Source: Methyloprofundus sp.
GTDB taxonomy: Bacteria > Pseudomonadota > Gammaproteobacteria > Methylococcales > Methylomonadaceae
Direction: 5' to 3'
DNA length: 64,000 bases
Assembly: GCA_014859465.1 (NCBI GenBank)
Contig: JACUUF010000006.1
Coordinates: 1-64,000 of the forward strand
The notes below the pieces were generated by a model. The model was given only the letters and a program-made list of their open reading frames with translations. It ran no database searches and was not told where the DNA came from. The position numbers were made by a program, and so were the translations under genes. This document shows, piece after piece, positions 1-64,000 of this stretch (position 1 is its first letter; each line of letters begins with the position of its first letter).

Positions 1-77
1 GCATTGCAATAACAAGCTGATACGAGAGCTTGCGTAGTTCGCTATAATAGCCAAATTTACCTTACGGATACCTCAAT

Positions 78-1274
78 ATGGCTCACCCTCAACTGTTTCT
101 AAGAAAAAACGAAGACAAACGCTTACGCCAAGGTCATCTCTGGGTCTTTAGCAATGAAGTCGATATTGCCCGCAGTCCGCTTACCCAATTTACTGCAGGT
201 GATTTAGTTAGCGTCTCGGCTAGTGATGGAAAAATACTAGGTACAGCTTACATAAATCCTAATACACTCATTTGCGCACGCATGTTATCGCGCAAACCGA
301 GCGCAAAAGTCGGCGAAAAAATATTTACCGCACGCCTAAGTAAAGCACTTGCTTTGCGTGAACTATTTTATGATAAACCATTTTACCGTCTAGTCTTTAG
401 CGAAAGTGATGGTTTACCTGGATTAGTCATAGACCGTTTTGGTGATGTCTTATGCGTACAAATCACCACGGCAGGCATTGAACGCCAAAAAGAAGCTTTA
501 GTTAAAGTGCTAGTCGAACTATTACAGCCTCAAGCTATTTTGCTAAAAAATGATAACCCCCAAAGAGAACTAGAAGGCTTGTCACTGGAAACCGAATTAG
601 CCTACGGTGAATTACCCAAACAACTCATTATCGAAGAAAATAACGCGCAATTTAAAATTGATATAGTGGATGGACAAAAAACTGGCTGGTTTTATGATCA
701 TCGTAGCAGTCGTGCGGATTTAGCTAAAATAGCATCAGGCAAAACAGTTTTAGATTTATTTTCTTATGCTGGCGCTTGGGGCATTCCTGCGGCAATGAAC
801 GGTGCCGAACAAGTCACCTGCGTCGATGCCTCAGCTGGAGCCATTGCCTTAGCAGAGCAAAATGCACAACTTAATCAAGTCAGCGATAAAATGCACTTTG
901 TACAAAGCGATGTTTTTGAATATCTAAAACAAGCACGCTTAGATAATTTACGTTTCGACATTATCGTCTTAGATCCACCCGCATTAATTAAACGCAAGAA
1001 AGACTTCAAAGCAGGCTACGAAGCTTATCGCCGCCTAAATCATTTAGCTTTACAGGTCTTAGCTAAAGATGGCATTTTAGTTTCTGCCTCTTGCTCTTAT
1101 CACCTAAGCAAAGCGAATTTACATGAAATCCTACGCTCATCAGCGCGTCATATAGATAGAAATATTACCGTCTTAGCAACAGGCGGCCAAGCCCCAGATC
1201 ACCCGATTCATCTCTCCATTCCAGAAACTGAATACTTAAAAACTTTCGTTTGCGCGGTATCGGAAACGCTGTAA
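78..1274 (+). CDS. rlmI: class I SAM-dependent 23S rRNA methyltransferase, RlmI-like (PUA + MTase)
   Basis: 398 aa ORF; N-terminal PUA-like region (LRKNEDKRLRQGHLWVFSNEV), SAM motif VLDLFSYAGAWGI, catalytic DPPALIK. Confidence 0.88.
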   Translation: MAHPQLFLRKNEDKRLRQGHLWVFSNEVDIARSPLTQFTAGDLVSVSASDGKILGTAYINPNTLICARMLSRKPSAKVGEKIFTARLSKALALRELFYDKPFYRLVFSESDGLPGLVIDRFGDVLCVQITTAGIERQKEALVKVLVELLQPQAILLKNDNPQRELEGLSLETELAYGELPKQLIIEENNAQFKIDIVDGQKTGWFYDHRSSRADLAKIASGKTVLDLFSYAGAWGIPAAMNGAEQVTCVDASAGAIALAEQNAQLNQVSDKMHFVQSDVFEYLKQARLDNLRFDIIVLDPPALIKRKKDFKAGYEAYRRLNHLALQVLAKDGILVSASCSYHLSKANLHEILRSSARHIDRNITVLATGGQAPDHPIHLSIPETEYLKTFVCAVSETL

Positions 1275-1283
1275 GCATTAGGG

Positions 1284-1342
1284 AAATAAGCTGCAAGGTT
1301 GAAAAAGAGCCAATTTACATGGCTCAATCCCAGCTTATTTTC
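1284..1342 (+). terminator. nested hairpin downstream of rlmI-like gene
   Basis: AAATAAGCTG...CAGCTTATTT outer arms with inner GAGCC...GGCTC stem, then a short T-run. Confidence 0.5.
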
Positions 1343-1525
1343 ATCAAATTATAAGCAAAAAATTAAACTATGTTATATAGCTCATTAAAGCTACTGTATA
1401 TCCCGCACTTTTATAGTGTAATTTTATTGAAAAACAAAAATAAGCAAATTAAAACAATAAGTTAAAAAATGGCATTGCTCTTGCTTTACTTCAGGCATCA
1501 TTGGTAACACAAGAAGAATAAACAT

Positions 1526-1777
1526 ATGAGTAGCCAACAACCAGCACAACAAGAATCTCAAATTTCAAATGGTGCACTTTTAATCGGTGCGGGGCTTGCT
1601 TTAGCCTCATTTATTGTTCTTCCAGCCGTTGCCGCTCGCCTAGGTATAGGATCTAGCCTAACAGGCGCACTACGCATCGCACTAATGAAAGCCTCAACAA
1701 AAGTCTGCAACCCAAGCCAGACGAGCAACCTATCCGTTGATAAAACCTGCCCTCCCGATGCAGACTGCCATCAATAA
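1526..1777 (+). CDS. small hypothetical protein with one hydrophobic segment
   Basis: 83 aa ORF with hydrophobic GALLIGAGLALASFIVLPAVAA segment; same strand as the downstream copper genes. Confidence 0.6.
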   Translation: MSSQQPAQQESQISNGALLIGAGLALASFIVLPAVAARLGIGSSLTGALRIALMKASTKVCNPSQTSNLSVDKTCPPDADCHQ

Positions 1778-1948
1778 CAGAAAACGCTAACATTCTCTGC
1801 CATTCGACCTTTATTTTCTGATAGAATGCGGCTATTCGTTTATCGATATTTATTAGGTCTAAAAGCGGTCTTTTTCTGCTTAAACTCATTGTTTTAGGCA
1901 CTGAGATTCGTTTCTAGTTTTAAACCCTCAATATTATTATTTATATCT

Positions 1949-2116
1949 ATGGCTGATAAAAAAAAATCATGTGATTTGTGCGGACTTCCTGTAGAAATCG
2001 AAGGCTTTACTCTATTAACAAAAGAAGGTAAAAAGAATTTTTGTTGCGAAGGCTGTCAGGGCATTTATGAAATGCTCAATGAAGACAACCTACTTCCTGA
2101 TGAATCTAAAATCTAA
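1949..2116 (+). CDS. 55 aa stand-alone heavy-metal-binding mini-protein (like the N-terminal metal-binding domain of CcoI/FixI-type P-type ATPases)
   Basis: Below the ORF-track cutoff. Translation MADKKKSCDLCGLPVEIEGFTLLTKEGKKNFCCEGCQGIYEMLNEDNLLPDESKI with CxxC and CCxxC motifs. Confidence 0.78.
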   Translation: MADKKKSCDLCGLPVEIEGFTLLTKEGKKNFCCEGCQGIYEMLNEDNLLPDESKI

Positions 2117-2148
2117 CGCTTTCTACCCTTTTTAACCGGACTATTAAT

Positions 2149-2484
2149 ATGGCTCATCATCATAGTAAACAGGTTGCAACTGTCCAGCATGCAAAAAACA
2201 TGGCTCACCTAGGCCTTAATAAACACGAAGTTTCAAGCACATTAATTAAAGGCGCCGTTATGTCAGCGGGCGCACAAACAGGAAAATCTATCATGAGCAA
2301 AATTGCAAAACACCCTTTTCTTTTAGTCGGTATCGGCATGGTTGCAGGCTACTACGCACACAAACATAGAAAAGATATTATTGCTTCCGTGAGCTCCGTA
2401 ACGGGTAAAGGCAAAGACTTTGTACTGCAGCAAAAAGAAAATCTAGAAGATTTAGTTGCCGAATCAAAAGAAGCTCAAGAGTAA
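2149..2484 (+). CDS. hypothetical protein, His-rich N-terminus, single hydrophobic segment
   Basis: 111 aa ORF, MAHHHSKQ start, hydrophobic HPFLLVGIGMVAGYYAH segment, located between metal-binding genes. Confidence 0.65.
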   Translation: MAHHHSKQVATVQHAKNMAHLGLNKHEVSSTLIKGAVMSAGAQTGKSIMSKIAKHPFLLVGIGMVAGYYAHKHRKDIIASVSSVTGKGKDFVLQQKENLEDLVAESKEAQE

Positions 2485-2717
2485 AGAGAATTGGCTATCT
2501 AGCATTAGATTTGCAGCGTGTGGCTTCCCGCCAGAGCTATTACCAGCCTTAAAGGCGCACTGAAGCCACATCCTGCCACTTTTAATGCCTTCCCATCCGC
2601 GCGCGGCGTGGCGTGGGGCAGCCAAACATCATACCCTAGCCTAATTCAGCCTTTAGCTGCCTGCATATCCACAACTAAAGCACGCTTTCTTGCCAAGTTA
2701 TATTCTTAACTACTTAC

Positions 2718-3323
2718 ATGTCTATACAAAAAGAAATTATTTTACGTTATAAATCTTCAGGCCATGTAAGGTTCCAAATCCCGGAACGCTTATGCCGTCC
2801 TGATATTGCCACTTTTGTTGCCGACGCTATTCAACAAATTGATGGTGTTTATCAAGTCAATCTCTATAGAAACAAAAAGAAACTTGCGATTCGCTTTGTC
2901 AATGAAACACTGTCCTTTCAAGACCTAGCACAACAACTTTTAACTTTGCTCACAGACCTAGAGAATAAAAGTTTTTTTATCACCAAAGCAAAACCAGCTA
3001 AAACCTCTCTAATAAAAAATACCTTTTCTGGCTGGAAAGCGACGCGCTGGGCAAAAGACAAATACACAGAAACCAAAGAAACAGCACAGGCCATTGGTAT
3101 TTTGGCAAAATTAGGTTTGAAAAAAAAACCTGAAATTCTTGCCAACCCAGAAAAAACACTAATCAGCTTTTTTAATGATGTTTTGATTTTGTTTCTGGTT
3201 AAAACTCACTGGAAATTAATCACCAAAAAATGGTTACTAGAACCACTTAAATATCGCTACCAGTGGCTAACCATTTTTTATCTGATGTATTTATTTATCC
3301 GCTCTAAAAACAAAAACAAATAA
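2718..3323 (+). CDS. HMA-like domain protein with C-terminal membrane segment
   Basis: 201 aa ORF; N-terminal beta-alpha-beta-like region lacking CxxC resembles the N-terminus of the downstream ATPase; ends 2 nt before the ATPase start. Confidence 0.65.
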   Translation: MSIQKEIILRYKSSGHVRFQIPERLCRPDIATFVADAIQQIDGVYQVNLYRNKKKLAIRFVNETLSFQDLAQQLLTLLTDLENKSFFITKAKPAKTSLIKNTFSGWKATRWAKDKYTETKETAQAIGILAKLGLKKKPEILANPEKTLISFFNDVLILFLVKTHWKLITKKWLLEPLKYRYQWLTIFYLMYLFIRSKNKNK

Positions 3324-3324
3324 A

Positions 3325-5790
3325 TTGACGCTAAATATGACGCAATCATTTCAGCCCAAAAATTTTACACTCGCTCATGAACTGAAAAATCGTATAAGAA
3401 TCCTTGTTCCTATATTAAAGAAAGATCCTGAGCGTACCTATATTTTTGAAATTATTTTAAAAAAACGCCCCGAAATAAAAGCCATAAAATCTGTCCCAGA
3501 CATTGGTTCCGTCACGCTTTATTTTGATCACCAAGCGTTACCTAAAAAAAACCTACTCATTCTTTTAGATACCGTTTTAGGTAATGTTGGTAAGAAAAAA
3601 ATCAGCCTACCTAAAAGTAATGTTGTTGAAGACCCCAATGTGCCTTTACAAGACATTAGCCTAGCCATTGAAGGTATGAGCTGTGCCTCTTGCGCCTTGC
3701 TATTGGAAATGTCTTTAAAGCGTGATCCACGCATACACAGTGCCTCGGTCAACTTTGCTTCAGCCATAGCAACTGCCCGGGGCCGTTTATCGCGCCAAGA
3801 AATGTCCGCTATTATTGCTAAAGTCGGCTACAAAGCCAATTTAATGGATACGCTTTCGCAGCGTCAGGGGCTGATCGAAAAGGAGCGCCTGCGCCTGGCC
3901 AGCGCTAAAAAAAGATTTATTTGGGCCAGCGTCCTAAGTGCTCCGGTCATTGCCGTTGGCATGGCCATGCCCGCAGGTCGTTTTTATCATTGGTTTCAGT
4001 TCGCACTGACCACACCGGTGGTGTTTGTCGCCGGCGCTACATTTTTCACCAAAGCGTGGAAATTAGCCAAAATGGGCAATGCCAATATGGATAGTTTAAT
4101 TGCTATCGGTGTTGGTTCTGCTTATGGTTATAGCTTACCTTCCTTATTAAGAGGCCGAGGTCATCTTTATTTTGAGGCCGCAGCTAGCATTATTTCATTC
4201 GTCTTGCTGGGGCGCTATATGGAAGAAAGCGCCAAAGGCAAGGCGGGCGAAGCGATTAGAAAATTAATCGATCTACAGCCACAAACAGCAACCTTATTAA
4301 AAAACGGCCGAGAATTTACCATCAGCATTGATGATATTCAATTAGATGATTTACTACTGATTCGTCCTGGCGAAAAAATACCGACCGACGGCGAAGTAGT
4401 CTCAGGACTATCGACGGTTGATGAAGCGATGGTCACCGGTGAAAGTATGCCTATCGTTAAAGAGACCGGGCATAAAGTCATCGGTGGCTGTGTGAATGGC
4501 ACCGGCGTCTTAACCATTAAAGCGACCGCTATTGGCATGGATACTGTATTAGCTGGCATTATTCACATGGTAGATCATGCGCAAGCTTCCAAATTACCGG
4601 TACAAAAATTAGTAGATAAAATATCTGCCGTATTTGTACCCAGTGTTATGGCTGTTTCTGCCCTCACCTTTGTTTCCTGGACAATCGCTGGCGCACCGTT
4701 TAGCTTTGCTTTTAGTAACGCCATCACCGTACTACTCATTGCCTGCCCTTGCGCCTTAGGCTTAGCAACACCAACCGCCATTATGGTCGGTACCGGGCAA
4801 TCAGCTAAACGCGGCGTGTATATACGCAACGGCGAAAGCTTAGAAACAGCAACCCATTTAACCGCAATTATTTTCGATAAAACTGGCACCATCACCGAAG
4901 GCAGACCACAAGTTACTGATTTTATTAACATCAGCGATCATGGTAATGAAATATTATTAACACATATCGCTTCTGCCGAACATAATTCTGAGCATTTTTT
5001 AGCTCAAGCGATCGTCAATTACGCGCAAGCAGAACATGACTTTGAATTTAAGGCCGTTAAAGATTTCAATATTACTGCTGGTCGCGGCTTAAAAGCTAAA
5101 GTCGGACATTATCAAATACTGATTGGCAATCAAGCTTGGCTAGAAGAGCACAACATCGACATTTCTGAATTAATGGCGCATGCAGACACTTTAGGGCTTT
5201 CTGGAAAAACACCGGTATTTACCGCATTTAACGGCAAAGCGACCGCCTTATTCGGTATTGCAGATCAGCCACGCGAATCGGCTAAAGCAGCGATAGCGGC
5301 GCTACATAAATTAAATATCGAAACCCTCATGGTAACCGGCGATACCAGTGCAACCGCGCATCATATTGCAGCTTTAGTTGGCATTAAAACAGTCATTGCT
5401 CATGCGTCACCGGAACAAAAACTACAAGAAATCCACCGCCTGCAAAACGAAGGCGGTTCAGTCGGCATGATTGGTGATGGTATTAATGACGCACCCGCCC
5501 TTGCTGCGGCTAATGTCGGCTTTGCTATTGGCCACGGAACTGACATTGCTATTGAATCTGCCGACTTAACCTTAGTCAATGGTGATATTGCTAAAGTAGC
5601 CGAAACCGTTGAACTCAGCACCTTAACCATGAAGATCATTAAACAGAATTTATTCTGGGCTTTTGGTTACAATACTATCGCTATTCCAGTTGCCGCAATC
5701 GGCAAACTCAACCCCATGATTGCTTCTGCCGCTATGGCATTAAGCTCTGTTTCAGTAATTGTAAATTCTCTACGTATCAACGGAAAATAA
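3325..5790 (+). CDS. copA: heavy-metal (Cu+) translocating P1B-type ATPase, CopA-like
   Basis: HMA motif GMSCASC, CPC motif IACPCALG, phosphorylation motif DKTGTIT, GDGINDAPAL hinge; TTG start at 3325 or ATG at 3337. Confidence 0.93.
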   Translation: MTLNMTQSFQPKNFTLAHELKNRIRILVPILKKDPERTYIFEIILKKRPEIKAIKSVPDIGSVTLYFDHQALPKKNLLILLDTVLGNVGKKKISLPKSNVVEDPNVPLQDISLAIEGMSCASCALLLEMSLKRDPRIHSASVNFASAIATARGRLSRQEMSAIIAKVGYKANLMDTLSQRQGLIEKERLRLASAKKRFIWASVLSAPVIAVGMAMPAGRFYHWFQFALTTPVVFVAGATFFTKAWKLAKMGNANMDSLIAIGVGSAYGYSLPSLLRGRGHLYFEAAASIISFVLLGRYMEESAKGKAGEAIRKLIDLQPQTATLLKNGREFTISIDDIQLDDLLLIRPGEKIPTDGEVVSGLSTVDEAMVTGESMPIVKETGHKVIGGCVNGTGVLTIKATAIGMDTVLAGIIHMVDHAQASKLPVQKLVDKISAVFVPSVMAVSALTFVSWTIAGAPFSFAFSNAITVLLIACPCALGLATPTAIMVGTGQSAKRGVYIRNGESLETATHLTAIIFDKTGTITEGRPQVTDFINISDHGNEILLTHIASAEHNSEHFLAQAIVNYAQAEHDFEFKAVKDFNITAGRGLKAKVGHYQILIGNQAWLEEHNIDISELMAHADTLGLSGKTPVFTAFNGKATALFGIADQPRESAKAAIAALHKLNIETLMVTGDTSATAHHIAALVGIKTVIAHASPEQKLQEIHRLQNEGGSVGMIGDGINDAPALAAANVGFAIGHGTDIAIESADLTLVNGDIAKVAETVELSTLTMKIIKQNLFWAFGYNTIAIPVAAIGKLNPMIASAAMALSSVSVIVNSLRINGK

Positions 5791-5791
5791 C

Positions 5792-6553
5792 GTGACCGAT
5801 TTTTTGGCTAACTTAGATTACACCGTTTACACCCTCGCCTTTATGACCGGTTTTTTGGGCAGTGGACATTGTGCAGGGATGTGCGGCGCTTTAGTCGCTG
5901 GCTTCTTTATGAAGACTGAGAAAAAAAGCGCATGGCCTTATCTAACCTACCATTTCGCGCGTATTACCATGTACACCCTGGTCGGTATCACAGCCGCAAC
6001 GCTTGGTGCAGCCTTAATATCCACTGGCATGCTCGGCCACATCCAAGGCTTTCTCCAGGTGTTCATTGGTTTTTTTGTTATTATCCTGGCGCTAGGTATT
6101 GCCGGTCTTTCGCCCTGGCAGTTTTCCATGAAATACATGCCCACCAAAGTGCTGAATAAAATTTTCATGGCTGCTGCTCGACGCGGCTCATCACTCGGCG
6201 CGGCAATGGGCGGCATGTTAAATGGCCTAATGCCCTGCCCTTTAACCTTTGCTATGGCGGTTAATGCGACTTCAGCCCCCTCTCCGGCAGAAGGTGGACT
6301 AATGATGCTAGCCTTAGGCTTAGGCACTTTACCTACTATGCTTGTCGTTACCTTTGCCTTTGGCAAGCTAGGCACTAAAGCCCGTGGCCTTATGCTCAAA
6401 ACAGCAGCGGTCATTATGATTATAATGGGCGCTAATACCATGTATATGGGGCTTAAATTTCTTGCTTCAGACGCAGGCTTTAAGGATATGATACATAGCA
6501 TGCATTCCATGGAAATGATGGGAATGGATCACTCTACTCACAATACGCCATAA
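5792..6553 (+). CDS. sulfite exporter TauE/SafE (UreH-like) family membrane protein with Met/His-rich tail
   Basis: 253 aa, GTG start; GFLGSGHCAGMCGALV N-terminal motif and GLMPCPLTFAMA repeat typical of the family; C-terminus IHSMHSMEMMGMDHSTH. Confidence 0.85.
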   Translation: MTDFLANLDYTVYTLAFMTGFLGSGHCAGMCGALVAGFFMKTEKKSAWPYLTYHFARITMYTLVGITAATLGAALISTGMLGHIQGFLQVFIGFFVIILALGIAGLSPWQFSMKYMPTKVLNKIFMAAARRGSSLGAAMGGMLNGLMPCPLTFAMAVNATSAPSPAEGGLMMLALGLGTLPTMLVVTFAFGKLGTKARGLMLKTAAVIMIIMGANTMYMGLKFLASDAGFKDMIHSMHSMEMMGMDHSTHNTP

Positions 6554-6566
6554 ATCTTGCACGCTT

Positions 6567-7355
6567 ATGAAACTCGCCCCTCACGATGTACTTATTTTAC
6601 ATGCTGCGGCGGATCTATTAGAAAACCCTAGCTTTAGCTCTAAAGTCACAAAAACCGTCGGTAGTACCATTGAAAAAACCATTGCTATCTTACCGACGCA
6701 AGTCGCCTTATCGCTCAATGACCTTACGCGTACAGCCCTAGAGAAATCACTAGAGGGGGCTATTTTCACTTTAAGCTCACGCGAAAGCAGCAAGCCCTAT
6801 AGCAAAACGCATCAGTTTTTAGTAGGCTTAAGTGGTGCTATCGGCGGTACTTTTGGTTTTGCCGCCATTACTGCTGAACTGCCGGTTTCAACGACGATTA
6901 TGCTGCGCTCAATCGCTGAAATTGCACGCTATCACGGCGAAAATATTAGTCACGCCAACACTAAAATGGCCTGTTTAGAAGTCTTCGCCCTCAGCGATAG
7001 TGCTAAACATGGTTCAGAAACGGGTTATTATGCAATTCGTTCTTTGCTAGCAAAATCCCTATCTGATGCGGCCGCACAACTTGCCAGCCCGTCACTCAGC
7101 AAAGAAAGTGCGCCCTTAATCAGTAAAGCGATCAATCAAATTGCCGCCCGTTTTAGTATGCCCATTACAGAAAAAATTGCCGCACAAAGCATACCCGTTA
7201 TCGGTGCGATTGGTGGCGCCAGCATTAACCTTATGTTTATAAGGTACTTTCAAAGCTTAGCGCATGCACACTTTGCGTTACGTCACCTTGAACGCAAATA
7301 TACCCCCGAATTGGTAAAATTAAATTATCAAAAATGGATAGCGCGACAAAACTAA
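6567..7355 (+). CDS. EcsC family protein
   Basis: 262 aa; overall pattern (GLSGAIGGTFGFAAITAELPVSTTIMLRSIAEIAR, IPVIGAIGGASINLMFIRYFQSLAHAHFALRHLERKY) matches the EcsC family as I know it. Confidence 0.8.
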   Translation: MKLAPHDVLILHAAADLLENPSFSSKVTKTVGSTIEKTIAILPTQVALSLNDLTRTALEKSLEGAIFTLSSRESSKPYSKTHQFLVGLSGAIGGTFGFAAITAELPVSTTIMLRSIAEIARYHGENISHANTKMACLEVFALSDSAKHGSETGYYAIRSLLAKSLSDAAAQLASPSLSKESAPLISKAINQIAARFSMPITEKIAAQSIPVIGAIGGASINLMFIRYFQSLAHAHFALRHLERKYTPELVKLNYQKWIARQN

Positions 7356-7410
7356 TTTTCTATTTTGTAGTATCATAGCCACCCCTCACAGATTTTGCCT
7401 TCAGGAAAAA

Positions 7411-8421
7411 ATGCAGATAGGTCCTTATCAATTAGAGAATAATCTCATTTTAGCGCCTATGGCTGGTATTACAGACCGCCCATTTCGTAACCTATGCAAA
7501 CAATTTGGTGCGGGACTGGCTGTCTCGGAAATGGTCGCCTCCAACCCTGCCTTACGCAAAAATAAACGCACTTTACTCAAAGCAAATCACCGCGGTGAAA
7601 TTGGTTTACGTTCAGTGCAAATCTTAGGCACCAATCCAGCGCAAATGGCAGAAGCCGCGCAAATTAACGCGCAACGGGGCGCACAAATCATTGATATTAA
7701 TATGGGCTGCCCCGCTAAAAAAGTATGTTCTGTGGCCGCAGGGTCTGCCTTAATGCGCGATGAAGACCTAGTAAAACGTATTTTAGAGGCTGTCGTACAA
7801 GCCGTGAGTCTTCCTGTTACTTTAAAAATCCGCACAGGCTGGGATAGTGATAGCCGCAATGCCGTCAATATTGCACAAATAGCAGAACAATCAGGCATTG
7901 CCGCATTGACCGTACATGGCCGCACCCGTGCCTGTGCTTTTAAGGGCAATGCCGAATACGAGACGATTAAAGCCGTTAAACAAGCCGTGAGTATTCCAGT
8001 CATTGCTAATGGCGATATTAATTCCGTAGAAAAGGCGCGTTATGTATTAGAACACACAGGCGCCGATGGGATCATGATTGGTCGAGGCGCTCAAGGCCGC
8101 CCCTGGTTTTTTCAAGAAATCCAATATTATTTACAAACCGGAGAACACGCGGCTAAAGCAGATTTGGAGCAAATTAAAAGCACCTTACAACACCATTTAG
8201 CGGAGCTTTATCTATTTTATGGAGACCTTAATGGTGTTAGAATAGGACGTAAACATATCGGCTGGTACTTTGAGCACATAGGCGCTTTGCCTACGGCTAT
8301 TAAAAGCAAAATATACCAAACCGACTCTCCAGAGACACAGCTATCTCTCGTTAATTCGGCATTTGATCTTTTCGATCCATCGATGCCGCTTCAACCTATA
8401 AACAACGCATGCAAGCACTGA
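7411..8421 (+). CDS. dusB: tRNA dihydrouridine synthase DusB
   Basis: APMAGITDRPFR, NMGCPAKKVC, IMIGRGAQGRPW; followed by fis as in many gammaproteobacteria. Confidence 0.95.
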   Translation: MQIGPYQLENNLILAPMAGITDRPFRNLCKQFGAGLAVSEMVASNPALRKNKRTLLKANHRGEIGLRSVQILGTNPAQMAEAAQINAQRGAQIIDINMGCPAKKVCSVAAGSALMRDEDLVKRILEAVVQAVSLPVTLKIRTGWDSDSRNAVNIAQIAEQSGIAALTVHGRTRACAFKGNAEYETIKAVKQAVSIPVIANGDINSVEKARYVLEHTGADGIMIGRGAQGRPWFFQEIQYYLQTGEHAAKADLEQIKSTLQHHLAELYLFYGDLNGVRIGRKHIGWYFEHIGALPTAIKSKIYQTDSPETQLSLVNSAFDLFDPSMPLQPINNACKH

Positions 8422-8425
8422 TAAC

Positions 8426-8677
8426 ATGAGCACAAGCAATAACACGCCCCCTATTCCTTTATCTGCACAGGTAAAGCAAGCTGTAGACAACTACCTAAAA
8501 CAACTTGATGGCTATGACGCGACAGGCTTACATGCCATGGTGCTTGCTGAAGTTGAGAAGCCTTTATTTGAAGCCACACTACAATATTCGGGCTATAATC
8601 AAACTAAAACGGCACAAATTCTTGGCATTAGTCGCAGCACTTTACGTAAGAAAATAGAGCAATACGACTTATCCTAA
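8426..8677 (+). CDS. fis: Fis family DNA-binding protein
   Basis: 83 aa with C-terminal HTH (GYNQTKTAQILGISRSTLRKKIEQY), directly after dusB. Confidence 0.93.
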   Translation: MSTSNNTPPIPLSAQVKQAVDNYLKQLDGYDATGLHAMVLAEVEKPLFEATLQYSGYNQTKTAQILGISRSTLRKKIEQYDLS

Positions 8678-8701
8678 TCATTCTCAGCCCTAGAGATTTC
8701 C

Positions 8702-10261
8702 ATGAAAAAAAAAGTTACCCGCGCCTTAATCAGTGTTTCTAATAAAACTGGTGTTCTTGATTTTTGTCGTGAACTAGACCAGTTAGGCATAGAACTATTA
8801 TCCACTGGCGGCACAGCAAAATTACTCGCCGAAAATGATATTAACGTCACCGAAGTTTCTGATTACACAGGTTTTCCAGAAATGATGGATGGCCGCGTTA
8901 AAACTTTACACCCAAAAGTACATGGTGGCATTTTAGGTCGTCGTGGTATTGATGACCAAATCATGGCCGCTAATGGCATTAATGCGATTGATATGGTGGT
9001 GGTCAATCTCTACCCTTTTGAAGAAACCGTAGCGAATCCAAATTGCGATTTAGAAACCGCCATTGAAAATATCGACATCGGTGGCCCAACCATGATTCGT
9101 GCTGCGGCTAAAAATCATAATGATGTCGCTATCGTAGTTGATCCTACTGACTACGCAAGCGTGCTCACTGAATTAGTGAACAACGGCAATCAGCTAGCCC
9201 ATCAAACACGCTTTAATCTTGCCTTAAAAAGTTTCGAGCACACCGCAAAATACGATACCGCTATCTCAATTTACTTAGGCAACGTCAATAAACAACAATT
9301 TCCAGAAACGCTGAATTTACAATTCCACAAATTGCAAAACATGCGTTACGGCGAGAATCCACACCAAAAAGCGGCTTTCTACCAAGAAAAATCGCCTGCA
9401 TCAGGGACCATTTCGGCTGCTAAACAGCTACAAGGTAAAGAGCTTTCTTACAATAATATCGCTGATACCGATGCCGCACTAGAATGCGTTAAATCATTCG
9501 AAGAAAAGCCAACTTGCGTTATCGTCAAGCATGCCAACCCTTGTGGTGTGGCGCAAGCCGATTCATTATTGGCAGCTTACGATTTAGCTTATGCGACTGA
9601 TCCTACTTCTGCGTTTGGCGGCATTATCGCCTTTAACCGCGAATTAGATGAAGCAACTGCGGCAGAAATTATTAAACGTCAGTTTGTTGAAGTGATTATC
9701 GCGCCAACCGTTAGTAAAGCAGCACAAGAGGTCTTAGCGGAAAAACAAAATGTTCGCGTCTTAGAATGCGGTATTTGGAACAGTGGCAACGAACCTTGTT
9801 TTGATTTCAAACGCGTTTCAGGCGGCTTATTAGTCCAAGATAAAGACTTCGGCAGCATTAGCGCCGCAGAAGTAAAGGTCGTCAGTAAACGGGCACCAAC
9901 AGCACAAGAAATGACCGATTTATTATTTACTTGGAAAGTGGCTAAATTTGTTAAATCAAACGCTATCGTGTATTGCCAAGGCGGGCGCACCATTGGTGTG
10001 GGTGCCGGTCAAATGAGCCGCGTTTACTCCGCTAAAGTTGCTGGCATAAAAGCCGCCGATGAAGGCTTAACCGTTGCTGGATCAGTCATGGCTTCCGATG
10101 CCTTCTTCCCGTTTAGAGATGGCTTAGATGCAGCGGCACAAGCAGGCATTACCGCCGTGATTCAACCGGGCGGCTCTATGCGTGATGCCGAAGTCATTGC
10201 CGCAGCAGATGAGCATAATATCGCGATGGTGTTTACTGGCATGCGTCATTTTAGGCATTAA
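8702..10261 (+). CDS. purH: bifunctional AICAR transformylase/IMP cyclohydrolase PurH
   Basis: 519 aa; [45 protein letters not shown]. Confidence 0.97.
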
Positions 10262-10282
10262 AAAACAGCCCCTATCCTCGTG

Positions 10283-10326
10283 TGGGAGTCGCTTTAGCCA
10301 CGAAATCGCGACTAAATTCGCTCCCA
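10283..10326. repeat. REP-like imperfect inverted repeat
   Basis: TGGGAGTCGCTTTAG...CTAAATTCGCTCCCA hairpin between purH and purD. Confidence 0.5.
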
Positions 10327-10382
10327 TAAAAAATCATACTCTTTAATAAAAACCTATCATTTAACCCTCTCTGGTTTACATT

Positions 10383-11657
10383 ATGAAAATTCTTATTGTC
10401 GGTAGTGGCGGGCGCGAGCATGCACTTGCCTGGAAAGCGAGCCAATCCCCTAAAGTAACCAACGTTTTTGTCGCTCCCGGCAATGCCGGCACCGCTTTAG
10501 AAGATAAACTCATTAATATCGACTTTGCAGTTGAAGATATAGCCGGCTTATTGGCTTTCGCACAAAAAGAAGCCATCGATTTAACCATCATTGGCCCTGA
10601 AATTCCGTTAGTTTTAGGTATCGTTGATGCATTTCAAGCGGCCGGACTAAAATGTTTCGGCCCTAGCGCTAAAGCGGCGCAATTAGAAGGATCAAAAAAA
10701 TTCTGCAAAGATTTTATGGCTCGTCATAATATTGCTACCGCAGCGTATGACACGTTTACTGAAGTCCAAGCCGCTATTGACTATATCAAAGCCAAAGGTG
10801 CGCCGATTGTCATTAAAGCCGATGGTCTGGCCGCTGGCAAAGGCGTGATTGTCGCGCAAACTGAAGCTGAAGCAATTTCTGCGGTTGAAGATATGCTTTC
10901 CGGGAATAGTTTTGGCGCAGCGGGTAATCGCGTCGTTATCGAAGAATTTCTAGTTGGCGAAGAAGCCAGCTTTATTGTCATTGCCGATGGCATACAAGCC
11001 TTGCCCATGGCTAGCTCGCAAGATCATAAAGCGCGCGATAATGGCGATTTAGGGCCTAATACTGGGGGCATGGGCGCTTACTCTCCCGCGCCAATCGTAA
11101 CAGACGAAATTCATCAACGCGTTATGGATGAAGTGATTAACCCAACATTAAAAGGCATGGCTGATGATGGCATTCCTTACACGGGCTTTTTATATGCTGG
11201 CTTAATGATCTCTCCTACTGGCGACATCAAAGTACTGGAATATAACTGCCGTTTTGGTGACCCTGAAACACAGCCGATTATGATGCGCCTAAAAAGCGAC
11301 CTTGTAGCGCTATGTGATGCCGCACTAACACAAGATCTAGCTAACATCACCACTGAGTGGGATGAGCGCAGCGCCTTAGGCGTTGTTTTAGCGGCAGGAG
11401 GTTATCCTGATAGCTATGCCAAAGGCGCAATCATCAGCGGCTTACCAACCACTGAAAATGCAGATAGCAAAGTGTTTCATGCCGGAACCAAACTACAAAA
11501 TGGTCACGTTATAACCAATGGCGGACGCGTTTTATGCGCCTGCGCTTTAGGCAGCAGTATTAAAGAAGCACAAGACAAAGCTTATGAATTAACCAATCAA
11601 ATCAGCTGGGATAAGCTTTATTACCGCACTGATATTGGATTTAAAGCATTGAAATAA
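10383..11657 (+). CDS. purD: phosphoribosylamine--glycine ligase
   Basis: 424 aa; MKILIVGSGGREHALAWK, ATP-grasp motifs, YNCRFGDPETQ. Confidence 0.97.
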   Translation: MKILIVGSGGREHALAWKASQSPKVTNVFVAPGNAGTALEDKLINIDFAVEDIAGLLAFAQKEAIDLTIIGPEIPLVLGIVDAFQAAGLKCFGPSAKAAQLEGSKKFCKDFMARHNIATAAYDTFTEVQAAIDYIKAKGAPIVIKADGLAAGKGVIVAQTEAEAISAVEDMLSGNSFGAAGNRVVIEEFLVGEEASFIVIADGIQALPMASSQDHKARDNGDLGPNTGGMGAYSPAPIVTDEIHQRVMDEVINPTLKGMADDGIPYTGFLYAGLMISPTGDIKVLEYNCRFGDPETQPIMMRLKSDLVALCDAALTQDLANITTEWDERSALGVVLAAGGYPDSYAKGAIISGLPTTENADSKVFHAGTKLQNGHVITNGGRVLCACALGSSIKEAQDKAYELTNQISWDKLYYRTDIGFKALK

Positions 11658-11672
11658 AAGTATAATCTCATT

Positions 11673-11714
11673 TTGTGAGCGGGACTTTAGTCATGCTTAA
11701 AGTCCCGCTCACAA
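11673..11714. repeat. perfect 17-bp inverted repeat (hairpin) between purD and DUF3422 gene
   Basis: TTGTGAGCGGGACTTTA - GTCATGCT - TAAAGTCCCGCTCACAA. Confidence 0.7.
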
Positions 11715-11736
11715 CACCCTTACAAAAATCAATAAC

Positions 11737-13029
11737 GTGACCAAGCTTCTACATATCCCCGAAAATCACGCCCTACGCTTTAGCTTGCATAACGAGATCC
11801 ATGCGCGCCCACCTGTCTCGCTAAAGCTCCCTGTCAGTGCCAGCCATCTTGCTTTAACACTAAATGAAGCGGAAAAAGCGCAAGAGTATGAGCATTTAAA
11901 AATTTTATGCAGCCGCTTTGCGGTCAATCCACCGCCGAGAAAAGCAAGTCACTTCACGGCTACGTTTGATACTTTTTTATTTCATTGGGAACAACACGGT
12001 GAATTTAGTACCTATTGCTTTTATGTCAAAACCGTCGATAGCGATAAGCCATTTGCTAAACCTGCATTAGCCTATGCACCAATGGATTGGTTAGATCAAC
12101 TGGTAGGTAAATCGATTGTCGCAGCACATGCAGTGATTATGCCAGCTACCGATCAAGTCCCCAGTACGGCCGAGGTTAGTCATTACTTTGAAGGCAATGC
12201 GCTTGTGGGCTCACAAGTAACCGGCGGTGACGCGACTGCTTTCACCGATTTTCGCATACATAATGACGGCTTTAGTCGCTTTCTCATCTTTGACAAGCAA
12301 TTACTATCACAACAAGCCGGTCGCTTATTACAACGCCTGTTTGAAATTGAAGTGTATCGCGTCATGTCTCTGCTTGCCTTTCCCGTCGCGCAAGCACTTG
12401 CACCACTGGCAAGTACAGCAGAGCAGCGCTTATCCGAAATTACCACCGATATGGCGCAACATGATTGTGATGATGGCTTATTATTAGAGCAACTCACTCG
12501 GCTTGCCGCAGAAGTTGAAAGCCATATTTCACACAGCCAATTTCGCTTTGGAGCCGCACATGCTTATCATAAAATCGTCAATCAACGCATCACCGATATT
12601 CGAGAAGTTAAAATTCAAGGCGTACAAACCATCGGTGAATTTTTAGGCAAACGTTTGCAGCCGGCGATTACCACGTGCCAATCAACCGCCAAACGCTTCA
12701 GCTTGCTTTCAGAAAGAATTAGCAATGCCAGCCAGCTACTCCGTACCCGTGTCGATATTTCCATAGAACGGCAAAACCAGGCCTTACTGACTTCTATGGA
12801 TTTACGCGTAAAAATGCAATTACGCTTTCAGGAAACAGTGGAAGGCTTATCCATAGTCGCCATTACTAGCTATATAGTCAGCCTATTGAATTCGGCGGCT
12901 AAAGCGCTAAACAGTGCAGAATTAACCACAATTAAACCTGAAATAGTTTCCGGCGTCGCTATTCCTATCGTGTTCATAATCGTTGCTATTGGCGTGCGCC
13001 GTTTACATAAAAAAATCAAAGCTAGTTGA
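11737..13029 (+). CDS. DUF3422 family protein
   Basis: 430 aa; LHNEIHARPP N-terminal motif and two C-terminal TM segments. Confidence 0.85.
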   Translation: MTKLLHIPENHALRFSLHNEIHARPPVSLKLPVSASHLALTLNEAEKAQEYEHLKILCSRFAVNPPPRKASHFTATFDTFLFHWEQHGEFSTYCFYVKTVDSDKPFAKPALAYAPMDWLDQLVGKSIVAAHAVIMPATDQVPSTAEVSHYFEGNALVGSQVTGGDATAFTDFRIHNDGFSRFLIFDKQLLSQQAGRLLQRLFEIEVYRVMSLLAFPVAQALAPLASTAEQRLSEITTDMAQHDCDDGLLLEQLTRLAAEVESHISHSQFRFGAAHAYHKIVNQRITDIREVKIQGVQTIGEFLGKRLQPAITTCQSTAKRFSLLSERISNASQLLRTRVDISIERQNQALLTSMDLRVKMQLRFQETVEGLSIVAITSYIVSLLNSAAKALNSAELTTIKPEIVSGVAIPIVFIIVAIGVRRLHKKIKAS

Positions 13030-13138
13030 TCACAAATTATTTCCTAAGGCTAAATACCTAACTACAAGGTAAGTTTCAATCAGCTAATATAAAAACAACC
13101 ACACAAGCGAACTAAAAATCTATTCACTTTCAGCATAA

Positions 13139-13175
13139 AAAAGCCCCGCTATCTTTACAGATAACGGGGCTTTTA
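13139..13175 (-). terminator. rho-independent terminator of groESL
   Basis: AAAGCCCCG(C)TATCT...AGATAACGGGGCTTTT hairpin with flanking A/T runs on both sides. Confidence 0.8.
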
Positions 13176-13205
13176 TTTAAGCAAACAGAGGCAATAAGCG
13201 CGAGC

Positions 13206-14870
<1,665 letters not shown>

Positions 14871-14912
14871 TTATTGGTTGAATGTTAGTATCAATTCTAA
14901 GTGCATCTAGGT

Positions 14913-15200
14913 TTAACCTAAGATACCCATAATATCGTCTTCACGCATCACGATAACTTCTTCACCGTCGATTTTAACTTCGCTACCCGAGTATTTACCA
15001 AATAACACTCTATCACCGACTTTAACGTGTAATTCATGCACTTGACCGTTATCTAAAACTTTACCCGTACCCACGGCTAATACTTCGCCTTCGCTTGGCT
15101 TTTCGGTAGCAGAACCAGGTAAAACGATACCACCGGCTGTTTTTGTTTCTTCTGCAACACGTTTAACGATCACACGGTCGTGTAAAGGGCGTATTTTCAT
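14913..15200 (-). CDS. groES: 10 kDa co-chaperonin GroES
   Basis: 95 aa; [36 protein letters not shown]. Confidence 0.99.
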
Positions 15201-15248
15201 TCAAATATCTCCTAAAATAATAATAAAAAATTAAAAAACTAAAATCGA

Positions 15249-15275
15249 TTAGCACTCACTTAATACGAGTGCTAA
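15249..15275 (-). promoter_or_regulatory. CIRCE operator (HrcA binding site)
   Basis: TTAGCACTC-N9-GAGTGCTAA, exact consensus match, upstream of groES. Confidence 0.96.
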
Positions 15276-15302
15276 TAATAATCCACTTTTGCAGTCTGTC
15301 AA
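15275..15302 (-). promoter_or_regulatory. predicted sigma70-type promoter for groESL
   Basis: Minus strand TTGACA-16 nt-TATTAT abutting CIRCE. Confidence 0.7.
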
Positions 15303-15349
15303 GTTTGTGGCATCATTCATCTCCTGCTTACCGAAAACGACATGCAAAA

Positions 15350-16102
15350 ATGAACGACGATCAACTCTTACGCTACAGCCGTCAAATCATGCTCCCGCAA
15401 GTGGACATTGAAGGGCAAGAAAAACTACTGAATGCCCGCCTACTGATTATTGGTGCTGGCGGACTAGGCTCTCCTGCTGCGATGTATCTTGCTGCAGCGG
15501 GAGTGGGCAATATCACTATTTATGATAATGACCAAGTTGACTTATCCAATTTACAACGACAGATAGCTCATTACACAAACGATATTGGGACAGATAAAGT
15601 CATTTCAACCCAGCACACATTAAATAATATAAATCCTGATATAAAAGTGTTTGCTTGCAAGCAACGCTTAGCTGGCGACGCTTTGGAAAATGCCGTTAGC
15701 AATGCAGATATAGTCTTGGATTGTTCAGATAATTTTAGTACACGCTTTGCTATCAATAGCGCCTGCGTAAAACAGAAAACAGCATTAGTATCAGGGGCGG
15801 CAATTCGCTTTGAAGGACAAGTCAGTGTTTTTACCCCAGGACATAACGACAGCCCTTGCTATAACTGTTTATACGCAGAAAGTGGTGAAGAATTACAAAA
15901 TTGCGCCACCAATGGCGTTATTGCACCGATTACTGGCATTATTGGCAGCATTCAGGCTATGGAAGCCTTGAAATTGATTATGAATATTGGCGAAAGCCTG
16001 GCGGGGCGTTTATTATTGTTAGATGGCTTATCTATGCAATGGAATGAAATGAAATTACGTAAAAACGTTAATTGCCCAACTTGTAGAGCCTTAAACAACT
16101 AA
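15350..16102 (+). CDS. moeB: HesA/MoeB/ThiF family adenylyltransferase
   Basis: GAGGLGSPAAMYLAAAGVG, DNDQVDLSNLQRQ, CxxC zinc motifs; ATG at 15350 preferred because the 15269 start lies inside CIRCE. Confidence 0.88.
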   Translation: MNDDQLLRYSRQIMLPQVDIEGQEKLLNARLLIIGAGGLGSPAAMYLAAAGVGNITIYDNDQVDLSNLQRQIAHYTNDIGTDKVISTQHTLNNINPDIKVFACKQRLAGDALENAVSNADIVLDCSDNFSTRFAINSACVKQKTALVSGAAIRFEGQVSVFTPGHNDSPCYNCLYAESGEELQNCATNGVIAPITGIIGSIQAMEALKLIMNIGESLAGRLLLLDGLSMQWNEMKLRKNVNCPTCRALNN

Positions 16103-16208
16103 AAATAAGCATGAAATAAATCAAATAGGGAACGTTTTTCAGCCTGCCTTAATAAATCGGCAAAAGGGTAGGCACCGCCCACCCCATGAAACGTTTGAAA
16201 CTGAAATT

Positions 16209-16343
16209 TTACTCACTATCACCTTCAGCTCTAGCCTCTTCATGCTTTTTAACATATTTATAAATAAAGTATCCTAACGGTGCAAAAGCAGCCCCTGCGA
16301 CAATCCACATTAAAATAGTCATCAAAATAATATCACCAGTCAT
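16209..16343 (-). CDS. 44 aa single-TM small membrane protein
   Basis: Below ORF-track cutoff; MTGDIILMTILMWIVAGAAFAPLGYFIYKYVKKHEEARAEGDSE with strong GGAGGT ribosome-binding site upstream of the ATG. Confidence 0.65.
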   Translation of the reverse strand: MTGDIILMTILMWIVAGAAFAPLGYFIYKYVKKHEEARAEGDSE

Positions 16344-16552
16344 AACCCACCTCCGAAAATTTTATTATTTTTAACCCAATATGAGAGAACCAAATATAAC
16401 GCGCCCTTGCTATTCTCACAAGTATATTATGTGTATTTAGCTTGTTATCGAAGTTGCCAAACAAAAAACTTCATCGTATACTGACAATCAGCTTACTTGA
16501 TCAAGCTAGCATAATAAAAATTAAATATTTAAATATTAATCCGGAGAAATTT

Positions 16553-16627
16553 ATGAAATGGGAAACACCTGCTTATACTGATTTACGTTTTGGTTTTGAA
16601 GTCACTATGTACATCTACAACCGTTAA
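16553..16627 (+). CDS. pqqA: PQQ precursor peptide PqqA
   Basis: 24 aa MKWETPAYTDLRFGFEVTMYIYNR with conserved E-x3-Y; GGAG upstream of ATG at 16553; immediately upstream of pqqB. Confidence 0.97.
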   Translation: MKWETPAYTDLRFGFEVTMYIYNR

Positions 16628-16645
16628 TCATTCGGTTCAGAAATG

Positions 16646-16675
16646 AAAGGGCTCTTTATTGAGCCCTTTTTTTTT
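16646..16675 (+). terminator. terminator/attenuator between pqqA and pqqB
   Basis: AAAGGGCTC-TTTATT-GAGCCCTTT followed by T-run. Confidence 0.88.
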
Positions 16676-16710
16676 GTCTACTATTTCTAAATAAAATAAA
16701 ATAAAACATC

Positions 16711-17619
16711 ATGAAAATAAGAGTTCTCGGCTCAGGCGCTGGTGGTGGTTTTCCCCAATGGAACTGCAGTTGCCCAAATTGTAAAGCGGTAAGAGCAGGC
16801 ACCATCAAAGCCAGCAGGCGCAATCAATCCTCTATTGCCATTTCATCAGATAGCGAACGCTGGGTATTATTTAATGCTTCACCGGATGTACGCGCCCAAT
16901 TAGAAAATTTCCCAGAAATTCATCCTAAAAATAAAGTACGCGGTACCGGCATAGAAGCCATTGTTCTCATTGATTCTCAGATTGATCATGCTACTGGACT
17001 ACTGATACTGCGTGAAGGCGATCCGCTGAATATTTATTGCACCGAGATGGTCAAGCAAGATTTAACCACTGGCTTCCCTATTTTTAATATTTTGGAACAC
17101 TTTTGTGGCGTTAATGAGCATGCTATTCCCTTAAACGGCGACGCCTTTAGCATACCTAATATCGATGATCTTGAATTCACCGCCTTAGCCCTTAAAAGTA
17201 AAGCGCCGCCGTATTCACCGCACCGAAACGATCCGCACGAAGGTGATAATATCGGCATAATCATTCGCCAAATCTCAACCGGAAAAACCACTTTTTACGC
17301 ACCAGGCCTAGGCTTAATAGAACCACACGTAGAAAAAGCAATGGCTGAAGCCGATTGCGTTATCGTAGACGGTACCGTTTGGACTGAGGATGAACTTGCT
17401 AGCGTGGGCCGCCCTTTGTTGGCTAGAAAAATTGGTCATTTACCGCAATCCGGTGAAGGTGGCATGATCGAATTTTTAGACACCTTAGCAAAACCACGTA
17501 AAGTGCTAATCCATATTAACAATACCAACCCGATTCTCAATGATGAATCAGAAGAACGCGCGATACTGACTAAACACGGTATAGAAGTATCATTCGACAA
17601 CATGCATATCGAGCTATAA
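16711..17619 (+). CDS. pqqB: pyrroloquinoline quinone biosynthesis protein PqqB
   Basis: 302 aa; [19 protein letters not shown]. Confidence 0.97.
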
Positions 17620-17621
17620 TT

Positions 17622-18347
17622 ATGACTAAGCAAACGCCTTGGACGCGAGAAGAATTTGCAGCCAAATTGCACGGCATGGAAAAGTTTTATCACATTCATC
17701 ACCCTATGCACATCTTGATGAATGAAGGCAAACTAACAAAAAAACAACTGCAAGGCTGGGTTGCGAATCGATTTTATTATCAAATCATGATTCCAATTAA
17801 AGATGCTAATATTTTAGCTAATTGCCCAGATCGTGAAACTCGTGCGCTATGGACACAACGCATCTTAGATCACGACGGTCACCCAGGAGATCCGGGCGGC
17901 ATCGAAGCCTGGATACAACTAGGCATAGCCGTTGGCATGACGCGCGCAGAAGTCACTTCTTTAGAGCATGTCTTACCGGGCGTTAAATTTGCCGTTGACG
18001 CTTATGTAAATTTCGCACGCAATTCAGAATGGCATGAAGCCGCCAGCTCATCATTAACAGAATTATTCGCACCTAAAATCCATCAACAACGTCTCAGTAA
18101 TTGGCCGGAGCTTTACCCTTGGGTAGAAGAAGAAGGCTATATTTATTTCCGCAAACGTCTCACTGAAGCGCGTCGTGATGTTGAGCACGGCCTACAAATA
18201 ACGCTGGATTATTACCAAACCCGCGCGCAACAAGAACGCATGCTGGAAATTTTAAAATTCAAATTAAATGTTTTATGGAGCATGGCTGATGCGATGTATA
18301 TGGCCTACATCAATGATATGCCTCCTTATTTTAACGTTAAAGATTAA
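17622..18347 (+). CDS. pqqC: pyrroloquinoline-quinone synthase PqqC
   Basis: 241 aa; [40 protein letters not shown]. Confidence 0.97.
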
Positions 18348-18445
18348 TTAAGTTGTCGGGTGGACAGATCCGCGATTGATGCAGATTTTGCTATAAGCAG
18401 ACTGAATCCGCCCTACTTTTAAATACAACACTCAAGCAAAATAAC

Positions 18446-18718
18446 ATGAGCCTTAACCCAGAACAAAAAATTCAATTTTCCCCTATGCACCGGCTACAGT
18501 GGGAAGAAGCTCAACAAAAAGATGTTATACTTTACCCCGAAGGCATGGTGGAATTAAACCAAAGTTCCGCAGCAATATTAAAACTCTGCGATGGCACACG
18601 TAACCTAGATCAACTGGTTACCGACTTGGAAGAAAAATTTGCCACCACAGGCTTACGAAACGATATTTCAGGCTTTTTAGAGGTAGCACTAGGCAATGGC
18701 TGGATCCAACAAAACTAA
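18446..18718 (+). CDS. pqqD: PqqD peptide chaperone
   Basis: 90 aa; [26 protein letters not shown]. Confidence 0.95.
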
Positions 18719-19820
18719 CATCACCCCTCCTCGCTGGTTATTAGCAGAGCTCACTTATAAATGCCCACTGCAATGCCCTTACTGCTCCAATCCTCTCGAC
18801 TATGCAAAGCATAGCGACGAAATCAGTACAGCAGATTGGAAGCGCGTACTCGCCGAAGCACGCAAAATGGGCGCGGTACAGCTCGGCTTTTCTGGTGGCG
18901 AACCTTTAACCCGCCAAGACTTACCCGAATTAGTCGAACACGCACGCGAACTCGGTTATTACTCCAATCTAATCACCTCAGGCTATGGTTTAACGGAAGC
19001 AAAAATCATTCAGTTAAAAAAAGCCGGCTTAGATCATATCCAAGTTAGCATTCAAGCCAGCAGCCAAGAGTTAAACGACCATATAGCAGGCACTAAATCA
19101 TTTCAGAGCAAACAAGAAGTAGCACGCCTAGTAAAAAAACACGGCTATCCGATGGTCTTATGCGTGGTGATTCATCGTGAAAATATTCACCAAATGGCGG
19201 ATATTTTAGCCATGGCCGAAGCGCTTGGCGCAGATTATGTTGAACTAGCCAACACCCAATACTACGGCTGGGCACATGCTAACCGCGACTTACTCATGCC
19301 CACCCAAGAACAGTACCAAGCAGCAGAAGAAATTGCCCAAACGTTTAAAGAGAAAGTCGCGGGTAAAATGAAAATCTATTATGTTGTACCTGATTTTCAT
19401 GAAGATCGCCCCAAAGCCTGCATGAATGGCTGGGGCACTACGTTTTTAACGATTGCCCCTGATGGCGTTGCCCTGCCCTGTCATTCCGCGCGTGAATTGC
19501 CTGGTTTAGATTGCCCGAATGTCAACGATTATAGTGTTTCTGAAATCTGGCATGAATCCAAAGCATTTAACTTTTTCCGTGGCACAGAATGGATGCAAGA
19601 GCCGTGCAAAAGTTGCGCTGAAAAAGACAAAGACTTTGGCGGCTGTCGCTGCCAAGCCTATTTACTCACTGGCGATATGTACAAAACTGACCCAGTATGC
19701 AGTAAATCACCAGATAAGCACATCATCACAGAGGCTATTGCGTCAGCGCGGCAATCAGCATTAAGCGACAATGAAAAACCGCTAATTTTCCGTAATAGCA
19801 AGAACTCAAAAGCTTATTAG
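18696..19820 (+). CDS. pqqE: radical SAM PqqE
   Basis: 374 aa; radical [20 protein letters not shown]-terminal SPASM cysteines. Confidence 0.97.
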
Positions 19821-19827
19821 GCCTCGT

Positions 19828-20256
19828 ATGAGCTTAGATTTTTCAGCGTTTGCCAATGCCATCAGTCAGCTAGAAAAAAGTTTGGACTACGCGACCTCGC
19901 CATTAGCCAAGAGCGACCCAGGCTTATTTGAACAATTGCGCAATTCAATTATTCAATGCTTTGAATTTACTTATGAGCTCAGCCATAAAATGCTCAAGCG
20001 CTTTCTGGAAGAAACAGCGGCAAGCGCTGAAGACATTAATACCCACTCCTTTCAAGACCTGATTCGTACTGGCAACGAAAAAGACTTACTGCGCTCTGAC
20101 TGGCTGGTTTGGCGCACTTATCGCCAAGCGAGAATTAATAGCAGCCATTCTTATGACGCCGATAAAGCCGAACAAGTATATCAAATAGCCGCTGATTTTT
20201 TGCTTGAGGTCAAATACCTTCACCAGCAACTCATAGCAAGAAGTAACAAAGAATGA
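19828..20256 (+). CDS. HepT/HI0074-like nucleotidyltransferase substrate-binding (HEPN-type) protein, putative toxin
   Basis: 142 aa; FEFTYELSHKMLKRFLEE and RINSSH (R-x4-H) motif; ATGA overlap with downstream MNT gene. Confidence 0.85.
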   Translation: MSLDFSAFANAISQLEKSLDYATSPLAKSDPGLFEQLRNSIIQCFEFTYELSHKMLKRFLEETAASAEDINTHSFQDLIRTGNEKDLLRSDWLVWRTYRQARINSSHSYDADKAEQVYQIAADFLLEVKYLHQQLIARSNKE

Positions 20257-20537
20257 CCGATAGCATGGCTTTAGCAAAACTTGCTGTAAAGCCAGAAGAA
20301 TGGAAAGAAATAAACCAGATACTTAAAACCTACGCACCTTTATATGAAGTATGGGCATTTGGTTCGCGCGTCACAGGAAAAGCCAAACAATTTTCCGATC
20401 TGGATTTAGCTATTATCACCCAACAGTCTCTACCTTTAAGTGAGTATGCCATTATAAAGGAAGCCTTTGATGAATCAGACTTACCTTTCAAAGTAGATAT
20501 AGTAGATTGGGCGGCGACGTCAATCAACTTTCAATAA
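20253..20537 (+). CDS. MntA/HI0073-like minimal nucleotidyltransferase, putative antitoxin
   Basis: 94 aa; FGSRVTGKAKQFSDLDLAI = GS-x10-DxD nucleotidyltransferase motif. Confidence 0.87.
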   Translation: MTDSMALAKLAVKPEEWKEINQILKTYAPLYEVWAFGSRVTGKAKQFSDLDLAIITQQSLPLSEYAIIKEAFDESDLPFKVDIVDWAATSINFQ

Positions 20538-20640
20538 ATCATTAAAGCTAATAAAGTGAGCGTACAATGCGCACAAGACAAAATAGACGAGAACTAAATA
20601 GCGCACTCCTTGTTTTAATTTTTTACTATAAAAAAATAAT

Positions 20641-21975
20641 ATGATTGAAGAATTATTGTCAAAGAAAAGGTTTTATAACTTTAAGAAAATAGTTAAAGAT
20701 AATAATGAAGTTGATTATAGAAGTAGCTTTCAGAAAGATTATGATAGGTTGATTTTTTCAAATTCTTTTAGACGCCTGTCAAGAAAAACGCAAGTCCACC
20801 CCTTATCTGCAAACGATCATGTTCATAATAGACTAACCCATAGTTTAGAAGTTGCCAGCGTAGGAAGATCTTTAGGGCTTCAGTGTGGAAAAATGCTAAA
20901 AGCACAATATCCTACTGAAGAAATTGAGCCTTACGATGTTGCCTATATTATCCAGACGGCATGTTTAGCACATGATATTGGCAACCCACCCTTTGGTCAT
21001 GCTGGAGAAGAAGTCATTAAAGAATGGTTTAAAACACATGCTAATACTGAATTTTTAAGTTCTTTGAAAGCTGAAGAAATCAGTGATTTTCAACATTTTG
21101 ACGGTAATGCACAGAGCCTCAGAATTGTCAGTCAAATTGAAAATAACTTATCTCTTGGAGGTATGCGGCTTACGTTTGCCACCCTAGGTGCATTGGTAAA
21201 ATATCCTTATTCTTCAAGTGAGTGCAAGAAAAATGGCAGGTCAAAGTTTAATTGTTTTCAAAGCGAAAAAGAATTTTTTGATATTTTGTTTAGCGAACTT
21301 GGACTAAAAAGAGCGGATGGCTCTTATAAGAGACATATCTTTTCTTATTTAATGGAAGCAGCTGATGATATTTGTTACGGACTACTCGACTTACAAGATG
21401 CTATTGAGCTTGAAATCATCACTATTAATGATGTCCAAGCTATTTTTAGTCTGCTTTGTGATCGCACTGAAGTAGCAGAAACTTACGCCAATGATTCACT
21501 TTCTGACATTAAAAAAGTATCCAAGCTGGTCGCAAAAGCGATTGATAATTTAGCTATACATACCATGGAGGTATTTAAGGCAAACTACGAAGCATTAATG
21601 GGTGATCAGCAGCCAAAAGATTTAATTTCTTTATTCTCAGATGCAGCTCTAAAAAAAGGGATCGAGGATGCAAAAAGATTAGGGCACGAGAAAATATTTA
21701 ATGAACATAGAAAGATTGAACTTGAGTTGGGCGCCTATAATATTATAGAGACCATACTCGACAATCTAATCAAAGCTACATTTGAGCTGTATCAGACAGA
21801 TGAAGATTCACTTTCGTTTAGAAATAAGAGAGCGTTAGCTTTAATGGGGGGTGATAAGCCAGAAAAATCTGCTGAGTTATTTCATATGTACCAAAAAGTA
21901 ACCGATTACCTTGTAGGCATGACGGATAATCATGCAAAGTATGTAGCAAGCCAATTAAATGGTATGGGTATTTAA
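20641..21975 (+). CDS. dgt: deoxyguanosinetriphosphate triphosphohydrolase-like (HD domain dNTPase)
   Basis: 444 aa; RRLSRKTQVHPL, RLTHSLEVASVGRSLG, ACLAHDIGNPPFGHAGE (HD motif). Confidence 0.92.
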   Translation: MIEELLSKKRFYNFKKIVKDNNEVDYRSSFQKDYDRLIFSNSFRRLSRKTQVHPLSANDHVHNRLTHSLEVASVGRSLGLQCGKMLKAQYPTEEIEPYDVAYIIQTACLAHDIGNPPFGHAGEEVIKEWFKTHANTEFLSSLKAEEISDFQHFDGNAQSLRIVSQIENNLSLGGMRLTFATLGALVKYPYSSSECKKNGRSKFNCFQSEKEFFDILFSELGLKRADGSYKRHIFSYLMEAADDICYGLLDLQDAIELEIITINDVQAIFSLLCDRTEVAETYANDSLSDIKKVSKLVAKAIDNLAIHTMEVFKANYEALMGDQQPKDLISLFSDAALKKGIEDAKRLGHEKIFNEHRKIELELGAYNIIETILDNLIKATFELYQTDEDSLSFRNKRALALMGGDKPEKSAELFHMYQKVTDYLVGMTDNHAKYVASQLNGMGI

Positions 21976-22147
21976 TACCTTCTCTGGCCAAGCAGAGCCT
22001 CTAAATTACACCGCTACTGTTTTGCCTCACCGATAAACAAGGTGAATATTATGCGCACTATAATTGACTGTTTTAGTGCAAAGCAGTCCCATAACGCCAT
22101 TTTTTAATTCAGATTAATCCAATCTCCATAAAACAAAAGGAATACTC

Positions 22148-22537
22148 ATGCTATCAAAAAAACAAATCACGGAACTAAAAGGGCAATTAGATAATCGTTT
22201 ATTGGAATTGCGCAGTGAAATTAAACAAGAATTACTGACCTTCGATAATGAGCAATATAACCAAACTGCCGGACAAGTACATGATATAGGTGATGACTCA
22301 TTGGTTGATTTTCTAATTGATATTAACCTCGCAGTGATTAATCGCCATATTCAGGAAGTGAAAGACATTGAAGCAGCTTTGCTAAAAATTAGTGAGGGTA
22401 ACTATGGGCAATGCAGTGACTGTGACGCTCCGATAAAATACCTACGCCTTGAAGCTCAGCCCACAGCAACTCGCTGCATAAAGTGTCAGGCAGAGCATGA
22501 GCAATCCTTGCATGATACCGAAGCTAAATATAGCTAA
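22148..22537 (+). CDS. TraR/DksA family zinc finger protein
   Basis: 129 aa; CSDCDAPIKYLRLEAQPTATRCIKCQ zinc finger. Confidence 0.9.
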   Translation: MLSKKQITELKGQLDNRLLELRSEIKQELLTFDNEQYNQTAGQVHDIGDDSLVDFLIDINLAVINRHIQEVKDIEAALLKISEGNYGQCSDCDAPIKYLRLEAQPTATRCIKCQAEHEQSLHDTEAKYS

Positions 22538-22693
22538 GTTGACTCCAAGATTAACAACCGTTTTATTCGATCTTCAGGGCTTATGCATTGTACTAGGGGC
22601 AACGATAGTTGATTTTTTTTTTGATTTCAAAAGTGCTGGCAAACTTCTAGTTTATCTTGGTTAAATACAAGCTAGAGGCGGCCAAAAATCGAT

Positions 22694-23905
22694 TTATCTG
22701 GGAATAAGGTTAAATAAAACTCGATATTTCACCATTGCCCAAATAATCAGAATCGTCGCCAAATGTATTCCAGTATTGATAAAAAAATTATGGTACCCGG
22801 GTAATGATGTACTACTGAACAATATTATAAAATAAACGTGCAGGATAAAAACATATAAAGAGGCTTGTCCTAACGGCACTAATAGCCAACCTAGCGCTTT
22901 ATTAATGGGCATCCAGTAGTGGCTTAGGGCATAATAAAAGACAATAAATAAGACTATATTGTTTATTACTCGGCCCAGGCCTAAAGTGTTTTTTTGAAAC
23001 CAGCCCATATAAATTTCATGAAGATAAGCGGGATCAATGAGCGAGAAAGTTCGCCAAGGCCAGAATATTGGTTTGGGATTATTTAAAGATAGAAATATAA
23101 AGACCAGACAAATGAGTCCAGCAATGCATATCAAGGGTTTATTTTTCGGATCAATCAAATAACCCAGCACCTTCTCATGATGGTAACCAACCGCCATGCC
23201 ATTGATAAACAGAAATTGCCAGGTAAGCGTAGGGAAGGCCCGCTCAAAACCTGCGCCCGTTATGCTCAGATGTAGCTTTTGATTGATGCCATATAGCAGG
23301 CAACTAGCGCCAATCAACAGCAGCGTTTTCCGCTGATGTAATCCAAACAGAACCAACGGCGCTAGTGCAATCAGCACAACATATAAGCCAATAACCTGAA
23401 ATTGGTGCGGACCAATTCTGAGTAACAAGGCTTGCTGCAGAATCGTTGACCAGGAAGCCGTGACCGGTGGATAGAGCGGATAAACCTGATCCGGCGCGGC
23501 GAGAGATACCCAGTTACTGACCTCAAAAGTATTAATGCTGGGAATCATGCGTAACACAGCGATACTTAAAATAATGAAAAGATTAATTCTGTATAACTGG
23601 AATGACCGCTGCCATAATTTTATGGCGCAACTTTTGAAACCTTCTCGACTTAAACGCCGCCTATATACCACGCCTAGAACAATGCCAGACAGAGTAACAA
23701 AACCTTCAGCACTGGAAACATAGCCAATCCGCCCCCAGGCAAACAGGCTAAATAGTGAAAAATATTCCATATGCACGCTAATAACAACCAGCATAATCAA
23801 ACCACGAAGGAAATCCAATCGTAGATCTCGGCCGACATGGTTATGCAAATAAGCAAACTGAGATGACAGAGGCGTGCTTGGCGTCACTACTGAGAAAGTT
23901 TTCAT
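22694..23905 (-). CDS. opgC: OpgC domain-containing acyltransferase
   Basis: 403 aa polytopic; RDLRLDFLRGLIMLVVISVHM N-terminus and FVTLSGIVLGVVYRRR typical of OpgC. Confidence 0.85.
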   Translation of the reverse strand: MKTFSVVTPSTPLSSQFAYLHNHVGRDLRLDFLRGLIMLVVISVHMEYFSLFSLFAWGRIGYVSSAEGFVTLSGIVLGVVYRRRLSREGFKSCAIKLWQRSFQLYRINLFIILSIAVLRMIPSINTFEVSNWVSLAAPDQVYPLYPPVTASWSTILQQALLLRIGPHQFQVIGLYVVLIALAPLVLFGLHQRKTLLLIGASCLLYGINQKLHLSITGAGFERAFPTLTWQFLFINGMAVGYHHEKVLGYLIDPKNKPLICIAGLICLVFIFLSLNNPKPIFWPWRTFSLIDPAYLHEIYMGWFQKNTLGLGRVINNIVLFIVFYYALSHYWMPINKALGWLLVPLGQASLYVFILHVYFIILFSSTSLPGYHNFFINTGIHLATILIIWAMVKYRVLFNLIPR

Positions 23906-23925
23906 TTATACCTTTTAGCTCTGCT

Positions 23926-26517
23926 TTAACTTTTTTGTTTTTTAAAAGATAAGTTGGGCGCGACATTAACCAAAAGCAACAACAAAGAAGCGGCATAAGG
24001 CGTTGATTGCACTAGCAAGACAGCAACCCATAATTGCCCAGTGACATTATCGAAATGCTCTAGCGATACCATATAAGTCACCGCAGACCAGAGTAAAATC
24101 AATAACAGTAACTCCTCTTTAATAGTCACTAATCCCGCTAAAAAAGGCCTGGTTTTTTCAAACTTAGGGGTACGCATAAAAGGGCGACCTGAGGTAAATA
24201 GCCCCTGCCAAATAGCTTTCGCCACGGTATGGGTCAGCGCGAGACCAGCAAGTGCAGCACCTAAAGTTTGCAGCGTAGAACAGCCAACACGGACATGATA
24301 AAGCCAAATAGTTCTAAATAACTTAAAACCAAATAAACCGATAGTTGGCAATATAAAAGCATTTACCGGCAATTCACTGTGTATCGGATCTGTTACTATA
24401 TTTGCGGTCAGAAATAAACTCGCAAAAGTAAATAACAGCGCCAAAGCATCGGAAAACCAAGGCAACCATCCGGCAAGAAAATAATAACGTTGCGCAGCAG
24501 TTAAATCAGATTTATTACCCAACAGTAAAGCGCGCCAATGACGCTTAAGAATTTGCATGGCGCCATAAACCCAGCGATGTCGTTGAATCATATAGCCTAA
24601 TATAGTATCGGGTGTTACCCCGCGCCCCATAGAGTCTTTGACATAAACAGAATCATAACCAGCGCGATATAAACGCAATCCAAGTTCGCTATCTTCACAG
24701 ATACACCATTCGCCCCAGTTACCGACAGACTCTAAAGCAGACTTGCGTACTAAAGTCATAGTGCCGTGTTGGATAATCGCGTTAAATTCATTGCGTTGCA
24801 CCATGCCAATCTGAAAAAAACCTGCATATTCCCAGTGACACAGCGCCTTAAAGCTATTTTCTTGCCAATCACGGTAATCCTGAGGTGCCTGTACAAAACC
24901 GACGTCTTCTTTAGCAAAATAAGGCACTAAACCTTTTAGCCAATTAGGATTGACAATATAATCACTGTCAATAACAGCAATAATTTCTGCATCCTTAGCG
25001 GTTTGTGTCAGTGCATAGTTTATTGCTCCCGCTTTATAGCCCGGCCAGTTATCTAAATGAAAAAAACGAAAAGTAGATCCAAGGCGAGTGCATTCCGCTT
25101 CAACCGGCAGCCATACTTCAGGATCTTTGGTGTTATTATCAATAATTAACACCTCTAAATTAGGGTAATCTAATTTAGCCAAAGCGGCTAAAGTTTGCTT
25201 GACCATTTCAGGCGGTTCATTATGAATAGGCACATGCAATGAAACTTTTGGATAAATAAAATCGCTCGGCGCTATAACCGCCTTAAAGCTTCGCTCTCCT
25301 TCTCGGTTCCATAGCACTTCTGAAATCTCTAGCGTTTCCACGAGCAAGACCAGAATTGCTAAAGCCTGCATGATAAGCAACAGAATCCACAGAGCCAAGC
25401 TGACTGTTGTTTGATATTGGCTCGCACCGATGGACGCAGTCCAAGCGATAGTCGAAGCAGAAAGATTTGCCATAATGCCAAAAAATAATTTCCCCGACAA
25501 TTTCATGCGAACTCTAGTAAACAAAAATATGATCATTAAGAGCATACTTAGAATCGCCGCACCAAAAGCCCAGTCTTGCCAGTCAGGCATATTAAACACA
25601 TCGCCCTGCATCTGGAATTTAGCTTGCCGATCTGCGGTAAATATACCCCAGTACGCGCCTGAAGAGCCTTCCATGGATTGCTTCCACGGCTGATCAAATG
25701 CCTCTACTATATAGTAAGTTAACTTTTGTTGTTTTGCGCGATTCAGGAAATCACGGAGAAATTTTACCTGATTGGCTTTGCTGGCCGTTGCCCCACGTAT
25801 CGGCTGACCATCTGACGGCCAGCCAACCTCGGTTAGAACGATAGGTTTATTAGGAAAAGCATCACGCAGTGCCTGATAACGATCGAAGACATAATCAACG
25901 GCTTGCTCAGCAGGAATACCTTCCCAGTAAGGCAAGATATGTGCTGCAATAAAATCCACTTGCTCGGCTAGTTCGGGGTGAGCTAACCATATATCCCAGG
26001 TCTCTGAAGTACTAATCGGACGCCATGAACGTTTACGAACCTGCTTAAGGTAAGCAATAAGCTCATCAACAGTTACTTCTTTGCGCAGCAGAGACTCATT
26101 ACCAACCAGGGTACGCACAATGTTATCACTATGTTTATTACGACTAAGGCTAATTAAAGCATCAACTTCTTTTTGACTTTCTACAGGATCGCTACTAATC
26201 CATGCGCCAAGGGTGACATTTAGATTATGCTGTGCCGCAAGTTCAGGGACTCGCTCAAGGCCGTTCTGAACACTATAGGTACGTACTGCATGAACACGGC
26301 CGGCTACTAAAGACAGATCCTCATTGATTTTCGCCTCACCAGGATAAAGACCTTTTGTCGGATCATGATGCTCGCGCATAGGATTAAAGGCTACGCCCAT
26401 CATCGGTCCAACCCAAGATTGCACTTTGTCAGGACGATTTATGTAGGCCCAGAAAAAGAAATTAGCGATCACAAGGAGAGCAAGCGTTATAAGTGTAAAG
26501 CTGGTTTTTTTTATCAA
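23926..26517 (-). CDS. GH17-like domain fused to GT2 processive glycosyltransferase (NdvB-like beta-glucan synthase)
   Basis: 863 aa; GH17 motifs GNE and LTEVGWPSDGQ, GT2 motifs DSDYIVN and QRHRW. Confidence 0.85.
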   Translation of the reverse strand: MIKKTSFTLITLALLVIANFFFWAYINRPDKVQSWVGPMMGVAFNPMREHHDPTKGLYPGEAKINEDLSLVAGRVHAVRTYSVQNGLERVPELAAQHNLNVTLGAWISSDPVESQKEVDALISLSRNKHSDNIVRTLVGNESLLRKEVTVDELIAYLKQVRKRSWRPISTSETWDIWLAHPELAEQVDFIAAHILPYWEGIPAEQAVDYVFDRYQALRDAFPNKPIVLTEVGWPSDGQPIRGATASKANQVKFLRDFLNRAKQQKLTYYIVEAFDQPWKQSMEGSSGAYWGIFTADRQAKFQMQGDVFNMPDWQDWAFGAAILSMLLMIIFLFTRVRMKLSGKLFFGIMANLSASTIAWTASIGASQYQTTVSLALWILLLIMQALAILVLLVETLEISEVLWNREGERSFKAVIAPSDFIYPKVSLHVPIHNEPPEMVKQTLAALAKLDYPNLEVLIIDNNTKDPEVWLPVEAECTRLGSTFRFFHLDNWPGYKAGAINYALTQTAKDAEIIAVIDSDYIVNPNWLKGLVPYFAKEDVGFVQAPQDYRDWQENSFKALCHWEYAGFFQIGMVQRNEFNAIIQHGTMTLVRKSALESVGNWGEWCICEDSELGLRLYRAGYDSVYVKDSMGRGVTPDTILGYMIQRHRWVYGAMQILKRHWRALLLGNKSDLTAAQRYYFLAGWLPWFSDALALLFTFASLFLTANIVTDPIHSELPVNAFILPTIGLFGFKLFRTIWLYHVRVGCSTLQTLGAALAGLALTHTVAKAIWQGLFTSGRPFMRTPKFEKTRPFLAGLVTIKEELLLLILLWSAVTYMVSLEHFDNVTGQLWVAVLLVQSTPYAASLLLLLVNVAPNLSFKKQKS

Positions 26518-27058
26518 TGGTTTGCCTCTAATCTTAAATCTATTAACAACAGCCTAGAGACTATTCTCTGCTCATCACTAATAGACCTGGCCAAATAGCT
26601 TATTAAAAGGATTTTCCAAGCACCGGCAGATAGAGTTAATAATTGCTCAAAATATTTCCTCTATTCAGTTACTCTTTGCTGAAAGATCGCATTCTACTAC
26701 ATTACACTTAACACTCTGGAGTAAGAATAATTGGCTATCATTTTAATGCACGAGTACTCAATGGTGAGAGGTATGAATACGCTACAACTAGCTTCCATCT
26801 CCAGAGAAATCGGCGCTGCTTGGTCGCGGAGTTTATATAAAGCACCCAAAAAACAGCCCATAATAGAGCGACTATCTGAACTACGCTTGTTACTTCTTTT
26901 GCAATTTTGATTATTTAATTGATATTAGGCACCGATTTTTATGAATCAATGCCTTATGATTTTTTTTGATTCGCTTCAGATCATATTCTACCTGAAGCGT
27001 GCGTAACATCCGTTATTTAAAAGCTCATATAATAATGATGATTTAGGCTTATTTTGCC

Positions 27059-27637
27059 TTACAACCCTTCCCAAGGCGTAAATAACCCTGCTACATTAAC
27101 ACCAAACATATCCAACACCCGCCCTACTCCGTCATCAACCATTGCCGCAATCGAATTGGATTTATTATAAAATGCTGGCATCGGCGGAAAAATAATCGCC
27201 CCCATTTCTGTAGCGCTCGCCATATTGCGAATATGTGCTAAATTTAATGGTGTTTCGCGCGGCATAATAACCACACGTCTACGCTCTTTTAATGCGACAT
27301 CCGCAGAGCGCGAGATTAAATTATCGCCGAAACCATGCGCTATCGCAGCTAAGGTTTTCATCGAACAGGGGGCAACAATGACACCCTCTGTTTTAAACGA
27401 GCCACTGGCAATAGTTGAAGCAATATCATCAATGCCATGCGTAACATCGGCCAAAGCATACAGCTCAGAACGACTCATTTCTAATTCATATTTTAAATTA
27501 ACCAGGCCTGCGGCAGAAATCACTAAATGCGCTTCCCATTCGTCTTGTTGCCGCAAGACTTGTAACATACGCACACCGTAAATTGCACCCGTTGCCCCAG
27601 TCATAGCGATCACTAAGCGTTTTTTCTGTTTGCTCAT
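27059..27637 (-). CDS. ubiX: flavin prenyltransferase UbiX
   Basis: 192 aa; AMTGATGAIYGVRML, VIVAPCSMKTLAAIAHG, MPRETPLNLAHIRNM. Confidence 0.96.
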   Translation of the reverse strand: MSKQKKRLVIAMTGATGAIYGVRMLQVLRQQDEWEAHLVISAAGLVNLKYELEMSRSELYALADVTHGIDDIASTIASGSFKTEGVIVAPCSMKTLAAIAHGFGDNLISRSADVALKERRRVVIMPRETPLNLAHIRNMASATEMGAIIFPPMPAFYNKSNSIAAMVDDGVGRVLDMFGVNVAGLFTPWEGL

Positions 27638-28587
27638 TTTAGCTTCTCCGCCATGGCATCGGTTGCCGCCACTAAAGCATCGATCATTGCATCGCCTTGC
27701 GCAATATGCCCAGCAGTTGGCAAAATCTTATACTCTGCATGAGGCAGAGCCGCAAATAATTTAAAACTGGCTTGCATAGGACAGACAAAGTCATAACGAC
27801 CATGAATAATAATGACCGGGGTATCTTGCAGCGTAGTACAGCCCTCTAATACCTGGTTCTCGCGAATAAAATAACGATTCCGCGCATAATGCAATTCCAT
27901 TTTTACCTGATCAACCATTGTCTGGGTAATATGTTCACCTTGTCGAGCACGATCATAAGCTGCACCCAAAACCACTTGACTAGTCCATTGCATCCACGCC
28001 CGCGTTACTCGGCGCACCGCCACTTCATCATCGCCCCATAGAGCAGTGAAAACAGAGCGCATAGGCTGCTCCTTATCAGCATCTACAGGTAAACTATCGA
28101 GTAATTCCTGCCATTGCTCAGGATAAATCCGATTGGCACCATTGCCCGCAAACCACTCTAAGTCTTCTTGCCGCGCGAGAAAAACACCGCGCACAATAAT
28201 TCCAAATACATAGTTTTTAAACTGCTGTGCGTATAATAAAGCTAAAGTACTGCCCCACGAGCCGCTAAATAACAGCCATTTTTCGATTTTCAATTGCTGC
28301 CGAATGCGTTCCATATCGGCGATTAAATTCTGTGTATTATTTTCCTCTAATTCACCAAAAGGCTGAGATAAGCCGCAGCCACGCTGATCAAACAAAATAA
28401 TATGATACAACTCGGGATTAAAAAAACAGCGGTGTTGTGGCCTAGTACCTGAACAAGGACCGCCATGCAAAAACAGCACAGGAATACCTTCTGGGTTGCC
28501 TGACTGCTCTACATAAACTTTATGTTGACTAGCTGTTTCGAGAAAGAAGGTATGGAAAGGTTCTATTTCTGGATAAAGTGACTGCAT
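27634..28587 (-). CDS. pip: prolyl aminopeptidase (proline iminopeptidase)
   Basis: 317 aa alpha/beta hydrolase; HGGPCSGTRPQHRCFFNP, FDQRGCGLSQP, GSWGSTLAL. Confidence 0.94.
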   Translation of the reverse strand: MQSLYPEIEPFHTFFLETASQHKVYVEQSGNPEGIPVLFLHGGPCSGTRPQHRCFFNPELYHIILFDQRGCGLSQPFGELEENNTQNLIADMERIRQQLKIEKWLLFSGSWGSTLALLYAQQFKNYVFGIIVRGVFLARQEDLEWFAGNGANRIYPEQWQELLDSLPVDADKEQPMRSVFTALWGDDEVAVRRVTRAWMQWTSQVVLGAAYDRARQGEHITQTMVDQVKMELHYARNRYFIRENQVLEGCTTLQDTPVIIIHGRYDFVCPMQASFKLFAALPHAEYKILPTAGHIAQGDAMIDALVAATDAMAEKLK

Positions 28588-28719
28588 CTTAATTTGTTAT
28601 ATTTTTTGTTTTATTTTCGATAGGGCGTAGCTTTAGCGCGCCAATGCTGGGCATCGGCACAAATCTAAAGTTTTCTCCAACCGAACAAATCCGCTTGCTA
28701 CTGGACAAGGATAAACACC

Positions 28720-28738
28720 TGTAGAAGCCGCTCCTACA
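28720..28738. repeat. REP-like palindrome
   Basis: TGTAGAAGCCGCTCCTACA next to cobO; shares a GAGCGGCTT-type core. Confidence 0.4.
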
Positions 28739-28746
28739 TATCCCGC

Positions 28747-29283
28747 CTAAAATTCCACACCCTGCGCGGCTTTAATCCCCTGTTCATAGGCATGTTTAAT
28801 CTTGGTCATTTCCGTTACCGTATGCGCAGCTTCAATCACTTCGGGTGCGGCATTGCGCCCTGTCAACACTAAATGCATCCAAGGCGGCTTTTCATTGGTA
28901 ATAAAATCGGCAATTTCCTGCCCTGAAATCCAGTTATAACCGCAGCAATAATTAATTTCATCTAATAAGACAAAATCATATTCCTCCGAGCGAATCTTCT
29001 GTTGGCTGAATTGCCAAATATCACGGCTGGTTTTAATATCCTGCTCAGGATTTTTCGTATCCCAGGTAAAGCCATCTCCCAACACATGCCATTCAATATT
29101 GTCAAAACGCTCCGCGGCTTTCTGCTCGCCGGTTTGCCATTTTCCTTTAATATATTGAATAACACACACCTTCATCCCCCAACCCGCAGCACGAAATACC
29201 ATACCAAAAGCACTCGATGACTTACCTTTGCCTTCACCGGTATTGACTAACACAATGCCCTGACGGCGATCTCTTTCTTTCAT
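28747..29283 (-). CDS. cobO: cob(I)yrinic acid a,c-diamide adenosyltransferase
   Basis: 178 aa; VNTGEGKGKSSSAFGMVFRAAGWG P-loop. Confidence 0.94.
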   Translation of the reverse strand: MKERDRRQGIVLVNTGEGKGKSSSAFGMVFRAAGWGMKVCVIQYIKGKWQTGEQKAAERFDNIEWHVLGDGFTWDTKNPEQDIKTSRDIWQFSQQKIRSEEYDFVLLDEINYCCGYNWISGQEIADFITNEKPPWMHLVLTGRNAAPEVIEAAHTVTEMTKIKHAYEQGIKAAQGVEF

Positions 29284-30558
29284 TTAATTCTCACTCAACC
29301 ATTGACATATCACTTCCGGCGCACTGGCAAAATACCAATGCACATAAGAAGCACGAACTTGTTTATAACGCACGCCCTGATCCCCGCGATCCGTTTGCAA
29401 ATAGGGCGCTAATTTTTGCTCAGACTCACGCACGGAATGATGGAACTCATGCCCTTTAATGCCTGACGCATCTTCCCGATAGCCTAAAGAAGCCAGCTTG
29501 GTTTGCATTTTCGAGCGAAAAGGTAAAATATTCGCCATCGCCCAAGACTTGCCATCAAGATCAATTAATGCTTCACCCAACAACATTGCGCCACCGCATT
29601 CCGCTAATACCGGCTTGCCAGCATCAATAAAGACACGCAAGGAAGCCCACGTATTTGAGCGAGATAAAGCGTCTGCAAACAACTCAGGATAACCACCCGG
29701 CAACCATAGTGTATCAGCCGATTCAGGAATCGCATCACCCGCGACCGGCGAGAAAAATAACAGCGCTGCGCCCTGCGCCTGTAAAAATTCCAGATTAGCC
29801 GGATAAATAAAACAACATGCCGCATCTTGCGCGATAGCGATTTTTTTACCCTTTAATAATTGCCCCGGCTTCTGTTCAGCGAAATGACGATTAACGTCAG
29901 CAAATAAAGCTAATAAGCTCTCTACTTCAACATGAAAAAAAGGCAAAAAATCTGGTAAAACAGCTTCACAAGGTCGCACCAAGCCCAAATGGCGCTCGGG
30001 CAATACCGGCGCATCTTTTGCCATCCAAGCAATTAAAGGCGGCTGTTGCTGCTCCTGCAAAACGGCTTTTAATAAACTTGCATGATGTGCGCTACCCACC
30101 CGATTAGCGATAATGCCCACAATAGTAACGCCCATTTTTTCCGCATACGCGCAAAAACCACTCACCAAGGGCACCATCGAGCCGCTCATACCTTTAGCAT
30201 CAACGACCAAGACAACCGGTACTTGCAAGGCTTGTGCCAAGGCCGCGCTAGAGCCACTGGCACCGACACCTGAGCGCCCATCAAATAAACCCATTGCCCC
30301 TTCAATAACCGCCACATCCGCAATCGCCGCTTGCTTGGCTAATAACTGCCGACTATTCGCCGCACCTATCATGCGCGTATCCAGATTATAAGAACACTTG
30401 CCAGTAATCGCCTGATGCCATAAAGGATCCAAAAAGTCAGGCCCCGCTTTAAAAGACACAATACGATGCTGCTGTGCTGTTAAATATTGCAACACAGCCA
30501 ACATTATTGTGGTCTTGCCGCAACCTGATTGCGTACCTGCTAAAAGAGCTGCTTTCAT
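29284..30558 (-). CDS. cobB: cobyrinate a,c-diamide synthase
   Basis: 424 aa; AGTQSGCGKTTI P-loop, LPGGYPELFADAL, ECGGAMLLGEAL. Confidence 0.94.
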   Translation of the reverse strand: MKAALLAGTQSGCGKTTIMLAVLQYLTAQQHRIVSFKAGPDFLDPLWHQAITGKCSYNLDTRMIGAANSRQLLAKQAAIADVAVIEGAMGLFDGRSGVGASGSSAALAQALQVPVVLVVDAKGMSGSMVPLVSGFCAYAEKMGVTIVGIIANRVGSAHHASLLKAVLQEQQQPPLIAWMAKDAPVLPERHLGLVRPCEAVLPDFLPFFHVEVESLLALFADVNRHFAEQKPGQLLKGKKIAIAQDAACCFIYPANLEFLQAQGAALLFFSPVAGDAIPESADTLWLPGGYPELFADALSRSNTWASLRVFIDAGKPVLAECGGAMLLGEALIDLDGKSWAMANILPFRSKMQTKLASLGYREDASGIKGHEFHHSVRESEQKLAPYLQTDRGDQGVRYKQVRASYVHWYFASAPEVICQWLSEN

Positions 30559-30687
30559 GTTCCCCTACACACCCAATAAACAGACTATGATAACGTCAAT
30601 TGCCAAGTGACTCAAAGCGCCTGTTTATAGCGACTGTACATATTGATACAATGCCTCTCTTTCCGCCACTACCAAGCCTCTTAAGAA

Positions 30688-32976
30688 ATGGACCTTATCA
30701 AAAAAATTGCCGACCAATTAGCCGTTACCCAGCATCAAGTTAAAGCCACAGTAACCCTGTTAGATGAAGGTGCGAGCGTACCGTTTATCGCGCGTTATCG
30801 TAAAGAAGTCACCGGCGGACTAGATGATATTCAGCTACGCTTCTTAGCTGAGCGCTTAATTTATTTACGCGAACTGAATACGCGGCGCGACACCATTTTG
30901 GAAAGCATCGCCTCCCAAGACAAACTCACACCTGCTTTAGAGCGGGCAATTAAAGAAGCGGACAGCAAAACCCGCCTGGAAGATTTATATTTACCCTACA
31001 AACCCAAGCGACGCACCAAAGCACAAATCGCGCGTGAAGCAGGTCTGGAGCCGTTAGCGGATGCGATTTTAGACGACAGAAACACCAACCCAGAACAGCT
31101 TGCCGCCGGTTATATTAATACCGATCATGCCATTAATGATGCCAGTGCCGCTTTAGAGGGTGCGCGCCAGATTATTATGGAACGTATTGCAGAAGATGCC
31201 GAACTGATCAGCACGCTCCGTGAGCGCATTTGGCAAAAAGGAATGATTCATGCCACCGTCGCCAAAGATAAAGAAACCGAAGCCGCTAAATTCAAAGATT
31301 ATTTTGATTATCAAGAAGCTATCAATAAAATCCCCTCGCATCGCGCTTTAGCTTTATTTCGCGGTCGTAACGAGAATTTATTAAATGTTAATTTACTGCC
31401 CGGTAATGATGAAAAAGCCGCTCATCAACTGTGCGCACAAATTGTCGCACGGCATATTCAGGTGACCGACACCCACAAAGCTGCGGATGCCTGGCTAGCG
31501 GAAACCGCGCGCTTTGCCTGGAAAGTTAAATTATTCACGCGCATTGATTTAGACTTAAAACAACAATTGCGTGAAGCCGCAGAACTAGAAGCGATCAAAG
31601 TCTTCGCCAATAACCTAAAAGATTTATTACTCGCCGCCCCTGCTGGCGCTAAAACCACTTTAGGTTTAGATCCCGGCATTCGTACCGGCGTAAAAGTAGC
31701 CGTAGTGGATACCACAGGGAAATTAGTCGCCACCGAAACTATTTATCCACACCCGCCGAGAAATCAATGGGATGCCTCTATCGCAACGATTGCCAAATTG
31801 ATCAAACAATATCAAGTTGAGTTAGTCAGCATCGGTAATGGCACAGGTTCACGCGAAACCGACCAACTGCTTACCGATCTTATGCAGCAACACAAAGATT
31901 TAAAATTCAGCAAAATAACCGTTTCTGAAGCCGGTGCCTCGGTGTATTCTGCCTCAGAACTTGCCTCGCAAGAATTCCCCGATATAGATGTATCGCTGCG
32001 CGGTGCTGTTTCTATCGCGCGCCGTTTACAAGATCCCTTGGCAGAGCTGGTTAAAATCGAACCCAAAGCCATCGGTGTCGGCCAATATCAGCACGATGTT
32101 AACCAAATTCAGTTAGCGCGTGGACTTGATGCCGTCGTCGAAGATTGTGTCAATGCCGTCGGCGTGGATGTTAATACCGCTTCTGCCGCCCTACTCAAAC
32201 AAGTCTCTGGCTTATCTAATACCATCAGCCACAATATTGTTGCCTTTAGAAATGAGCAAGGCGCATTTAAAAATCGCAAACAACTAAAAAAAGTACCGCG
32301 TTTAGGCGATAAAGCCTATGAACAAGCGGCTGGCTTTTTACGCATTATGAACGGCGACAACCCGCTAGATGCCTCCGCTGTTCATCCCGAAGCCTATCCA
32401 GTGATTGAAGATATTGTTAACAAAACCGGCACACCGATCAATGAGCTGGTCGGCAAAAGTAGTTTCTTACGCAGTTTAAACCCCGCTGATTACACGAATG
32501 AACATTTTGGTTTACCCACCGTCAGCGATATTCTACAAGAACTGGAAAAACCCGGTCGCGATCCCCGCCCAGAATTTAAAAGTGTTACTTTTAAAGCCGG
32601 TATCGAAAAAATCACCGACTTAAAAGAAGGCATGACCTTAGAAGGCGTTGTAACCAATGTGGCTAATTTTGGCGCCTTTGTTGATATAGGCGTGCATCAG
32701 GATGGTTTGGTACATATCTCGCATTTAGCCGACGTCTTTGTTAAAGACCCACGCGAAGTGGTCAAAACCGGAGACATGGTTAAGGTGAAGGTCATTGAAG
32801 TTGATGTCGCCCGTAAACGCATTGCTTTATCAATGAAAAAGGATGCGCCTGCTGGTGAGCAGGCCAATACAAAAACCGATAATGCCCCATCAAGAGCAGC
32901 GCATAAACCCAAACCTCCCGTGCAAAAAACACAAGGCTCTATGGCCGATGCCTTTGCTCAGGCATTGAAGAAATAG
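30688..32976 (+). CDS. tex: Tex family RNA-binding transcription accessory protein
   Basis: 762 aa; [28 protein letters not shown]-terminal S1 domain. Confidence 0.96.
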
Positions 32977-33097
32977 CTCATAAGGCGGGTACCTAGGTTG
33001 GATTAGCTTATCTAGCGAAGCGCAGATAACATCATCCGAGCTTTCAGCCACTTTGATCTTGAGCACTTCCCCGCCGACTTCAACAATAGCAGTCAAT

Positions 33098-33814
33098 TCA
33101 ATCCGACAAATAATATTCAACTGTCGAAACTACTCGAACCTGTTTGATATGTGGGTTGTTTTGATCTCGGGCACTGATACTAAATTGCCCTTGCGCTGCT
33201 TTTTTAATTTTACCTAATTTGCTTTGTGAATCTGCTGCAAACTTTTGCGCGACTTCTCTGGCTTGTTTGGTTGCCTCTTCAATCATCTCAGGCTTAACCT
33301 CATTAAGTCGGGTAAAAATATATTCCGTTTGCGACGGGTAATTATTGCCCGTAAAAGCGATGCCACTTTTGCCCAGTTCAGACAATGCATTCATTATCTC
33401 GCGCACGCCTTTGATGTTGTCTGAGTAAACCGTGACCGTTTGCATGGCTGCATAACGAAATTCTGCTTTTGCCTCGCCATATTGCTGCGCTGATTTATCG
33501 GTAATCACCGGCGAAGAAAAGGAGATTTCCTTTTCGTTAATGCCTTTTGTCTGTAAAAATTGCTTTATTTTTAAGCTACTGGCATCAACTGAGTTATAAA
33601 GCTGAGTCAGATCATTACTGCTTTGGGTAAATTGAATCGGCCAAATAATAATATCTGCCGGATATTCTCGCTCAGATAAGCCTTTTGCGGTAACGGTACG
33701 TTCATATTCTTTAACTGCGATAGCGGCGTTAGCTAATAAATAGCCTAAGGTCGATAAACCTAAAAATATAAAAAAACCGAGTATGAAGGTATTAACTTTG
33801 TTATGTTCTTGCAT
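33098..33814 (-). CDS. SIMPL domain-containing (DUF541) protein
   Basis: 238 aa; signal anchor, VTAKGLSEREYPADIIIWPI. Confidence 0.85.
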   Translation of the reverse strand: MQEHNKVNTFILGFFIFLGLSTLGYLLANAAIAVKEYERTVTAKGLSEREYPADIIIWPIQFTQSSNDLTQLYNSVDASSLKIKQFLQTKGINEKEISFSSPVITDKSAQQYGEAKAEFRYAAMQTVTVYSDNIKGVREIMNALSELGKSGIAFTGNNYPSQTEYIFTRLNEVKPEMIEEATKQAREVAQKFAADSQSKLGKIKKAAQGQFSISARDQNNPHIKQVRVVSTVEYYLSD

Positions 33815-33843
33815 TTAAGCGCTCCTTTGACTATTACTCATCA

Positions 33844-33871
33844 TTGAGTGTTGAGTGTTGAGTGTTGAGTG
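33844..33871. repeat. tandem repeat (TTGAGTG)x4
   Basis: Four perfect 7-bp units upstream of the SIMPL-domain gene. Confidence 0.95.
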
Positions 33872-33955
33872 ACTGATATTACACCCATTTTACAAGCATG
33901 GAGAACAAGCAATGTTAAATCTTCATACGCTCACAAAAGCATAGGATGATGGCCA

Positions 33956-34429
33956 TTAGGCTTTAGCTTTTCTCCGCTTCGCTCGAAAAAATTCACGTAA
34001 TAAATCAGCACAGGTTTCTGCTAATACTTCGCCTTGCCAATCAATCTGATGATTTAAAAAATCGGCGTTAGCTAATGCTAAAGCACTACAGATCGCGCCG
34101 CGTTTTTCATCGAGCGCGCCAAACACCACACGCTTAACTCGCGCATGGGCGATGGCGCCCATGCACATCACGCAAGGCTCTAGCGTTACGTATAAGGTGC
34201 TATTGACTAAACGGTAGTTTTCTAAGCGCCTGCCAGCGAGTCGTAGCGCGACCATTTCTGCATGTGCCGATGGGTCATGCGTGGTAATGGGGACATTCCA
34301 GCCCTCGGCAATGCATTGCCCATCCAAGACCACGAGCGCACCCACCGGTACTTCGCCCTGCTCTTGCGCGCGCTGCGCCAGCCTAATGGCATGGCGCATC
34401 CATGCTTCATCTTCTGGGCTTATTCCCAT
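33956..34429 (-). CDS. tadA: tRNA adenosine(34) deaminase TadA
   Basis: 157 aa; [22 protein letters not shown]. Confidence 0.95.
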
Positions 34430-36015
34430 TCAATCGTTGCCGGTGGCTTTCCTGAAATATCGTAAGTCACACGGGAAATACCATCGACTTCATTGATAAT
34501 GCGATTGGAAATTAAGCCTAAAAAGTCATAGGGTAAATGCGCCCAACGTGCGGTCATAAAATCAATGGTTTCTACCGCGCGAATCGCAATCACATAATCA
34601 TAACGTCGGCCATCGCCCATCACGCCCACTGATTTAATCGGCAAAAATACGGCAAAGGCTTGGCTAACGGTATGATACAAATCGTGCCTATATAATTCTT
34701 CAATGAAAATAGCATCGGCTTTACGCAATAAATCCGCATATTCTTTTTTCACTTCACCCAAAATACGTACGCCTAAACCGGGGCCTGGAAAGGGGTGACG
34801 ATGAATCATATTAGCAGGCAAACCTAATTCTAAGCCTAGTTTACGCACTTCATCTTTAAACAATTCACGTAGAGGCTCGAGTAACTTCAGCTTCATATTT
34901 TCAGGTAAACCACCGACATTATGGTGCGATTTAATCAAGTGCGCTTTACCGTTTGCCGCACCTGCAGATTCAATGACATCGGGATAAATCGTGCCTTGCG
35001 CCAGCCATTTTGCATCGGTTAATTTAGCGGCTTGTTCATCGAAAATTTCAATAAATAAGTTGCCGATGATTTTGCGTTTTTGCTCGGGGTCACTTTTACC
35101 GGCTAAAGCGGCTAAATAACGCTGTTCTGCATCAACACGAATGACATTAACGCCCATGTTTTCTGCAAACATAGCCATTACTTGATCACCTTCGTGTAAG
35201 CGCAATAATCCAGTATCAACAAACACACAAGTTAACTGCGCACCTATCGCTTTATGCAATAAAGCGGCGACAACCGAGGAATCAACACCGCCTGATAAGC
35301 CCAAAATGACCTGATCTGTACCGACCTTTTCTTTAATAAGTTGAATATTTTCATCAATAATATGCGTAGAATCCCATAAGGCATCACAGTCACAAATATC
35401 TAAGACAAAACGACTTAACATGCGGCCACCTTGTTTGGTGTGGGTCACTTCGGGGTGAAACTGCACACCATAAAAATCTTTTGCTTCGTTAGCAATCCCA
35501 GCAATCGGCGCACCATCCGAACTGGCAATCAGCTTAAAGCCCTCTGGTAATTCGACCACACGATCGCCATGACTCATCCACACATCTAATAAGCCAAAAC
35601 CTTCGGGCGTAACATCGTCTTCTATATCTTTTAATAATTTAGAATGGCCACGCGCGCGGACTTGGGCATAGCCGAATTCTCGGTGATCTGAGGATTCAAC
35701 TTTGCCATTAAGTTGCTCAGTCATAGTTTGCATACCATAACAAATCCCTAATACAGGTACGCCAGCAGTAAAAACAGCCTGCGGAGCTCGCGGAGTGTTG
35801 CCTAAAGTCACTGACTCAGGACCACCGGATAAAATAATCCCTTTTGCGCCAAACTGTAAAACCTCTTCGTCGGTGCAATCACAAGAATAAATTTCACAAT
35901 AAACACCAATTTCACGAATACGACGCGCAATAAGCTGCGTGTACTGTGAGCCAAAATCTAAAATCAGGATTTTGTGGGCATGGATATCTGTAGTTGAATG
36001 TTGATTCACGGTCAA
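34420..36015 (-). CDS. guaA: GMP synthase (glutamine-hydrolysing)
   Basis: 531 aa; [31 protein letters not shown]. Confidence 0.99.
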
Positions 36016-36052
36016 TCTCTTTAATGTTGAATACGACTAGGTTGTATAAACA

Positions 36053-36079
36053 AATCGAGGCTCACTAGGAGCCTCGATT
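36053..36079. other. perfect 11-bp hairpin between guaB and guaA
   Basis: AATCGAGGCTC-ACTAG-GAGCCTCGATT, no following T-tract. Confidence 0.7.
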
Positions 36080-36101
36080 GGTAACAATTATGCGCTAAAA
36101 A

Positions 36102-37577
<1,476 letters not shown>

Positions 37578-37666
37578 TCAAGAAATAAAAATTAACCGAT
37601 GATTATACTATAAGTCAGCAACTTGTTAATAGTTGTTTATTAGCATGACTTGCCGACTGACCAAAA

Positions 37667-37837
37667 CTAGACAATCAACTCATAAAAACTTTTCGGCGCA
37701 CCACAGATGGGACAGGCCCAATCCTCTGGAATATCAGCCCATAATGTGCCTGGTGCAAGGCCGCTATCTGGATCACCCTTCGCTTCATCGTAGACATGCT
37801 CACACTCCAAACAACGATACTTTTTAAATTCTGCCAT
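37667..37837 (-). CDS. rubredoxin
   Basis: 56 aa from [21 protein letters not shown]; CxxC ... CPICG. Confidence 0.93.
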
Positions 37838-37850
37838 GCCTCTCTCCCAA

Positions 37851-38657
37851 TCAATTAATAAAAGGCCATAATAATTTTCCGGCCACAATAAACAACAAGA
37901 TAGAAAAATACTGCTTTAACTTTTTGGTTGGCAAGCTATTGGCCCATTTAGCACCAATAGGGGCAAACAACATACTACTGAGCACCACACCGACAAATGC
38001 GGGCAAATAAACATAGCCAAAACTGCCCACGGGCAAGCCGACTTTTTGCCAACCCAACAGCGCATAACTGATACTGCCTGCAAGCGCAAGAGGCAAACCA
38101 CAAGCACTGGAAACGGCGACCGCATTACGCATAGGCACATGAAACCTAGCTAAAAAAGGCACCGTAAGCGAGCCGCCCCCTATACCTAAAACAGCTGAAG
38201 CAAAACCTATCGCCAAACCAGCCATGCTTAAAACTTGGCCAGTCAGTTTTTTTGTCTGCACAGCAACCTCAACCCGTAACTGCATTGCCATCTGCATAGC
38301 GACATATAACATATACAAGGCAAAAATTAAACGTAAGTTTACCGATAAAAGATAATAAGCTGCATACGCACCGGCAACAACCCCCACAACAACACCACCG
38401 GATAACTGCCACACATAAGGCCAAATAACCGCTCCCAGGCGCTGATGCGCAAGTACTGCGGCTATCGAGGTTACAATCATCGTTGCCAATGACGTGGCAA
38501 CCGCCATTAACATAATCAACTCACCAGCAATACCTTGCTGCTCAAACAACAGCGCAAAAAAAGGCACCAAAACCAAACCGCCACCAATACCAAAAAGCCC
38601 AGCCAAAATCCCCGAAAGACCACCAAAGACCAAACAAATCAAGATAATATCTAACAT
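37851..38657 (-). CDS. TSUP (TauE/SafE) family membrane transporter
   Basis: 268 aa; [15 protein letters not shown] and [14 protein letters not shown] repeats. Confidence 0.88.
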
Positions 38658-38784
38658 AAAAAATATTTCACCATTATATCCACCCCCTTAATAAAGCTAA
38701 AAGACCAACACATCAGCTGATTGCCAAATTAGCACTGAATCCTTTATCATGCATCTTAATATTAAAAAAGATAATAAACTGAAC

Positions 38785-40020
38785 ATGATGAAAGCCTATT
38801 TAGTTGGCGGCGCTGTACGTGACACACTTCTCAATCTACCGGTGCGCGAGCGCGATTGGGTAGTACTAGAAGAAACACCAGAAGCTATGCTGCAAAAAGG
38901 CTTTACCGAAGTAGGCAAAGACTTCCCTGTTTTTCTGCACCCACAGACAAAAGACGAATACGCACTCGCACGCACCGAAAGAAAAACCACTCATGGCTAT
39001 AAAGGCTTTGCTGTTTGCGCAACGCCAGACGTTAGCTTAGAAGAAGACTTACTGCGCCGCGATTTAACCATTAACGCCATGGCGATGTTAGATAATGGCG
39101 CAATTATCGACCCCTATGGTGGCCAGGAAGACCTGAAAAACAGAGTGTTTCGCCATATATCCCCGGCTTTTTGCGAAGACCCTGTACGCGTTTTACGTAT
39201 CGCGCGTTTTTGTGCCCGCTATCAACATCTTGGCTTTCATATTGCACCAGAAACACAGAAACTCATGCAAACTATGGTTGAGCAAGGTGAAATCGATCAT
39301 CTCGTTCCTGACCGTGTTTGGGCGGAAACAGCCAAAGCCCTAAGCGAGCAATCGCCTTCGGCTTATTTTCAAGCCTTACGTGATTGCGGTGCCTTAGCGC
39401 GGATTTTTCCAGAAATTGATGCCTTATTTGGCGTCCCGCAAACAGCTGTTTATCACCCTGAAATTGATACCGGCCTACATACACTCATGGTTTTGGATCA
39501 AGTCGTGCTATTAAGCGATAAAACTACGGTACGTTTTGCCGCCTTAACCCATGACCTTGGTAAAGCCCTAACGCCAAAAGCGAATTGGCCTAGTCATCAT
39601 GGCCATGAAACATTAGGCTTAAGTGCATTAACGGCACTCTGCTCTCGACTGCGTGTACCTAATCATTATCAAAAATTAGCACTGCAAGTCATGCAATATC
39701 ATACGCATTGCCATCGCGCCTTTGAATTAAAAGCATCAACACTGTGCACTACCCTAGCGAGCCTCAATGCATTTAAAGCCGACAATCAATTGCATGACTT
39801 TTTACTTGCCTGCGAAGCTGATGCTAAAGGCCGCTTAGGACTTGAAACGACAGCTTACCCTCAAGCTAATTATATTTTAGCTGCGCAAAAAGCAGGATCT
39901 GGGATAGACAGCTCAACTGTTTTAAATGGAAATTTACAAGGCAAAGACATTGGCATAGCCATTAATAAGCTACGCACGACTGAAATCAGTAAAATAAAAA
40001 ACCACTACATTCAAAATTAA
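38785..40020 (+). CDS. cca: multifunctional CCA tRNA nucleotidyltransferase/HD phosphohydrolase
   Basis: YLVGGAVRDTLLNLPVRERDWVV, RRDLTINAMA, HDLGKALTP; start trimmed to MMKAYLVGG. Confidence 0.95.
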   Translation: MMKAYLVGGAVRDTLLNLPVRERDWVVLEETPEAMLQKGFTEVGKDFPVFLHPQTKDEYALARTERKTTHGYKGFAVCATPDVSLEEDLLRRDLTINAMAMLDNGAIIDPYGGQEDLKNRVFRHISPAFCEDPVRVLRIARFCARYQHLGFHIAPETQKLMQTMVEQGEIDHLVPDRVWAETAKALSEQSPSAYFQALRDCGALARIFPEIDALFGVPQTAVYHPEIDTGLHTLMVLDQVVLLSDKTTVRFAALTHDLGKALTPKANWPSHHGHETLGLSALTALCSRLRVPNHYQKLALQVMQYHTHCHRAFELKASTLCTTLASLNAFKADNQLHDFLLACEADAKGRLGLETTAYPQANYILAAQKAGSGIDSSTVLNGNLQGKDIGIAINKLRTTEISKIKNHYIQN

Positions 40021-40036
40021 GACCACAGGATTTAAC

Positions 40037-40519
40037 ATGCCCTCTTTTGACATTGTTTCAGAACTTGATATGCACGAAGCTCAAAACGCCCTAGACCAAG
40101 CCAACAAAGAAGTCGGAGCGCGCTTTGACTTTAAAGGCTCTAATGCAGAGTTTGAGCTAAAGGACGAAACTATTTTAATGAAAGCTGCTTCGACATTCCA
40201 ATTACAGCAAATGTTGCCCATTTTATTTTCTAAAATGACCAAGCGCGGTATTGATATTAGCTGTCTAGAAACCGGAGATGTCAAAGAAGGCGTAAAAACC
40301 GCTCAACAGCCCATTTCCCTAAAAGAAGGTATCGACAAGCCTTTAGCAAAAAAAATTATTAAAGCCATTAAAGACAGCAAAATCAAAGTACAGACCGCGA
40401 TTGAAGGCGAAAAAATCAGAGTAACGGGCAAAAAAAGAGATGACCTGCAAGAGGCTATGCAGCTATTGCGCAGTCAGGATCTAGACCAACCACTACAATT
40501 TAATAATTTTAGAGACTAG
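40037..40519 (+). CDS. yajQ: YajQ family nucleotide-binding protein
   Basis: 160 aa; MPSFDIVSELDMHEAQNALDQANKEV. Confidence 0.95.
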   Translation: MPSFDIVSELDMHEAQNALDQANKEVGARFDFKGSNAEFELKDETILMKAASTFQLQQMLPILFSKMTKRGIDISCLETGDVKEGVKTAQQPISLKEGIDKPLAKKIIKAIKDSKIKVQTAIEGEKIRVTGKKRDDLQEAMQLLRSQDLDQPLQFNNFRD

Positions 40520-40524
40520 ACTAT

Positions 40525-40559
40525 TGATCACCTCTACTTAATCCAAGTAGAGGTGATCA
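40525..40559. terminator. bidirectional hairpin between convergent yajQ and CPBP gene
   Basis: TGATCACCTCTACTT-AATCC-AAGTAGAGGTGATCA, 15-bp perfect stem abutting the minus-strand stop codon. Confidence 0.65.
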
Positions 40560-41444
40560 TTACTTACTGAAAAATTTTTCATACATAAAATACGCGATAA
40601 CGACCAAAGTTAGCCACATTGCCACCATAGGCCCTATTACACCATCATAAGGGCTGACCAAATAAATCAAATCCGAATGGGGATTGACGCTAACCAATTG
40701 ATGCGCCATTTTAATCTGCCACACCCACGCAGCATGACAACCTATACACCAAGCCAGACTCAATTGCAGGCGGGTGCGCATAACCGCCAAAAACACACCA
40801 ACCATCATTAAAGCCCACAACGCCCCTAAATGCTCTGGCTTTAATAAGTTTTGTAAAGCCTCTAGCGCAAGATAAAAACCATCAGTCAAGCGCACATCTC
40901 TAACGGAGATGGCTGTGCGCGCTTTAATGAAATGCAATATGGCATAATAAAACGAACTAATAAATATTGTCGCTGCTATACCAAGACGTTTTAGGTATGC
41001 CGAAATTAAAATCCCTCGAAACATCGGCTCCTCTAAAAGAGAAATTAACACAGCCAAAGCAAAGGCTGCCAATAATTTAACCAAGACTTTCTCTGGCGTC
41101 CAGACTTTGGTCGCATCAAAAACTGTAATATCTAAAGCATAACTGAGTAATAACACGGGCAGTAAAGTGCACAAACCCAAGATAATACCCCCGGACATTT
41201 GCTTAAGAAATTGTCTAAACCTCACAAAACCCACCTGCTTTGCGCTAATATGCAAATAGCACATAGCAGGATAAATACTTAATATTAAGAGCGCTTGCGT
41301 TACTCGACTGATAATTCGATGTAACTCAGCCGCGCCATTAATAAAGATAAAAATACCATAGCCAATAACACAGGCAATACAAGTGTAGAGCAATAACAAC
41401 GCTAAAGGCACTAAGCCAATGGCAATTTTTTTAAGCATCGCCAC
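40560..41444 (-). CDS. CPBP family intramembrane metalloprotease-like protein
   Basis: 294 aa polytopic; EEPMFRG motif, later HF(I)K and CIGCHAAW. Confidence 0.8.
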   Translation of the reverse strand: MAMLKKIAIGLVPLALLLLYTCIACVIGYGIFIFINGAAELHRIISRVTQALLILSIYPAMCYLHISAKQVGFVRFRQFLKQMSGGIILGLCTLLPVLLLSYALDITVFDATKVWTPEKVLVKLLAAFALAVLISLLEEPMFRGILISAYLKRLGIAATIFISSFYYAILHFIKARTAISVRDVRLTDGFYLALEALQNLLKPEHLGALWALMMVGVFLAVMRTRLQLSLAWCIGCHAAWVWQIKMAHQLVSVNPHSDLIYLVSPYDGVIGPMVAMWLTLVVIAYFMYEKFFSK

Positions 41445-42171
41445 ACTCTAAATCACCCCATAACACTTGAACAGCGGTTAAAGCCGCCAAAGCGGCTGTT
41501 TCTGTACGTAATACCCGTGGCCCTAATCGTACCGGAATAAACCCAGCTTGCTCGGCTATTTCGCGCTCTTGCTCAGAAAACCCACCTTCAGGCCCAGCCA
41601 ATAAAGTCACTTTATTATTTTCTGGGTTTAAATCTGACAAAGTCTGCACAGCAAAAGGATCCAAGAACACCTTAAGCCCAGATTGCCGCTCAAGCCAATC
41701 AGCTAAAAGCTCAACAGTGTCAACAGCCGGCATAACTGTGCGCCCACTTTGCTCGCTCGCGTGCTGTGCGATTTTCTGCCAATGGCGGATTTTATTACTT
41801 TCCTTATCGCCTTTTAGCTGCACCACACAATGCTCTGTGATTAACGGTGAGATTTGCGCAACGCCTAATTCCACCGATTTCTGCACAGCAAAATCCATGC
41901 GCTCACCGCGCGAGATACCTAAACCCAGCACTACTTGCAACGGCGATTCAACATCACGCTCAATAAAATTCAAGACTTTCACCAAGACCTGTTTACGCGA
42001 CACTTCAATAATTTCAGCTTGATACTCGCCGCCCTGGCCATTAAATAAAGTGACTAAATAGGCTTTTTTTAAACGTAAAACAGTGCGCACATAATGCGCA
42101 CAATCTTCATCTAATGCTATCGTTTCTTGTGCAGTCAGCGGCGTGTCTAAATATAATCTTGATACTCTCAT
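41431..42171 (-). CDS. rsmE: 16S rRNA (uracil(1498)-N(3))-methyltransferase RsmE
   Basis: 246 aa; LLAGPEGGFSEQE, LGPRVLRTETA. Confidence 0.95.
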   Translation of the reverse strand: MRVSRLYLDTPLTAQETIALDEDCAHYVRTVLRLKKAYLVTLFNGQGGEYQAEIIEVSRKQVLVKVLNFIERDVESPLQVVLGLGISRGERMDFAVQKSVELGVAQISPLITEHCVVQLKGDKESNKIRHWQKIAQHASEQSGRTVMPAVDTVELLADWLERQSGLKVFLDPFAVQTLSDLNPENNKVTLLAGPEGGFSEQEREIAEQAGFIPVRLGPRVLRTETAALAALTAVQVLWGDLECGDA

Positions 42172-42190
42172 TTATACTCCCTCGCACCAA

Positions 42191-42231
42191 CAAAAAAGGC
42201 AGACAAAACATAGACTGTCTTGCCTGCCTTG
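42191..42231 (-). terminator. probable terminator of metF
   Basis: Minus strand AAGGCAG...CTGCCTT hairpin followed by T6. Confidence 0.6.
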
Positions 42232-42251
42232 ATAATTTACTCAAACCACCT

Positions 42252-43094
42252 TTAGAATTTTAAATTATCCCAAATTGCTAAGGTCGGTTTCGATTGATTC
42301 ATAGTATAAAAATGCAAGCCCGGCGCGCCATTATCCAGCAATTCCTGACATAATTTAGAAACCACTTGTTCACCAAAAGCAATAATTGACTCACGATCAT
42401 CACCAAAGCCTTCCAAGGTTTTACGCATCCAGCGTGGAATATCCGCGCCACACATATCGGAAAAGCGGAACAACTGTGAATAATTGGTAATCGGCATAAT
42501 GCCTGGCACGATAGGAATATTGATACCACTCTTTTCGCATTTATCCAGAAAGTGAAAATAGGCTTCAGCATTATAGAAATACTGGGTAATCACCGCATTT
42601 GCACCGGCATCAACTTTACGCTTAAAATTATCAAAGTCCGCCTGCGCGCTGCGCGCCTGTGGATGCACCTCTGGATAACCAGCAACATGAATCTGAAAAT
42701 GATCACCGGTTTCTGCGCGGATAAATTCAACTAATTCATTAGCGTAGCGAAACTCGCCAGCCGACATCATACCTGAAGGCAAATCCCCGCGTAAGGCGAC
42801 GATTTTAGAAACGCCATGCTCGCGATAGTTTTGTAAAATTTCCAGAATATTTTCTTTAGTCGAAGCAACGCAAGACAAATGCGGTGCCGCAGATACGCCA
42901 TTTTGTTGAATTTTAACGACAGTATCATAAGTTTTATCCCGCGTAGAGCCACCCGCACCAAAGGTAACCGAAAAAAAGTCGGGATTTAACTGCGCTAATT
43001 CTTGGTGAACTTTCGCTAAATTTACCGCCCCGTCGGCTGTTTTTGGCGGATAAAATTCAAAACTAAATAAGTTTGCTTTGTTTGTTTTGGTCAT
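42252..43094 (-). CDS. metF: methylenetetrahydrofolate reductase
   Basis: 280 aa; FSFEFYPPKTADG, TFGAGGSTRDKT, PGIMPITN. Confidence 0.97.
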   Translation of the reverse strand: MTKTNKANLFSFEFYPPKTADGAVNLAKVHQELAQLNPDFFSVTFGAGGSTRDKTYDTVVKIQQNGVSAAPHLSCVASTKENILEILQNYREHGVSKIVALRGDLPSGMMSAGEFRYANELVEFIRAETGDHFQIHVAGYPEVHPQARSAQADFDNFKRKVDAGANAVITQYFYNAEAYFHFLDKCEKSGINIPIVPGIMPITNYSQLFRFSDMCGADIPRWMRKTLEGFGDDRESIIAFGEQVVSKLCQELLDNGAPGLHFYTMNQSKPTLAIWDNLKF

Positions 43095-43201
43095 AAAATT
43101 TTCAGCATCAGAGCAATAATAAAAAGCAAAACGGGCTTATAGACACGCCATCAATAGACGCAGCTAAAGCCCTTTTACAACAAACCCGTTAGCAAGGCTG
43201 C

Positions 43202-44494
43202 TTAGTAACGGTAATGATCTGCTTTATATGGACCTTCAACTGGCACACTAATATATTTAGCTTGCTCTGCGGTAAGCTGTGTTAACTGCACACCTAATTG
43301 CGCTAAATGTGAACGTGCGACTTTTTCATCTAATTTCTTAGGTAAAATATAGACTTTATTGTCATAGTCAGCGGCATTTTCCCATAACTCCATTTGTGCT
43401 AGCACTTGGTTACAAAATGAATTAGACATAACAAAGCTAGGATGTCCGGTGCCACAACCTAAGTTCACTAAGCGACCTTCAGCTAATACGATCAATTTTT
43501 TGCCATCAGGAAAAATAACATGATCCACTTGTGGCTTAATATTATCCCACTGGTATTGACGCAGCGCTGCAATTTCGATCTCTGAATCAAAGTGGCCGAT
43601 ATTACAAACAATGGCATTGTTTTTCATCGCAGCCATGTGGTCATGGGTAATAATATGGTAATTACCCGTTGCAGTAACAAAGATATTCGCTAAAGGCGCG
43701 GCGTATTCCATAGTAACGACACGAAAACCTTCCATTGATGCCTGTAGCGCACAAATTGGATCAATTTCTGTAATCCAAACGGTAGCACCTAAACCACGCA
43801 GAGACTGCGCGCAACCTTTACCGACATCACCATAACCACAAACAACGGCAATTTTACCCGCGATCATGACATCCGTTGCACGCTTAATACCGTCAACTAA
43901 AGACTCACGACAGCCGTAAAGATTATCGAATTTTGATTTGGTGACCGAATCGTTAACGTTAAACGCAGGAACTTTTAAAGCACCTTTAGCCACCATCTCG
44001 TATAAACGCAGTACACCGGTTGTTGTTTCTTCAGAAAGGCCTTTTACATCCGCCATGAGTTCTGGAAATTTTTCATGCAGCATCACGGTTAAATCACCAC
44101 CGTCATCCAAAATCATATTTGGACGCCAGCCATTAGGGCCGATAATGGTTTGCTCAATACACCATTCAGCTTCTTCTTCTGTTTCGCCTTTCCAGGCAAA
44201 TACCGGGATACCTGCGGCTGCCATTGCTGCGGCCGCTTGATCTTGTGTAGAAAAAATATTACATGAAGACCAACGTACTTCAGCACCCAAAGCCATTAAC
44301 GTTTCAATTAAAACGGCAGTTTGAATAGTCATATGCAAACAGCCCGCAATACGCGCCCCTTTTAAAGGCTGCGCCGCACCGAACTCTTCACGCAACGCCA
44401 TTAAACCCGGCATTTCTGTTTCAGCAATTAAAATTTCTTTACGGCCCCATTCGGCCAAAGACATATCTGCAACTTTATAATCTTGTTCGCTCAT
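43202..44494 (-). CDS. ahcY: adenosylhomocysteinase
   Basis: 430 aa; ending [24 protein letters not shown]. Confidence 0.99.
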
Positions 44495-44518
44495 TTTATT
44501 ATCCCGTATATTTCATTG

Positions 44519-45679
44519 TTAAAGGCCAGCTGCGCTTATTAAAGCATCAATTTTATCCGTTTTTTCCCAGCTAAAGGTATCTTCCGTACGACCAAAATGA
44601 CCATAAGTGGCCGTTGGTAAATAGATAGGCTTTAATAAATCAAGCATAGCAATTAAGCCTTTGGGTCTCAAATCAAATACTTCTCTAATGATTTGCACCA
44701 AACGATCTTCGCTCATTTTACCTGTACCAAAAGTCTCCACACTGATAGAGGTAGGTTCAGCTACGCCTATTGCATAAGAAACTTGAATCTCACAGCGCTC
44801 TGCTAACTCAGCAGCAACAATATTCTTAGCGACATAACGACACATATAAGCGGCTGAACGATCTACTTTTGATGGATCTTTACCAGAAAAAGCCCCCCCA
44901 CCGTGTCTCGCCATACCACCGTAAGTATCGACAATAATTTTACGACCGGTTAAACCACAATCACCCACAGGGCCGCCAATAATAAATTGACCCGTTGGAT
45001 TAATAAAATATTTTGTACCTTTATGTAACCACTCTTTAGGTAAAGTAGGCAGGATAATTTCATCCATAACTGCTTCTTCTAATAATTTACCACCCATTTC
45101 AGGCGAATGCTGTGTCGATAAAACGACCGCATCAATAGCAACAGGCTTGTTATTTTCATAACGAAAAGTAATCTGACTTTTTGCATCTGGGCGCAACCAA
45201 GGCAAAGTACCATTTTTACGCACTTCCGCCTGACGTCTCATTAAAAGATGTGCATAAGTAACCGGTGCGGGCATTAGCACATCCGTTTCATTACTCGCAT
45301 AACCAAACATTAAGCCCTGATCGCCAGCACCCTGCTCATGATCCTCACTATCATCAACACCCTGAGCAATATCTGCCGACTGCTTACCAATGGCATTCAA
45401 TACCGCACAACTTGCCGCATCAAACCCTATATCCGAGCTGTTATAGCCTATATCATGAACAACCTTTCTCACAACCTCTTCAGTATCAACCCAAGCGTCC
45501 GTGGTAATTTCACCAGCGATAATCACCATCCCAGTTTTTACCAACGTTTCACAAGCAACTCTTGACTTAGGGTCTTGCGCTAGCAATGCATCTAAAATAG
45601 CATCAGAAATTTGATCGGCAACCTTATCGGGATGCCCTTCTGAAACGGATTCAGAAGTAAAAATATAGTTATTGCTCAT
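44519..45679 (-). CDS. metK: S-adenosylmethionine synthetase
   Basis: 386 aa; [33 protein letters not shown]. Confidence 0.99.
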
Positions 45680-45750
45680 AAATATGATCCTTTTTTATAC
45701 AAGGGATAAATATAAAAAGACTGAAAACAGCTCGCGCATGAATTTCAGAT

Positions 45751-45778
45751 AAAAAAAAAGGTTGCATCTGCAACCTTT
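45751..45778 (-). terminator. rho-independent terminator downstream of the tRNA
   Basis: Minus strand AAAGGTTGC-AGAT-GCAACCTTT followed by T-run. Confidence 0.88.
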
Positions 45779-45784
45779 AATATA

Positions 45785-45861
45785 TGGTGGGCCCTCCCAG
45801 ACTCGAACTGGGGACCTGCCGATTATGAGTCGGATGCTCTAACCAACTGAGCTAAGGGCCC
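45785..45861 (-). tRNA. tRNA with CAT anticodon, probably tRNA-Ile2 (lysidine-modified)
   Basis: 77 nt cloverleaf GGGCCCTTAGCTCAGTTGGTTAGAGCATCCGACTCATAATCGGCAGGTCCCCAGTTCGAGTCTGGGAGGGCCCACCA; encoded CCA; near rpoD as ileX is in E. coli. Confidence 0.93.
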
Positions 45862-45884
45862 TAAACTTTAACAAAGAACACGAC

Positions 45885-47711
45885 TTAATCCGAATCCAAA
45901 AAGCACTTAAGCTGATCCGATCGAGAAGGGTGACGTAATTTACGTAGCGCCTTTGCTTCAATTTGACGGATACGTTCACGCGTCACATCAAATTGTTTTC
46001 CAACCTCTTCCAAGGTATGGTCAGTATTCATATTAATACCAAAACGCATACGTAAGACCTTCGACTCTCTTGCTGTCAATCCGGCCAACACACTTTGCGT
46101 CGATTCTTTGAGACCGGCAATTGTAGCAGACTCTACAGGAGAAAGCATCTTTGAATCTTCAATAAAATCACCTAAATGTGAATCTTCATCGTCACCGATT
46201 GGCGTTTCCATTGAAATAGGCTCTTTTGCAATCTTAAGCACCTTGCGCACCTTATCTTCCGGCATCTCCATATGCACAGCCAATTCTTCAGGCGTTGCCT
46301 CACGGCCTTTTTCTTGCATAATTTGACGAGAAATACGATTCAATTTATTAATCGTTTCGATCATATGCACCGGAATACGGATGGTTCTCGCCTGATCCGC
46401 AATAGATCGGGTAATTGCCTGACGTATCCACCATGTCGCATAAGTAGAAAATTTATAACCGCGACGGTACTCAAATTTATCAACGGCCTTCATTAAGCCA
46501 ATATTACCTTCCTGAATTAAATCCAAGAACTGCAATCCGCGATTAGTATATTTCTTTGCAATCGAAATAACCAGACGCAAATTAGCCTCGATCATATCTT
46601 TTTTCGCACGCCTTGCCTTTGCCTCGCCAATCGATACACGGCGACTAATATCTTTTATTTCAACAATAGACAAGCCATGCGCTTCTTCCATGGCACTAAA
46701 CTGAGCCTGAGCTCTTTTAATTTCCCTTTCATTAGCTGCCAACACAGCGGCAACACTGGGATCCTTATCTGCATATTCGGACAACCAGGTCAAATCAGCT
46801 TCATTAGAAATAAATTTATCAATAAATTCTTTACGATTTATTTTTGCCTGCTTAACGCAAATATCCAAAACTACTCTTTCTTGTTCACGAATATTCTGCG
46901 TAACTACATCAAGTAATGCAACTTTCTTTTTAAAATATTGTGGCGTCCACTTGACCTCAAGAAACCGTTCAGACAGCGCTTCCATTGCCTGCTCTGTCTT
47001 TTCGTGCTTATAACCATTTTTTTTCAGCGAAGCTTCAACCAGTTTATAAGCAGCTTTAATTTCCTCGATTTTCGCTTGCGCCTCTTCAAAAGTAACGCCA
47101 GTAGGTTCAATCACCTCACTTACAGCATCGTCACCAGCGTCGTCACCATCCTCGGCTCCTGCGACAACCGCAACTTTCGAATCATCATAGTCTGGCTCAT
47201 TAAGGTCAACAAAGTCACTAAGAATATCTGTCAAACGCAAACCGTTTTCTTCGCCTACCGTCTCAAAATCTGCAAACAAAGACTCTAAAACCACGCCAGA
47301 ACGAGCAATAGCACGCACAATTTGACGCTGACCTTCTTCAATTCGACGTGCAATTTTCAACTCTTCAGGTCGCGTCAATAGGCCAACCGAACCCATTTCA
47401 CGCATGTACATTCTGACAGGGTCAGTGGTACGACCAAATTCACTATCGACAGACGCAAGTGCAGCAACCTCTTCCGCATCATCATCATCAGCAGTCACTT
47501 CGTCATTAGAAAGATCCTCATTATCTTCTGGCGCACTTTCATGGACCTTGATACCAAGATCATTAATCATGCCGATAATATCTTCAATTTGCTCAGGATC
47601 GACAATATCACTTGGCAAGTGATCATTGACCTCCGCATAAGTTAAATAACCTTGCGACTTACCTTTTGCAATTAATTGTTTAAGCTGGGACTGCTGCTGT
47701 TCTTGATTCAT
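45885..47711 (-). CDS. rpoD: RNA polymerase sigma factor RpoD (sigma70)
   Basis: 608 aa; [61 protein letters not shown]. Confidence 0.99.
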
Positions 47712-47762
47712 TATTTACCTTAAAGACACTACATCAAAAATGTCTGATATAGAAAAATTGCT

Positions 47763-49484
47763 TTACTTACGGTTGGCCAACATATTTAACAATTCCTTTC
47801 GTTCATGCTCACTCAAACCCCTCGCCCTTTCCTTTGCAATTAATTGATCAAGACGACTCTCCTGGCCTTGATTAATTAACCTGTCAATTGCTCCTGAAAA
47901 TTCCTCTTTTACTTCGTCTCCCGAGATAAAAAAGTCATGATTCATCATTACACTTATATAGCCTTCTTCCTCTTTCCCTCTAAAGTACTCCAACAAGCTA
48001 GGTAAATTAATATTAGGGCTCTGAACAATAATTTCAACTATTGATTTCAATAAGCTTACACCTGGAAAATCCAAACTCTGCCAATTTATATTTTTTTCTT
48101 CGAGCACATCAATCAAGCTAGGATTCTGCAACAACAAAGAAATAGCTATTCTTACTGGCGACAGCTTTACATCTGCCTGTTTTTGCTTGTACCTTGAAGC
48201 TTTAAGCGTAGTCGGCTTTTCAAAAAAGTCCAACTGATCTACCTTAGATAGTTCTTTTAATTTTTCCAGCATAAGATTTTGAAAAACACCACTAGGTATC
48301 TTTTCCAAATATCCTTTTGCTTTGCTCGCTAAACTTGCACGACCTTCTAAATCATTGAGATTCAGCCCTTGCTTTAATCGATCAAAAAAGAATGCTGATA
48401 AACTAGTTGCAGAGGCGATACGCCGCTCAAAAGCAGCAAGTCCTTCTTGCCTAACCAAGACATCAGGATCATCTCCTGCAGGCAACTGCATAATTTTTAC
48501 TTGCCGCCCATCCTTGAGACTCGGCAAAGCAGCCTCGACAGCCCGCCAAGAAGCAGTCCTCCCCGCTTTATCGCCATCAAAGCACAGGATAATCTCGGAA
48601 CTAAAGCGAAACAATAATTCCAAATGCTCTTTAGAGGTTGCCGTGCCTAAGGTCGCTACTGCATAACCCAAGCCAAACTGAGATAGGGCAATCACATCCA
48701 TGTAGCCCTCAACAACAAGAATTCTCTCAGGCTTAGCATTTTTAGCCAACAATTCATACAGACCATAAACCTCACGACCTTTATGAAATACGGCTGTTTC
48801 AGGAGAATTTAGATATTTAGGCAAAGAGTCATCTAAAACGCGGCCACCAAAACCCAATACCCTGCCGCGACGATTACGAATAGGAAAAATAACTCGATCA
48901 CGAAACCGGTCATACACTGAACCGTCATCCTTAGTAATCACTAAGCCAGCATCGATAAGTTGCTGCGGCTTAAAGCGCTTACTCAGAGCATCCCAGCCTG
49001 CCGGCGCATATCCCAACAAAAACTCACGCGCCACTTCACCACTTAAACCACGCGATTTAAAATAATCAACAGCAACCTTAGCACTGACATTATCGCGTAA
49101 TTGATCGATATAGAAGCCCGTCACCTGCTCGAGCACTTGCAAAATTTCTGCCGTATTATTTTTCTTTACCGGACCTACGCTAGCTTCTCTTGGTACCTCT
49201 ACACCAACAAAATCAGCTAAATCCTCTACCGCCTCAACAAAATTAAGATGGCTGTAATCCATTAAAAAACTAATAGCATTACCGCCCGCACCACAACCGA
49301 AGCAATGATATAACTGCTTATTACGAGTTACCGCAAAGCTCGGCGTTTTTTCAGCATGAAAAGGGCAGCGCGCTACATAGCTGCTCCCCGTCTTTTTTAA
49401 TGGGACATAACTATCAATAAGATCAATAATATCGACCCTGACCAATAAATCATCAATAAATGATCGCGGGATCTTACCTGCCAT
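47763..49484 (-). CDS. dnaG: DNA primase
   Basis: 573 aa; zinc finger CPFHAEKTPSF...CFGCGAGG, TOPRIM VVEGYMDVIAL. Confidence 0.98.
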   Translation of the reverse strand: MAGKIPRSFIDDLLVRVDIIDLIDSYVPLKKTGSSYVARCPFHAEKTPSFAVTRNKQLYHCFGCGAGGNAISFLMDYSHLNFVEAVEDLADFVGVEVPREASVGPVKKNNTAEILQVLEQVTGFYIDQLRDNVSAKVAVDYFKSRGLSGEVAREFLLGYAPAGWDALSKRFKPQQLIDAGLVITKDDGSVYDRFRDRVIFPIRNRRGRVLGFGGRVLDDSLPKYLNSPETAVFHKGREVYGLYELLAKNAKPERILVVEGYMDVIALSQFGLGYAVATLGTATSKEHLELLFRFSSEIILCFDGDKAGRTASWRAVEAALPSLKDGRQVKIMQLPAGDDPDVLVRQEGLAAFERRIASATSLSAFFFDRLKQGLNLNDLEGRASLASKAKGYLEKIPSGVFQNLMLEKLKELSKVDQLDFFEKPTTLKASRYKQKQADVKLSPVRIAISLLLQNPSLIDVLEEKNINWQSLDFPGVSLLKSIVEIIVQSPNINLPSLLEYFRGKEEEGYISVMMNHDFFISGDEVKEEFSGAIDRLINQGQESRLDQLIAKERARGLSEHERKELLNMLANRK

Positions 49485-49497
49485 AATCAGCTAAAGA

Positions 49498-49947
49498 TCA
49501 AATGCCTAATGCTGCCTTTATTTTTACGCTGACAACAGCCATATCTGCCCGTCCCTGCATAGCAGGTTTTAATAAAGCCATTACCTTGCCCATGTCCTTA
49601 ATTGAGCTTGCCGAACAGTCTGCAATAGCAACTTTAACCATTTCTACAATTTCTTCTTCAGTCAACGCTTGAGGCAAGAAATCTTGAATGACCACTACCT
49701 CGGCCTCTTCAACTTCCGCCAAATCCTCACGCCCTGCATCACGGTATTGTCTTATCGACTCTCTGCGCTGCTTAAGCATTTTATCTAATGTCGCAATAAC
49801 TTGCTCATCATCTAAAACAATTCGCTGATCCACTTCTATCTGCTTGATCGCAGCCATGATTAACCGAATCGTCCCTAAACGAGACTTTTCTTTGTCTCTC
49901 ATTGCCTGCTTCATTTCGTCTTTAAGACGACTTTGCATAGTAGTCAT
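49498..49947 (-). CDS. yqeY: GatB/YqeY domain-containing protein
   Basis: 149 aa; MKQAMRDKEKSRLGTIRLIMAAIKQIEVD. Confidence 0.94.
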   Translation of the reverse strand: MTTMQSRLKDEMKQAMRDKEKSRLGTIRLIMAAIKQIEVDQRIVLDDEQVIATLDKMLKQRRESIRQYRDAGREDLAEVEEAEVVVIQDFLPQALTEEEIVEMVKVAIADCSASSIKDMGKVMALLKPAMQGRADMAVVSVKIKAALGI

Positions 49948-49950
49948 GAC

Positions 49951-50184
49951 TTACAGTTGAGGACGACCACGACGTAAGTTTTTCAAGGCATAACGTTCAC
50001 GAGATAGCTTCTTAAGGTGGCGTTTAACTGCCGCCGCTGCTTTGCGCTTACGCTCTGCCGTTGGCTTTTCATAAAACTCACGGCGACGTACTTCAGACAA
50101 AACACCTGCTTTCTCACAAGAACGTTTAAAGCGACGTAAAGCGATATCAAATGGTTCGTTTTCTTTAATTTTAATTGCAGGCAT
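49951..50184 (-). CDS. rpsU: 30S ribosomal protein S21
   Basis: [42 protein letters not shown]. Confidence 0.98.
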
Positions 50185-50315
50185 AAATTTTTCCAGTTTG
50201 CTAAAATCCAGTTCTTGAATTCTATTGAGTTTAAGGTTTATTGGGCTAGCTAATATAAAATATGTCAGCCAGCGAAACCCTCGATTATAGCAGCAATTTT
50301 TTTAAAATCAAACCA

Positions 50316-51329
50316 ATGCATATTTTAGGTATAGAGACATCTTGCGATGAAACTGGCGTTGCCATTTATCATAGCGAAAAAGGGCTAATTCATCACTGTT
50401 TATACAGCCAAATCGCGATGCACAACCTGTATGGCGGAATCGTTCCAGAATTAGCGTCGCGCGATCATATTCGCAAACTTATTCCACTGATCGACGAATG
50501 CTTAAAGCACAGCAAACTATCTAAAACAGATATAGGCGGCATCGCTTATACTGCCGGCCCCGGCTTAATCGGCGCGCTCTTAGTAGGTGCAGCAACGGCA
50601 AAAAGCCTAGCTTGGACATGGGGCATTCCCGCCATTGCCATACATCATATGGAAGGCCATTTATTAGCGCCCATGCTGGAAGACAATCCGCCAAAATTTC
50701 CCTTTGTCGCACTCCTTATTTCAGGCGGACATACTTTATTAGTCAAAGTTGCCAGCATTGGCCACTATGAATTACTTGGCGAATCGCTTGATGATGCGGC
50801 GGGTGAAGCTTTTGATAAGGCAGCTAAAATGCTGGGGCTTGCCTATCCCGGTGGGCCTTTATTAGCAAAACTGGCCGAACAAGGGAGCCCAGATAGATTT
50901 AAATTTCCACGTCCAATGACTGATCGTCCGGGACTCGATTTTAGTTTTAGCGGACTAAAAACTTTTACTATGAACACTTTGCACAATACCGAGCAAACCA
51001 ATCAAGATAAAGCCGATGTCGCTCTCGCCTTCCAAAAAGCCACGGCCGAAACTCTAGCCATAAAGTGCAAACGCGCACTTCAGCAAACCGGACTAAATCG
51101 CCTAGTGGTCGCTGGCGGTGTTAGCGCCAACAGACACATTCGCGAAACACTAACCAAGATGACCATCAAGGAAAGAGCAGAAATCTTTTTCCCCAGACCC
51201 GAATTCTGCACAGATAACGGCGCAATGATTGCCTACGCAGGCAGTCAACACTTAAAGGCGCAGCAATCCGAATCGCTCGCTATTCAAGCAAAACCCCGTT
51301 GGCCAATTAACGAGCTCTACAAAGCATAA
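50316..51329 (+). CDS. tsaD: tRNA N6-adenosine threonylcarbamoyltransferase TsaD
   Basis: [30 protein letters not shown], metal site HHMEGH; start trimmed to MHILG. Confidence 0.98.
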
Positions 51330-51332
51330 GCG

Positions 51333-51905
51333 CTATTTTTCCTCGCCCGCCAAAAGCCGCTGAATATTGCTTTTATGACGCCAAATGAGGATAAGCGAAA
51401 TAAGTACAGCCACATAAACGAGTGGCTGCATACCCATAATAAAATAAACATAAATAGGTGCAAATATCGAAGCAACAAGGGCAGATAAGGAGGAAATTTT
51501 GAATAACTTATAAATCCCGTACCAAGTTACCGCGAGCGCAACCCCAAGCCCCCAATGAGCCCCCAAAAACACACCAAATGAAGTCGCAACACCTTTCCCT
51601 CCTTTGAAGCCAAAGAAAATAGGATACAAATGGCCAATAAAAGCAGCAAATACAACGACAGATAAAACTAGCGACTCGACATCGAGTGCTTGCGCCAGCA
51701 AAACAGGAAGCAAGCCTTTTAACATATCGCCTAATAAGGTAATTCCTGCGGCCTTTTTGCCACCGAGCCGCATCACATTGGTAGCGCCCGGATTTCCAGA
51801 GCCTTGGCCTCTAGGATCAGGCAAACCCATCACCCGACAAACAATAATCGCACTAGAAATGGATCCTAATAAATATGCAACAAGGACTAACAACCATTCA
51901 ACCAT
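51333..51905 (-). CDS. plsY: glycerol-3-phosphate acyltransferase PlsY
   Basis: 190 aa; GSGNPGATNVMR, GGKGVATSFGV. Confidence 0.97.
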   Translation of the reverse strand: MVEWLLVLVAYLLGSISSAIIVCRVMGLPDPRGQGSGNPGATNVMRLGGKKAAGITLLGDMLKGLLPVLLAQALDVESLVLSVVVFAAFIGHLYPIFFGFKGGKGVATSFGVFLGAHWGLGVALAVTWYGIYKLFKISSLSALVASIFAPIYVYFIMGMQPLVYVAVLISLILIWRHKSNIQRLLAGEEK

Positions 51906-52010
51906 TTTTTTATCCTATTTTTTTAAAAATATAAGCGCATTACTTGTATGCCGGAGATATTTCCCTGATACTTACCTGAATTTGTAATTATTATAATAAC
52001 TGGAGTGTTA

Positions 52011-52364
52011 ATGGACATTATTTTTTTAGGCGGCTTAAAAATCGAGACAATTATCGGCATTTATGATTGGGAACGAAAAACCAAACAAACGGTTATCTTA
52101 GATATCGAAATGGCGCACGACATAAAAAAAGCAGCCGCAACCGATGACATAGAAGATACGCTAGATTACAAAGCCGTATCACAACAAGTGATTAAGTTTG
52201 TCGAACAAAGTGAATTTTTCCTAGTGGAAAAACTTGCCGAAGAAATTAACCGCCTAATCCGCGAAGAATTTAATGTGCCTTGGGTCAAGCTCACGCTCAA
52301 CAAAAAAGGCGCGATCAGTGGTGCAAGTGATGTTGGCATCATCATTGAGCGCGGAGTCAAATAA
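52011..52364 (+). CDS. folB: dihydroneopterin aldolase
   Basis: IFLGGLKIETIIGIYDWERKTKQ; ATG at 52011 preferred over upstream GTG. Confidence 0.95.
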   Translation: MDIIFLGGLKIETIIGIYDWERKTKQTVILDIEMAHDIKKAAATDDIEDTLDYKAVSQQVIKFVEQSEFFLVEKLAEEINRLIREEFNVPWVKLTLNKKGAISGASDVGIIIERGVK

Positions 52365-52366
52365 AC

Positions 52367-52861
52367 ATGGCGCTTTGCTTTATCAGCATAGGCAGCAATA
52401 TCGACCGAGAGCATAATATTAACTCAGCTCTCGGTGTATTGGAGCAGCAATTCGGCCAAGTTCAACACTCAAGCATATACGAATCCACTGCTGTTGGCTT
52501 TGCTGGTGATGTGTTTTACAATCTAGTCAGCGCCTTCAATTGCACCTATAAAGCCAATGAAATTGCCTTAAAACTCAAGCAAATAGAAGCGGATCACGGG
52601 CGCATACGCAGTAAAGAAAAATTTTCAGCGCGTACCCTAGACTTAGATTTACTTTTATATGACCAACAAATCATTAACACTGAAAATCTAAAAATCCCAC
52701 ATCATGACATTTTAAATTACGCTTTCGTGCTCGAACCTTTAGCCGAAATCGCACCAAATCACCAGCACCCGATAAAAAAACTAAGTTACACGCAACTCTG
52801 GCAAGACTTTGATAAAAGCACCCATCAACAGCAACGCATAAAACACTTCCTAAGTAAATAA
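52367..52861 (+). CDS. folK: 2-amino-4-hydroxy-6-hydroxymethyldihydropteridine pyrophosphokinase
   Basis: 164 aa; SIGSNIDREHNI, RTLDLDLLLYD. Confidence 0.95.
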   Translation: MALCFISIGSNIDREHNINSALGVLEQQFGQVQHSSIYESTAVGFAGDVFYNLVSAFNCTYKANEIALKLKQIEADHGRIRSKEKFSARTLDLDLLLYDQQIINTENLKIPHHDILNYAFVLEPLAEIAPNHQHPIKKLSYTQLWQDFDKSTHQQQRIKHFLSK

Positions 52862-53593
52862 GGTGCGCCCACCATCGACGCTGATTACCTGCCCGGTCAC
52901 ATAAGCTGCATTGCTCATTAAAAAAGCAATTGCCTGGGCAATATCTTCCGGAGAACCAACCCGCTGCAATGCAACTTTAGCCTCTATTTCCTGTTGCTGC
53001 TGCTCGTTCATCTCACCTTGCTCAGGCCATAAAATCGCGCCGGGCGCGACGGCATTAACTCTGATTTCTGGCGCTAACTCTTTAGCGAGAATTTTAGTTA
53101 AAGCTACCAAGCCTGCCTTAGCAATACTATAAACAGAAAAGCCAGGCAAACCCCTCTCGGCATGAATATCGACAATATTAACTACGCAGCCGTTTTTTTT
53201 CTTCAATACGGGAGTTAAGGCCTGCACCAAGAAAAAAGGGGCTTTTAAGTTACTCGCTAGCAGCTCATGCCACTGGCCTTCGCTTACCGAGCCAAATTCT
53301 GTCGCATAAAAAGCAGAAGCATTATTAATAAGCACATCAACCCCGCCCCAAGCATCGCGAGCCACATCAACCAAAACTTTCAAAGACTCAGAATCTGCCA
53401 AATCTGCTTGCAATAAACGCACAGAGCCCGCTCTTTGTGCATTCAACTCATCAGCTAAATCCTTAGCTTCCAGTGCGGATGAGCGGTAATGCAGCAAAAT
53501 ATTATGCCCTTGCGCATGCAAATAACGCACACACTGCGCGCCAACTCGCCTTGCTCCACCGGTTATCAATATATTTTTACTCACGTATACCAT
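52850..53593 (-). CDS. pteridine reductase (SDR family)
   Basis: 247 aa; ILITGGARRVGAQ, YSIAKAGL, adjacent to folK. Confidence 0.88.
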   Translation of the reverse strand: MVYVSKNILITGGARRVGAQCVRYLHAQGHNILLHYRSSALEAKDLADELNAQRAGSVRLLQADLADSESLKVLVDVARDAWGGVDVLINNASAFYATEFGSVSEGQWHELLASNLKAPFFLVQALTPVLKKKNGCVVNIVDIHAERGLPGFSVYSIAKAGLVALTKILAKELAPEIRVNAVAPGAILWPEQGEMNEQQQQEIEAKVALQRVGSPEDIAQAIAFLMSNAAYVTGQVISVDGGRTLFT

Positions 53594-53628
53594 TCCTATT
53601 CAAAAAAGATTGAGTGAAGACATACCGC

Positions 53629-54277
53629 TTAATCAAATAAATCCATCTGCTGATAAGATAAGCTCTGCCTTTCTAATGATGACAAAGTAACACCCAATAA
53701 GCGTACTTTAGTTTGCCCTATGCTCTCATTTCCCAATAGTTGCTGAAACACGGGGAGCAATAACATCTGTTTTTTTATCGGCTTATTCAAGGTTAAGCTA
53801 CGCGTAATTTGCCGGAAATCATGGTATTTAACTTTTACTGTCAGAGTATAGGCAAACAAAGCCTTAGCCAGAACTTTTTCTAAGGCCTTATGCAGCAATT
53901 CCGTTAACTGTTGATATATTTCAGCACTATCTTCAAGATCTTGTGGGTAAGTCACTTCAACACCTAAAGCAACTCAACTTGAGATGTATATCGATAAAAA
54001 ATACCCCGTATCTGCTACGAAGCTTTTTTGTATTGCGCAAAACACGGTTTAACAAAAATAGCATGGAGACAAAGTCGAAAAGCTCAAGAACAAGACATAG
54101 CTGCATGAAGGCGGTATTCTCTGGCTTCATAGCTACAGGTAGCAACAACACCTCGACCATCAAGCAAACCACCGACGATAATCGGTTTATTATGATAGCT
54201 TGGATTATCTCTTTGCTCTACCGCTGCAAAAAAGCATCCATATCAATGTGAATGATTTTACGCAGCGATATCGACAT
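53629..54277 (-). pseudogene. dinB: decayed DNA polymerase IV (dinB): frameshift, nonsense codons and internal deletion
   Basis: Start [16 protein letters not shown]..., frameshift in T-run, then [20 protein letters not shown]...[60 protein letters not shown], then jump to the little-finger domain (GVEVTYPQDLEDSAEIYQQLTELL...VTLSSLERQSLSYQQMDLFD). Confidence 0.93.
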
Positions 54278-54284
54278 AGCTTTA

Positions 54285-54602
54285 TCACTTAAGAACTAAA
54301 TCCTTCTGATCACTAATGTCTTCTGTGACCCCCCAATCGGAAAAAGGAAAAGGGATTTGCTCGGTATTAAAAGTAAGAAACAATAAAATATGATACGTGT
54401 AAGCCGCTAATTTCTGAGCAAAAGTTAAGATATTCTGATTGGGACTGCCTGTTAATAAGGCGGTGGCAATTTGTAATAACACCACCACCCATAGTAAAGT
54501 ACGCACCACGCCAATAATAATGGCAAAAATCAGAATAAATGCAATACGCTTCCAAGTACCTACTTGCTTGAGATTATTATTTAATTTCTCATCCATTAGC
54601 AA
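54285..54602 (-). CDS. DUF4389 domain-containing protein
   Basis: 105 aa; RTLLWVVVLLQIATALLTGSPNQNILTFAQKLAAYTYHILLFLTFNTEQIPFPFSDW. Confidence 0.88.
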   Translation of the reverse strand: MLMDEKLNNNLKQVGTWKRIAFILIFAIIIGVVRTLLWVVVLLQIATALLTGSPNQNILTFAQKLAAYTYHILLFLTFNTEQIPFPFSDWGVTEDISDQKDLVLK

Positions 54603-55598
54603 TTAACCCCGGTTCATTACATCACGCAAATCAAGCGCCGCAGCATTTGCGCGCGACACATAACTCGCCATTGCCAAAGAATAGTTGGCAAAAATACCAT
54701 AGCCATTACCGTTAAGAATAACGGGACTGGTGATCGGAGCGAGCGCATTCTCCATTTCGTGAATCATATTATTCACGGTCTCCATTGCTCGCTTATCTTC
54801 TAAAATCGCCCTAAAATCATGTTTAATTGCCTTTAAAATATGCAATAACGCCCAACAAGAACCCCGCGCTTGCCAAAACACATTATCCAACATCAGCCAG
54901 CTTGTCTGTGAAATAGCTGCTGATTTTTCTAATTTAATATCATAAGCCTCATAACGATCGGTACTCGCACTTAATTGCGTTGAAACTCCGCCTAAACGCT
55001 TAATAACAATTTCAATATACTGCCATAAATTATCTGCGCGAGGATAGAAATGTCCTGGATTTTTATGGTTAACATCGGCTAACCGCACCATATATTTATG
55101 CAGAGAATCAATCCCTTTCTGATATTCAGACTCAGAAGAAGGCAAGGCCCAAGAATTATGCTCATAATAGAAGTAAGGCTCAGCATTAGCCAAATCTGGA
55201 TCTTCCGCTGATTGTGATTGTGAGCGCGCCAAATGATTTCTCAATGCTGACGTTGCATCGCGCAACATAATCAAAGCCCCATACTCCCAACTGGTAATAT
55301 TATCCAAATAAAGACCAGGTACACCGACATCATTAGTAATATAACCACCCGGCTTATACAGTAAAGTTTCAGCAATATGCGCCAAAGTATTGGCATACAC
55401 ATAACCTACCGGCAAATCATCAATATGATCATACTGTTGACGAAGTTTTGCTTCTTCCACCACATCAAAAGAATCAGGCTCAATACTCCAATAACCACCC
55501 AACGCAATCATCACTACAACGGCACTTGCACCAATGATACCTAGAAACCACGCAAATCCTTTTGATTCTGCTTCATGCGAAAAATCGCTTGCTGACAT
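54603..55598 (-). CDS. DUF2333 family protein
   Basis: 331 aa; N-terminal TM, YKPGGYITNDVGVPGLYLDNITSWEYGAL. Confidence 0.85.
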   Translation of the reverse strand: MSASDFSHEAESKGFAWFLGIIGASAVVVMIALGGYWSIEPDSFDVVEEAKLRQQYDHIDDLPVGYVYANTLAHIAETLLYKPGGYITNDVGVPGLYLDNITSWEYGALIMLRDATSALRNHLARSQSQSAEDPDLANAEPYFYYEHNSWALPSSESEYQKGIDSLHKYMVRLADVNHKNPGHFYPRADNLWQYIEIVIKRLGGVSTQLSASTDRYEAYDIKLEKSAAISQTSWLMLDNVFWQARGSCWALLHILKAIKHDFRAILEDKRAMETVNNMIHEMENALAPITSPVILNGNGYGIFANYSLAMASYVSRANAAALDLRDVMNRG

Positions 55599-55732
55599 CG
55601 TATAACCCTATTTCAATTAAATAACTATACACTTCCAAAGCCACACTAATGCGTTTTTTTGAAGTACGATCTATTACATTCTCGCTAATAAATTTTATTT
55701 ATAGTAACATTTTTTACTGATAAAGCGGATCA

Positions 55733-56638
55733 TTAGCTGGTTTTTTTTGCCCGAGGATGCGCTTGATCGTAAACTTCGGCTAAATGCTGAAAATCTAAAT
55801 GCGTATAAATCTGCGTAGTACTAATATTTTCATGGCCTAGCAACTCTTGAACCGCTCTTAAATCCTGACTAGCTTCTAATAAATGACTAGCAAAAGAATG
55901 ACGCAACATATGTGGATGCACTGCCTCAGTCACTCCTTTTTTGATGCACCATTGTTTTAAGCGCAGCTGAATACTACGACACCCTAGACGCTTACCCTTG
56001 GCACCGGTAAACACGGCATTATCTTGCATAGCTATTGCTGGTGGTCGGACTTTCAGCCATGCTTGCAATGCACTAATAGCTTTAGCACCTACAGGCAAAA
56101 GTCGAGACTTCCCTCCCTTACCTTTGACGATTTTTAATTGCTTATCATACAAATCTACATCCTCTAAATTGAGCTCATGCAATTCACTCAAACGCAATCC
56201 AGAAGAATAAAATAATTCAAACATCGCGACATCGCGCACTTCTAAAATAGAATTTGCATCAGCATCCAATAAAGCGCTCACTTGGTCAACATCTAATGTT
56301 TTAGGTAATTTCCGCGCCTGTTTCGGTGCCTTTACATGTAACGCTGGATTAACATCAACCTGTCCGGTCTTCATTAAAAACAAATAAAAACTTCTACTCG
56401 CGGAAAGCTCTCGCTGCAAGCTGGTACTGCTTAAACCTAATCGATGCCGTTCTGCGACATGCTTAAGCACATCCGTCGAACTTAAATCAGCCCAACAATC
56501 GATATTATGCTGCCCACAATAAGCCACTAAACGCCGCAAATCCCTTTGATAACTTTTCACCGTATGCTCAGAAGCGCGTTTTTCAATCTTTAACTGCTGT
56601 AAAAAATCCGATACCTGCTGCTGAGCAAGGGCTTGCAT
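55733..56638 (-). CDS. xerC: tyrosine recombinase XerC
   Basis: 301 aa; catalytic HMLRHSFASHLLE, LLGHENISTTQIYTHLD. Confidence 0.97.
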   Translation of the reverse strand: MQALAQQQVSDFLQQLKIEKRASEHTVKSYQRDLRRLVAYCGQHNIDCWADLSSTDVLKHVAERHRLGLSSTSLQRELSASRSFYLFLMKTGQVDVNPALHVKAPKQARKLPKTLDVDQVSALLDADANSILEVRDVAMFELFYSSGLRLSELHELNLEDVDLYDKQLKIVKGKGGKSRLLPVGAKAISALQAWLKVRPPAIAMQDNAVFTGAKGKRLGCRSIQLRLKQWCIKKGVTEAVHPHMLRHSFASHLLEASQDLRAVQELLGHENISTTQIYTHLDFQHLAEVYDQAHPRAKKTS

Positions 56639-56640
56639 AA

Positions 56641-57315
56641 TTAAGCCGCCTTTAATAATGAAGCAAAACGTGTTCCGATAATTTCACTCATTTGGGTTAA
56701 AAACAAATGCCCCATACTGTAATGAAAACGACTGTCGTCTCGACTACCAATAGCCAGCAAGCCCTCTATCTCGGTAAATGACATAGGAATAATTGCGCAA
56801 GATTGAACCTCTAAAGCATTCTCACCAAAGAGAAATTGAGCTTGTGCTAAAGTCGGCTTACCACAACTTGCTTGATTACTACCTAGCTCTTTAACAAAAT
56901 GCGTTAGTTCTGGACAATCTGGCGCAACAAACAAATCAGCCAAGACAGAATTATGCTCTTGTGCAGAAATAATTTTTACCGAGAAAAAATCAGTTAAAAA
57001 ACACTCGGCCAAAACTACATTGAGATTTTCGATAGCGGCATCCAAAGTATCCACTTCAATAACAGCCAGCGTTAACTCATGCATCTGATTAGCAGAATGA
57101 TCATTATCACGCGCGATTTCAATCAAGCTATTTAGCTGTACCTCCATATCATGATGCCGCTGCCGAAATAACTCTAACTGTTTAGAAATTAATGACACCG
57201 CATTACCACTCGGATGGGGCACAGTAATATGCTCCAGCAACTCTAAATGCTCAGCAAAAAACTCTGGGTGCTGTTTTAAATAACTCGCGACTGCGTTTGA
57301 ATCAATTTCACTCAT
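56641..57315 (-). CDS. DUF484 family protein
   Basis: 224 aa; VASYLKQHPEFFAEHLELLEHITVPHPSGNAVSLISKQ, between dapF and xerC. Confidence 0.94.
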   Translation of the reverse strand: MSEIDSNAVASYLKQHPEFFAEHLELLEHITVPHPSGNAVSLISKQLELFRQRHHDMEVQLNSLIEIARDNDHSANQMHELTLAVIEVDTLDAAIENLNVVLAECFLTDFFSVKIISAQEHNSVLADLFVAPDCPELTHFVKELGSNQASCGKPTLAQAQFLFGENALEVQSCAIIPMSFTEIEGLLAIGSRDDSRFHYSMGHLFLTQMSEIIGTRFASLLKAA

Positions 57316-58145
57316 ACTTCTATCCGTCCCTCAAAGACACTTACCGCTGGTCCGGTCATATAAACAGGCTTGTCTCGACCTTCCCAATGAATTTTAAGCT
57401 GACCGCCGGGTAACTCGACAACCACATCCTGATCCAATAATTTCTGCTCAATACCAATCACTACAGCGGCGCACGCGCCACTACCACAAGCTAAAGTTTC
57501 CGCAGCACCACGTTCATAAACACGCAATTTTATATTATGCCGATCAATCACCTGCATAAATCCAATATTCGCTCGTTCAGGAAAAAATGGATGACTTTCC
57601 AGCGCTTCACCGACCTCTTTAACTTGGGCAAGCTGCACATCATTCACCTTTAATACAGCATGTGGATTACCCATAGAAACCGCGCCAAAAGCCTTGTCTA
57701 CACCATTCACATCGACCGTATAAAACCTTTCTTCTTGTTCGGTACGTAAGGGAATAATCGCTGGATTATGCCGAGGAATCCCCATATTAACGGTAATCAA
57801 GCCATCATCATCAAAACTTAAGAGTAACTGTCCGCCATGCGTATCAACCAGAATATTATCTTTATAAGACAACTTTTTATCTCTGACAAAGCGCGCAAAA
57901 CAACGTGCGCCATTACCACATTGCGCCACTTCACTGCCATCGGCATTAAAAATGCGATAGCGAAAATCCGCATCGGAATGTTTTGCCGCCAACTCGACCA
58001 ATAGCAGCTGATCACAACCAACACCAAAATGCCGTGCCGCAATAAATTGAATCTGCTCGGGCGTTAAAGAAATGTCCTGACGAATCGCATCGATAACAAC
58101 AAAGTCATTGCCCAGTCCATGCATTTTTGTAAATTCAACAATCAT
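57312..58145 (-). CDS. dapF: diaminopimelate epimerase
   Basis: KMHGLGNDFVVID, FNADGSEVAQCGNGARC, ACGSGACAA; start trimmed to MIVEFTKMHG. Confidence 0.98.
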   Translation of the reverse strand: MIVEFTKMHGLGNDFVVIDAIRQDISLTPEQIQFIAARHFGVGCDQLLLVELAAKHSDADFRYRIFNADGSEVAQCGNGARCFARFVRDKKLSYKDNILVDTHGGQLLLSFDDDGLITVNMGIPRHNPAIIPLRTEQEERFYTVDVNGVDKAFGAVSMGNPHAVLKVNDVQLAQVKEVGEALESHPFFPERANIGFMQVIDRHNIKLRVYERGAAETLACGSGACAAVVIGIEQKLLDQDVVVELPGGQLKIHWEGRDKPVYMTGPAVSVFEGRIEV

Positions 58146-58159
58146 AGTAAGCCGCTGCT

Positions 58160-59407
58160 TTAAGGTAGTAAATACTCGCCTAGCCATAGCTGAGCAATCG
58201 TTTCCCGTTCTCGTATAAGGTAGGTCTCATGTTTATCGACCATTACTTCGGCCACTTTAGGGCGAGAATTATAGTTAGAACTCATGGTAAAGCCATAAGC
58301 ACCAGAAGAACGAATCGCTAATAAATCCCCTTGCGCTAAAGCTAATGTGCGATTTTTACCCAAGAAATCACCGGTTTCACAGACGGGACCAACAATATCC
58401 CATTCTTTTTCTGCTGCCACACTCCCTAATTGCACCGGAATAATTGCCTGCCATGAACTATACAAAGAAGGTCGCACCAAATCATTCATCGCGGCATCAA
58501 CAATGGCAAAATTCTTATGCTCGGTAGGTTTTAAATATTCAACTTTCGTGACCAGAATGCCAGCATTACCTGCAATTGCGCGCCCTGGTTCCAGTAAAAT
58601 TTCCAAATCATTGTCACCCAAGCGTTGCAAAATAGCAGTTACATATTCAGCTGGCTCTGGCGGTGTTTCTTGCTTATAACAAATACCTAAACCGCCGCCT
58701 AAATCTAAATGATGCAAAACAATACCTTCAGATTTTAAAGTCTCAACTATTTTTAAGACACGCTCTAAAGCATCTAAAAACGGTCGTGTCTCAGTTAATT
58801 GTGAGCCTATATGACAATCAATACCGACAATCTGAATATTTTCCATGCTCGCTGCACGGCGATATTCTTCAATAGCAGAACCGATATCGACACCAAATTT
58901 ATTTTCTTTTAAGCCGGTAGAAATATACGGGTGCGTTTTTGCATCAACATCAGGGTTGACACGAAATGAAACCGGCGCTTTAACCCCTAACTCGCCCGCA
59001 AGCCGGTTAATTCGATCCAACTCACCTTTAACTTCGATATTAAAACAACGAACACCCACTTCTAAAGCGCGTTTAATTTCATCTTCCCGCTTACCCACAC
59101 CAGAAAAAACAATCTTCTTTGGATCGCCTTTGGCCGCCAAAACACGCTCTAACTCGCCCAAAGAAACAATATCAAAACCCGAACCTAAACGCGCCAAAGT
59201 ATTCAATATCGCCAGATTAGAATTGGCTTTCACCGCATAACAAATCAAATGCGCCTGCTCACCAAAAGCACGATCAAAAGCATGCCAATGACGCTCAAGC
59301 GTTGCTTTGGAATAGATATAACAAGGCGAGCCATATTGCTCAACAATTTGACTAATTGCGACATCTTCAGCAAACAAAGCATTATCATGATAATTAAAGT
59401 AATCCAT
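58160..59407 (-). CDS. lysA: diaminopimelate decarboxylase
   Basis: 415 aa; CYAVKANSNLAIL, GLGICY, CETGDFLGKNR. Confidence 0.98.
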   Translation of the reverse strand: MDYFNYHDNALFAEDVAISQIVEQYGSPCYIYSKATLERHWHAFDRAFGEQAHLICYAVKANSNLAILNTLARLGSGFDIVSLGELERVLAAKGDPKKIVFSGVGKREDEIKRALEVGVRCFNIEVKGELDRINRLAGELGVKAPVSFRVNPDVDAKTHPYISTGLKENKFGVDIGSAIEEYRRAASMENIQIVGIDCHIGSQLTETRPFLDALERVLKIVETLKSEGIVLHHLDLGGGLGICYKQETPPEPAEYVTAILQRLGDNDLEILLEPGRAIAGNAGILVTKVEYLKPTEHKNFAIVDAAMNDLVRPSLYSSWQAIIPVQLGSVAAEKEWDIVGPVCETGDFLGKNRTLALAQGDLLAIRSSGAYGFTMSSNYNSRPKVAEVMVDKHETYLIRERETIAQLWLGEYLLP

Positions 59408-59526
59408 TACGACACATCTCCCGTTTCAGTTTTAGTGTCTTCTATCGGCATAAATAAAGGGCCCTGTTGGCCGCAGGCAACCAGCAAGCTAAACAGCAAA
59501 GCCGTTAATAATCGAGGAAATATCAT
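59407..59526 (-). CDS. lptM: small lipoprotein LptM/YifL-like
   Basis: 39 aa MIFPRLLTALLFSLLVACGQQGPLFMPIEDTKTETGDVS, lipobox LVAC, CGQQGPL motif; stop/start overlap (TAATG) with lysA; below the ORF-track cutoff. Confidence 0.9.
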   Translation of the reverse strand: MIFPRLLTALLFSLLVACGQQGPLFMPIEDTKTETGDVS

Positions 59527-59532
59527 AGGTTA

Positions 59533-60909
59533 TTAAGCATAAATAAGTGACGGCAGCCAAGTTGCCAATTCAGGAAAATAAGCCAACACCCCAAGCAAGA
59601 ACAACTGGATAAGAATAAATGGGAAGACCCCTTTATAAATTTGTCCGGTTGTTACTTCAACAGGTGCTACGCCGCGTAAATAAAATAAAGCAAAACCAAA
59701 AGGTGGTGTTAAAAAGGAGGTTTGTAAGTTTAAAGCAATCATAATACCCAGCCAGATAGGTTCTAAGCCCATAGCTAATAAAACAGGACCGACGATAGGC
59801 ACAATAACAAAGGTAATTTCAATAAAATCGAGCACAAAACCCAATAAAAACATCACCAGCATAACAACAAACAAAGCACCAAATTTTCCGCCCGGCAAAT
59901 CAGATAGCAATTCGACAATGATTTCATCGCCTTCAAAACCTCGAAATACCAAAGAAAATAAAGCAGCGCCGATAAGAATCATAAATACCATGCTAGTAAT
60001 TCGCGTGGTATTGCGCGTGACATCTTGTAATATGACCTTGTTTAACTGGCCGCTGATAAAGGCTAAAAACATTGCCCCTACGGCACCCACAGAAGCTGCC
60101 TCAGTCGGCGTTGCCAAGCCGCCAATAATTGAACCCAGTACCGCCAAAATAAGTATCAGTGGCGGCAAAAGGCTTTTTAATACACGAAAATAAAAGCCCT
60201 GCTCATGGTTGCGAGTTTGTTCCGGCTTAGGCAAAGCCTCCGGCCTTAACCACGCCGTCACGGCAATATAAATCAAATACATGACCACTAACAATAAGCC
60301 CGGAACTAATGCCCCAGCAAATAAATCCCCCACCGAAATGGTTTTCGGTGCAAATACGCCCATGTCTAATTGCGCCTGCTGATAAGCAGTAGAAATGACA
60401 TCTCCGAGCAAAACCAAAACAATCGAAGGCGGAATAATCTGGCCTAGCGTTCCCGATGCGCAAATAATGCCACAAGAAATAGACGCATCATAGCCACGTT
60501 TTAGCATCGTCGGCAAAGACAATAAGCCCATAGTCACAACCGTTGCGCCAACAATGCCGGTACTAGCAGCCATCAGCATACCCACAATCGTCACCGCCAA
60601 ACCTAAACCACCATGCAAAGAGCCGAATAATTCCGACATCGCTTCAAGCAAAGCTTCGGCAATTTTAGCGCGTTCTAGCACCACTCCCATAAAGACAAAT
60701 AAGGGGACAGCAATCAACGTTTCGTTATTCATAATGCCAAATAAACGATTCGGTAAGGCTGCCAAAAAATCTGCATCAAAGGTATCCATTTGCAAGCCCA
60801 GTAACGCAAACAATAAAGCCGTACCACTCAATACAAAGGCAACAGGATAACCGGATAATAAAACGACAAACACAGCAAGGAACATCCATAAAGCCATATA
60901 ACTATCCAT
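59533..60909 (-). CDS. TRAP transporter large permease (DctM-like)
   Basis: GIVGATVVTMGLLSLPTMLKRGYD, GIICASGTLGQIIPPSI; start trimmed to MDSYMALW. Confidence 0.95.
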   Translation of the reverse strand: MDSYMALWMFLAVFVVLLSGYPVAFVLSGTALLFALLGLQMDTFDADFLAALPNRLFGIMNNETLIAVPLFVFMGVVLERAKIAEALLEAMSELFGSLHGGLGLAVTIVGMLMAASTGIVGATVVTMGLLSLPTMLKRGYDASISCGIICASGTLGQIIPPSIVLVLLGDVISTAYQQAQLDMGVFAPKTISVGDLFAGALVPGLLLVVMYLIYIAVTAWLRPEALPKPEQTRNHEQGFYFRVLKSLLPPLILILAVLGSIIGGLATPTEAASVGAVGAMFLAFISGQLNKVILQDVTRNTTRITSMVFMILIGAALFSLVFRGFEGDEIIVELLSDLPGGKFGALFVVMLVMFLLGFVLDFIEITFVIVPIVGPVLLAMGLEPIWLGIMIALNLQTSFLTPPFGFALFYLRGVAPVEVTTGQIYKGVFPFILIQLFLLGVLAYFPELATWLPSLIYA

Positions 60910-61435
60910 GCTTAGCGGCTGCCATGACAATAACATTCAGCTTAGAGATCAGTAGCGATACACCTTGCAAAATCAATAACCCAGACATTAACAATAAACA
61001 GCTCTTTAATAAAAAAACCAAAGGTAATCCACCTGAATTACGCGAACCTTCGGTAATGGCCCAAGAATCGGCGACATATTCCCAACTACTCCATAATATA
61101 AAGCCCGCTACCGGCAACAAGAGCAATAAAGTACCGAAAAAATCAATCCATGCTTGCACCATCGACGTGCATCGCTGATAAACAATATCTACACGCACAT
61201 GAGCATCATGCTTCAAGGCATACGCCGCACCCAACATAAACACCAAGCTATGCATATAAACAATCGATTCTTGTAAGGACACCCAGCTTAAATCAAACAA
61301 ATAACGCAAACCGACTATACTAAACGTAATTAAAACCATGGCGAGCGTCAGCCAGGAAACGGAACGCCCAATAAACTCATTAAGAGCATCTATCGCCTGC
61401 GCAGCTTGTTGCAAAAAAGAAAAAGGTGAGGCCAT
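60902..61435 (-). CDS. TRAP transporter small permease (DctQ-like)
   Basis: Four TM segments, LQESIVYMHSLVFMLGAAYALKHDAHVRVDI; start trimmed to MASPFSF. Confidence 0.92.
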   Translation of the reverse strand: MASPFSFLQQAAQAIDALNEFIGRSVSWLTLAMVLITFSIVGLRYLFDLSWVSLQESIVYMHSLVFMLGAAYALKHDAHVRVDIVYQRCTSMVQAWIDFFGTLLLLLPVAGFILWSSWEYVADSWAITEGSRNSGGLPLVFLLKSCLLLMSGLLILQGVSLLISKLNVIVMAAAKHG

Positions 61436-61568
61436 AATGAAGCTAAGAATCAAAGAATAACTAAAAAAAACATTATAAACCGAATAGCCCATTATCTTAA
61501 AAGATTAACCCCATTAAGAACGCACACTGTAGCTAATATTTTTTATTTATCACTCCAGGAAACAGGCC

Positions 61569-62558
61569 ATGAAAAAATTTATCAATGAAATCGATACCCT
61601 CTACACAGAAAGCCTAGAAGGATTCGCCAAAGCCCACGCCGATATTATTACACTGAATGCTGATCCCTATTTTATTAGCCGCACAGCAAGCACACGCAAA
61701 GATAAAGTAGCCATCATTTCTGGCGGTGGCTCTGGTCATGAGCCATTACATTCAGGCTTTGTCGGTAAAGGCATGTTAGATGCTGCATGTCCTGGACAAA
61801 TATTCACCTCCCCGACTCCCGACCAAATGCTTGCCGCGGCACAAGAAGTCGCTACTGATGCCGGCGTACTATTTATCGTTAAAAATTATGCCGGCGATGT
61901 CATGAACTTTGAAATTGCCGCAGAAATGCTCGAATGCCCTAATACCTCGGTATTAATTGATGATGACGTGTCTTTACCCAAAACCCATAGCACTGGACGT
62001 CGCGGTGTTGCTGGCACTTTAATTGTCGAAAAAATAGTCGGAGCTGCCGCAGAAAATGGCGCTGATTTAGCGACTTGCAAAGCTTTAGCTGAACGAGTCA
62101 ATAGCAATACTGCCTCCATGGGCGTAGCACTCAGCAGCTGTACCGTTCCCGCTTTAGGTCAACCGACTTTTGATATCAGTGAGCAAGAAATGGAAATGGG
62201 TGTCGGTATTCATGGCGAACGCGGCCATGAAACCATGCCGCTTGCTACAGCGACGGAAATCGTCAAGATCATTGCCAAAGCCATTGAAGCAGATTTAAAG
62301 CCCAAAAAAGGTCAGTCCGCCTTATTGCATATTAATGGTCTAGGCGCTACGCCATTAATGGAACAATATTTGATTTATGATTTAGCAGAAAAATTCTGGC
62401 AACAACGCGGTATCAAGATCACCCGCTCTTTAGTCGGTAACTATACAACATCTCTGGATATGGCTGGGGTATCAATCACCTTAACTTTATTAGATGATGA
62501 AATGACGCAATTATGGGATGCGCCCGTGCATACTCCTCATTTACGCTGGGGCTGTTAA
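61569..62558 (+). CDS. dhaK: dihydroxyacetone kinase subunit DhaK
   Basis: 329 aa; ISGGGSGHEPLHSGFVGKGMLDAACPG, ends with typical HTPHLRWGC. Confidence 0.95.
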   Translation: MKKFINEIDTLYTESLEGFAKAHADIITLNADPYFISRTASTRKDKVAIISGGGSGHEPLHSGFVGKGMLDAACPGQIFTSPTPDQMLAAAQEVATDAGVLFIVKNYAGDVMNFEIAAEMLECPNTSVLIDDDVSLPKTHSTGRRGVAGTLIVEKIVGAAAENGADLATCKALAERVNSNTASMGVALSSCTVPALGQPTFDISEQEMEMGVGIHGERGHETMPLATATEIVKIIAKAIEADLKPKKGQSALLHINGLGATPLMEQYLIYDLAEKFWQQRGIKITRSLVGNYTTSLDMAGVSITLTLLDDEMTQLWDAPVHTPHLRWGC

Positions 62559-62616
62559 CTCTAGCGGGTAATTAAAATGACGCATTAGTCGTTTTTGACC
62601 GCCTCCCCGCCCTAAA

Positions 62617-62863
62617 GGCATCGCTATCTACACAAGTCTAAAGCCTTCTCCTGAGGGACAAACGCGCAAGGATTGGGTTTGCATTTACCCAAAGGGGGTT
62701 GGCCAGGGATAGCCCAACATGATTAGCTTGGATGGATGAAGGAAAATAGATAAAGCCTTGATTTTATTGCCCTCACTCCAACTCTCTCTAGCAGGAGAGG
62801 GAGCAACTTCACTGGTTAATTTATTGTCTTTAAAAGTATAAAAGTTGTGTAGATACCTATGCC
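62617..62863. repeat. putative MITE-like element bounded by imperfect inverted repeats
   Basis: GGCATCGCTATCTACACAA (62617-62635) and TTGTGTAGATACCTATGCC (62845-62863), non-coding between them. Confidence 0.45.
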
Positions 62864-64000
62864 CAAAACCAGCCACCCTCGGCAATCAGCTGGCATAATA
62901 ACAAAGCCGACGACTGATTTTTAAGTATCTCTTGCCAATCACTGTTAGTTAAAATGGCCTGTTCAGTTAATAACGGCAAATACTTAACGCCCTGCACATC
63001 AACTTCATAAACCTCACCAGACATATATAACTGACCACTGATTACATTGGCAGACCAAGCAAAACGAAAATACGGATTCCTCTGTAATATCTCGCCTTGC
63101 TCAAATAGGGCATGCACCTGGTCAACCTCCTCTAGTTCAGTTGCCGCTTCAGTCGCTAGGGCAGCCAAACTAGGCTTTGTCTCGGTAACCATTTTACCTA
63201 ACACGCGCGCTAAAATAGGCTCTGCATCATCAATCGCCTGATGTAACATTTGTTTCAAACGGACCAGCGCTTGCGCATCAATTTCACTGCTGTGTTTATT
63301 TAATAACAAATCAGGATCACTGTATTCAGCTTTACCTAGTTGCCGCTCAAGTAAATTATTAACCACAGCATCCAGCATTTCAACTTGAGTCGGCGCACGA
63401 AATCCGATAGAAAAAGTCATGCAATCATTGAGTGCAACACCATGATGCGCAAAATGCGGCGGTAGATATAGCATATCGCCTGGCTGCAAATCCCAGGTTT
63501 GCTCAACTGTAAATTCGGCTAATATTTGTAAGCCTAAACCATCGACTAACTTGGCCTCACGAATAGGCTGGCCACCAATTTGCCAGCGGCGCGCGCCCAT
63601 GGCTTGCAATAAAAACACATCATAGCCATCGGTATGTGGGCCTACCGTACCAAACTCTGGTGCGTAACTAATCATTAAATCATCCCGTCGCCAATCGGGA
63701 ATAAAACGAAACGGTTCAAGTAAATATTGCAATTCTGGCAAATGTTTATCGACATCTTGCACCAGTACCGTCCAATGTGTTGCTGGCAAGCGCGCAAAAT
63801 CATCCTCAGTTAATGGCCCACAAGTCACTTGCCAAGAGTTATCATCTTGGCCATGCTCTTCGATCAAGCGTGATTCAATGTCCTCTTCACAGGCTAAACC
63901 GGCCAACTCTTCTGGGCTAATAGGCGAGACGAAATCTGTAAACGCCTGACGTATCAATAATGGTTTTTTCTGCCAGTATTGCTCTAAAAACTGCTGCTGA
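62857..64000 (-). CDS. cupin/JmjC-type ribosomal protein hydroxylase, RoxA/YcfD-like; 5' end beyond window
   Basis: MISYAPEFGTVGPHTDGYDVFLLQAMGARRWQIG; frame stays open to the window edge (QQQFLEQYWQKKPLLIRQAF). Confidence 0.92.
   Translation of the reverse strand, partial: QQQFLEQYWQKKPLLIRQAFTDFVSPISPEELAGLACEEDIESRLIEEHGQDDNSWQVTCGPLTEDDFARLPATHWTVLVQDVDKHLPELQYLLEPFRFIPDWRRDDLMISYAPEFGTVGPHTDGYDVFLLQAMGARRWQIGGQPIREAKLVDGLGLQILAEFTVEQTWDLQPGDMLYLPPHFAHHGVALNDCMTFSIGFRAPTQVEMLDAVVNNLLERQLGKAEYSDPDLLLNKHSSEIDAQALVRLKQMLHQAIDDAEPILARVLGKMVTETKPSLAALATEAATELEEVDQVHALFEQGEILQRNPYFRFAWSANVISGQLYMSGEVYEVDVQGVKYLPLLTEQAILTNSDWQEILKNQSSALLLCQLIAEGGWFWA

Follow-up and report, generated by a model that had tools for sequence, protein, structure and literature searches.

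Particulate methane monooxygenase (pMMO) makes methanotrophs dependent on copper. The genome of M. capsulatus encodes several CopA-like pumps and no CueR homolog, which to its authors pointed to a different kind of regulation (PMC517821). A sigma-54-controlled copper cluster that includes copA is known from Myxococcus (CorSR; PMC3707914). In R. capsulatus, the pump CcoI carries a pair of copper sites at its N-terminus. The first, N-MBS1 (CPAC), is important for activity, and the proposals for it are that it regulates the ATPase or receives copper from some donor that is not CopZ (PMC8475189). In mycobacteria, P-ATPases are organised by small transmembrane (TM) proteins (PacL) whose tails bind metal or are charged (PMC9374683, PMC13043812). 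Here we describe a locus in a window that is the whole 64,000-nucleotide stretch of DNA analysed. Its features are as follows:

1361-1383, + strand: conserved upstream block, a possible activator site, some 100 bp upstream of the -24/-12 element
1470-1484, + strand: sigma-54-type -24/-12 element TGGCATTGCTCTTGC, 56 bp before the o83 start
1526-1777, + strand: o83, small protein at a conserved cluster position (alignment)
1949-2116, + strand: stand-alone half PF12156/TRASH-type mini-protein of 55 aa with five invariant cysteines (Pfam, alignment, pN/pS, AlphaFold, hhalign)
2149-2484, + strand: o111, at a conserved cluster position (alignment)
2718-3323, + strand: o201, about 200 aa, with a weak HMA_2 match (alignment)
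3337-5790, + strand: P1B heavy-metal ATPase of the Cu(I) type (TIGR01511, motifs)
5792-6553, + strand: SafE/DsbD_2-type membrane protein (PF13386, E 1.6e-41)
6567-7355, + strand: EcsC-family protein (PF12787, E 1.2e-29), present in part of the relatives

The cluster order is o83, mini-protein, o111, o201, P1B copper ATPase and SafE/DsbD_2, followed in some cases by EcsC. The initial annotation had marked 1949-2116 as a missed reading frame of 55 residues with CDLCG and CCEGC motifs. This interval translates on the + strand to MADKKKSCDLCGLPVEIEGFTLLTKEGKKNFCCEGCQGIYEMLNEDNLLPDESKI*, that is, 55 residues and a stop, and both motifs are present in it, with the cysteines arranged as C8-x2-C11 and C32-C33-x2-C36 (CDLCG and FCCEGC). 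The frame is kept in relatives, for which dN/dS relative to the window copy is 0.03–0.23, and the pooled pN/pS of the gene is 0.139. Compared with two other loci (L001 and L002), the coding DNA is 94–95% conserved, against 81–84% for the adjacent upstream spacer. Given the retained frame, the low dN/dS and pN/pS and the stronger conservation of coding DNA than of spacer, we take the interval to be a real gene that earlier annotation had skipped. Absence of cysteine conservation in orthologous loci had been named as a refuting result; instead, C8, C11, C32, C33 and C36, together with two phenylalanines, are invariant in 17 of 17 diverse stand-alone copies, so that the proposed gene is borne out by open frame, purifying selection and conserved cysteines alike. 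In the window, no clear Shine–Dalgarno sequence was seen by eye before the gene, and a scan for sigma-70 promoters and terminators around the frame gave no clear excess over shuffles. A plasmid collection gave no match.

The mini-protein shares the CxxCG ... FCCxGC pattern of PF12156 (ATPase-cat_bd), the N-terminal module of CcoI/FixI (CopA2-type) copper ATPases. An HMM search against this family, put forward in the initial annotation as a check, gives a match above the curated cut-off (Pfam; E 1.6e-8, 35.6 bits versus 27) but to half a domain and not a whole one, because only profile positions 1–43 of 86 are covered. The likeness to the CcoI/FixI N-terminal metal-binding domain holds up when profiles are compared: hhalign aligns the mini-protein profile to CcoI/FixI N-termini over 49 columns with 98% probability and E 1.9e-13. 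Unlike the CcoI/FixI domain, the mini-protein is free, with its own stop codon and no fusion to an HMA domain and ATPase core, and the pump of its cluster is not a CcoI. PF12156-type frames were seen as stand-alone ones within the order and nearly always as ATPase-fused ones outside it, and 17 of 17 stand-alone relatives match PF12156 at E<=0.1. Judged by sequence, the mini-protein is the detached first half of the CcoI/FixI N-terminal metal-binding module, the N-MBS1 region. NCBIfam holds no family model for it, and we found no description of a stand-alone PF12156 protein in the literature searched.

A TRASH profile is matched by 16 of 17 stand-alone relatives at E<=0.1, and the match of the mini-protein itself to TRASH_HVO_1752_C falls below the cut-off (24 bits versus 27, E 4.4e-5). 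The TRASH arrangement, C-x2-C...C-x3-C in a treble-clef fold, is found in the mini-protein, with the fold being a prediction: in the AlphaFold model (pLDDT 77, pTM 0.54), two strands are followed by a helix that begins right behind the CC pair, which suggests a TRASH-type treble clef. The fold neighbours of this model are L24e ribosomal zinc domains (the closest), the copper chaperone NosL (7og7) and the MYM5 TRASH domain, all with weak E-values and none below 0.001; a phmmer search against the PDB gave chance-level L24e matches only. The predicted treble clef is common to the mini-protein and to TRASH proteins such as the HVO_1752 C-terminal domain and the NosL fold, from which the mini-protein differs in having no regulator or lipoprotein part and only 55 aa. 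CopZ/Atx1 chaperones are likewise small cysteine proteins encoded near a Cu(I)-ATPase; by contrast, the mini-protein is without the HMA fold, as searches of Pfam and NCBIfam gave no match to HMA (PF00403), and the CopZ-like protein of the genome lies elsewhere, beside another CopA. The mini-protein is probably a cytosolic, cysteine-rich, TRASH-type protein and a putative metal binder.

The cluster ATPase scores 576.5 bits against TIGR01511 (NCBIfam cut-off 397) and has an HMA_2-like N-terminus, an HMA domain with GMSCASC, and the motifs CPC, YN-x4-P (YNTIAIP) and M-x2-SS (MALSS). These last three are the mark of Cu(I) pumps, and score and motifs together identify a P1B-1 Cu(I) ATPase. In a tree of 24 ATPases, some rows of which have long branches, the cluster pumps, including two distant ones, form one clade (100/99) apart from CcoI. 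Among the ATPases compared, the CCxGC module occurs in no cluster pump and GM(S/T)C(A/V)SC in all of them. An assignment of the cluster pump to CcoI/FixI was rejected on both grounds, the separate clade and the missing CCxGC. The CcoI of this genome is encoded separately, with its own full PF12156 domain, and is apparently split over two contigs, and another CopA is adjoined by a 70-aa CopZ-like HMA protein. Because this chaperone stands beside that other CopA, the cluster pump has no adjacent CopZ; and because the genome has a CopA and a CcoI as well, the pump with which the free half-domain is associated is of a third type. The initial annotation had described a free protein upstream of an ATPase with GMSCASC. 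It is indeed stand-alone and linked to that ATPase, but two conserved genes (2149-2484 and 2718-3323) lie between them.

The remaining cluster proteins are less readily classified. o83 has one predicted TM helix (by eye), often with a C-terminal FSCH in relatives, and no convincing match in Pfam. o111 combines a His-containing N-terminus, one TM segment (by eye) and a conserved KDFVLQQKENLEDIVAE-type tail; no Pfam family scored above its cut-off. In o201, the C-terminal region is conserved in the alignment and the N-terminal part is weakly HMA_2/HMA-like, degenerate and without CxxC (HMA_2 E 5e-5 in a relative); this protein was seen with this cluster only, in the samples searched. The layout of a small TM protein, a metal-binding element and a P1B ATPase resembles the PacL (DUF1490)/DUF6110 effluxosome (PMC9374683, PMC13043812), and o111 shares this likeness in that its TM segment leads into a charged tail, whereas the cysteine metal-binding element of the cluster is a separate soluble protein. 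Membership of o111 or o83 in PacL (DUF1490) or DUF6110 was rejected, with no Pfam match listed at E<=1. Our literature search found no description of the whole cluster. What appears to be new here is that a known module occurs as a stand-alone protein in a conserved cluster around a different pump type.

In 28 sampled loci that contain o111, o201 and the ATPase, the gene immediately before o111 is that of the mini-protein; these loci were chosen through mini-protein matches and come from four families of the order and one other family of the class (f1, f4, f5, f6 and f92). Given this choice of loci, we asked the reverse question, starting from o201. Within the order, o201 is present in 159 of 301 genomes and a stand-alone mini-protein copy in 156 of these 159 (odds ratio 33, Fisher p 1e-17, shared ancestry ignored). 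Among the matches listed, a copy lies 367–805 bp upstream on the same strand at 108 of 111 o201 places, a set weighted towards genomes among the mini-protein matches listed. In two of the three o201 genomes without a copy, o201 borders the end of its contig; the third is a genuine absence: a complete genome (G061; L155, C1:3242000-3252500) keeps o83, o111, o201 and the ATPase with no recognisable mini-protein, which was either lost or never present there. Because the other cluster genes are kept in that genome, the mini-protein is strongly retained yet not strictly needed. In a class-wide sample, o201 was found in 5 of 369 genomes, all 5 with a stand-alone mini-protein; nearly all other PF12156-type matches were 800-aa ATPases. 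A phylum-wide sample added two distant genomes (G917 and G691) with the same cluster and the mini-protein gene in the same place. At two loci (L139:2333-10486 and L140:2554-10631), genes for an FtsX-like permease, an ABC ATPase, a CCG-motif membrane protein and a TlpA-like lipoprotein, named from sequence by eye in these distant genomes, stand between o83 and the mini-protein gene. The distribution of the mini-protein follows lineage, and the cluster occurs mainly in methane-eating bacteria. A strict link to pMMO was rejected, as the mini-protein is missing from f7 genomes that bear pmoA and present in f92 genomes that do not.

Upstream of the cluster, the -24/-12 match in the window alone is not beyond chance. 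Of 31 loci, 20 have an element that fits the consensus at 8 or more of 10 positions, in 19 of them at -53 to -77; shuffles gave a mean of 0.9, and within these loci 41 of 324 starts of other genes had one (p 6e-10, for loci that are related). The genome of the window has rpoN, and no enhancer-binding-protein gene was found next to the cluster when the loci were searched for a Walker-A-type motif. The cluster may be under sigma-54 control, and the block at 1361-1383, whose conservation extends to 7 relatives in the genus, is a possible activator site. With a pump cluster, an unannotated mini-protein and a sigma-54-like promoter, the locus would offer concrete genes and a site for methanotroph copper regulation.

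The homology to PF12156, the five invariant cysteines, the conserved order, the co-occurrence in 156 of 159 genomes and the Cu(I) type of the ATPase lead us to favour a model in which the mini-protein is a trans-acting, Cu(I)-binding partner that loads or regulates the distinct Cu(I)-ATPase of the cluster, a reading to which we give about an even chance. In this model, the mini-protein would take up Cu(I) through the CxxC and CCxxC thiolates. It would then either pass the ion on to the HMA domain (GM(S/T)CASC) of the ATPase or, in its loaded state, dock and switch the pump on. o83, o111 and o201 would hold the pump and its partners together at the membrane, and the pump would move Cu(I) to the periplasm, where SafE may assist. 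Copper binding, the pump interaction, the direction of transport and the scaffold role of o83, o111 and o201 are steps that we infer. Copies away from the pump in many genomes, and the complete genome G061 with the other cluster genes but no mini-protein, weigh against this reading. The mini-protein would thus do in trans for the cluster pump the job of the first N-terminal site of CcoI, and the locus would be a natural dissection of CcoI, in which an N-terminal site of debated role occurs as a free protein. More speculatively, and with considerable doubt, it may represent a new class of copper metallochaperones that act in trans and are built on a treble clef and not an HMA fold, split from the N-terminus of a respiratory copper pump and recruited, with membrane scaffolds and sigma-54 control, into a dedicated copper-export platform common in gammaproteobacterial methanotrophs.

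A four-cysteine treble clef is typical of structural zinc, and the mini-protein could hold Zn(II) constitutively and serve as an assembly or docking factor for the pump complex and not as a metal carrier. The closest solved folds, zinc-binding L24e domains and a MYM TRASH domain, agree with such a role, as do the TRASH-profile match in 16 of 17 members and the appearance of o111 and o83 as small membrane scaffolds; however, the CC pair contributes a fifth invariant cysteine, one more than a structural site requires, and mutation has shown the homologous N-terminal site of CcoI to be important for copper delivery (PMC8475189). We consider a purely structural zinc module conceivable, if somewhat unlikely. 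Because the same four-cysteine geometry also serves structural zinc, the small soluble copper carrier suggested in the initial annotation is a plausible role that we infer in competition with the structural one, and the data fit a role in regulation or assembly equally well.

TRASH domains act in archaeal copper regulators, and metal loading of a cytosolic sensor or regulator might alter its contact with the pump or a transcription factor, with no delivery of copper. The match to the HVO_1752 C-terminal TRASH domain (E 4.4e-5, below cut-off), the further copies away from the pump and the proposal that N-MBS1 of CcoI regulates ATPase activity (PMC8475189) fit this idea, but the motif search of the loci found no enhancer-binding-protein gene and hence no regulatory partner at hand, and we regard it as improbable. 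Far more improbable still is a chance or degenerate frame, left over, for instance, from a CcoI-type pump gene: the coverage of half a domain and the stops inside second copies of some relatives would suit it, whereas purifying selection, invariant cysteines and the same cluster place across families and distant genomes contradict it, and CcoI is still encoded elsewhere in the genome.

Copies of the mini-protein also occur away from the pump. Among 150 copies listed from the order, 40 lie on contigs without a compared o201. A second copy type adjoins rlmI, or is found near trk, lpxH, ppiB or cysS, and contains an internal stop in some relatives. The genome of the window has one such copy (L020:5162-5314, G000:C274:33161-33310), after trkA/trkH-like genes and before lpxH. 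Copies of this second type, with the pattern CALCG...FCCAGC, were seen at L020, L090, L093, L103, L105 and L114, and lie beside rlmI in other genera. At a further locus (L012:3588-3740), a stand-alone copy of 50 aa is located between an ion-channel-like gene and genes for outer-membrane/RND efflux proteins that resemble Cus.
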